From an uncultured Lachnospiraceae bacterium (GTDB taxonomy: Bacteria; Bacillota; Clostridia; Lachnospirales; Lachnospiraceae), in assembly GCA_900544445.1 (NCBI GenBank), contig UQVK01000024.1, positions 1 to 39,610 of the forward strand: a stretch of DNA of 39,610 nt, in the 5' to 3' direction. A program made the translations under genes and the position numbers. Positions 1 to 39,610 of the stretch are shown piece after piece. Position 1 is the first letter of the stretch. Each line of letters starts with the position of its first letter. The notes below the pieces were generated by a model. The model worked only from the letters and a program-made list of their open reading frames with translations. It did no database searches and was not told the origin of the DNA.

Positions 1-87
1 TGGTGGAATTTAAAGGAACTTGAAGAAACAAAGGATAAATTTGAACCGAGGGATAATATTTTAGAACTTTTAAAAAATCTTAAATAA
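1..87 (+). CDS. C-terminal end of an unidentified protein (partial)
   Basis: An open frame runs from the first base of the window to a TAA at 85-87 and encodes 28 residues ending in LELLKNLK. It is lysine- and glutamate-rich and more AT-rich than what follows, as expected for the end of a gene that starts outside the window. The family cannot be named from this fragment, and it could be chance, because only 28 codons are open. Confidence 0.4.
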   Translation, partial: WWNLKELEETKDKFEPRDNILELLKNLK

Positions 88-263
88 GACCTATTTTCAA
101 ATCTTACATTACCATGTATATTTTTTAATTGTAACTTATTTTATGTTACAAATTAAATATTGATTTTACTTATACACCCTGAAACTCAAATCATGCAGCA
201 CTGCGGCATAAATTTCCATGATAACTGCCGGATTTCCAGCTTCCGCCTTCCACAGGGTGGAAC
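88..263. other. AT-rich intergenic spacer
   Basis: This spacer separates the partial gene from the terminator of the phosphatase gene. It holds one imperfect hairpin (TTGTAAC at 129-135 with GTTACAA at 145-151) that lacks a following T run. No further gene or clear promoter was seen. Confidence 0.4.
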
Positions 264-307
264 AAAAAAATAGTGGACAGCACCCTTCTTTGGGCAACCA
301 TCCACTA
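264..307 (-). terminator. Intrinsic terminator of the histidine-phosphatase gene
   Basis: Read on the minus strand, TAGTGGA (301-307) pairs with TCCACTA (271-277) around an inner GGG/CCC pairing, and a run of seven T follows (complement of 264-270). It lies 13 bases after the phosphatase stop codon, the right place and orientation for a Rho-independent terminator. Confidence 0.75.
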
Positions 308-319
308 TGAAACCTGCCT

Positions 320-928
320 CTATTTTATGTAAGACATATCACTGATTCTCTTTATAAACCGTTTCCCTTCCTCATTTTCAAACATATGGGAAACTCCTCC
401 GGCCAGTCCAAATATTTCACCTGCATTGATCGTCTCAACGCTTAATCCAAGAAACATGGTATAAAAGACGCTTAATAAGTCTCCATGAGAAACAATAATT
501 ATATTTTCATTATTACTGCTCATAATTTCATTAAAAAACGGTTCTAATCGGTTCCACTCATCTCTGCGGCTTTCCGCGTCAGAAAACATTCTGTCATCAA
601 TGGTTTTCTCCTGCATTTCCATATTTTCACGCATCCACCGCACTGATTTTCCACAGCACCTGCCAAGATTCCTTTCTCTTAATTCTGTCCTGAAAACAGG
701 TGTCAGACCCAAATAGTTTCCAATGATTTCAGCCGTCTGCCTTGCCCGCAACAAATCAGATGAATACATGACAAATCTTTTTTCGGACAGTTCTGTTTTT
801 AACGTTTCTCCCATTCGATTCGCCTGTTCTACTCCCAGTTCTGATAATTCCCAGTCTGTCCATGAACCAACCATACCATTTATATGATGAACCGATTGCG
901 TGTGCTGAATCGTGATGATTGTTTTCAC
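320..928 (-). CDS. Histidine phosphatase superfamily protein with altered RHG motif
   Basis: The 202-residue product has the layout of the histidine phosphatase (phosphoglycerate mutase-like) superfamily. An N-terminal catalytic His sits in TIQHTQS (His9), followed by SSDLLRARQTA with its phosphate-pocket Arg, and a second catalytic His in VSHGD (about residue 154). The GTG start at 928 was chosen because AAAGGAG lies 8 bases upstream; a longer reading to 964 has no ribosome binding site. The usual RHG triad reads QHT here, so the Arg that normally precedes the nucleophilic His is replaced by Gln. Family membership is well supported. The substrate is unknown and activity is uncertain. The gene sits 94 bases downstream of the carbohydrate-enzyme-like gene on the same strand. 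Confidence 0.8.
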   Translation of the reverse strand: MKTIITIQHTQSVHHINGMVGSWTDWELSELGVEQANRMGETLKTELSEKRFVMYSSDLLRARQTAEIIGNYLGLTPVFRTELRERNLGRCCGKSVRWMRENMEMQEKTIDDRMFSDAESRRDEWNRLEPFFNEIMSSNNENIIIVSHGDLLSVFYTMFLGLSVETINAGEIFGLAGGVSHMFENEEGKRFIKRISDMSYIK

Positions 929-1022
929 AATGAGTCTCCTTTCATGATTCAGAAATTCCTTCAAACATGCTTTCCATCAACAGAAAAAAAGTTTTCCACG
1001 CCGCCTCTCATTTTTTAAAGTC

Positions 1023-2852
1023 TCATCCACAGGAAATTTCCACTCCAATCACACCCTCTTCATCCGGAAGGATCCTGAATTCCCTGGCTCCGAATCCCCC
1101 GGTCAGGAAGAAAATATGTTCCGGCTCCGCTTCCTGCCATCCGGCAGTAACGGACGCGTTCCCCGCAATCACCGGAAGCACCAGCCGTACTTCCTCCTTC
1201 GGCCCTTCAATCTGTGTCCGGATAGAAAGTCCCTCATTATGAAGCCAATAGTCAATATGGAACCGGACAGGCTTTGAAAGCTCTTCCTGCTCCAGCGAGA
1301 CGGGGCGGGAAAGTACATGAATACGAATTCCATCCTTTTCCTGCGTTACCGAAATTTCCGCCTTCGTGTCATAACAGGAGGCATATCTTTTTCCGTTTCT
1401 GAGGATTTCCAGACGGGGCGTCAGAGGACAGTGCCTGCTTTTTTTCAGGGAAAGCTGCATGTTGAGAGGTTCCACCAGACGGTAATCCACCACGGAGGAA
1501 AGGAGCACCGGCCCCATGTCCTCATGCCAGAGCAGGGTCATTGTGCCGCCCGAAGCGTGGCCTTTTTCCAGGCCAAAGTCGTATCCGGTGACGGTGGCTC
1601 TCCATTTTTCAAAGGTCAGCTTCCAGGTATCGATTTCCGGAAAATGGCGGACGGAAGGATCCCGGTCGTCCGATGGAAGAGGCTGCGGGTTCCATCCCGC
1701 TCCCGGATCTCTGTCTGGCTCATAGCCTTCTATTCCCGCATCCAGCACAGCAGCCAGCGCGTTGATATGGGTAAAGGTATGATGCACGCAGGGAGGCTCT
1801 CCGTTTTTTATATACTCCGGCCCGCCGTACAGCAGACCATTTCCGGTGCAACGTTCCAGCAGGGCGGTATTTCTTCCGATGGCTTCGGCAAAAACCGGAT
1901 CCCTCTCCGCCAGCAGCGCGTATCCGGCCTGACAGCCATCCGAGGTTCTGCTTCCCCAGTAGGTCCACTTATTATTACGGGTTCCGAAGCTGTTGTCCCA
2001 GCCGCCGTCTGGCATCATGAATTCCAGCTGCTTTCGCAGAATATGGGTAAGCTGTTCCAGAAGCGGCTCATCCTCCGCCGCAAGCGCATAGCGGATCAGA
2101 AGCGGAACGCTTTCCTCCACATTGTATCCGATGTCCACGGGGCGGCAGCCTCTTTCCGTAACACTGTCGTGTGGAATACCTTCCCCCACAAGCAGCCCGT
2201 TTTCCGTGAAATGAGCAAAGACATACTCCGCGCATGCCCGGGCGCTTTCAAACAGCTCCGGAAGGCCGAAATAGCGCCCGAGAAGCGCCTGTACGGCAGC
2301 GCTTCCCGCAACATACTCCGCGCATGCCCGGGCGCTTTCAAACAGCTCCGGAATGCCGAAATAGCGTCCGAGAAGCGCCTGTACGGCAGCGCTTCCCGCA
2401 TAATAATTAATATTCGTCTCAAATCCCGGAACGATCGTTTTCTCCACCCAGCGGCCCATGAGCCGCATCCGTTTTTCCCATTCCTCCTTCTCCGCTTTTT
2501 GAAGCAGATGACCATGGAGGGTCAGGGCTTCGCACAGATTGATCACAGAAAATGCCGTAATTCCATTCCACTCGCTGTTGGCGTCGTTATAGAGACTTCC
2601 GTCATCGCAAAGCAGATTTTCCTGCCAGCGAAAGAGCGCCCTCGCCCCGTCCAGGTACTTTTTTTCACCGGTACGGTCCGCCAGCGTCATCAGCCCGTAG
2701 ATGGCATCCGGGCATCTCCCGTGTATATGCTTGCAGGCCGGACAGAGGATACCGCCGTCCAGCTTCAGATCATCCATCTGTCTGATCTGAAGCCGCAGAA
2801 GCACGTCTCCCCATTGTTTCAGCAGTTCCAGATAGTTCACTTTTGCTCCCAT
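1023..2852 (-). CDS. Probable (alpha/alpha)-barrel carbohydrate-active enzyme, family not assigned
   Basis: The 609-residue protein appears to have two parts. Residues 1 to about 390 are rich in Trp, Tyr and helix-forming repeats spaced like the helical hairpins of alpha/alpha-toroid glycosidases and polysaccharide lyases (blocks around PDGGWDNSF, WTYWGSRTSDG and CVHHTFTH). Residues about 400-609 look like a beta-sandwich. No signal peptide is visible, so it probably acts in the cytoplasm on imported sugar. The start at 2852 is preferred over 2891 because only it has a purine-rich site upstream (AAGGGGG, about 11 bases away). Residues about 151-211 are a tandem duplication of a 30-residue unit, which would add an extra helical hairpin. 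The fold is inferred from composition and spacing; substrate and family are unknown. Confidence 0.6.
   Translation of the reverse strand: MGAKVNYLELLKQWGDVLLRLQIRQMDDLKLDGGILCPACKHIHGRCPDAIYGLMTLADRTGEKKYLDGARALFRWQENLLCDDGSLYNDANSEWNGITAFSVINLCEALTLHGHLLQKAEKEEWEKRMRLMGRWVEKTIVPGFETNINYYAGSAAVQALLGRYFGIPELFESARACAEYVAGSAAVQALLGRYFGLPELFESARACAEYVFAHFTENGLLVGEGIPHDSVTERGCRPVDIGYNVEESVPLLIRYALAAEDEPLLEQLTHILRKQLEFMMPDGGWDNSFGTRNNKWTYWGSRTSDGCQAGYALLAERDPVFAEAIGRNTALLERCTGNGLLYGGPEYIKNGEPPCVHHTFTHINALAAVLDAGIEGYEPDRDPGAGWNPQPLPSDDRDPSVRHFPEIDTWKLTFEKWRATVTGYDFGLEKGHASGGTMTLLWHEDMGPVLLSSVVDYRLVEPLNMQLSLKKSRHCPLTPRLEILRNGKRYASCYDTKAEISVTQEKDGIRIHVLSRPVSLEQEELSKPVRFHIDYWLHNEGLSIRTQIEGPKEEVRLVLPVIAGNASVTAGWQEAEPEHIFFLTGGFGAREFRILPDEEGVIGVEISCG
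2221..2400 (-). repeat. 90-bp tandem in-frame duplication inside the sugar-enzyme gene
   Basis: Positions 2221-2310 and 2311-2400 are the same 90-base unit with two differences (G/T at 2264/2354 and C/T at 2277/2367). It translates to two copies of a 30-residue block beginning AGSAAVQALLGRYFG, differing only by Ile versus Leu; the other change is silent. The near-identity suggests a recent slippage or unequal-exchange event that kept the frame. Confidence 0.97.
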
Positions 2853-3018
2853 TTTTGATTCATCCCCCTTTCCTTTTTCCTGCTCCCACATATCAGTCTA
2901 TAAAAATTTCTATACTAAATCACTTCTCTGAAAATAAATTCATTATATCGTATAAAAAGTCAAAAAGACAGGAAGTCTTCCTGCTATTTTTATTCCTGCT
3001 ATTTTTTCACAGTTTTCA

Positions 3019-3047
3019 TTGCCCATCCTCCCCCTCTGTGCTATAAT
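3019..3047 (+). promoter_or_regulatory. Predicted sigma-A promoter of glpP
   Basis: TTGCCC at 3019-3024 and TATAAT at 3042-3047 are separated by 17 bases. Transcription would start near 3054 and leave a leader of about 87 bases before the glpP start. Confidence 0.6.
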
Positions 3048-3075
3048 CAAAAAAGAGACAGGAGACAAAGGAAGC

Positions 3076-3118
3076 GGGCTTAGGAGATGAGCCCTGTTTT
3101 GTTTGTCTTTTTCTTTTT
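3076..3118 (+). promoter_or_regulatory. glpP leader hairpin with T-rich tail, possible GlpP target
   Basis: GGGCT (3076-3080) pairs with AGCCC (3090-3094) around a loop containing AGGAGATG, and a T-rich tract follows. The loop resembles AGGAGAGATGAG just before the terminator at 3748, so it may be an autoregulatory site of the antiterminator. The stem is only 5 bp, so this is tentative. Confidence 0.35.
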
Positions 3119-3140
3119 ATGGAAATGGCTGGAAATATCT

Positions 3141-3707
3141 ATGAACAGAAAATTTATGGAACAATTTGAAGACTGCCCGGTGATCGCCGCCGTGAAGGAC
3201 GAAGAAGGCCTGAACGCCTGCCTGGGATCGGAAATCGGAATCGTGTTCGTTCTTTACGGAGATGTCTGTACCATCCCTGAAATCGTCCGGAAGCTGAAAA
3301 AAGGCGGAAAAACGGTTATCGTCCATATCGACTTGATCTCCGGGCTGTCAGCAAAAGAAGTTGCGGTGAACTTTATCCACACCAATACGGAAGCAGACGG
3401 AATCATATCCACAAAACCTGCCCTGATCCGGCAGGCAAAAGAGCTTGGTATGTGTACCGTCATGCGTTTCTTTGCCATCGATTCCATGGCCTTTGACAAC
3501 ATCTGCAGGCAGTCTGAAGCGGTTCGCCCGGATGTGATCGAGGTGCTTCCCGGACTGATGCCGAAGGTCATCAGAAGGATCTGTGAAGAAAGTCCGATTC
3601 CTGTCATCGCGGGAGGACTCATCACCGAACGGGAGGATATCGTAGCGGCGTTAAATGCGGGAGCCGTTTCCATATCCACCACCAATCGGAAGGTCTGGTT
3701 TATGTAA
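3141..3707 (+). CDS. glpP: Glycerol-3-phosphate-responsive antiterminator GlpP
   Basis: The 188-residue product matches the GlpP family of Firmicutes, RNA-binding antiterminators built on a TIM-barrel fold that let RNA polymerase pass a leader terminator when glycerol-3-phosphate is bound. Visible signatures include VHIDLISGLSA, the segment GIISTKPALIRQAK, RPDVIEVLPG and PVIAGGLI, which give the phosphate-binding loops of the barrel. The ATG at 3141 was chosen over 3087 because homologues start close to the ED-CPVIAAV segment and the upstream residues look like translated leader. The gene has its own promoter and is followed by a leader with a strong terminator before the flavoprotein operon, which is the arrangement expected for its target. 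Confidence 0.9.
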   Translation: MNRKFMEQFEDCPVIAAVKDEEGLNACLGSEIGIVFVLYGDVCTIPEIVRKLKKGGKTVIVHIDLISGLSAKEVAVNFIHTNTEADGIISTKPALIRQAKELGMCTVMRFFAIDSMAFDNICRQSEAVRPDVIEVLPGLMPKVIRRICEESPIPVIAGGLITEREDIVAALNAGAVSISTTNRKVWFM

Positions 3708-3727
3708 TAAGCTTAACATAATATAAT
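3699..3727 (+). promoter_or_regulatory. Possible promoter of the flavoprotein operon leader
   Basis: TATAAT at 3722-3727 lies 17 bases after a weak -35 match (TTTATG, 3699-3704) that overlaps the end of glpP. A start near 3734 would give a leader beginning just before the AGGAGAGATGAG motif and terminator. Only the -10 element is good. Confidence 0.4.
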
Positions 3728-3737
3728 TTTATTTGCA

Positions 3738-3797
3738 GGAGAGATGAGACAGCAAATTCACACGTCAGAAGACGTGTTGTTTTTGCTGTCTTTTTTA
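3738..3797 (+). terminator. Leader terminator, predicted GlpP-controlled
   Basis: GACAGCAAA (3748-3756) pairs with TTTGCTGTC (3782-3790), and ACACGTC (3760-3766) pairs with GACGTGT (3771-3777) on an AGAA loop. A T run follows (3790-3796). Directly upstream is AGGAGAGATGAG (3738-3749). A strong terminator between glpP and a glycerol-3-phosphate dehydrogenase-like operon is the classical GlpP leader layout. The terminator is seen directly; GlpP control is inferred. Confidence 0.75.
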
Positions 3798-3808
3798 TAT
3801 CAATTTAT

Positions 3809-3922
3809 TGCCGCCTGCGGCGGCGGAAAAAGAGGCCGGCACGAACCCGATGGGTCGTGCCAAAGAACGGCTACCGCCGTTCTTTTATGATTGAATGCCG
3901 CCTGCGGCGGCGGAAAAAGAGG
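3809..3922 (+). repeat. Hairpin-rich element bounded by 27-bp direct repeats
   Basis: The same 27-base sequence occurs at 3809-3835 and 3896-3922. It contains GCCGCC-TGC-GGCGGC, a 6-bp stem, followed by GGAAAAAGAGG, which in the second copy serves as the ribosome binding site of the next gene. Between the copies are two more hairpins: GGCACG/CGTGCC with a CCCGATGGG tip (3838-3861) and a perfect 10-bp stem AAAGAACGGC/GCCGTTCTTT (3862-3885) followed by TTTA. The last could act as a second terminator. Confidence 0.85.
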
Positions 3923-3927
3923 TAGTC

Positions 3928-5436
3928 ATGACAGATGTAATTATTATTGGTGCGGGCGTAACAGGCTGCGCCATCGCCAGAGAATTGTCCCGCTATGATC
4001 TGGATGTTCTGGTTCTGGAACGGGAAGAGGATGTCTGCTGCGGCACTTCAAAGGCCAACAGCGCCATCATCCACGCGGGATTCGACGCAGTTCCCGGAAC
4101 CTGGAAGGCCAGGCTGAATGTGGAAGGAAACCGGATGATGGATTTTCTTTCCAAAGAGCTGGATTTTCCCTTCAAAAGAAACGGCTCCCTGGTCCTCTGC
4201 TTTTCCGAGGATCAGATCGGAGGGCTGGAAGAGCTGTATCAGCGCGGCATTGCGAACGGCGTTCCCGGCCTGCGCATCGTGAAGGGAAAGGAAATCCACG
4301 AAATCGAACCCAATCTTTCCGAAGATGTATACGCCATGCTCTATGCGCCCACAGGCGGCATTGTCTGTCCCTTCAAAATGACCATCGCTCTGGCAGAAAA
4401 TGCCTTTGAAAACGGGGTACAGTTCCGCTTTCAGACAGAAGTGAAAAGTATATCCAGGAAACCTTCTTCCGGAAACAATGCTTCCGGAATACCAGACGGT
4501 TATCGGATTCAGACAGCCGATGCAGAGTATGAATGCCGGGCCGTCGTAAATGCCGCAGGCGTATACGCCGATACTTTTAACAATATGATCAGCTCCCGCT
4601 CTCTTCACATCACGCCAAGGCGCGGGGAATATATCCTGATGGATAAAAAAGCCGGCAATTTTGTCTCCCATACCGTTTTCCAGCAGCCCACCCGTCTGGG
4701 AAAGGGCATCCTGGTCACCCCCACCGTTCACGGCAACCTGCTGGCAGGGCCCACAGCGGAGGATATCGCCGACAAGGAGGCTACAAATACCACGGCAGTG
4801 GGGCTTTCACAGGTAATGGAAAAAGCCCGTCTCAGCGCATCACGCATTCCCCTAAACATGGCGATCACCTCCTTTTCCGGCCTGCGGGCCTGTGAGGAAA
4901 AGGGCGACTTCGTTCTGGGAGAAGCAGCAGACGCACCAGGCTTTTTCAACGCCGCAGGCATCGATTCTCCCGGCCTTTCCAGTGCGCCTGCCATCGGCGT
5001 CCTGCTGGCCGGACAGATTGCAGAGAAGCTTCACGCTTCCAGAAGAACGGAATTTCATGGGCAGAGAAAAGACATTCCCTGCGTTGCCACATCCACGCCG
5101 GAGGAAATCGCGGCACTCATCGCTTCTGATCCCGCCTACGGAAATGTGATCTGCCGCTGTGAAACCGTAACGGAAGGAGAAATCATCAATGCCATCCGCC
5201 GTCCCTTGGGCGCCAGAAGCCTGGACGGCGTCAAGCGTCGTACCCGCGCAGGTATGGGACGCTGCCAGTCAGGATTCTGTTCTCCCAGAGTCATGGAGAT
5301 TCTGGCGAGAGAGCTGGACGTATCCCCTCTCACTCTCACGAAATCCGGAGGCAGCTCCCGGCTTCTGACCGGAATGACAAAGGATCAGACAGACACAGTT
5401 TTCACAGAAAGGAAAAACGGACATGATGGAATATGA
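3928..5436 (+). CDS. GlpA/LhgO-like FAD-dependent oxidoreductase with BFD-type iron-sulfur domain
   Basis: The 502-residue flavoprotein begins with a dinucleotide-binding motif (IIIGAGVTGCAIARELS, residues about 5-21) of the DAO/glycerol-3-phosphate dehydrogenase fold. It ends with a BFD-like [2Fe-2S] domain: CRC near residue 408, then CQSGFC about 35 residues later. This architecture is that of GlpA-type anaerobic glycerol-3-phosphate dehydrogenases and of LhgO-like enzymes. Position after glpP and its leader terminator makes glycerol-3-phosphate oxidation to dihydroxyacetone phosphate the best guess. The ATG at 3928 follows AAAAAGAGG; an earlier ATG at 3895 would translate the upstream repeat. 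The gene overlaps the next one by 14 bases. Confidence 0.85.
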   Translation: MTDVIIIGAGVTGCAIARELSRYDLDVLVLEREEDVCCGTSKANSAIIHAGFDAVPGTWKARLNVEGNRMMDFLSKELDFPFKRNGSLVLCFSEDQIGGLEELYQRGIANGVPGLRIVKGKEIHEIEPNLSEDVYAMLYAPTGGIVCPFKMTIALAENAFENGVQFRFQTEVKSISRKPSSGNNASGIPDGYRIQTADAEYECRAVVNAAGVYADTFNNMISSRSLHITPRRGEYILMDKKAGNFVSHTVFQQPTRLGKGILVTPTVHGNLLAGPTAEDIADKEATNTTAVGLSQVMEKARLSASRIPLNMAITSFSGLRACEEKGDFVLGEAADAPGFFNAAGIDSPGLSSAPAIGVLLAGQIAEKLHASRRTEFHGQRKDIPCVATSTPEEIAALIASDPAYGNVICRCETVTEGEIINAIRRPLGARSLDGVKRRTRAGMGRCQSGFCSPRVMEILARELDVSPLTLTKSGGSSRLLTGMTKDQTDTVFTERKNGHDGI

Positions 5437-6766
5437 TCTGATTATCATAGGAGGAGGCCCTGCGGGGCTTGCCGCCGCAGTTTCCGCCTTTGACAGCGGT
5501 GTAAAAAACATCCTGATTCTGGAGCGTGACGGAGAACTCGGCGGCATTCTGAACCAGTGCATTCACAACGGCTTCGGCCTGCATACTTTCAGGGAAGAAC
5601 TGACCGGACCGGAATACGCGGACCGCTTCATCCGGCAGGTAAAGGAGCGGAATATCCCTTTTTGGCTGAATACCATGGTGCTGGACATCAGCATGCAGGA
5701 ATCAGAAACTTCTTCCGACGAAAAAATCCCTGCGTCTGTCAAAACGGTCACTGTCATGAACCGGACGGATGGTCTCACCATTCTTCGCACAAAAGCGGTC
5801 ATTCTCGCCATGGGATGCCGGGAATGCCCCCGTGGCGCGCTGAACATCCCCGGATACCGCCCCGCCGGAATCTATTCAGCAGGAACTGCGCAGCGTCTGG
5901 TCAATATGGAAGGCTTCATGCCGGGTAAGGAAATCGTCATCCTCGGTTCCGGCGACATCGGCCTGATCATGGCCCGCCGCATGACGCTGGAGGGCGCAAA
6001 GGTAAAGGTGGTTGCAGAACTGATGCCCTATTCCGGCGGTCTGCAGAGAAACATCGTCCAGTGCCTGGAGGATTTTGGTATCCCGCTGAAGCTGAGCCAC
6101 ACCGTCGTTGATATTGACGGTAAGGAACGGGTAAAAGGTGTCACACTCGCACAGGTGGACGAAAACCGAAAGCCCATACCCGGAACGGAGGAATACATTT
6201 CCTGTGATACCCTTCTCCTTTCCGTCGGACTGATCCCGGAAAATGAGCTTTCCACCAAACTTGGAGTACAGATGTCTTCCATCACCAACGGACCTTCCGT
6301 CAACGAAAGTCTGGAAACCTCTGTTCCCGGCGTTTTTGCCTGCGGAAATGTGCTCCATGTCCATGATCTGGTGGACTATGTTTCTCAGGAGGCCGCAAAT
6401 GCAGGAAAATACGCCGCTGATTACATTCAGAATTTCCATGTTGGAAGCCGCTCTGCGGATGAAACAAAAGCCGCCATTCCGATTCTGGCTAAAGACGGCG
6501 TGCGGTATACGGTTCCCCAGACCATACGCCTTTCCCACATGGAAGACAGTCTCACCATCCGCTTCCGGGTGGCCGACGTTTACCGCAACTGTCAGATCGG
6601 CATTTACCTGAACAACCGGCCCATTCGCAGCATCCGCCGTCCCAGACTTGCTCCTGGAGAGATGGAACAGGTAATTCTGAAAAAAGAAGAACTTCTTGCC
6701 ATGGAAGAACAGACAGGAACACCTCTCTCCTCCATTTCCATTGCAGTTCAGGCCGGCTCGGATTGA
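5423..6766 (+). CDS. NAD(P)/FAD-dependent oxidoreductase, partner of the GlpA-like protein
   Basis: The 447-residue protein has an N-terminal FAD-binding motif (IIGGGPAGLAAAVSAFDSG), a segment MGCRECPRGA typical of this subgroup, and a second nucleotide-binding motif (ILGSGDIGLIMARRM, near residue 175). It belongs to the pyridine nucleotide-disulfide oxidoreductase fold without a CxxxxC redox disulfide. Start overlap with the upstream flavoprotein and the following DUF1667 gene form a three-gene set that recurs in anaerobic Firmicutes and is thought to work as an electron-transfer complex analogous to GlpABC. The electron acceptor is not evident. AAAGG lies upstream of the ATG. Confidence 0.82.
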   Translation: MMEYDLIIIGGGPAGLAAAVSAFDSGVKNILILERDGELGGILNQCIHNGFGLHTFREELTGPEYADRFIRQVKERNIPFWLNTMVLDISMQESETSSDEKIPASVKTVTVMNRTDGLTILRTKAVILAMGCRECPRGALNIPGYRPAGIYSAGTAQRLVNMEGFMPGKEIVILGSGDIGLIMARRMTLEGAKVKVVAELMPYSGGLQRNIVQCLEDFGIPLKLSHTVVDIDGKERVKGVTLAQVDENRKPIPGTEEYISCDTLLLSVGLIPENELSTKLGVQMSSITNGPSVNESLETSVPGVFACGNVLHVHDLVDYVSQEAANAGKYAADYIQNFHVGSRSADETKAAIPILAKDGVRYTVPQTIRLSHMEDSLTIRFRVADVYRNCQIGIYLNNRPIRSIRRPRLAPGEMEQVILKKEELLAMEEQTGTPLSSISIAVQAGSD

Positions 6767-6860
6767 ACTGTAACAACTGCAGTCTGAATTTTAACTGCTT
6801 TGGAGGCATAACCGTTGCTTCCTTCATGATTTTGAAATATACTGGAATCGAGGTACCCTT

Positions 6861-7232
6861 ATGGAAGAACGTAAACTGATCTGCATCAACTGTCCTTTGG
6901 GATGTTCCCTCACCGTCACCCTGAATGAGGGCGAGGTCATCAGCGTTACCGGAAACACCTGCCCCCGCGGAGAAGCCTATGGCAGAAAAGAATGCACCCA
7001 CCCGACCCGGATCGTCACCAGCACCGTCCGTGTATCCGGCGGCACGCTTCCCGTCGTTTCCGTGAAAACCGCTTCCGATATTCCGAAGGAAAAAATGGAG
7101 GAGTGCGTCAGACAGCTGAAGGACGTCACAGTCTGCTCTCCTGTTCATATCGGAGACGTCATTCTGGAAAATGCCGCAGGATGCGGCGTTCCGATTATAG
7201 CAACCAGAAATGTGGAAAGGAAACAGACATGA
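6861..7232 (+). CDS. DUF1667 cysteine-rich protein
   Basis: The 123-residue protein has the DUF1667 pattern: CINCPLGC near the N-terminus, a third Cys in GNTCPRGE, and a later Cys in KEC. These look like ligands for an iron-sulfur cluster or other metal. It is typically encoded with the two flavoproteins upstream and probably serves as a small redox subunit. A 94-base gap precedes it, and GAGG sits 9 bases before the start. Its stop codon overlaps the start of the HAD phosphatase gene (ATGA), so the two are translationally coupled. Confidence 0.85.
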   Translation: MEERKLICINCPLGCSLTVTLNEGEVISVTGNTCPRGEAYGRKECTHPTRIVTSTVRVSGGTLPVVSVKTASDIPKEKMEECVRQLKDVTVCSPVHIGDVILENAAGCGVPIIATRNVERKQT

Positions 7233-8071
7233 TCACCGATCTCACCGGAAAGGCCGCCGATGCCCTGAAGAATAAGAAGCTGTGGCTTCTGGACATGGAC
7301 GGCACAATTTACAATGAAAATCAGATTTTTGAAGGAACCCTGGACTTTCTGAATCAGATCAGACAGAACGGAGGACGTTATATTTTCATCACCAACAACT
7401 CCTCCAAATCCGTCGCAGACTATGTGAAAAAAGTGAATGATATGAACATTCCGGCAGGCTATGAGGATTTTTATACCTCCAGCCAGGCAACGGCCATGTA
7501 TATTAAAGAACATTATCCGGGCCAGACCGTCTACTGCATGGGTACCCGTTCCCTGATCCAGGAACTGCGGGAAAGCGGCCTGCGCGTGGTCACGGTCCCG
7601 GACGACACTGCCACTGTCGTCCTCATCGGCTTCGACACAGAAAATACCTCGGAAAAAATCAGAAATACCTGTATCATGCTGGGTAAGGATGTGGCCTATC
7701 TCGCCACCAATCCGGATCTCGTCTGCCCGGTCAGCTTCGGTTTCATTCCGGACTGTGGTTCCATGAGCATCATGCTTAAAAACGCCACAGGAAAGGAACC
7801 CTTCTTCATCGGAAAGCCCCAGCCCATCATGGTGGACTGTGTACTTAAAATGCTGAAAAATACAGGAATCTCCCGGGAAGACGCCGTGATCGTAGGCGAC
7901 CGCCTTTATACCGATATCGCCACCGGAGCCAATGCGGGCGTAGATACCATCTGTGTCCTTTCCGGAGAAGCCTCCATGAAGGACATTCAGGAATGGGACG
8001 GCGAACCCACCTGGATTTTTCAGGATGTAAAAGAAATCTTTCAGAAGCTGCAGACAGAGCCTTCCGCCTGA
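7229..8071 (+). CDS. HAD-superfamily IIA hydrolase (NagD/PGP-like phosphatase)
   Basis: The 280-residue protein has the HAD motifs in order: LLDMDGTIYNEN with nucleophile Asp22 and Asp24, FITNNSS (motif II), and GKPQP (motif III) then VGDRLYTDI (motif IV), with a C2-type cap between motifs II and III. Family members dephosphorylate small sugar or polyol phosphates, including glycerol phosphates, phosphoglycolate and nucleotides. Its start overlaps the DUF1667 stop, so it belongs to the glycerol-3-phosphate operon, and a role in relieving excess glycerol-3-phosphate is a reasonable inference. Substrate specificity cannot be read from the sequence. An in-frame extension upstream to 6992 is out of place because it runs across DUF1667. 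Confidence 0.88.
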   Translation: MITDLTGKAADALKNKKLWLLDMDGTIYNENQIFEGTLDFLNQIRQNGGRYIFITNNSSKSVADYVKKVNDMNIPAGYEDFYTSSQATAMYIKEHYPGQTVYCMGTRSLIQELRESGLRVVTVPDDTATVVLIGFDTENTSEKIRNTCIMLGKDVAYLATNPDLVCPVSFGFIPDCGSMSIMLKNATGKEPFFIGKPQPIMVDCVLKMLKNTGISREDAVIVGDRLYTDIATGANAGVDTICVLSGEASMKDIQEWDGEPTWIFQDVKEIFQKLQTEPSA

Positions 8072-8107
8072 ATGCTGCCGTATTCCGGTTCAGGAAAACC
8101 TTTTTTT
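8067..8107 (+). terminator. Weak terminator-like hairpin after the HAD gene
   Basis: CCTGAA (8067-8072) pairs with TTCAGG (8089-8094) around a 16-base loop that contains a short inner CCG/CGG pairing, and seven T follow at 8101-8107. It overlaps the end of the convergent regulator gene. The stem is short, so efficiency is doubtful. Confidence 0.4.
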
Positions 8108-8833
8108 CAGCTCTTCATATTTTTCCGCTGTAATCAGCGCGTCCCTGTCCGTATCCCGGAAGGTAACAATATAGGTCCATCTTCCATAAGGCTCGATTTT
8201 CCGGATCTTCGACAGATTGATGATATAGGACTTATGGCTTCTCATAAAATGCTCCGGATCCAGCCGGACTTCAATTTCATGAAGTCCGGCTGAGGTTGTG
8301 AAGGAATCCTGCGCCGTACAGATCACGGTGCTGTTGTTTTCACGCTGTACCAGAATAATATCCGGGATATCTACAAAAATCATGCTTTCCCGCCCCTTTA
8401 CCAGAAGCCGGTCCAGCCCCCGTTCACAGTGAACCTTTTTTTCAGAAATCTCTGTTTCGGAATGCTCCTCCTTCATCGCCGCAATCCGGCGCAGGGTCTG
8501 CTCCACCCGCTCAATATCAAAAGGCTTCACCAGGTAATCATAGGCATATACCTCAAAGGCCTCCGGCATATATTCCGCGTGGGCCGTTGCAAAAATAATT
8601 TTGGTCTTCGGCTCCATGTCCATGATCACCCTGGCGCAGTCAATGCCGTTCACCCCGTTGATCTCAATATCCATGAAGATCACCTCCGGCCGGTTTCTGA
8701 CAAAAAGCGTAACCGCGTCGGCCAGATTGTCGCATTCGCCGTTTACTTCAAAGCCTTCGTTTCTTTCTATGATTTTCTTCAGAAGCGTGCGCACCCCGGC
8801 GTCATCTTCCACCAGCATTACTCCCACAGCCAT
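8090..8833 (-). CDS. LytTR-family response regulator
   Basis: The 247-residue protein has an N-terminal receiver domain: acidic pocket VEDD, phospho-acceptor Asp55 in IFMDIEI, a Thr/Ala switch near FATAHAE and Lys in DYLVKPFD. A C-terminal LytTR DNA-binding domain covers about residues 145-245 (EFMRSHKSYIINLSKI-type core). The ATG at 8833 is preceded by GGAGGAG. It is the last gene of a cluster that includes nfeD and floA, with a membrane sensor kinase upstream on the same strand, so it is the likely partner of that kinase. Receiver plus LytTR regulators usually activate membrane or export genes; the target here is unknown. Confidence 0.92.
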   Translation of the reverse strand: MAVGVMLVEDDAGVRTLLKKIIERNEGFEVNGECDNLADAVTLFVRNRPEVIFMDIEINGVNGIDCARVIMDMEPKTKIIFATAHAEYMPEAFEVYAYDYLVKPFDIERVEQTLRRIAAMKEEHSETEISEKKVHCERGLDRLLVKGRESMIFVDIPDIILVQRENNSTVICTAQDSFTTSAGLHEIEVRLDPEHFMRSHKSYIINLSKIRKIEPYGRWTYIVTFRDTDRDALITAEKYEELKKRFS

Positions 8834-9170
8834 ATTTTTTTCTTCTCCTCCGGCAGACAGGCTCTCCGAGAATCTCGCTCCAGATCATTACCTCTCTTAA
8901 AAATTCCCGATTCTCCGGCAGACTCATTTTTTTGCTTTCCATCCCTTTTTTTCGGCAGAATTCTTCTTCATGAGCGGCATCCTGCCGGATCTCCTGCGGC
9001 GCGGCTTCCTGCTGAAGCTGAACCTCAGGAGCCGCTTCATTTGAAGAAAGCTGTCTCACCTGCCTGAAAGCGGCTTTTGAAAGCGGATTTCTATTTTTCT
9101 GGTCCACAGAGGCACTGTTTCTTAAAAACTGCATCAGCTCCTCCTGCCATCGCTTCCCGCTCATATCCAT
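8802..9170 (-). CDS. Small hypothetical protein between floA and the response regulator
   Basis: The 122-residue product was not recognised. It is rich in Gln, Glu and Arg, with no membrane segment. The C-terminal third contains LPENREFLREVMIWSEILG followed by a basic RRRRKK tail. GAAGGGA lies just upstream of the ATG at 9170, the floA stop is 15 bases away, and the 3' end overlaps the regulator start by 32 bases. This is good evidence for a translated gene coupled to the regulator. A role as a cytoplasmic adaptor is only a guess from position. Confidence 0.65.
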   Translation of the reverse strand: MDMSGKRWQEELMQFLRNSASVDQKNRNPLSKAAFRQVRQLSSNEAAPEVQLQQEAAPQEIRQDAAHEEEFCRKKGMESKKMSLPENREFLREVMIWSEILGEPVCRRRRKKYGCGSNAGGR

Positions 9171-9185
9171 CTTCCCTTCTTTTTA

Positions 9186-10151
9186 TCAGTCCTTTTTCGC
9201 AACGTTCTTATCCGCTCCCGCCTCGGAAAGAGAGGAACGCATCTCCGTATCGGCCTTCAGATTCTGCAGCTCATAATAATCCATCACGCTCATCTTGCCT
9301 TCCCGGAGGGCATAAGCCAGAGCCTTGGGAACCTCCGCCTCAGCTTCCACCACATAGGCCCGCATTTCCTGTTCCTTCGCCACAGCCATAGCCCTTCTTT
9401 CCTCTGCCTTGGCCTGCGCAATATTCTTATCCGCTTCTGCCTGAAGGCTCTGCAGCTGGGCGCCGATATTTCTTCCCACATCAATATCCGCAATGTCGAT
9501 GGAGAGGATTTCAAAGGCCGTTCCGGAATCCAGCCCCTTGCTCAGAACGCGTTTGGAGATATCGTCCGGATTCTCCAGAACCTCCTTATGGGAATTGGCG
9601 GAGCCCACCGTGGTTACGATACCTTCACCGATCCTGGCGAGGACGGTTGCCTCTCCCGCTCCGCCGACCAGCCTTTCCAGATCAGCGCGCACCGTCACTC
9701 TTGCTTTAACCAGTAGTTCAATACCGTCCTTTGCCACTGCGGATACGTTGCTCGTCTCAATCACCTTGGGATTCACGCTCATTTTCACCGCTTCCAGCAC
9801 ATCCCGGCCCGCCAGATCGATGGCGACGGCCTTTTCAAAGGGAAGATCGATCCCGGCCTTTTCCGAGGCGATCAGCGCGTTTACCACGTTATCCACGTTT
9901 CCTCCCGCCAGATAATGAGCCTCCAGCTGATTGACCCCAAGCTTCATTCCCGCCTTTCTGGCCTTGATCAGCGGCAGCACGATGCGGGAAGGAACCACCC
10001 TTCTCAGCCGCATGCCGATCAGGTTGAAAATACTGATCTTCACGTTTGCAGCAAGGGATGAGATCCAGAGTCCTACCGGAACAAACACAAAAAACAGTAC
10101 GATCAGAAGTCCAATAATTCCAATTAAAATGATAACCGCAATATTTTCCAT
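9186..10151 (-). CDS. floA: Flotillin-like protein FloA
   Basis: The 321-residue protein matches FloA: a hydrophobic hairpin-like N-terminus (residues about 1-30), a PHB/SPFH domain with [20 protein letters not shown], and an Ala/Glu-rich coiled coil near the C-terminus with [17 protein letters not shown]. FloA organises membrane microdomains that influence signalling, secretion and cell-wall enzymes. Length is normal (about 330 in Bacillus). The start follows AGGGGG, 25 bases after nfeD, the usual partner. Here it is followed by a small gene and a LytTR regulator, which places it in a signalling operon. Confidence 0.95.
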
Positions 10152-10176
10152 TGCTCAGTCCCCCTTTTTAAGTTGT

Positions 10177-10677
10177 TTAGACAGGTTGCTTTTCATTCTT
10201 CAGCTCTCTCACGATCAGTCTGGAACCGCTTACCTTTATGATTTCCAGCTTTGCTCCCTTTGATATGTATTTTCCTTCTGAAAGCACATCAAAGCTCACG
10301 CCGTCGAAGTTTCCCACGCCCGTTGGCCTCAGATCCGTATCCGCCGTTCCCTGTTTTCCAAGCAGATAATCCAGGTCCCCCGAGCTGATGTAGCCCTCCT
10401 CCTTCTTCTGTTCTTCCTCAAGAACAATGGGAGAATGAAGCTTTCCCTTCGACAGAAGCCACAGAATGACCGCCATCATGATGCCCAGAAGCGCAAGCAC
10501 GATCACCGTGATAAAAGCGCCCTCTTCCACCGTATCCGCCGTCACGAATACGCCGGCGACCAGACAGATGATGCCGCAGATTCCCGGCGCGCCAAATCCG
10601 GGCACCACCATCTCAATTCCAATCAGAATAAATCCCGCAAGAAAGAGAAGAATTCCAAGTGCCAGCAGCACATCCAT
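10177..10677 (-). CDS. NfeD-like membrane protein
   Basis: The 166-residue protein has three to four N-terminal membrane segments (residues 1-80, including ILLFLAGFILIGIEMVVPGFG and IVLALLGIMMAVILWLL) and a C-terminal OB-fold-like NfeD domain (residues about 115-163, with GVGNFDGVSFDVLSEG and GSRLIVREL). It is the short NfeD type without a ClpP-like protease domain, the form that accompanies flotillins. Its start follows GGAGG and is preceded by a GC-rich hairpin resembling the repeat near 3.8-3.9 kb. Confidence 0.88.
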   Translation of the reverse strand: MDVLLALGILLFLAGFILIGIEMVVPGFGAPGICGIICLVAGVFVTADTVEEGAFITVIVLALLGIMMAVILWLLSKGKLHSPIVLEEEQKKEEGYISSGDLDYLLGKQGTADTDLRPTGVGNFDGVSFDVLSEGKYISKGAKLEIIKVSGSRLIVRELKNEKQPV

Positions 10678-10683
10678 GCTTTA

Positions 10684-10711
10684 CCTCCTTTTTCCGCCGC
10701 CTCCGGCGGCT
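10684..10711 (-). repeat. GCCGCC hairpin before the nfeD ribosome binding site
   Basis: On the minus strand GCCGCC-GGA-GGCGGC is followed by GGAAAAAGGAGG and the nfeD start. The two copies near 3.8-3.9 kb have the same stem with a TGC loop and the same GGAAAAAG-AGG tail, so this is a dispersed ribosome-binding-site-associated hairpin. Confidence 0.75.
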
Positions 10712-10755
10712 CTGAATCCTGTGGATCCGGATTCTCCGGTCCGTTCTGTTCTTTT

Positions 10756-10794
10756 ATTATACGGAATCCGGACAGAACCGCCAGTCCTGTCCGG
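10756..10794 (-). promoter_or_regulatory. Predicted promoter of nfeD-floA with overlapping inverted repeat
   Basis: A perfect TATAAT (complement of 10756-10761) lies about 80 bases before nfeD, with only a weak -35 (CTGGCG, 17-base spacer). A perfect 8-bp inverted repeat CCGGACAG/CTGTCCGG (10768-10775 and 10787-10794) covers the -35 and looks like an operator. Confidence 0.5.
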
Positions 10795-10812
10795 TAAGTT
10801 ATACAATACCGC

Positions 10813-11676
10813 TCATGAAACGTCTCTTTTTTCCCCTGAATCCGCATCCTCCGGAAGCCGGATTTCAAAGCAGGTCTCCTTTTCATCAGAAAACAGGGAA
10901 ACGGTTCCTCCCGCCTGTTCCGTGATTTCCTTCACGATGGTAAGCCCCGTTCCATGTCCTTCCTCCTTTTTCGTGGTAAATCCCTGATGAAAAATAAGCT
11001 CCCTTTGCTCCCCTGGAATTTCCGGGCCGTTGTTTTTCACCCGGAACACATGCTTTCCATCCTCCATGGAAATCACAACCGTCAGCTTCCTTTCCTCCTC
11101 CTTCCGGCCCAGCGCAGAAATCGCGTTATCGATCAGGTTGGAAAGAACCTTGCACAGCTCCCAGGCCTCAAGCGGAAGCTTTTTCAGCGGATCGCTCACC
11201 TCCAGACGCACTTCAATCCCCTTCTGTTCCGCCGATTCCATTTTTGCCATCAGCAGGGCGTTCACCGCAGGCTGAGACGTCCTGAGCGCCCGCGTCATGC
11301 TGGTAATCTCCCTGAAAACAGGAGCCAGATATTTTCTGGCTTCCTCATATTCATTCAGCTCCAGCAGCCCGTAGATCACCTGAAAATGATTCAGATAATC
11401 ATGACGCTGTTCCCGCAGCCTCCGGTTCAACTCCTCCAGATTCTCCATACTTTCCCGATAGCTTTTTTCCTGGTTTCTGCTGGATACATACAGCGCGTAC
11501 AGCGTAAGCAGACTGCTGACCAGCAGCGCCCCGGTCAGACCTGCCGCTGCGAAAAAGACCGTCCGGTTCACCTGCCTTCCGATCTCATCCGCAAGAACCG
11601 CCGCAAGCAGGATGACCGCAAAGAATTGCAGGGCGTTTATGACAAGAAGCGCCCGCACCGTTTTCCGCAGGATCAT
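10813..11676 (-). CDS. Membrane sensor histidine kinase, GHKL type
   Basis: The 287-residue protein has two membrane helices (residues about 8-28 and 40-62) with a very short extracellular loop, then a coiled linker and a Spo0B/CitA-like dimerisation helix with the probable phospho-acceptor His92 in REQRHDYLNH. A GHKL ATPase domain follows, with N-box NLIDNAISA and glycine boxes GHGTGLTIVKEI. The absence of an extracellular sensing domain suggests it senses the membrane or a membrane partner. It lies 135 bases upstream of nfeD-floA and the LytTR regulator on the same strand, so it is the likely cognate kinase. GGAGGGGG precedes the start. Confidence 0.9.
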   Translation of the reverse strand: MILRKTVRALLVINALQFFAVILLAAVLADEIGRQVNRTVFFAAAGLTGALLVSSLLTLYALYVSSRNQEKSYRESMENLEELNRRLREQRHDYLNHFQVIYGLLELNEYEEARKYLAPVFREITSMTRALRTSQPAVNALLMAKMESAEQKGIEVRLEVSDPLKKLPLEAWELCKVLSNLIDNAISALGRKEEERKLTVVISMEDGKHVFRVKNNGPEIPGEQRELIFHQGFTTKKEEGHGTGLTIVKEITEQAGGTVSLFSDEKETCFEIRLPEDADSGEKRDVS

Positions 11677-11739
11677 GCCGCATTCCCCCTCCGCTATTTT
11701 TAATGGATTCTCTCCAGATATTCCTTTGACAGGATTCTG

Positions 11740-13131
11740 TCATTTTTGAAACAAATCATCGATTGTCAGAAGAACTGTTCTTTCTTCCTTCGCCCTTCTT
11801 ACCACCGGCATGGTATATCCGCTCCTGCTGATAAACATGAAATATTTTTTCATATCATCCGGAAAGGCCTTTGCAGCCGTCAGAAGATCCTCATATTCTT
11901 CCATCGGCATCGGTCTGTTCGTAAATTTACATTCACAGAAAATGCCTTCTGTTTTATTTTTGTTCAAAGCGAGAATGTCCACGTCATCCTGCGCCCTGAT
12001 ATAAGGATTATTTCCCCACCATTTTCCAATCTTTGCAGGAACAAACGGCAGTCTTCTTTTTCTTGCCTGACGAATCAGAAACTGTCTGCAGATTTCTTCA
12101 AATGCAGTTCCCATAAATTCCGGAAGCTCCTGCATAATTTCTTTTGCAGATTCAACAGGTCCAAGCAGATCATAATAGCTTTTATTTGCAAAAATATAAT
12201 GATACCAGAAACGGTAAAAAGGATCTGACAAAAGATAAACGGCCTTTCTGCTGTTATCCGGTTCTCCGCACGGCGTTCTTTTTTCCACAAGTCTTATTTC
12301 CAGCAGCGTCGTCAGATATTTTCCACACTTTCCTTTATCCTCATGGATACAATCTGCAATTTCTGTCACCCGGTTATATCCTCTTGCAATCGCTTCCAGA
12401 ATGCTGTTATAGATATTGGGTTCACGCAGCTCTGCCCGCAAAACCGTCATCGGTTCGTCATTTAGAAAGGCCCCGTTTGCAAGAATCTCCTTTTCCAGAT
12501 TTTCCTGTATGGAACGTTTCGGAGAGAATGCATTCAAATAGCGCGGGATTCCTCCAAGAATACCGTAAGCTGTCAGTTTCTCTTCATTGCTGTATAATGG
12601 GAAAAATTTTCCGCTGTCCAGATAATCAAACGGAAGAATCTCCATCACGGAAGTTGTCCGGCCATACAGCGGGCTTTCATATCCCATAATCTGATTGATC
12701 ATAAAACTCACACTTGAGCCGCATAGAATCAATAAAATTTTCTTTTTGCTCCATTCATGATCAATCTCATGTTGCAATATACTTTTTATAGACGGATTGG
12801 TACCTGCCATAAACGGAAATTCATCTATAATCAGAACCGTTCTGCCGCTCTGCGTTTTTTTCGTAATATGAGAAAACGCTTCTTTCCAGGATGGAAAAGG
12901 CGCGATAAACTGTCCGTCCAGAGCCTGTTGAACCGCCTGAGAAAAATCCTGAAGATTCAGGCTGTCATTTTTTTCCTGTGCAGAATAAAAAATCACTTTA
13001 TGCCGGCTGGCAAATTCCTGAAGAATCGTGGTTTTTCCAACTCTCCGCCTTCCATACATGACAAGGAATTCAAATTGATCACTTTTATAAAGCTTTTCCA
13101 GCCTTTCCAGCTCTGTTTCCCGCCCAATCAT
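11740..13131 (-). CDS. AAA-type ATPase with C-terminal DUF234 domain
   Basis: The 463-residue protein starts with IGRETELERLEKL and a Walker A motif in GRRRVGKTTILQEF, followed by Walker B LIIDEFPFM and a sensor segment LILCGSSVSFM. This is the archaeal-type ATPase family (PF01637). After a winged-helix-like segment near residues 240-300, the C-terminal part carries the DUF234 nuclease-like region, with DVDILALNK and GIFCECKFTN resembling the D-ExK pattern. Such proteins are common, often horizontally acquired, and of unknown role. The start follows GGAGGAAAG. The gene is bordered by its own predicted promoter and looks like a single-gene unit. Confidence 0.9.
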   Translation of the reverse strand: MIGRETELERLEKLYKSDQFEFLVMYGRRRVGKTTILQEFASRHKVIFYSAQEKNDSLNLQDFSQAVQQALDGQFIAPFPSWKEAFSHITKKTQSGRTVLIIDEFPFMAGTNPSIKSILQHEIDHEWSKKKILLILCGSSVSFMINQIMGYESPLYGRTTSVMEILPFDYLDSGKFFPLYSNEEKLTAYGILGGIPRYLNAFSPKRSIQENLEKEILANGAFLNDEPMTVLRAELREPNIYNSILEAIARGYNRVTEIADCIHEDKGKCGKYLTTLLEIRLVEKRTPCGEPDNSRKAVYLLSDPFYRFWYHYIFANKSYYDLLGPVESAKEIMQELPEFMGTAFEEICRQFLIRQARKRRLPFVPAKIGKWWGNNPYIRAQDDVDILALNKNKTEGIFCECKFTNRPMPMEEYEDLLTAAKAFPDDMKKYFMFISRSGYTMPVVRRAKEERTVLLTIDDLFQK

Positions 13132-13178
13132 TTCTTTCCTCCGTGCCAGAATATTTCATTGTTTGTTAACTTATGAGT

Positions 13179-13207
13179 ATAATACTTTAAATATAACATC
13201 TTTTCAA
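13179..13207 (-). promoter_or_regulatory. Predicted promoter of the DUF234 ATPase gene
   Basis: On the minus strand TTGAAA (13202-13207) and TATTAT (13179-13184) are separated by 17 bases, about 48 bases before the start codon. Confidence 0.6.
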
Positions 13208-13322
13208 TACTCTGTTACTTTTTCTTGCCAGGCTTTCCAAAACATGATACATTCAAGACATGTAGTGTTACCTCCATTTTCAAAACAAATCTCTTTATCT
13301 GCAATAACCAGGAGTATATGAA

Positions 13323-13748
13323 ATGAAAAAAATATTTCTCATTCTTGTTTTCTCTATTCTCGTTATCTGTATTCTTCCTTTTTTTCTTTGCCCGCTGCTT
13401 GATGATATTGTCTTAATTAAATACCGTTCAGAAATATCAAAAACATTAAATAATGAACTTCCCGATGATGTCGTAATCATGGAAATTGTCAGCGGATGTG
13501 GAAATACCGGAGGAACCGGCAATCATACGGATCTGTATGTATCGGTCCTTGTAACTGCTCCTTTCTCCGAAACGGAATGGGAAACGATTGGATATGAACC
13601 CCATTCTGTTTCAAAAGAAGGTTCTTCTACCTTTTCCATGGACCTTCTTCATCTATCCTTTTCAGAAATAACGGATCCTGATCATTCTTACATACTGGAA
13701 TTTGTTCGGGAAGCTCCTTTTTCTTTTTTTGATTTAAGAGGAAATTGA
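13323..13748 (+). CDS. Small membrane-anchored or secreted hypothetical protein
   Basis: The 141-residue protein was not recognised. Residues 3-27 form a hydrophobic signal or anchor helix after MKK (IFLILVFSILVICILPFFLC). The rest is a soluble domain of about 110 residues with GCGNTGGTGNHTDLYV and SYILEF segments, probably extracellular. A Cys near residue 23 lies at the end of the hydrophobic stretch but is not in a clear lipobox. AGGAG lies 8 bases before the ATG. It has no conserved operon partner in the window and is AT-rich relative to the core genes. Confidence 0.75.
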   Translation: MKKIFLILVFSILVICILPFFLCPLLDDIVLIKYRSEISKTLNNELPDDVVIMEIVSGCGNTGGTGNHTDLYVSVLVTAPFSETEWETIGYEPHSVSKEGSSTFSMDLLHLSFSEITDPDHSYILEFVREAPFSFFDLRGN

Positions 13749-13864
13749 ATTATCATAATCTGCCTGACATGTGTATCCTTTGAATGTTTTTCCTCTGTCA
13801 CTTATAATGGAATCTGATTTTTCAGTTCTATCCTTCTTTAAATCTTTTTATTTCTTACTTTTCA

Positions 13865-14640
13865 TTGAATATTCCTTATTTTCAAAGAGAACATCCGGAT
13901 AAAATCCATCAGGCAGAGGATCTGACCCTGAAAAGCGCGTCTGCCATTTTCGGAGTCGATCTGCTGAACTGTCTGGATGTTTCCCAGTCTGCTTCTGCTG
14001 TCATGCCAACGGAAACAATTCATCTTGAGGTAAGACATATGTATGAAGATTTTAATTTTATGACGGACGAAGGTTCCTGGCTCCACTTTGAATTTGAGAG
14101 CGATGCGCTGACTATTGACGATCTGAAACGCTTTCGGGAGTATGAAGCAGCCATCAGCCGTACCTATAAGGTTCCGGTTACCACTTACGTTTTATGCAGT
14201 TCAGACAGAAAAAACAGTACAAAGGGGAATCTCTTACAAAATCTGATCTGCTTCCGATTCTGCTCACTCCGCTGATGTCCGGAAAGCTTACCCTTCTGGA
14301 ACGTTTTCTAAAGGGCTTCCAGATTTTAAAGGCAGCCGAAGCAACCATGGAAAGAGAAACGCTGATGCAGCTGCAGTCTCTGCTGTATGTTTTCGCAGGA
14401 AAATTTCTGGACAGAAATGATCTGGAAAAGGTAAAGGAGGTAATATCCATGACTATTCTTGGAGAAATGTTGATGAATGACGGTATTAAAAAGGGAATTA
14501 AAGAAGGAATTAAACAGGGTGAACAGAAGGTGAATCACCTGATCCAGCTTCTGATTGAAAATTCCCGCACAGATGAAATTTCAAGAGCTGTGACGGACCG
14601 ACAGTTTCAGGAACAGCTCTTTAAGGAATTTTCTCTGTAG
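13865..14640 (+). pseudogene. Broken Rpn/PD-(D/E)XK family nuclease (putative transposase-like)
   Basis: Two frames together resemble one Rpn-family recombination-promoting nuclease. The first (from about 13865) carries YEDFNFMTDEGSWLHFEFES and a YVLCSS strand, the PD-(D/E)XK-like core. It breaks after SSDRKNS near 14215, and the homology resumes one frame over at YKGESLTKSDLLPILLTPLMSG and runs to the normal C-terminus with its GIKEGIKQGEQ tail. The segment expected between the two (in homologues a stretch leading into a polar linker) is missing, so this is an out-of-frame internal deletion, not a single-base slip. The 5' end also lacks an ATG and a ribosome binding site. Remnants of this family are common and mobile. 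Confidence 0.8.
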
Positions 14641-14643
14641 TTT

Positions 14644-14678
14644 AAAAGAAGCGGGCAGTTGGAAAGTCTGCCCGCTTC
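14644..14678 (-). terminator. Terminator of gyrA
   Basis: A perfect 10-bp stem, GAAGCGGGCA (14648-14657) with TGCCCGCTTC (14669-14678), is followed on the minus strand by TTTT (14644-14647). It lies 38 bases after the gyrA stop and also just after the pseudogene stop on the other strand. Confidence 0.8.
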
Positions 14679-14716
14679 ATCCATTCATTTAAAGTCAAAT
14701 CTTTTTCCGTAACAGT

Positions 14717-17314
14717 TTATTCTTCCTCTTCCCCGGAATCCTCATCTTCTCCGGCCTCGGAAAGCCCTTCCTCGATCAGTTCCTCTTCGGTCATATCGTC
14801 GCTGTCGTTTTCCTCCGGCTCGATCTCTTCCATCGCGTCCTCCGGCTGCTCAAATTCCCGGCTTCCGTCGGATACCTTTTCCCTGACCTTAGCGATCTGG
14901 GCCACCTTCACGCCTTCATCCAGATTGATCAGCTTCACGCCTGAAGTGATACGGCCAAGAATGGAAATATCCTCCGCCCGCAGCTGAATAATTACACCCT
15001 CCGTAGTGATGAGCATAATCTCATGTTCATCGTTTACTGCTTTCACACCGACTACATATCCTGTCTTTTCGGTGATCTTATAGCACTTGACGCCCTTTCC
15101 GCCGCGCTTCTGAACACTGAATTCATTCAGATCAGTACGCTTGCCCATGCCGTTTTCAGAAACGATCAGCAGGCATTCTCCCTGGCTGTCGAGCTGCATG
15201 CCGATGATTTCATCCTCATCGTCCAGGTTCATGCCAATCACGCCCATGGAGGATCTCCCTGTAGCGCGGACGTCCGTCTCCTTAAAGCGGATGCACATGC
15301 CGTGCTTCGTCACAAGGAAGATTTCCGTATTTTCATCGGTGATCTTCACTTCGATCAGCTCGTCGTCGTCCCTGAGAACGATGGCCGCAAGGCCGTTCTT
15401 GCGCACGTTGCTGTATTCCACAACGGGCGTCTTCTTCACGATGCCGTTTCTGGTCACCATGAACAGGTTCTTGTTATCCTCGTAGTCCTTCACCGGAATG
15501 ATGGCCGATATTTTCTCTCCGGGAGAAAGCTGAAGCAGGTTGATGATGGCAGTTCCCCGCGCCGTTCTTCCGGCTTCCGGAATCTCGTACGCCTTCAGAC
15601 GGTATACCCGTCCATAATTGGTAAAGAACATCACATAATGATGGGTGGTGGTCATCAGAAGATCCGCGATAAAGTCGTCCTCAATGGTCTGCATTCCCTT
15701 GATTCCCTTACCGCCGCGGTTCTGTGCCTTGAAATTGTCCACGGTCATCCGTTTGATATATCCGAGGTTTGTCATGGCGATGATGGTGTTCTGTCTGGGA
15801 ACCATATCCTCCATGCTGATGTCAATCTCGTCATAGCCGATCTTGCTTCTTCTGTCGTCGCCGTATTTGATTCCGATGATGGAAATTTCCTCCCGGATCA
15901 CGCCGAGCAGAAGCTTTTCGTCAGCAAGGATCGCCTTTAACTCCGCGATCTTTGCAAGCAGCTCCTGATGCTCGTTTTCCAGCTTCTCTCTTTCCAGTCC
16001 GGTGAGAGCGCGCAGCCTCATGTCCACGATGGCCTGCGCCTGGGCGTCGGAAAGCTCAAAGCGGCTCATCAGGCTTTCCTTGGCGATCTGCGTGGTACGA
16101 CTGGAACGGATGATATGGATCACCTCGTCAATGTTATCCAGAGCGATCAGCAGTCCCTGCAGGATGTGATCCCTTTCCTCCGCCTTGTTGAGATCGTATT
16201 TCGTTCTTCTGGTTACCACGTCCTCCTGATGCTTCAGGTAGAGCTTGAGCATATCCAGAAGATTCAGTATTTTGGGTTCGTTGTTCACCAGTGCCAGCAT
16301 GATGACGCCGAAGGTGTCCTGAAGCTGGGTGTGCTTATACAGGCGGTTTAGCACCACGTTGGCATTCGCATCCCGGCGCAGTTCAATCACCACGCGGGTT
16401 CCCTCCCGGTTGGATTCGTCCCGCAGATCGGTGATTCCGTCGATCTTTTTCTCCTTGTGAAGCTCGGCGATCTTCTCGATCAGCCTGGCCTTATTTACCA
16501 TGTAGGGGAGCTCTGTCACGATGATCTGGCTCTTTCCGTTGGGAAGGGTTTCGATATTCGTAACCGCTCTCACGCGGATCTTTCCACGTCCGGTCCGATA
16601 GGCCTGTTCGCAGCCTCTGGTGCCGAGAATCAGTCCACCTGTGGGAAAATCGGGCGCCTTCACCAGAGAAAGCACCTCTTCTATCTCCGTATCCCGATCC
16701 TCATTCACCCGGTTATCGATGATTTTTACAACGGCGTTAATCACCTCACGAAGATTATGAGGAGGTATATTGGTAGCCATGCCGACTGCAATACCGCTGG
16801 TACCGTTCACCAGCAGATTGGGAAAACGGCTGGGAAGAACCACGGGTTCCTTCTCCGTCTCATCGAAGTTGGGCATGAAGTCCACAGTATCCTTGTTGAT
16901 ATCAGCAAGCATTTCCATGGAGATTTTGGACAGTCTGGCCTCCGTATAACGCATGGCCGCCGCGCCGTCGCCGTCCTCGGAACCGAAGTTTCCGTGTCCG
17001 TCAACAAGCGGATAGCGAGTGGACCATTCCTGTGCCATATTGACCAGGGCTCCGTAAATGGAGCTGTCTCCATGGGGATGATATTTACCCATGGTATCAC
17101 CGACGATACGGGCACATTTTCTGTGCGGCTTATCCGGACCGTTGTTCAGCTCGATCATGGAGTAAAGCACACGCCTCTGCACCGGCTTCAGACCATCCCT
17201 CACATCCGGAAGCGCTCTGGATGCGATAACGCTCATGGCGTAGTCGATATAGGAATTTTCCATGGTCTCCTTTAAGTCCACGTCATGAATTTTATCAAAA
17301 ATATTATCTTCCAT
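14717..17314 (-). CDS. gyrA: DNA gyrase subunit A
   Basis: The 865-residue protein is the breakage-reunion subunit of gyrase. The catalytic Tyr123 lies in RYTEARLSK. The C-terminal domain has GyrA-box-like [10 protein letters not shown] and a further QKRGGKG repeat of the beta-pinwheel, supporting gyrase and not topoisomerase IV. The tail (last 35 residues) is extremely acidic. In the quinolone pocket Ser84 is kept (E. coli Ser83), but the position of E. coli Asp87 is Gly88. It lies 63 bases downstream of gyrB, with AAGGAG before the start and a terminator after the stop. Confidence 0.97.
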
Positions 17315-17377
17315 GTCTGCTCCTTCTCATGTTTCATTCAGAAAATCATTTTAGAAAACCCAATATCCGGATTCTCA

Positions 17378-19387
<2,010 letters not shown>

Positions 19388-19520
19388 CTAAAAAATCCGT
19401 CACAGAAAGACACTCCAAAGAGAAATCACTGTTTTTTCTTTGGCATCGGGAAGGATTTTCACCTCATTTTTCTTCTGTGGGATTTCAAAAAACGAAAAAT
19501 GTTCATAAAAAATCAGTTTC

Positions 19521-19549
19521 AGTATAGCATAAATCCGGGTTATCCACAA
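19521..19549 (-). promoter_or_regulatory. Predicted gyrB promoter overlapped by a perfect DnaA box
   Basis: Minus-strand TTGTGG (19544-19549) and TATACT (19521-19526) are separated by 17 bases, with an extended TGC before the -10. A perfect DnaA box, TTATCCACA at 19540-19548, covers the -35 element. Transcription would start about 190 bases before gyrB. Confidence 0.65.
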
Positions 19550-19558
19550 TAATAAAAA

Positions 19559-20638
19559 TTAATCGCTGATCTCTCCGTGGGAAACATGGAAAACCCGGTT
19601 GATCTCAAACCGGTTGTTTACAAACTCATCCAGCCCGGTACAGGTGACTATCGTCTGTATGTTTCCAATGCGGTTAAGCAGATAATTCTGCCTATTGCTG
19701 TCCAGCTCGGAAAGCACGTCGTCCAGAAGAAGAATGGGCGTATCCTTCGTCACCCGCTTTACCAGCTCGATTTCCGACAGCTTCAGGGAAAGAGCCGCCG
19801 TACGCTGCTGTCCCTGTGAACCGAATCTGCGGATATCAATCCCGTTTGCGACAAAGGCGAAGTCATCCCTGTGAGGCCCCGTGGTGGTCTGCTTCATGCG
19901 GATGTCACGTTCCCGGTTTTTTCGCATCCGTTCCTCCACCTCATCCGTCTTCACGTGAGGTTCATAAACGACCTCAAGCTCTTCTTTCCCTCCGGAAAGG
20001 CTCTCATGAACCTCACGTATGATCCCGTTCAGCTCCTGCGCGAACATGGTACGCCTTTCGATGATCCGTTTTGCATATCCGGCCAGCTGTATATCCCAGA
20101 CATCCAGAGTCCCGGAAAGCTCCGGCTGAAAGGCCATGTCCTTTAACAGCCGGTTTCTCTGGTTGACGATTTTGTTATAGCTGTTTAAGTCACGCAGATA
20201 GACGGGATCCAGCTGGCACAGCTCCATATCCACAAATCTCCGGCGTTCTGCCGGACCGTTCTTGATGATGGAAAGATCCTCCGGCGAAAAAAAGACCACG
20301 TTCATCACGCCGAGAAGCTGGGATGCCCGCTTCAGCTTCTGCCCGTCGATGGCGATTCCCTTTGATCCGTTCTTTCTCAGGTGCATGTCAATCCGGATCT
20401 CATCCCCTTTTTTGTCCAGAAAAATCCGGATATGGCCTTCTTCTTCGTCGAAGGCCACAATGTCCCGGTCCTTTGTCCCCCGGTGGGATTTGGTTGTGGC
20501 GCACAGATAAATGGCTTCCAGAATGTTGGTTTTCCCCTGTGCGTTATCGCCATATAAAATATTTGTTTTTTCGTCAAAATTTAGATCAAGGAGTCTGAAA
20601 TTTCTGAAATTTGACAACTCCAGTGATTTGATAACCAT
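19559..20638 (-). CDS. recF: DNA replication and repair protein RecF
   Basis: The 359-residue protein is a typical RecF. The Walker A motif is GDNAQGKTNILEAI, the ABC-type signature is in FGSQGQQRTAALSLKL, and Walker B is PILLLDDVLSELD. It loads RecA at gaps with RecO/RecR and acts at stalled forks. The start at 20638 lies just after yaaA (9-base gap), so it is cotranscribed with dnaN and yaaA. Length and motifs are normal. Confidence 0.96.
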   Translation of the reverse strand: MVIKSLELSNFRNFRLLDLNFDEKTNILYGDNAQGKTNILEAIYLCATTKSHRGTKDRDIVAFDEEEGHIRIFLDKKGDEIRIDMHLRKNGSKGIAIDGQKLKRASQLLGVMNVVFFSPEDLSIIKNGPAERRRFVDMELCQLDPVYLRDLNSYNKIVNQRNRLLKDMAFQPELSGTLDVWDIQLAGYAKRIIERRTMFAQELNGIIREVHESLSGGKEELEVVYEPHVKTDEVEERMRKNRERDIRMKQTTTGPHRDDFAFVANGIDIRRFGSQGQQRTAALSLKLSEIELVKRVTKDTPILLLDDVLSELDSNRQNYLLNRIGNIQTIVTCTGLDEFVNNRFEINRVFHVSHGEISD

Positions 20639-20647
20639 TCACAGCCC

Positions 20648-20863
20648 TCACTCGATTTTCAGAGTTTCTCCCTGATATTCCACCACATCTCCCGGATAGA
20701 GCTTTTTTCCTCTCTGCAGCTCCACATTTCCGTTCACTTTAACCAGGCCGTCAAGAATGGCATACTTGGCGTCCACTCCGGACTCCACCATTCCCGCAGC
20801 CTTCAGAACCTGTCCCAGCTTGATATGGTCGTCCTTGATTTTAAAGCTTTGAACTGCGCTCAT
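20648..20863 (-). CDS. yaaA: S4 RNA-binding domain protein YaaA
   Basis: The 71-residue protein is a single S4 domain (IKLGQVLKAAGMVESGVDAK, VKVNGNVELQRGKKL), matching the small S4 protein always placed between dnaN and recF in Firmicutes. It probably binds structured RNA, possibly in ribosome assembly. It lies 20 bases after dnaN, and AGAGGG precedes its start. Confidence 0.93.
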   Translation of the reverse strand: MSAVQSFKIKDDHIKLGQVLKAAGMVESGVDAKYAILDGLVKVNGNVELQRGKKLYPGDVVEYQGETLKIE

Positions 20864-20883
20864 GTATTACCCTCTTTTCTGTA

Positions 20884-21993
20884 TTATGCCACTGTGGTGA
20901 AATTCACCGGAAGGATCAGGTAAATGTAACTGTTCTCATCATCCCGGATAAAGCAGGGTGCCTTTGGATTAACCAGATAAATGGTAATCGTTTCGTCGTC
21001 AATTACACGAAGGGCATCGATCAGGAATCTGGGATTGAAGCCGATCATCAGATCCTTTCCCAGCTTTTCAATATCGATTTCCTCATCCATGCTGCCCACC
21101 GTGGAATTGATTTTCAGCTCCATGGCTCCGTCGGTGATGTTGATGATGATGGGCTTTTTGTCTCCCTCCTTGATGAGCAGTGTTGCGCGGTCAATACAGT
21201 CAAGCAGCTCCTTCTTGTTGATGGTTACTTTGGTCTCATAGTCGCTGGAAAGCATCTGATCGATCTTGAAGTATTCGCCTTCAATCAGTCTGGATACTAC
21301 AGTTGTGTTGTCAAATTCAAAGACAATATGCTTATCCGTGAAGAAGATGGTTACATCCTTATCTGCATCGCCGCTCAGAATTTTGCTGATTTCATTCAGC
21401 GTCTTTCCGGGGACAACTACCTTTCTGGCAGGATAGCTTTCCTTCAGTTCGATCTTCCGGATGGAAATACGGTGTCCGTCCAGAGAAGCCACACGCATGG
21501 TATCTCCGTTGATTTCGAACAGTTCACCGCTCATCAGGCGGTTGCTGTCATTGTCGGAGATGGAAAAAATGGTCTGGCGGATCACTTCCTTCAGGGTAAA
21601 CTGGGACAGAAGGATGGAATCGTTCCGTTCGATCATCGGAAGGTAGGAAAAATCTTCTCCGGATTTGCCGATGATGTTGAATTTCGCCTTTTCACAGGTG
21701 ATGGTAGTCTTAAAATTGGCATCCGTCGTAATTGTAATATCGTTGTCAGGCAGCTTCCGGACGATTTCCAGGAAAATTTTGGCATCCAGGGCGATGATTC
21801 CCTTTTCGACGATAGTTCCGTCAATGATGGTTTCGATTCCCAGTTCCATATCGTTGGCGGTTAGCTTGATCTGTCCCTCTGTAGAATCGATCAGGATACA
21901 CTCCAGAATGGACATAGTGGTTTTATTGGGAACGGCTTTGGATACTACCTGAAGCCCGTTCAGCAGATTTCCTTTGGAACAGACTAATTTCAT
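20884..21993 (-). CDS. dnaN: DNA polymerase III beta sliding clamp
   Basis: The 369-residue protein begins MKLVCSKGNLLNGL and shows the three-domain clamp pattern, ending in LILPVNF, part of the hydrophobic partner-binding pocket region. It encircles DNA and tethers polymerase and repair factors. The ATG at 21993 replaces a longer reading to 22065 that would translate a GC-rich untranslated segment; GGGAG lies about 11 bases upstream. It follows dnaA after an intergenic region that contains the main unwinding candidate. Confidence 0.96.
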   Translation of the reverse strand: MKLVCSKGNLLNGLQVVSKAVPNKTTMSILECILIDSTEGQIKLTANDMELGIETIIDGTIVEKGIIALDAKIFLEIVRKLPDNDITITTDANFKTTITCEKAKFNIIGKSGEDFSYLPMIERNDSILLSQFTLKEVIRQTIFSISDNDSNRLMSGELFEINGDTMRVASLDGHRISIRKIELKESYPARKVVVPGKTLNEISKILSGDADKDVTIFFTDKHIVFEFDNTTVVSRLIEGEYFKIDQMLSSDYETKVTINKKELLDCIDRATLLIKEGDKKPIIINITDGAMELKINSTVGSMDEEIDIEKLGKDLMIGFNPRFLIDALRVIDDETITIYLVNPKAPCFIRDDENSYIYLILPVNFTTVA

Positions 21994-22029
21994 TTGTGCA
22001 TAAACTCCCTTCTGTGAATTCACATGGTT

Positions 22030-22065
22030 TCGGCAGCCTTCCGGCGCCGGGCGCGGGCGCGCCAT
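22030..22065. other. GC-rich potential stem in the dnaN leader
   Basis: This block of nearly all G and C contains the inverted elements GGCGCC and GGCGCGCC and is bounded by ACATGG (22022-22027) and CCATGT (22062-22067). It separates the AT-rich unwinding candidate from the dnaN ribosome binding site and would fold strongly in the dnaN transcript. Confidence 0.5.
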
Positions 22066-22330
22066 GTAATAAATTAATATATATATTTCGTAATATTCTT
22101 AATAGGGGCTGTCGATATGTGGATAACCGGTCTGAACCCGCCTGGCTTCGGGAAATGTGGAAAGGGATAACCTGTTCACAACTTTTGGATGGTCTGAGGT
22201 TAATTCTCCGGTTATTCACACCGCATCTGTGGGGGTACTTATCCACATTCAGATCGTTTTTCAGGGGATTCACAACGTTTCCCCAGCCCTTCAACAGGCT
22301 TTCAACCGTTCATAAACAAAGTTATACACA
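22066..22330. other. oriC part 1: dnaA-dnaN intergenic DnaA boxes and unwinding candidate
   Basis: DnaA boxes (TTATNCACA) are at 22118-22126 (minus, perfect TTATCCACA), 22213-22221 (TTATTCACA), 22240-22248 (TTATCCACA) and 22322-22330 (TTATACACA, overlapping the dnaA stop). A weaker box, ATATCGACA, abuts the first at 22110-22118. Next to it come a C-rich cluster (complement of 22105-22110), a triplet-like CTATTAAGAATATTA (22092-22106) and an uninterrupted AT-rich stretch down to 22067. This order matches the DnaA box, GC cluster, DnaA-trio and duplex-unwinding-element layout described in Bacillus. Confidence 0.8.
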
Positions 22331-23692
22331 TATTTTCTTCTTGACGATCTCGATATTGTTCTTCAGCTCTTCATTGGAGGAAAGCTCGTCCGCAATCTTA
22401 TTGGCTCCGTGAATGACGGTGGTATGGTCCTTTTTGCCCAGAAGTTTTCCGATATTAGCCAGCGACGTGTCCGTCAGATCCCTACAGAGGTACATGACCA
22501 CCTGTCTGGGAAGGACAAACTCGGAATTTCTCTTCTTGGAGGTGATGTCCTCCGGATTGACGCCATAGTGCTCCGCAACCACGCGGATGATGAGCTCCGG
22601 CGTGATTTTGTCGGGCTTGTCCGGGTTGATGATGTCCTTCAGAGCATCCTCCGCCAGCTCCAGTGTGATTTCCGGCTGATTTTCAATCTTGGATTTTGCG
22701 ATAATCCGGTTAAAAGCGCCTTCCAGTTCACGAATGTTGGACTTGATGTTGGTGGCGATGTACTGGAAGATGGAATCGTCGATTTTCTTATCGTAATTCT
22801 CCGCGTTTTTCCGGAGGATTGCCATTCTCGTTTCGTAATCCGGCGGCTGAATATCCGCAATCAGCCCCCATTCGAACCGGGAACGGAACCGTTCATCCAG
22901 GGTTTCCATTTCCTTCGGCGGTTTATCGGAGGACAGAACGATCTGTTTTCCGGCGCCGTGCAGCACATTGAAGGTATGGAAAAATTCTTCCTGTGTGCTT
23001 TCTTTTCCTATTATAAACTGGATGTCATCGATCATGAGCACATCGACCGTCCGGTACTTATCCCGCAGGTTGGTCATGGCTGCAGCGTTACCGCCTCTGA
23101 TGGAATCGATTACCTCGTTGGTAAAGGACTCAGAGGTGACGTAAATCACCTTCATATCGGGATTTTTCTCCAGCACAAAATGCCCGATGGAATGCATCAG
23201 GTGGGTTTTTCCAAGACCGGCGCCTCCATACAGGTACAGCGGATTATAGGCTTCTCCCGGCGATTCGGCGACCGCGAGAGATGCGGAGTGGGCGAACTTG
23301 TTGTTGCTTCCCACGACGAAGGTATCGAATTTATACTTGGGATTCAGGTTCGCATTTTCATAATTAATATTGTAGACGGGGTTAAAAGGAGCCTTCAGGT
23401 CTTCCTCCTGCACAGCCTCCTTTTTTTTCGCGTCTTTTTCCAATATGAAGGAAATGTCATATTCATGATCCATCATTTCGGATATGATGACATGAAAAAA
23501 GTCCTTATATTTGGAAGAAATGTAGTTGAGCGCATGGGACTGGTCTGACGGGATCAGAATGGTCACCACATCATCCTGAACATCAAAAAAACGCAGGGGT
23601 TCTACCCACGTATGAAAGGAAACGTCGGAAAGATCATATTCCTTTCTGATATTTTCCTTAATCTCGTCCCATTTATCCTCAATTGTCTGCAT
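22322..23692 (-). CDS. dnaA: Chromosomal replication initiator protein DnaA
   Basis: The 456-residue protein contains all DnaA domains: N-terminal interaction domain, linker, AAA+ domain with Walker A GGAGLGKTHLMHSIG and Walker B VLMIDDIQFI, and the C-terminal helix-turn-helix with signature KDHTTVIHG. It binds the boxes on both sides of its gene and opens the origin. CAGGAGG precedes the ATG. The promoter upstream lies among DnaA boxes, which fits autoregulation. Confidence 0.98.
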   Translation of the reverse strand: MQTIEDKWDEIKENIRKEYDLSDVSFHTWVEPLRFFDVQDDVVTILIPSDQSHALNYISSKYKDFFHVIISEMMDHEYDISFILEKDAKKKEAVQEEDLKAPFNPVYNINYENANLNPKYKFDTFVVGSNNKFAHSASLAVAESPGEAYNPLYLYGGAGLGKTHLMHSIGHFVLEKNPDMKVIYVTSESFTNEVIDSIRGGNAAAMTNLRDKYRTVDVLMIDDIQFIIGKESTQEEFFHTFNVLHGAGKQIVLSSDKPPKEMETLDERFRSRFEWGLIADIQPPDYETRMAILRKNAENYDKKIDDSIFQYIATNIKSNIRELEGAFNRIIAKSKIENQPEITLELAEDALKDIINPDKPDKITPELIIRVVAEHYGVNPEDITSKKRNSEFVLPRQVVMYLCRDLTDTSLANIGKLLGKKDHTTVIHGANKIADELSSNEELKNNIEIVKKKICV

Positions 23693-23743
23693 CCCTGAAC
23701 CTCCTGTGGGGTATTTCCTTGCTGTGGAAAATACGTCTACCTT

Positions 23744-23772
23744 ATCTTACTCTAAAAGACAGCAAATATCAA
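23744..23772 (-). promoter_or_regulatory. dnaA: Predicted dnaA promoter
   Basis: Minus-strand TTGATA (23767-23772) and TAAGAT (23744-23749) are separated by 17 bases, with transcription starting about 45 bases before dnaA. Imperfect DnaA boxes at 23783-23803 lie directly upstream. Confidence 0.55.
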
Positions 23773-23782
23773 ATGTTAATTC

Positions 23783-24028
23783 TGGGGATAAGATTTTTCC
23801 ACATTGTGTGAAAATGAGGGGAGGTTATCAACAAAAACGGGGATTTTGATGTGCAAATGTGGATAAGTGGAAAACCGGAATTAACATTTACACATGTACT
23901 GAAAACGGGGCTTCCCATCTTTTTTCTGTGGAAAAAGGAGTGGAAAAGCAGATGTTATCCACAAGTTATACACAAATTGTGGATAAGATTTCTGATGGTG
24001 GACAGCTTTGTTTTCAGAATGTGGATGA
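23783..24028. other. oriC part 2: DnaA box cluster upstream of dnaA
   Basis: Perfect or consensus boxes lie at 23858-23866 (minus), 23955-23963 (TTATCCACA), 23966-23974 (TTATACACA) and 23978-23986 (minus). The last three are packed within 32 bases. Single-mismatch boxes are at 23783-23791, 23795-23803, 23825-23833, 23927-23935 and 24020-24028. The 570-base gap between dnaA and rpmH holds no credible gene. Confidence 0.9.
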
Positions 24029-24154
24029 TTTTGGGCACCCCAGATGTTGTAGTAAAAATGAAAAATTAGTAACAATATGTTGTATTAGTGAAAACAACGA
24101 TTTTTTCCGGGATTTTTCAGCGTTTTTTTTCTCGCTGAAAATGTGGTTTTCTGC

Positions 24155-24183
24155 TTGACTGAAAGGATTTCTTCCTATATAAT
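24155..24183 (+). promoter_or_regulatory. Promoter of rpmH-rnpA operon
   Basis: TTGACT at 24155-24160 and a perfect TATAAT at 24178-24183, with a 17-base spacer, form the strongest promoter seen in the window. The start would be near 24190, about 70 bases before rpmH. Confidence 0.85.
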
Positions 24184-24261
24184 CTGAACTGATATTTTCC
24201 AACACAAAATTGTGTTGTGTATATTTTATGCACATTTTTAAAGCGAAGGAGGTGCAGTTTC

Positions 24262-24396
24262 ATGAAGATGACGTTCCAGCCTAAGAACAGGCAGAGAAAT
24301 AAAGTCCATGGCTTCAGAGCCAGAATGAGTACTCCGGGAGGAAGAAAGGTACTGGCAGCGAGAAGAGCTAAGGGAAGAAAGAGATTGTCCGCATAG
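24262..24396 (+). CDS. rpmH: 50S ribosomal protein L34
   Basis: The 44-residue product begins [20 protein letters not shown] and ends KGRKRLSA, the complete and highly conserved bL34. The start follows GGAGGTG. It is the first gene of the rpmH-rnpA-yidD-yidC-khpB-mnmE set, which is conserved next to oriC across Firmicutes, and it sits under a near-consensus promoter. Confidence 0.98.
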
Positions 24397-24420
24397 GCCG
24401 CAGTGATGTGGCCTTTTTCT
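24395..24420 (+). terminator. Attenuating terminator overlapping the rpmH stop codon
   Basis: AGGCCGCA (24395-24402) pairs with TGTGGCCT (24407-24414), including one G-T pair, on a GTGA loop, and TTTTTCT follows. It starts inside the rpmH stop codon. A second, weaker hairpin (CCGCAG/CTGCGG, 24429-24453, followed by TTTTATT) comes before rnpA. Together they could make rpmH mRNA much more abundant than rnpA mRNA. Confidence 0.7.
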
Positions 24421-24476
24421 CTTTATGGCCGCAGACGTCTGAAAACGCTGCGGTTTTATTGAGAAAGGATTCCTGA

Positions 24477-24845
24477 ATGATGGAATTTTCAGAAAGTTTG
24501 AAGAAAAATGAGGATTTCCGGACTGTTTACCGCAAAGGCAGATCCTATGCCAACCGGTTGTTCGTGATGTATGTGTTGGAAAATAACAGTGAAAGGAACA
24601 GAGTCGGAATATCCGTGAGTAAAAAGGTTGGAAACAGCGTTGTAAGGCATCATGTTACAAGGCTGGTTCGTGAAGGCTACCGGTTGCAGGAAAAGGTATT
24701 CAATAGTGGTTTGGATATCGTAATCGTGGCCAGATCGAATGCCGCTTCGGCATCCTTCAGGGAGGTCGAGAGCGCGCTGCTTCATTTGGGAAGGCTTCAC
24801 CGGATCGTAAAGGCGCCGGAAAAGCCGGATCGGATTGAGACATGA
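24477..24845 (+). CDS. rnpA: Ribonuclease P protein component
   Basis: The 122-residue protein has the RnpA fold: an N-terminal [14 protein letters not shown] segment (here [15 protein letters not shown]), [14 protein letters not shown], and the basic helix [12 protein letters not shown] that holds the RNR-like motif. It binds the 5' leader of pre-tRNAs and supports the RNase P RNA. The start at 24477 follows AAAGGA; an ATG one codon later is equally possible. The gene overlaps yidD by four bases. Confidence 0.93.
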
Positions 24846-25051
24846 AAACTCTTCTTATCGTATTGATTAAAGGATACAGAAAATACATTTCGCCCATGAA
24901 ACGGACGAAATGTCCGTATTTTCCCACGTGCAGCGAGTATGGGCTTGAGGCGGTGGAAAAGTATGGCGCCATAAAGGGGGGACTTCTTGCCCTTTGGAGA
25001 ATTATAAGATGTAATCCCTTTTCCAGGGGAGGCTATGACCCGGTTCCCTGA
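24842..25051 (+). CDS. yidD: Membrane protein insertion efficiency factor YidD
   Basis: The 69-residue protein shows the YidD pattern: [34 protein letters not shown] and [13 protein letters not shown]. The Cys-rich CxxxPTCSxY core is intact. YidD aids insertion of membrane proteins with YidC, which is encoded directly downstream. It overlaps rnpA by an ATGA. Confidence 0.95.
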
Positions 25052-25078
25052 GGAAACGGGAGAAGGAGGATTTAAGTT

Positions 25079-26464
25079 TTGTCTGGTATACTTTTGACGA
25101 AGGACAGTACGCCCGTTATCGGATGGATTGCTGTCGTTTTGGGACAGATTATGGAGTGGATTTTTGATCTGTTGAATCTGATCGGAATTCCCAATATCGG
25201 TCTTGCTATTATCATTTTCACAATTGTTGTCTATTCGTTGATGCTCCCTTTGACCATCAAACAGCAGAAGTTTTCCAAACTCAGCAACAAGATGAATCCG
25301 GAGCTGCAGGCGATCCAGAAAAAGTATAAGGACAGGAAGGATAATGATTCCATGATGGCCATGCAGAATGAAACGCAGGCTGTCTATGCGAAATATGGGG
25401 TTTCCCCCATGGGAAGCTGTGTGCAGCTTCTGATTCAGCTTCCTATCCTGTATGCTTTGTACCGGGTAATCTATGCGATTCCCGCCTATATCAGCCAGGT
25501 GAGAGACGCATTTTTCCCGCTGGTGGACAAGCTGATCTCCATGGAGGGCAGCGCAGAGTTTATTCAGGGCTTCCAGAATGCGGCCATGTATGCAAACCGT
25601 TTTACCAACGAGCAGTATACGTCCGGAAACGTTACTTATATTCAGAATGCATTTATCGATGTGCTGAATAAGGCGTCAACGCCGGAATGGGCAAGTCTTG
25701 CAGAGAAATTTCCCAGTCTCGCCGCAGACATTCAGACTACGACGGCAAAGCTCGCTGAATATAACAATTTTCTTGGAATGAATATCGGAGATTCTCCCTC
25801 TTATTATTTTTCCAATGCGGTTGCGCAGGGGAGCATTCTGCTGATTATTGCGGCGCTTGCCATTCCTGTGCTTTCCGCTGTGACTCAGTGGATCAACGTG
25901 AAGCTGATGCCTTCAGCGTCCACGAATTCCGGAAATGACCAGCAGAACAGCATGATGGCTTCCATGAAAATGATGAACACGATCATGCCGATTTTCTCCG
26001 CTGTGTTCTGCTTCTCCCTGCCTGCCGGTGTCGGCCTGTACTGGGTAGCCAGCTCTGTGGTTCGAAGCATTCAGCAGGTGGCCGTAAACAAGCATATCGA
26101 CAGAATGGATCTGGATCAGATCATCGAGAAAAATAAGGACAAAGCCAAGGCTAAGATGGATAAGCGCATCAAGAGGATGGAAAAAGCGGGAATTGATCCC
26201 AAAACCATCAATCAGTATGCGAACATGAACACCAGAAATGTTCAGTCTCAGGCACAGAAGCCGAAACGAACCATCTCCCAGAAGGCTGCTTCCGCTCCCC
26301 CGCTGAGTCAGGAAGAGAGGGAAGAGGCCGTCAGAAAATCCACGGAGATGTATAACAAGAAGGCGCCGAAGCCAGGAAGTATTACGGCAAAGGCGAACAT
26401 GGTAAGAATTTATAACGAGAACAACAATAAGCCTGAAAAGAAGAAGAAATCTGATCAGAAGTAG
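25079..26464 (+). CDS. yidC: Membrane protein insertase YidC/OxaA family
   Basis: The 461-residue protein has five membrane segments typical of YidC2-type insertases, with the cytoplasmic loop QKKYKDRKDNDSMMAMQNE and the hydrophobic slide PMGSCVQLLIQLPILYALYRV. The C-terminal tail is long, basic and Pro/Lys-rich, as in ribosome-binding YidC variants. The TTG at 25079 is the likely start because GGAGG lies 8 bases before it. A lipobox signal is absent. It inserts membrane proteins at the cytoplasmic membrane, with YidD encoded just upstream and KhpB downstream. Confidence 0.95.
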   Translation: MSGILLTKDSTPVIGWIAVVLGQIMEWIFDLLNLIGIPNIGLAIIIFTIVVYSLMLPLTIKQQKFSKLSNKMNPELQAIQKKYKDRKDNDSMMAMQNETQAVYAKYGVSPMGSCVQLLIQLPILYALYRVIYAIPAYISQVRDAFFPLVDKLISMEGSAEFIQGFQNAAMYANRFTNEQYTSGNVTYIQNAFIDVLNKASTPEWASLAEKFPSLAADIQTTTAKLAEYNNFLGMNIGDSPSYYFSNAVAQGSILLIIAALAIPVLSAVTQWINVKLMPSASTNSGNDQQNSMMASMKMMNTIMPIFSAVFCFSLPAGVGLYWVASSVVRSIQQVAVNKHIDRMDLDQIIEKNKDKAKAKMDKRIKRMEKAGIDPKTINQYANMNTRNVQSQAQKPKRTISQKAASAPPLSQEEREEAVRKSTEMYNKKAPKPGSITAKANMVRIYNENNNKPEKKKKSDQK

Positions 26465-26477
26465 ATTGGAGGAAATT

Positions 26478-27101
26478 ATGGAATTCGTGGAATTTACTGC
26501 AAAGACAGTGGATGATGCCATTACGGCAGCATGCCAGAAATTTCTTGTGACCAGCGACAGGCTGGAATATGAAGTGATGGAAGAGGGTTCCTCCGGATTT
26601 CTGGGCTTTAACGCGAAGCCTGCCAGAATTAAGGCGAAGGTGAAGGAAACCGTGGAAGATAAGGCAAGGGCGTTTCTGGACGACGTTTTTGCGGCCATGC
26701 ATATGACGGTCCTTGTGGAAGTTAGCTTTAATGAAGAAGAAAAGGTGATGGATATCGAACTCAAGGGAGACGATATGGGTGTTCTGATCGGTAAGAGAGG
26801 ACAGACGCTGGATTCTCTTCAGTATCTGGTCTCCCTCGTGGTGAACAGGGACAGTGACGATTACATCCGCGTGAAGGTGGATACGGAAAACTACCGTAAG
26901 AGAAGGAAGGAAACCCTGGAAAATCTTGCAAAGAATATCGCCTATAAGGTGAAGCGGACGAAGAGAAGCGTATCCCTTGAGCCGATGAATCCCTATGAAA
27001 GAAGGATCATCCATTCCGCGCTTCAGAATGATAAGTTTGTGACGACCCACAGCGAAGGGGAAGAGCCCTTCCGGCATGTGGTTGTTACGTTGAAAAAATG
27101 A
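26478..27101 (+). CDS. khpB: RNA-binding protein KhpB (Jag)
   Basis: The 207-residue protein has a Jag N-domain (residues 1-55, FVEFTAKTVDDAI to SGFLGFNAKPARI), a KH domain (about 60-140, with VLIGKRGQTLDSLQYLV) and an R3H domain (about 145-205, core RRIIH, the RxxxH pair). It binds RNA together with KhpA and affects cell division and cell size. The ATG at 26478 lies after TTGGAGG; a TTG at 26466 would overlap that site. It follows yidC by 13 bases. Confidence 0.94.
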   Translation: MEFVEFTAKTVDDAITAACQKFLVTSDRLEYEVMEEGSSGFLGFNAKPARIKAKVKETVEDKARAFLDDVFAAMHMTVLVEVSFNEEEKVMDIELKGDDMGVLIGKRGQTLDSLQYLVSLVVNRDSDDYIRVKVDTENYRKRRKETLENLAKNIAYKVKRTKRSVSLEPMNPYERRIIHSALQNDKFVTTHSEGEEPFRHVVVTLKK

Positions 27102-27108
27102 GGAAAAA

Positions 27109-28494
27109 ATGAAACAGACCGAGACGATTGCAGCGATTGCAACGGCGCTTTCCGATTCCGGCATCGGAATCATCCGCATCAGCGGAAGCGAAGCAATTCC
27201 GGTCGGTGACCGCGTTTACAGGTCTAAGAATGGCTGCCATAGTCTGAAGGATTATGGCAGCCATACCATTCATTACGGTTTTATTGTGGATGGGGATGAG
27301 GTTCTGGACGAGGTTATGGTATCGGTCATGAAAGCGCCGAAAACCTATACGAGAGAGGATACTGTCGAGATCAACTGTCATGGCGGTATTCTCATTATGC
27401 GCCGGATTCTGGAAGCGGTGCTGAAAAACGGAGCACGGCTTGCCGAGCCCGGAGAATTTACCAAACGGGCTTTCTTAAATGGCCGGATTGATCTGGCGAA
27501 AGCGGAAGCGGTGATGGATCTGATCCGTTCCCGGAACGACTATGCCAGAAAAGCATCCTTCAGCCAGCTGGAAGGCTCCGTTTCCGGCTGTATCAGAACG
27601 CTTCGCCAGGAGATTCTGACGGAACTCGCGTTCATCGAATCCGCCCTGGATGATCCGGAACATATCAGTACGGAAGGATATCCGGAGCAGCTCTCCGGGA
27701 AGGTGGATCAGCTGATTGAAGCATGCGGGAAGCTGATCGCTTCCGCGGAGAACGGACGGCTTTTAAAGGAAGGAATCAGCACGGTGATTGTGGGAAAGCC
27801 GAACGCAGGAAAATCCTCTCTTCTGAACCTCCTTGCCGGCAGGGAGAGGGCCATTGTGACCGATATTGCCGGAACTACCAGGGACGTGCTGGAAGAATCG
27901 GTCAGCCTTCATGGAATCAGCCTGAACGTGATCGATACGGCTGGAATCCGTTCCACCTCAGATGTTGTGGAACGGATGGGAGTGGAAAGGGCGGAGAAGT
28001 ATGCGAAGGAGGCGGATCTGCTTCTTTACATGGCGGATTCTTCCATTCCTCTGGATGAGAGCGACGCGCATATTCTGCAGCTGATTCAGGGGAAAAAGTG
28101 CATTGCGCTTCTGAATAAATCGGATCTCGCTCCCGTTTTGACGGAAGAGGAGTTAAGAGAAAAACTTCCGGAAGGGGTGCCGGTGGTCCGCATATCTGCA
28201 AAAGAAAATCAGGGGCTGGACGAATTTGAGAAGGTTCTTACGGACCTGTTTTTCTCCGGAAAAATCAGTTTTAATGAGGAAGTCGTCATCACGAGCATGC
28301 GTCATAAGGTGGCGCTTGAAAGCGCACGTGACAGCCTTCTTGAGGTGAAGAAAAGCCTGGAAGCCGGCATGCCGGAGGATTTCTTTTCCATTGATCTGAT
28401 GAGCGCCTATTCTTCCCTGGGAGAAATTATCGGGGAAGAGGTGGGAGAAGACCTGGTGAATGAAATTTTCAGCAAATTCTGTATGGGGAAATAG
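27109..28494 (+). CDS. mnmE: tRNA modification GTPase MnmE
   Basis: The 461-residue protein has the formyl-THF-binding N-domain (ETIAAIATALSDSGIGIIRISG), a G-domain with G1 GKPNAGKSSLLN, G2 in GTTRD, G3 DTAG and G4 NKSD, and the C-terminal CMGK that supplies the conserved Cys of the helical domain. With MnmG it modifies U34 of several tRNAs. mnmG lies about 2 kb downstream, beyond rarA and one hypothetical gene, so the two partners are close but not adjacent. Confidence 0.97.
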   Translation: MKQTETIAAIATALSDSGIGIIRISGSEAIPVGDRVYRSKNGCHSLKDYGSHTIHYGFIVDGDEVLDEVMVSVMKAPKTYTREDTVEINCHGGILIMRRILEAVLKNGARLAEPGEFTKRAFLNGRIDLAKAEAVMDLIRSRNDYARKASFSQLEGSVSGCIRTLRQEILTELAFIESALDDPEHISTEGYPEQLSGKVDQLIEACGKLIASAENGRLLKEGISTVIVGKPNAGKSSLLNLLAGRERAIVTDIAGTTRDVLEESVSLHGISLNVIDTAGIRSTSDVVERMGVERAEKYAKEADLLLYMADSSIPLDESDAHILQLIQGKKCIALLNKSDLAPVLTEEELREKLPEGVPVVRISAKENQGLDEFEKVLTDLFFSGKISFNEEVVITSMRHKVALESARDSLLEVKKSLEAGMPEDFFSIDLMSAYSSLGEIIGEEVGEDLVNEIFSKFCMGK

Positions 28495-28495
28495 T

Positions 28496-29848
28496 ATGGA
28501 ACAGATGTCATTGTTTGACACGGGCTCTTCCGGCTGGAGGGAAAGGAGCGTTTCCGCCTCTGATCCCCTGGCAAGCAGACTCCGGCCGGAAAGCCTGGAG
28601 GAATTTGTGGGACAGAAACATCTGGTCGGAGAGGGAAAGGTGCTGCGCCGCCTGATCGATCAGGACAGCATCTGCTCCATGATTTTCTGGGGGCCTCCCG
28701 GCGTGGGAAAAACCACCCTTGCCCGCATCATCGCCAGAAAGACGAAGGCGGAATTCATCGATTTCAGCGCCGTTACCAGCGGCATTAAGGAAATTCGCCA
28801 GGTGATGCAGCAGGCAGAGCAGGTTCGGATGACCGGCCGCAGGACTATTGTTTTTGTGGACGAGATCCATCGTTTTAATAAAGCGCAGCAGGATGCCTTT
28901 CTTCCTTTTGTGGAAAAGGGAAGCATTATTCTCATCGGAGCCACCACGGAAAATCCTTCCTTTGAGATCAATTCCGCTCTTCTGTCCCGGTGCAAGGTAT
29001 TCGTGCTTCAGGCTCTGTCAAAGGAAGATATCAAGGAGCTGCTGCATCATGCCCTTACTGCAAAGTCCGGCTATGGCGGACAGAAAGTAGAAATTTCGGA
29101 TTCCATTCTGGAGGCGGCGGCTGTCTTTGCAAACGGGGATGCGAGAACCGCGCTGAACACGCTGGAGATGATGGTTTTAAACGGAGAAATTCTGCCGGAC
29201 GGAACCATCCGGATCACGGAAGAGACGCTGGAACAGTGCACCAGCAAACGTTCCCTTCTTTATGATAAGAAGGGGGAGGAGCATTATAATCTGATCTCAG
29301 CGCTTCACAAGTCCATGAGAAATACCGATCCGGATGCTGCTGTTTACTGGCTGGCGCGTATGCTGGAAGCGGGAGAGGATCCACTGTATGTGGCCAGACG
29401 CCTGATCCGTTTTGCCAGTGAGGACGTGGGAATGGCTGACAGCAATGCGTTGACGGTTGCGGTTTCCGCTTATCAGGCCTGTCACTTTATCGGTATGCCG
29501 GAATGTAATGTGAATCTTACCCATGCGGTGGTCTATCTTTCCATGGCGCCCAAATCCAATTCCCTTTATAAGGCCTATGAGGACTGTAAGGAGGATGCGG
29601 TGAAAATGCTCGCCGAGCCAGTCCCTCTCCAGATCCGAAACGCGCCGACCAGCCTGATGGAGGAGCTTCATTATGGGGAGGGCTATGTGTATGCCCACAA
29701 TACCAGGGAAAAGGTTGCTGCCATGCAGTGCCTGCCCGATTCACTGAAGGACAGAAGGTATTATATTCCCACGGATCAGGGAAAGGAAGCGGAGGCAAAG
29801 GAAAAGCTGGAACACATCCTCGCCTGGAAAAAGGAACAGGGTATTTGA
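28496..29848 (+). CDS. rarA: Replication-associated recombination protein RarA (MgsA)
   Basis: The 450-residue AAA+ protein has Walker A FWGPPGVGKTTLARI, Walker B IVFVDEIHRFNKAQQDAF, sensor 1 IGATTENPSFEIN and the C-terminal RNAPTSLMEELHYG of the RarA tetramerisation region. It acts at stalled replication forks. The N-terminus MEQMSLFD contains QMSLF, which fits the QL(S/D)LF sliding-clamp binding consensus. The ATG at 28496 begins one base after the mnmE stop. Confidence 0.95.
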   Translation: MEQMSLFDTGSSGWRERSVSASDPLASRLRPESLEEFVGQKHLVGEGKVLRRLIDQDSICSMIFWGPPGVGKTTLARIIARKTKAEFIDFSAVTSGIKEIRQVMQQAEQVRMTGRRTIVFVDEIHRFNKAQQDAFLPFVEKGSIILIGATTENPSFEINSALLSRCKVFVLQALSKEDIKELLHHALTAKSGYGGQKVEISDSILEAAAVFANGDARTALNTLEMMVLNGEILPDGTIRITEETLEQCTSKRSLLYDKKGEEHYNLISALHKSMRNTDPDAAVYWLARMLEAGEDPLYVARRLIRFASEDVGMADSNALTVAVSAYQACHFIGMPECNVNLTHAVVYLSMAPKSNSLYKAYEDCKEDAVKMLAEPVPLQIRNAPTSLMEELHYGEGYVYAHNTREKVAAMQCLPDSLKDRRYYIPTDQGKEAEAKEKLEHILAWKKEQGI

Positions 29849-29903
29849 CTAATCCATTGTTTGTGTTAAGATGAAGAAAAGAATGGGAAAAGGGGTGCAG
29901 AAG

Positions 29904-30509
29904 ATGAAAAAAGAATCGAATGGAAGTTTGTTCTTTTTGCTGGCAGTCGGAATTGTGGGGCTTGGCCTTTACTTTGGAGCATCGGAAAATTACAGCGAGG
30001 GTGAACTGCAGTTGTACCATATGATCTGCTGGGTTGTACTGCTTATCGCGCTTCTGCGCATCCTGGAGTTGATCTGGGAGCCGGTCCGTTCCTTATGGGA
30101 TCAGGCGTGGGGAAAGGCACAGGAGAAAGCCGGAGAAAAAGAGAGGGTGAACAGGGCTTCTCAGCAGGAGGAAAAAAGAAAAGTTCCATTTGCCCCGGAG
30201 GAAGAGGAAAGCAGGCATTCCGATTATGCGCGATATTCGGTTTATCCGGAACAAGCCTCTGATAAAGAAGAAGAGAAAATTCACAGGGCGGATGGCGTCA
30301 TTATCATGCCTGACCGGGGATCCCGTTTCTATCTGGACGACAGGTACCGGGAACCGGAGAGAAAATATGATCGGGCAGATTTATCAGAAGAGCCCTTCCG
30401 TCCGGTTTCCGAGTCGGTGGAAAGCGGAAGCGAAACTCCGGTGAACCAGTCTTCTGAACAGCAGGAAAAGAAAAAAGACAAGGATAAAAAGAAAAAGAAG
30501 AAGAAATAA
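29904..30509 (+). CDS. Hypothetical membrane protein with lysine-rich tail
   Basis: The 201-residue protein was not recognised. Two hydrophobic helices (residues about 7-25 and 38-60) are followed by a charged, low-complexity cytoplasmic domain rich in Glu, Arg and Ser, which ends in a run of lysines. The start at 29904 follows GGGGTG at 6 bases; an earlier ATG at 29871 has no site. It lies between rarA and mnmG, 18 bases before the latter, so it is probably cotranscribed with mnmG. The Lys-rich end might bind nucleic acid or acidic lipids, but this is only composition. Confidence 0.6.
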   Translation: MKKESNGSLFFLLAVGIVGLGLYFGASENYSEGELQLYHMICWVVLLIALLRILELIWEPVRSLWDQAWGKAQEKAGEKERVNRASQQEEKRKVPFAPEEEESRHSDYARYSVYPEQASDKEEEKIHRADGVIIMPDRGSRFYLDDRYREPERKYDRADLSEEPFRPVSESVESGSETPVNQSSEQQEKKKDKDKKKKKKK

Positions 30510-30527
30510 GAGGAGTTGAAACATAAA

Positions 30528-32441
30528 ATGGCGCAGGTCATGGAACGGGTGGATGTTTGTGTGGTCGGTGCGGGACATGCGGGCTGCGAGGCGGCTCTGG
30601 CCTGTGCGAGAATGGGGCTTGAAACCGTTATTTTTACAGTGAGCGCGGACAGCATCGCGCTGATGCCCTGTAATCCCAATATCGGAGGATCTTCCAAGGG
30701 CCATCTCGTCAGAGAGGTGGATGCCCTCGGCGGGGAGATGGGAAAAAATATTGATAAAACCTTCATTCAGTCCAAAATGCTGAATGTTTCCAAGGGACCT
30801 GCAGTCCATTCTCTGCGCGCGCAGGCCGATAAGGCGGAATATACCAGAAGCATGCGGCAGGTTTTGGAAAATCAGGACCATCTTACCATCAAACAGGCTG
30901 AGGTCTGCGAGCTTCTTACAGAGGATACAGAGAACGAAGAAGGAAAAAGAAGAATAATTGGCGTCCGTATTTTTTCGGGTATGATTTATGAATGCCGTGC
31001 GGTCATTCTGTGTACCGGAACCTATCTGAATGCGAGATGCCTGTGTGGAGAGGCGATTACCCATACCGGTCCAAACGGGCTGCAGCCTGCGGTTCATTTG
31101 ACGGACTGCCTGAAAAAGCTGGGAATCAGAATGAAGCGTTTCAAAACAGGAACACCAGCGAGAATGGATGGAAGAACCATAGATTTTTCCAAAATGGAGG
31201 AACAGCCGGGGGACGAACGGGTGGTTCCCTTTTCCTTTTCCACGGATCCGGAAAGCGTTCAGAAGCCTCAGGTTTCCTGCTGGCTTACCTATACCAACGA
31301 AAAAACCCATGAGATTATACGCGCCAATCTGGACAGATCCCCGATTTATGCGGGGATCATTGAAGGAACGGGGCCGCGTTATTGCCCCTCCATTGAGGAC
31401 AAGGTGGTAAAATTTGCGGATAAGCCGAGGCATCAGGTTTTCCTGGAGCCGGAAGGACTTTCCACAAATGAAATGTATGTGGGTGGAATGTCTTCCTCTC
31501 TTCCGGAGGATGTGCAGCTTGCCATGTACAGGAGTGTTCCTGGATTGGAACACTGCAAAATTGTGAGAAATGCCTATGCCATTGAATATGACTGTATCGA
31601 TGCGAGACAGCTTTATCCATCCCTGGAATTCCGGCAGATAGAGGGCCTCTTCAGCGCCGGTCAGTTTAATGGCAGCAGCGGATATGAGGAAGCCGCTGCT
31701 CAGGGACTGATAGCCGGGATGAATGCTGCGCTGCAGATTCAGGGCAGGGAGCCGGTGGTTCTTGACCGGTCGCAGGCCTATATTGGCGTTTTGATTGACG
31801 ATCTGATCACAAAGGATAACAGAGAGCCTTACCGCATGATGACATCAAGGGCAGAATACCGTCTCCTTCTCAGACAGGATAATGCGGATCTGAGACTCCG
31901 TGAGATCGGATATCGGGTGGGACTAGTGTCAGAAGAGGAATATCAATATACCTGTCAGAAAATGGAATGGATTCGAAATGAGGTATCCAGGCTGAAGGCT
32001 GCTATGGTCGGCGCTTCCGCACCGATTCAGCAGTTTCTTCTAAATCATGAAAGCTCTCCCCTCAAAACGGCGGCCAGTCTTGCTGAACTGCTCTGCAGGC
32101 CAGAGCTGAATTATGAGCTGCTTGCCGAGATCGATCCGGAGAGGGAGAAGCTTCCGGCAGATGTGATCGAGCAGGTGGAAATAGAGCTTAAATATGAGGG
32201 ATATATTGGGAGACAGCGTAAGCAGGTCGATCAGTTTAAGAAGATGGAAGAGAAAAAGATTCCCGGTTGGGTGGATTATGATGAGGTTCCCAGCCTCAGA
32301 CTTGAGGCAAGGCAGAAGCTGAAGGAGTTTCAGCCGGTGTCTGTGGGACAGGCATCCAGAATCTCCGGAGTTTCACCGGCAGATATATCTGTTCTTCTTG
32401 TTTTCCTGGAGCATCATGGAAGACAGCAGCAGGTGGACTGA
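30528..32441 (+). CDS. mnmG: tRNA uridine-5-carboxymethylaminomethyl modification enzyme MnmG
   Basis: The 637-residue FAD protein has [18 protein letters not shown] at its N-terminus, then [21 protein letters not shown] and [13 protein letters not shown], family signatures, and the C-terminal helical domain with [18 protein letters not shown] that contacts MnmE. It modifies tRNA U34 with MnmE. The ATG at 30528 is used because a TTG at 30516 would overlap the AGAGGAG site. The gene order mnmG-rsmG is conserved near oriC. Confidence 0.97.
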
Positions 32442-32469
32442 TGGAATGTTTTGAAATGGAGGAAACAAA

Positions 32470-33240
32470 GTGCGTGATTTCAGAAAGTATGATCTGACTT
32501 CTTTTCGAAAGGATCTTGAGGAATTGCATATTCATTTGACCGAAGAGCAGGAGGAGAGATTTCTTTCCTTTTATGAACTGCTTGTGGAATGGAATGAGGT
32601 TATGAATCTCACTGCCATAACGGAATTTGATGAAGTGATCAAAAAGCACTTTGTGGACAGCCTGTCTCTTGTGAAAGCAGTCCCTGAGCTGGAGGAGAAG
32701 TTCCTTTCTGGAAAAGCTTCTGCCAGGAAACATCTTACGTTGATTGATGTGGGAACCGGAGCAGGCTTTCCGGGAATTCCCTTAAAAATTGCATTTCCGG
32801 AGCTGCAGATTACTCTTCTGGATTCTCTTCAGAAGCGTGTCAATTTTCTGAATACGGTGATCCAGGAGCTTTCTCTTACGGGGATTGAAGCGGTTCATGG
32901 AAGAGCGGAGGATTTGGCCAGACCCGGAAAGCTTAGGGAGCAGTTTGACCTGTGTGTGTCACGGGCTGTTGCCAATCTGTCCACGCTTTCCGAATATTGT
33001 ATTCCCTTTGTGAAAAAGGGCGGATATTTTATTTCCTATAAGAGTGGAGGATCGGAAGCGGAGGCTGCGGCTGCCGGAACTGCCGTCCGTATTCTTGGAG
33101 GAGAAAAGACTGAGACAGTCTCTTTTTTACTGCCCGGAACGGATATTGGAAGAAATTTTTATGTGATCAGAAAAAAAGCCCCTACGCCTGCAAAGTATCC
33201 GCGTAAAGCGGGGCTTCCGGCGAAGGAGCCGATTCATTGA
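32470..33240 (+). CDS. rsmG: 16S rRNA (guanine-N7) methyltransferase RsmG
   Basis: The 256-residue protein has the SAM-binding motif LIDVGTGAGFPGIPLKI, the acidic LLDSLQKRVNFLN, CVSRAVANLSTL and the basic end PTPAKYPRKAGLPAKEPI found in the family. It methylates G527 of 16S rRNA; its loss gives low-level streptomycin resistance in many bacteria. The start is GTG at 32470 after TGGAGG. It follows mnmG by 28 bases. Confidence 0.95.
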   Translation: MRDFRKYDLTSFRKDLEELHIHLTEEQEERFLSFYELLVEWNEVMNLTAITEFDEVIKKHFVDSLSLVKAVPELEEKFLSGKASARKHLTLIDVGTGAGFPGIPLKIAFPELQITLLDSLQKRVNFLNTVIQELSLTGIEAVHGRAEDLARPGKLREQFDLCVSRAVANLSTLSEYCIPFVKKGGYFISYKSGGSEAEAAAAGTAVRILGGEKTETVSFLLPGTDIGRNFYVIRKKAPTPAKYPRKAGLPAKEPIH

Positions 33241-33285
33241 TTTTCATCAGTATGTGTCACCTGAGATGGTTGCTACACAGGGCGC

Positions 33286-34230
33286 TTATAGAATGATTTC
33301 CAGCTGATCCAGGACTGCTTTTGATTTTTCCAGGTGAGGATATTGCCTCGTATAGGAAATCGAAAAAGCCTCTATGGATTGATTATAGGAAAGATAGGTA
33401 TCTACAGTTGTCTGATTGTCAAGTTTTTCTGTTCCATATATAATGTAGATGCTGTGATCAATCTGCTTCAGCGCATGAACAATATTCGTGTTCATGTACC
33501 TGCCCATATAGCTTGCAAACGTATATTTGGCATTGCAGTCCGGTTGATGAGAGGCCTCTCTGTAGGCATCCAGTATTCCTTCACTGATCATTCCCGGATT
33601 ATAGAAATATTTTTCGGCAAAAAGTTTTCGAAATGCTTCTTTTGTTGTAACCATGTTATATACGAAAGTACCTAAAACTGGAGTGTCGATGAGAAGCTTC
33701 AGCAGTTTTGTCCTTTTGCTAGGAATCCGGTTCAGCTGGTTTATACTTTGAGGGTTGATGAGAACGATCCTGTCAATCACTTCTCCATCGTTATGGGCAC
33801 ACATAACTGCGATAGAAGAAGAATCACCTGTCGCAAGAATATCTGTTTTCTTTCCAATTACATTTTTAATGAAGTCAATGATTGACTGAACATACAGGTA
33901 ACTTGTATAGGTGATATTAGGCTTATCAGAAAGACCATAGCCCAGCAGATCTACCGCATACACTTCATGTTTTTCTGCAAGCTCATCTATTATTTTGCAG
34001 AATTCATAGCTGCTGCTTCCAGCTGTGAGATCATGCAGAAGCAGGAGAGGAGTTCCGCTTCCCTTTTGGGTATATCTGATTTTTCCAAAACGCCATTCAT
34101 AGTATTTGTTGTCAGGGCTTGAAAGAACATTATTAACAGTACTGAGAGAAAATTCGACCCTGTTTATAATATGCATAGTTGCTGCTGCGAGTCCTGTCAG
34201 TGCAATGATGGTTCCTGTTTTTTTAGTCAT
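33286..34230 (-). CDS. Membrane-anchored alpha/beta hydrolase with atypical nucleophile elbow
   Basis: The 314-residue protein starts with a hydrophobic anchor (residues about 6-24) and an alpha/beta-hydrolase domain. The oxyanion-hole segment reads LLLLHDLTAGSSSYEF, where HG is usual. The nucleophile elbow is GDSSS instead of GxSxG, with the probable Ser in the middle. A His in YPHLEKS near the C-terminus fits the triad. The ATG at 34230 follows GGAGG. The gene points against its neighbours, between rsmG and the parS region, and its transcript would carry a three-hairpin leader. Substrate unknown; family moderately sure. Confidence 0.8.
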   Translation of the reverse strand: MTKKTGTIIALTGLAAATMHIINRVEFSLSTVNNVLSSPDNKYYEWRFGKIRYTQKGSGTPLLLLHDLTAGSSSYEFCKIIDELAEKHEVYAVDLLGYGLSDKPNITYTSYLYVQSIIDFIKNVIGKKTDILATGDSSSIAVMCAHNDGEVIDRIVLINPQSINQLNRIPSKRTKLLKLLIDTPVLGTFVYNMVTTKEAFRKLFAEKYFYNPGMISEGILDAYREASHQPDCNAKYTFASYMGRYMNTNIVHALKQIDHSIYIIYGTEKLDNQTTVDTYLSYNQSIEAFSISYTRQYPHLEKSKAVLDQLEIIL

Positions 34231-34235
34231 TTTTA

Positions 34236-34382
34236 CCTCCATGCCGAAGCGATATGCTGAGGCCGCGAGGAGAAATCACGCAGGTGATTTCTCCTCTGCG
34301 ATCACAGCAGTTTTGTGCTTCGGCGCAAAACTGCCGATTGAGAAACAAGCCATCGGGCTTATTTCTCAATCTTTCCTCCATG
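34236..34382 (-). repeat. Three-hairpin element in the hydrolase leader, bounded by CATGGAGG
   Basis: Three near-perfect hairpins follow each other: a 13-bp stem GAGGAGAAATCAC at 34267-34296 with a GCAG loop, a 12-bp stem with a UUCG-type tetraloop and one G-T pair at 34307-34334, and a 10-bp stem GATTGAGAAA at 34336-34371 with an inner stem tipped by CCATCGGG (CCCGATGG on the minus strand). The element is bounded by two CCTCCATG copies at 34236-34243 and 34375-34382; on the minus strand each reads CATGGAGG, a ribosome-site sequence. This could be an insertion with target duplication or a structured regulatory leader. Confidence 0.8.
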
Positions 34383-34426
34383 TCCGGAATTAATGCCTGA
34401 GTTGATTCTGTTTTTCAGTTATGATT

Positions 34427-34455
34427 ATTATAAGCCATGGGGGTAAAAGATACAA
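34427..34455 (-). promoter_or_regulatory. Predicted promoter of the hydrolase
   Basis: Minus-strand TTGTAT (34450-34455) and TATAAT (34427-34432) have a 17-base spacer. The leader would be about 190 bases and would include all three hairpins. A 10-bp palindrome TTGTATACAA (34465-34474) lies just upstream of the promoter. Confidence 0.6.
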
Positions 34456-34482
34456 GTGATTGTATTGTATACAAAAAGGAGA

Positions 34483-34537
34483 TGTTTCACGTGAAACATT
34501 TTCGCTTGAACAATATTTTAATGTTTCACGTGAAACA
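34483..34537. promoter_or_regulatory. Two parS centromere sites
   Basis: TGTTTCACGTGAAACA is present twice, at 34483-34498 and 34522-34537. It is the consensus ParB-binding palindrome and is placed before parA-parB. Sites start 39 bases apart. They act as loading sites for ParB sliding clamps in chromosome segregation. Confidence 0.97.
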
Positions 34538-34546
34538 TATGACAAC

Positions 34547-34743
34547 GTTACTATTCACAGCTACCCCATCTGCATTCGCACCCGTCGCCTCTTCGAGGCT
34601 CCAGTCTTGCGCCTTGCGACGTTAAGGCTGCTTATGAAAGGTGGGATAACTGCTTCGCAGTCCTGATTCAGAATGGATACCACGCGCTTACGTGCAAGCA
34701 CGACGTGCGTGTTGTCCATTCTGAATCGACTGTGAATAGTAAC
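34547..34743. mobile_element. MITE-like element with 14-bp terminal inverted repeats
   Basis: GTTACTATTCACAG at 34547-34560 and its exact reverse complement at 34730-34743 enclose a 197-base non-coding element. Inside are short hairpins GCCTC-TTC-GAGGC (34587-34599) and ACTGC-TTC-GCAGT (34649-34661) and a 13-bp inverted repeat GATTCAGAATGGA (34665-34677 with 34715-34727). No transposase or clear target duplication was seen. It separates parS from parA. Confidence 0.8.
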
Positions 34744-34774
34744 ATAAAAAAATTAAAAAAGGTAAAAGAAAATA

Positions 34775-34811
34775 TTTTCATATAGAATATATGAAAAAAA
34801 GGTGATATAAT
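34775..34811 (+). promoter_or_regulatory. Possible parA promoter with an upstream inverted repeat
   Basis: TATAAT at 34806-34811 lies 57 bases before parA; the -35 at 17-base spacing is weak (TAGAAT). A 9-bp inverted repeat TTTTCATAT/ATATGAAAA (34775-34783 and 34789-34797) overlaps the -35 area and could be an operator. Confidence 0.45.
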
Positions 34812-34867
34812 CGTTAAGTACTCAGCCAAAGAGAATTGTTTGCAGGTACAAATGAAAGGAAAGAAGA

Positions 34868-35635
34868 ATGGGAAGAATTATAGCAATTGCAAATCAGAAG
34901 GGTGGTGTAGGGAAAACTACGACTGCCATAAATTTATCCGCTGCTCTCGCAGCTAAGAAAAAGAAGGTTCTGGTTATAGATACGGACCCGCAGGGAAATA
35001 CTACAAGCGGTTTCAATGTCGATAAGAACAATCTGGATAATACAATCTATGAATTGATTCTTGGAGAATGCAGTATTCAGGACTGTCTGATCAAGGAAGT
35101 GATTCCCAATATTACAATTCTTCCTTCAAATGTAAATCTTGCGGCTGCAGAAATTGAACTCATAGGAGTAGAAAAAAAAGAATTTATATTAAAAAATGAA
35201 GTGGACTGGGTGAAGGATCAATATGACTTTATTATTATAGACTGTCCTCCTTCATTAAATATGCTGACTGTTAATGCCATGACGACGGCAGATACCGTTC
35301 TCGTACCAATTCAGTGTGAATACTATGCTCTGGAAGGTCTCAGTCAGCTGATCCATACAGTAAATCTTGTGAGAGAAAGACTGAATCCAAATCTGCAGAT
35401 AGAAGGAATTCTCTTTACCATGTATGATGCCAGAACAAACCTTTCCATGCAGGTAGTAGAAAATGTGAAAAACAATCTGAATTTGAAAATTTTTAAAACG
35501 GTGATTCCAAGAAATATCAGACTGGCAGAAGCACCGAGTTATGGGCTGCCGATTAATCTGTATGATCCAAAATCTACAGGGGCGGAAAGCTATATGGCAC
35601 TTGCAAAAGAAGTTATAGGAAGAAAGGAAAAATAA
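34868..35635 (+). CDS. parA: Chromosome-partitioning ATPase ParA (Soj)
   Basis: The 255-residue ATPase has the deviant Walker A KGGVGKTTTAINLSAALA, then DTDPQGN, and Walker B-like IIIDCPPSL, all typical of chromosomal Soj/ParA. It binds DNA non-specifically as an ATP dimer and drives ParB-parS movement; Soj also regulates DnaA in Bacillus. It has no N-terminal helix-turn-helix, as expected for the chromosomal type. It is followed after one base by parB, and the two parS sites lie about 350 bases upstream. Confidence 0.97.
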   Translation: MGRIIAIANQKGGVGKTTTAINLSAALAAKKKKVLVIDTDPQGNTTSGFNVDKNNLDNTIYELILGECSIQDCLIKEVIPNITILPSNVNLAAAEIELIGVEKKEFILKNEVDWVKDQYDFIIIDCPPSLNMLTVNAMTTADTVLVPIQCEYYALEGLSQLIHTVNLVRERLNPNLQIEGILFTMYDARTNLSMQVVENVKNNLNLKIFKTVIPRNIRLAEAPSYGLPINLYDPKSTGAESYMALAKEVIGRKEK

Positions 35636-35636
35636 A

Positions 35637-36506
35637 ATGGCGACGAGAGGACTGGGAAAGGGTCTCGATTCATTGATTCCGAAAGCAATCTCGGAACCTT
35701 CCAAACAGGAAAAGGAAGAAAAAAAAGCAGAAACCATGGTGAAAATCACAATGGTGGAACCGAATGGCGGACAGCCAAGAAAGAACTTTGATGAGGATTC
35801 CCTCATGGAGTTGGCAGAATCCATCAAGCAGTTCGGACTGCTTCAGCCGATTCTGGTGCAGGATAAGAAGGGACACTATGAAATCATTGCCGGGGAAAGA
35901 AGATGGAGAGCGGCTAAAATTGCTGGACTAAAAGAGATTCCCGTAATCATTAAGGAATTGACAGATCAGGAAGTGGTGGAAATCTCGCTGATCGAAAATA
36001 TTCAGCGGGAAAATCTGAATCCCATCGAAGAAGCGCAGGCATATAAGAGACTGCTTACGGAATTTAATCTGAAGCAGGATGAGGTGGCGGAAAGAGTTTC
36101 AAAAAGCAGAACTGCAGTCACAAACTCCATGCGGCTGTTGAAGCTTTGTGATGAAGTACAGCAGATGGTAGTGAATGAAATGCTGACCACAGGACATGCG
36201 AGAGCTTTGCTGGCAATTGAAGATCCGGAAGAACAGTATCGAATTGCACAGAAGGTTTTTGATGAAAAACTCAGCGTCAGGGAAGTGGAAAAACTGGTCA
36301 AGAAGCTGAATAAACCGGAAAAGCCTAAAAAGAAAGAAAATGAATCCCTTGCAATCATATATCAAAACCTGGAAGAAAAACTGAAAGAATCCCTGGGAAG
36401 AAAGGTTTCCATCTCATCCAGAGAAAACGGAAATGGAAAAATTGAAATTGAATTCTATGGCCATGAAGATCTGGACAGGCTGATGGAATTTCTTACACAG
36501 GCGTAA
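35637..36506 (+). CDS. parB: Chromosome-partitioning protein ParB (Spo0J)
   Basis: The 289-residue protein begins with the short ParA-contacting peptide MATRGLGKGLDSLIP. It then has the CTP-binding core with GGQPRKNF, the arginine motif GERRWRAAK, and ENIQRENLNPIEEA, a helix-turn-helix (VAERVSKSRTAVTNSMRLL) that reads parS, and a C-terminal dimerisation segment. It spreads from parS as a CTP-dependent clamp and helps load SMC. ATG lies two bases after the parA stop. Confidence 0.97.
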   Translation: MATRGLGKGLDSLIPKAISEPSKQEKEEKKAETMVKITMVEPNGGQPRKNFDEDSLMELAESIKQFGLLQPILVQDKKGHYEIIAGERRWRAAKIAGLKEIPVIIKELTDQEVVEISLIENIQRENLNPIEEAQAYKRLLTEFNLKQDEVAERVSKSRTAVTNSMRLLKLCDEVQQMVVNEMLTTGHARALLAIEDPEEQYRIAQKVFDEKLSVREVEKLVKKLNKPEKPKKKENESLAIIYQNLEEKLKESLGRKVSISSRENGNGKIEIEFYGHEDLDRLMEFLTQA

Positions 36507-36559
36507 GGTACAGACAGGAGAAGAGGCGGAGCAAAGATGCTCCCACCATGGAGGTAAAA

Positions 36560-37069
36560 ATGACAAGTAATTTGCTGCAGAGCATTGGGCTGGGGGGACT
36601 GGACATTGCATACGTACTGATTGGAATGCTTGTGATGATCATAATTTTGCTTATACTAATCCTTATTCAGTTCAGCAAACTGAATAAACTCCAGAAGAAA
36701 TATGCAAAATTCATGAAGGGAAAGGATGCAAAAAGTCTGGAACAGGAAATCGAAGGTCTGTATGATGACAACGATTATATCAAGCAGGAAGCGGAGAAAA
36801 ACAGAAAAGATATTAAAGATATTCAGAAAAGAATGGAATATTGCTATCAGAAACTCGGCGTCGTAAAATACGATGCGTTCAGTCAGATGGGAGGACAGCT
36901 CAGCTTCTGTCTTGCCCTTTTAAATGAGAAGGACGATGGTTTTATTCTGAATTCCGTTCAGAGCAGTGAAGGCTGCTATACATATACAAAAGAAGTAAAA
37001 AAGGGCGAATGTGCCATAACGCTTGGCGAGGAAGAGAAAAAGGCTCTGGACCAGGCGATGGGCTATTAA
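36560..37069 (+). CDS. DUF4446 membrane protein
   Basis: The 169-residue protein has one N-terminal membrane helix (residues about 14-38), a coiled-coil region of about 60 residues, and a C-terminal domain with RMEYCYQKLGVVKYDAFSQMGGQLSFCLALLNEKDDGF, the DUF4446 signature. It is regularly found after parB in Clostridia, and its function is unknown. The ATG at 36560 follows GGAGG; an ATG at 36548 overlaps that site. Confidence 0.85.
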   Translation: MTSNLLQSIGLGGLDIAYVLIGMLVMIIILLILILIQFSKLNKLQKKYAKFMKGKDAKSLEQEIEGLYDDNDYIKQEAEKNRKDIKDIQKRMEYCYQKLGVVKYDAFSQMGGQLSFCLALLNEKDDGFILNSVQSSEGCYTYTKEVKKGECAITLGEEEKKALDQAMGY

Positions 37070-37112
37070 AGAAAATAATAATATAATCAATCAGAAGAGA
37101 GAGGAGAAAACT

Positions 37113-38390
37113 ATGATTGACATTAAATTTTTAAGGGAAAATCCTGAAGCAGTAAAAGAAAATATCAGAAAGAAATTCCAGGACGAAAAACTGCCGCTGG
37201 TAGATGAGGTAATTGCTCTGGATAAGGAAAGCAGACAGACCCAGCAGGAAGCAGATGATCTTCGCGCTAACAGAAATAAGATCTCTAAAGAAATTGGCGC
37301 TCTCATGAAAGCAGGAAAGAAGGAAGAAGCGGAAGCTAAAAAGGCTGAAGTGGCCGCCGGTGCAAAACGCCTGGAGGAACTGGAAAAGAAAGAAGGAGAA
37401 CTGCAGGAAAAGATTCTGAAGGATATGATGGTCATTCCGAATATCATTGATCCTTCTGTACCGATTGGAAAAGACGACAGCGAGAACGTGGAAGTCAAGA
37501 GATATGGTGAGCCTGTGGTTCCGGATTTTGAAATCCCGTATCATACGGAAATCATGGAACGTTTTAACGGAATTGATCTCGACAGCGCCAGAAAGGTAGC
37601 AGGAAACGGTTTTTATTATCTGATGGGTGATATCGCCAGACTGCATTCTGCCGTTATCGCTTATGCGAGGGATTTCATGATCAACAGAGGCTTTACCTAT
37701 TGCGTGCCTCCTTTCATGATCAGAAGCAACGTGGTGACCGGAGTCATGAGCTTTGCGGAAATGGATGCCATGATGTATAAAATCGAAGGGGAAGATCTGT
37801 ATCTGATCGGAACCAGCGAACACTCCATGATTGGAAAATTCATCGACACCATTATCCCTGAGGAGGAACTTCCCAAGACACTGACCAGCTATTCTCCCTG
37901 CTTCCGTAAGGAAAAAGGCGCTCATGGTCTGGAGGAAAGAGGCGTATACAGAATTCATCAGTTTGAAAAACAGGAGATGATCGTGGTCTGCAAGCCGGAG
38001 GATTCACCGATGTGGTTTGATAAGCTCTGGCAGAATACGGTGGATCTGTTCCGTTCCATGGATATTCCGGTAAGAACTCTGGAGTGCTGCTCCGGCGATC
38101 TGGCCGATCTGAAAGTGAAGTCCGTGGACGTAGAAGCCTGGTCTCCCAGACAGAAGAAGTACTTTGAAGTGGGAAGCTGTTCCAACCTTGGAGATGCGCA
38201 GGCGAGAAGATTGAAAATTCGTGTAAACGGTGAAAAAGGAAAGTATTTTGCTCATACACTGAACAATACGGTGGTGGCTCCTCCGAGAATGCTGATCGCA
38301 TTTCTGGAGAACAACCTTCAGGCAGATGGCTCTGTAAGAATTCCTGAAGTTCTGCGTCCGTATATGGGTGGTATGACTGAAATCAGATAA
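37113..38390 (+). CDS. serS: Seryl-tRNA synthetase
   Basis: The 425-residue protein has the N-terminal tRNA-binding coiled coil (residues about 30-105) and the class II catalytic core. Motif 2 reads CFRKEKGAHGLEERGVYRIHQF, and the block SCSNLGDAQARRLKIR is conserved. Motif 3 is unusual: HTLNNTVVAPPRMLIAFLEN, where bacterial enzymes usually have NGSGLAVGR; the arginine is kept. The start at 37113 follows GAGGAG; an upstream reading has no support. The gap to DUF4446 is only 43 bases, so no T-box riboswitch fits directly upstream. Confidence 0.93.
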   Translation: MIDIKFLRENPEAVKENIRKKFQDEKLPLVDEVIALDKESRQTQQEADDLRANRNKISKEIGALMKAGKKEEAEAKKAEVAAGAKRLEELEKKEGELQEKILKDMMVIPNIIDPSVPIGKDDSENVEVKRYGEPVVPDFEIPYHTEIMERFNGIDLDSARKVAGNGFYYLMGDIARLHSAVIAYARDFMINRGFTYCVPPFMIRSNVVTGVMSFAEMDAMMYKIEGEDLYLIGTSEHSMIGKFIDTIIPEEELPKTLTSYSPCFRKEKGAHGLEERGVYRIHQFEKQEMIVVCKPEDSPMWFDKLWQNTVDLFRSMDIPVRTLECCSGDLADLKVKSVDVEAWSPRQKKYFEVGSCSNLGDAQARRLKIRVNGEKGKYFAHTLNNTVVAPPRMLIAFLENNLQADGSVRIPEVLRPYMGGMTEIR

Positions 38391-38447
38391 TAAATGTCAC
38401 AGAAGACGGCTCCGGCTGCAGACAGAATGAAATGCGGGGTGAAATTC

Positions 38448-39338
38448 TTGCACAGATTTTTAAGATCAATTGGATTCAGCAGACTTACATCCACCAGAGA
38501 GGTACAGGAACTGATCAAGGAAGCGATCCTGAACGCGGACAAAAGAAATTATACGACAGACAGAGAAAATGGGGATACAATTCTGGTTGAGTTCTGCAGG
38601 GATTTCGCGGAGAATATGGGCATTGCTGTATGCGGAGAACTGGACGATGAGGATCATTTTATTTATTACTATTTTTATCCTTATCTGAAGGGAACCGGTA
38701 TCAGTTCCATGGAGGACATCAGCATTGAAAGGCATGCGGCGACAGAATCCTATGCGGGCGTATGCGATGATGTGAAGGTTGGTGTTACGCTGATTTTTTA
38801 TCTGCAGAATATGATTTCCTACATTAAGTACAGGAACAGAGACGCCCTTCCTGTAAAGGGAACCAGTCTGACGCTTTCCGCTCTGGCCGATCAGGGATCC
38901 ATCATGATGCCGATCAGCAAGAGCGAAAAGCAGAAACAGAAAATCCAGCGCTCCACGATCACCAGAAATCAGCTGATTGAAGCGGCGAGAAGAGGGGATG
39001 AGGACGCCATTGAGAGCCTTACCCTGGAGGACATGGATACTTATACCGCAATCTCCCGCAAGATTCAGAAGGAAGATGTATTCAGTCTTGTGGATACCTA
39101 TTTCATGCCATATGGTGTGGAATGCGATCAGTATTCCATCCTGGGAGAGATTCAGGAATGTCATAAGGTAAAAAACCGAATGACGGGTGAAAATGTCTGG
39201 ATCATGACGGTGGAGTGCAATGAACTGAATTTTGATGTATGTATCAACGAAGCGGATCTGTTTGGCGAACCTATGGCAGGAAGAAGATTCAAAGGAGTGA
39301 TCTGGCTGCAGGGGGCAGTGAACTATCCGAATGAGTAG
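38448..39338 (+). CDS. DUF3881-like hypothetical protein
   Basis: The 296-residue protein starts MHRFLRSIGFS, which resembles the DUF3881 family found after serS in Lachnospiraceae. The TTG at 38448 is preferred because GGGGTG lies 6 bases before it; ATGs at 38394 and 38427 give longer products with weaker sites. It has an acidic alpha/beta domain, the segment HFIYYYFYPYL, and a C-terminal part with YSILGEIQECHKVKNRMTGE. No membrane segment or catalytic motif is visible. Function unknown. Confidence 0.75.
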   Translation: MHRFLRSIGFSRLTSTREVQELIKEAILNADKRNYTTDRENGDTILVEFCRDFAENMGIAVCGELDDEDHFIYYYFYPYLKGTGISSMEDISIERHAATESYAGVCDDVKVGVTLIFYLQNMISYIKYRNRDALPVKGTSLTLSALADQGSIMMPISKSEKQKQKIQRSTITRNQLIEAARRGDEDAIESLTLEDMDTYTAISRKIQKEDVFSLVDTYFMPYGVECDQYSILGEIQECHKVKNRMTGENVWIMTVECNELNFDVCINEADLFGEPMAGRRFKGVIWLQGAVNYPNE

Positions 39339-39345
39339 GTAAATT

Positions 39346-39388
39346 TCAGGAGAAAAGAACCGGAAAAAGAAAAGTTCTTTTCTCCTGA
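39346..39388 (+). terminator. Long hairpin after the DUF3881-like gene
   Basis: A perfect 15-bp stem, TCAGGAGAAAAGAAC (39346-39360) with GTTCTTTTCTCCTGA (39374-39388), starts 7 bases after the stop. The 3' arm contains TTTT, but no T run follows the stem, so it may be a processing or stability element instead of a classical terminator. Confidence 0.55.
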
Positions 39389-39457
39389 CCCGTAATTAAC
39401 CAAATAAATATATTTAAAAAAGTAATAAAATTAACTAAAATTTATAATATAAAATAG

Positions 39458-39486
39458 TAGACTTTTATAGTAAATTGAGTTAAAAT
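39458..39486 (+). promoter_or_regulatory. Possible tRNA-cluster promoter
   Basis: TAGACT (39458-39463) and TAAAAT (39481-39486) with a 17-base spacer would start transcription close to 39493, just before the tRNA-like relic. The region is strongly AT-rich, so chance matches are easy. Confidence 0.4.
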
Positions 39487-39496
39487 AATTAAGTAC

Positions 39497-39568
39497 GTTT
39501 CCGTAGTTCAACAGGATAAAATAGCTGTTTTTCAAAATGATACAGGAATTACCCTTTGCGACGGAACG
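39497..39568 (+). pseudogene. tRNA-like relic, anticodon loop like tRNA-Glu(TTC)
   Basis: This 72-base stretch has a 5' end GTTTCCG, then TA, a D-arm GTTC-AACAGGATA-AAAT, an anticodon-like loop TTTTCAA (TTC) and a 3' end CGGAACG. The D-stem and anticodon stem are partly unpaired, and the T-arm consensus TTCRA is missing. It looks like a decayed tRNA gene immediately before the true tRNA-Arg. Confidence 0.5.
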
Positions 39569-39570
39569 AT

Positions 39571-39610
39571 GTTTCTGTAGCTCAGCAGGATAGAGCGTCC
39601 GCCTCCTAAG
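39571..39610 (+). tRNA. tRNA-Arg(CCU), 5' half, truncated by the window end
   Basis: The acceptor arm GTTTCTG is followed by TA, the D-arm GCTC-AGCAGGATA-GAGC, and the anticodon stem TCCGC with loop CTCCTAA. The anticodon is CCT at 39605-39607, reading AGG. The rest lies outside the window. Confidence 0.9.

Follow-up and report, generated by a model that had tools for sequence, protein, structure and literature searches.

Dispersed palindromic repeats are common in bacteria, and the REP sequences among them are associated with Y1/RAYT transposases. We know of no dispersed palindromic repeat placed so precisely between a Shine-Dalgarno sequence (SD) and a start codon, with a substitute SD, as the elements described here. 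REP/RAYT sequences, MITEs and Rickettsia palindromic elements are short palindromic dispersed repeats, the last of which likewise land where a gene remains usable. A review of MITEs (PMC10969869) makes no mention of SD-start placement in its accessible part, and the words "ribosome", "Shine" and "start codon" are absent from it. BOX elements of Streptococcus pneumoniae, as portrayed in the available portion of their description, are small, modular, dispersed and structured, with some transcribed as part of leaders, and BOX, RUP and SPRITE are over-represented between convergent genes (PMC3049150). Similar in position to the present elements are the SAS and ESAS motifs of cluster K mycobacteriophages and cluster EF Microbacterium phages: according to the accessible sections of the reports (PMC3203893, PMC7302621, PMC12699233), these are repeats of unknown function that directly precede the start codons of certain genes at the ribosome-binding site, many of them with an inverted repeat immediately before them, and in cluster K they occur as 11-19 copies of a fixed 13-bp sequence with one imperfect inverted repeat. 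The chromosomal TAACTGA repeats of Beggiatoaceae are also many, lie no more than several nucleotides upstream of start codons and show no pattern in their downstream genes; they are directly repeated heptamers, two to six per set, and a hairpin module with its own SD is not described in the available part of that source (PMC4679880).

Two hairpin modules in one contig

The whole stretch of DNA analyzed here, 39,610 nucleotides long and termed the window, is by sequence comparison assigned to the genus Eisenbergiella (Lachnospiraceae). Six Eisenbergiella MAGs encode relatives of its GlpA-like protein (3928-5436) with a best-segment identity of 89-93%; the figure falls to 80% in a seventh MAG and to 77% in E. 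tayi. Before this gene lies locus A (3810-3922, + strand), which the preliminary description had read as consecutive hairpins between two copies of a ribosome site, an arrangement that is present in the sequence: HS1, H1, H2, a linker and HS2 follow in that order, so that two hairpins are framed by two copies of a third hairpin with an SD. The identical 26-nt copies of hairpin and SD, GCCGCCTGCGGCGGCGGAAAAAGAGG, at 3810-3835 and 3897-3922, both fall within a 33-nt direct repeat of 94% identity. The predicted fold of 3800-3930 has an energy of -61.1 kcal/mol against a shuffle mean of -43.3 (z -4.66; reached by 0 of 200 shuffles). Locus B (34236-34371, minus strand; fold z -8.0) comprises four hairpins with an SD at its end, behind which the start codon of an alpha/beta-hydrolase-like gene follows at 34230-34228 (minus). 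The features are as follows.

3735..3796, + strand: leader hairpin with a T run, downstream of the GlpP-type gene and ahead of locus A (read from the sequence; kept in L001-L005)
3810..3835, + strand: HS1, hairpin GCCGCC-TGC-GGCGGC, spacer and SD AAAGAGG, first copy (read from the sequence; ortholog L004 is without HS1)
3838..3861, + strand: A hairpin H1, GGCACGAACC/GGGTCGTGCC, with the tip CCCGATGG at 3846-3853 (stem covaries in 45 units)
3862..3885, + strand: A hairpin H2, AAAGAACGGC/GCCGTTCTTT, loop TACC (read from the sequence)
3886..3896, + strand: A linker, TATGATTGAAT (consensus among A units TATGATTnAAAT)
3897..3922, + strand: HS2, second copy of hairpin and SD, the SD source for the GlpA-like gene (ATG at 3928-3930)
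10685..10795, minus strand: weaker A-like copy before an NfeD-like gene (10177-10677, minus) (37.3 bits, E 1.3e-6)
34336..34371, minus strand: B hairpin H1, with the tip CCCGATGG (read from the sequence)
34307..34334, minus strand: B hairpin H2, loop GCCGAAGC able to pair with GCTTCGGC directly before the SD (read from the sequence)
34267..34296, minus strand: B hairpin H3 (read from the sequence)
34236..34263, minus strand: B 3' end, the last hairpin (34243-34263) and the element's own SD GGAGG (34236-34240) (read from the sequence)
34375..34379, minus strand: older SD GGAGG upstream of element B, corresponding to the SD at the empty site (single SD in the G005 ortholog, L048)

The weaker copy at 10685-10795 is clear only at its hairpin and SD end, where the hairpin GCCGCCGGAGGCGGC precedes the SD. 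Element copies affect start calls, as at the GlpA-like gene, whose longest open frame opens on the border of HS2, at 3895; the likely start, 3928, is 33 nt further in. The leader hairpin at 3735-3796 is a neighbor of locus A and lies outside the element; it looks like an intrinsic terminator that would be under the control of the GlpP-type antiterminator encoded at 3117-3704 (PF04309, 1.7e-68), and this conserved leader behind the gene (3117-3796 together) is probably a GlpP antitermination site. Near locus B, a perfect 14-nt inverted repeat, GTTACTATTCACAG/CTGTGAATAGTAAC, with arms 169 nt apart and more stems inside (34547-34743), looks like another, unrelated MITE-like insert before a soj/parA-like gene, and two inverted copies of ATGTTTCACGTGAAACATT (34482-34500 and 34520-34538) beside parA/parB-like genes look like parS centromere sites.

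The preliminary description had proposed a family of modular hairpins at ribosome-binding sites, linked by the tip CCCGATGG that H1 of locus A shares with a "third hairpin" at 34336-34371. The shared tip is real, the hairpin in question being the first in reading direction, and the family proves to be two high-copy families, modular in their tandem units, lost or swapped hairpins and empty sites; the tip as their common mark did not survive. In the window it has 3 matches against 1.74 expected, a count reached in 25 of 100 shuffles. Alignment with relatives finds it in two (L004, L005) of the five glpA orthologs that retain locus A, the tips of the other three being CCCACTGG, CCTCGCGG and CCTCACGG, and the H1 loop is variable over 45 A units. 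Samples of the relatives G001, G005 and G006 contain 14, 12 and 25 occurrences, of which 1, 4 and 3 fall within element B and none within element A. The chance-level window count, the loss in orthologs, the variable loop and the occurrences outside A rule the tip out as a mark of the family. In G001-G007 its frequency is 1.7 to 4.6 times that of the reversed control, and in G008-G010 the ratio is 1.2 to 1.7, an excess of which B copies account for a part at most. As far as their sequences indicate, A and B have layout and position in common and no detectable common sequence.

Number, placement and history of the copies

Searches of genomic DNA returned at least 14-50 matches to A and at least 23-48 to B per genome in seven Eisenbergiella genomes (G001-G007), and none to either in E. 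tayi (G008), AP025576.1 (G009) or Murimonas (G010). With covariance models derived from 45 A and from 27 B sequences, 61 genomes were searched, most of them MAGs, in which per-genome copy counts are lower bounds. The A model has matches in 13 of the 61, with at least 30-72 copies in each of eight (at least 72 in G001, 67 in G005, 59 in G007, 58 in G003, 51 in G013, 44 in G006, 38 in G004 and 30 in G002), at least six in G011 and five in G014, and at least one each in E. tayi, G009 and G012. Matches to the B model occur in 18, with at least 29-53 copies in each of nine (at least 53 in G001, G006, G007 and G011, 51 in G005, 34 in G003, 32 in G002, and 29 in G004 and G013), at least 17 in G026 and G028, 16 in G014, 12 in G045, eight in G020, two in G025 and one each in G017, G024 and G030, and none in G008, G009 or G012. 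The A model found 11 matches of at least 36 bits in 360 kb of G001, four of them overlapping sequences used to build it, and its best score in 400 kb of E. tayi was 20.8 bits. Plasmid carriage was set aside, as no match to B occurred among 72,556 plasmid records, and 60 stretches matching a degenerate 16-mer in viral contigs are presumably chance matches.

Beyond their high copy number, the elements are conspicuous for same-strand placement before start codons and, for B, for an SD-like left flank. Loci for the placement counts were chosen by match score or by stretch, irrespective of position, and orthologs of different species were entered separately; a start codon was accepted, by a simple ORF rule, if at least 50 codons, or all those to the end of the locus, were open behind it. 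Among 70 3'-complete A matches, deduplicated by sequence, 52 are followed by a start codon at a distance of 2-22 nt; in the remaining 18 another unit adjoins directly, recognizable by its A core in 17 and divergent in one (L130). The B matches number 61, of which five are internally shortened, two are cut at contig edges and 54 are 3'-complete; a start codon lies behind 51 of these, and in the remaining three an ATG or GTG opens a shorter frame. The same test succeeds at 24.7% of random positions and at 34.9% of positions after GGAGG. Distant loci found with the models precede a start codon in five of five cases for A and six of seven for B, the exception being L202 (G024). The left flank of B has an SD core in 31 of 45 copies, compared with 3.8% of control positions. 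Where the neighbor is readable (46 B copies), 28 follow a same-strand ORF, eight of them starting no more than 15 nt from its end and thus in intra-operon SDs. Judged by eye, the downstream genes of the copies look unrelated.

A general habit of placing hairpins before SDs was considered as an explanation. Hairpins of at least 6 bp ending 0-12 nt before an SD, compared with those at a control distance, number 10 versus 6 of 170 in G001, 12 versus 3 of 191 in G005, 13 versus 3 of 152 in G006 and 11 versus 2 of 192 in E. tayi; since the effect is modest and E. tayi shows it too, the habit does not explain the families.

Filled and empty sites occur side by side among relatives, as do hairpin loss, hairpin exchange and tandem repetition. 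At the site of locus B, the relative G005 (L048) is element-free and reads CGTACATGGAGGAAAAAATGACT. In the window, CGGACATGGAGGAAA is followed by the element, which runs from GATTG to GGCATGGAGGTAA, and the element by AAATGACT; apart from this the flanks hardly differ, and the two proteins share 98% identity. For 16 of 51 B genes another genome provides an ortholog with an identity of 75% or more, eight occupied and eight empty (seven and nine by the automated call, in which the comparison of L127 with L026 was an artefact of start-codon choice, the element being present). Such orthologs exist for 29 of 50 A genes, 14 all occupied, 11 mixed and four all empty by the automated call. A looks older than B. 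At glpA the module is kept in five relatives, including L004, which is without HS1; L006 and L007 have no module, and in E. tayi and AP025576.1 the SD is preceded by just one hairpin. In some B copies (L044, L054, L119, L127) the third hairpin is swapped for one with an SD-like loop, for example GCCGAACTGGAGGTTCGGC, and in L147, L148 and L059 it is missing.

Flanking hairpin and SD copies are readable on both sides in 29 of 43 A units, with a mean of 2.0 edits within a locus and 5.05 between loci; pairs no more than two edits apart make up 19 of 29 within loci and 6.8% between loci. Matched copies of this kind are what a long target duplication would leave, and later homogenization can be their source too: at a fucose-isomerase locus both copies have altered together between species (L183, L184), which indicates that homogenization is also at work. 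The B junctions have an SD on both sides but show no target duplication that is constant. T follows the right-hand GGAGG in 27 of 55 B copies, compared with 22% in other genes, so that the element itself supplies part of the right end.

We consider it probable that loci A and B each represent a small dispersed hairpin element that fills the space from the SD to the start codon and carries an SD at its own end; with that SD at the right spacing, the gene keeps a usable initiation site. No gene was seen within A or B elements. Against this explanation, the analysis found no enzyme and caught no insertion within one species, L202 lies away from a start codon, the junctions of B are inconstant and the matched hairpin and SD copies of A may stem from homogenization.

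Stem upkeep and competing explanations

Strong stem covariation is observed in both families. Of the pair cells in 45 A units, 96.0% are paired; two-sided changes affect 44 cells and one-sided changes 11. Among 27 B units the corresponding values are 96.4%, 100 and 17. H2 of A has 98.0% of cells paired and two-sided changes at four pairs. The two-sided counts were reached by 0 of 500 shuffles (means 10.1 for A and 21.0 for B), slid structures gave counts of 2-12 and 3 of 500 shuffles equalled A in pair types, a lesser measure; because the rows are related, some being orthologs, and the structures come from single rows, these serve as controls and not as probabilities. In 23 of 27 B copies the H2 loop and the bases just before the SD form 7 or 8 of the 8 pairs, with double changes present, and 90.9% of cells are paired in the main part of this helix. 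G-U pairs are few in the stems of both elements, and the scarcity of such one-sided changes points to the DNA level.

The A layout is not tied to one stem sequence. It occurs with different stems in L062, L119, L051 and L131; a further candidate in G006 (L147, 16917) looks like a coding repeat. With unrelated stems it occurs once each in E. tayi (L187), AP025576.1 (L184) and G012 (L183), before the same gene, which in E. tayi encodes a fucose isomerase C-terminal domain; such single copies, in genomes otherwise devoid of A matches, may represent the ancestral state. A stem-blind search that required a row of three perfect hairpins ahead of an SD and start codon gave 13 cases in 1.12 Mb of G001, G005 and G006, a density that is not unbiased since these stretches lie partly on contigs known to hold copies, and none in one 400-kb control stretch of E. 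tayi or in one block-shuffled copy of the 1.12 Mb. It found none in the window, which we attribute to an imperfect pair in H1 there. The A-type layout is beyond chance.

These features bear on the alternative that the copies constitute a cis-regulatory RNA family, folded leaders through which a protein or small molecule would switch a regulon's translation, the H2 loop of B pairing with the bases just before the SD. Covarying stems are expected of it, as is the retention, through double changes, of the pairing between loop and SD-adjacent bases, and same-strand placement and the persistence of A at glpA in five relatives agree with it. A selected RNA accords poorly, however, with one-sided cells so outnumbered by two-sided ones (11 versus 44 in A, 17 versus 100 in B), with unrelated-looking downstream genes, with presence that differs between close relatives and with one layout built on stems of unrelated sequence. 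Rfam 15 has no window match at gathering score, those at E up to 1 lying far below it. The predicted mean unpaired probability of the SD is 0.58 for A (n=45) and 0.48 for B (n=46), against 0.375 for other SD genes (n=150), and shows no clear difference from shuffled leaders (p 0.053 for A, 0.64 for B); a more open SD was accordingly dropped as the element's function. We regard such a family as unlikely.

Origin of the units in place, by tandem duplication and template switching in replication and without transposition, would account for tandem units, for flanking copies matched within a locus and for perfect stems, template switching being a published way of keeping stems perfect, as the accessible part of PMC8794818 has it. 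The same cores nevertheless stand before unrelated genes in dozens of copies, and the clean empty site lies beside a gene whose protein is 98% identical; this origin is improbable. Slightly more doubtful still is near-random insertion in which the only survivors are copies that leave the gene translatable. An SD-carrying element would indeed be best tolerated between SD and start codon, yet harmless places such as gene ends should hold copies too, and the 3'-complete copies (70 A and 54 B) precede a start codon or another unit, except for three B copies in which the ATG or GTG opens a short frame. That the elements are ordinary intrinsic terminators or attenuators is scarcely credible: their GC-rich leader stems are strong and the leader hairpin just upstream (3735-3796) does look like a terminator, but the element stems of both window loci have no following T run, and the copies are homologous across unrelated genes and have a fixed SD end.

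Returning to dispersed elements, two candidate mobilizers were weighed. The Y1 (IS200/RAYT) transposase (PF01797) had no match in the B-carrying genomes G001, G003, G005, G006, G011, G013, G014, G020 and G025, all drafts in which absence is not final, and is present in some other genomes; its absence from several B-rich drafts makes it an unlikely mobilizer. A reverse transcriptase (RVT_1) occurs in the A- and B-rich G001, G002, G003, G005, G006, G007 and G013; loci of the protein and its relatives include L265 (G001), L266, L267, L268, L269, L271, L272 and L273. It has retron-like NAxxH and VTG motifs and is kept unusually widely for a retron. As a mobilizer it looked promising at first, but a relative (L275) also occurs in E. 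tayi, which has no B and one A copy, and RVT_1 has no match in the B-bearing G014, G020, G025, G028 and G045; G004 has only a short, unrelated-looking frame. A matches of at least 40 bits near the reverse transcriptase are more than 2.5 kb distant, no A- or B-like module lies upstream of it in five loci and no long element versions with the same ends were noticed in the sampled stretches.

On the dispersed-element explanation, copies would spread through a trans-acting enzyme acting at GGAGG-type sites, and the SD would be a safe harbor, since insertion with SD restoration would do little harm. The scarcity of G-U pairs would mean that stems are kept perfect at the DNA level, either through an enzyme that recognizes single-stranded hairpins or through repair by replication template switching. 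Once transcribed, the hairpins would belong to the 5' leader and would affect translation mildly at most. It is possible, and we advance it tentatively, that A and B represent a class of mobile element addressed by the SD itself, which rebuilds the SD on insertion, uses housekeeping leaders as near-neutral sites, keeps its stems perfect at the DNA level and has its identity in layout instead of sequence. If so, the safe-harbor strategy would be open to any element in gene-dense genomes, and the copies would offer natural material on how hairpins beside an SD alter translation and an unusual test of how perfect stems are kept up during sequence drift.

Relation to known repeats

We found no description of the A or B family in the open-licence literature. 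Unlike REP sequences, B is abundant in several draft genomes with no match to a Y1 transposase. No inverted repeat joins the ends of B; the flanking hairpin and SD copies of A, being palindromic, are direct and inverted repeats at once. Whereas BOX, RUP and SPRITE favor the space between convergent genes, A and B lie before start codons. Both are, like SAS and ESAS, located at the ribosome-binding site of selected genes, but they differ in residing in bacterial chromosomes, in dozens of copies, with three or four hairpins, tandem units, variable stems and empty sites, and the 13-bp SAS, GGGATAGGAGCCC, has no match in the window with up to 2 mismatches. Membership in none of these groups is shown; A and B resemble the phage SAS/ESAS motifs in position, and the BOX, REP and MITE repeats in kind.
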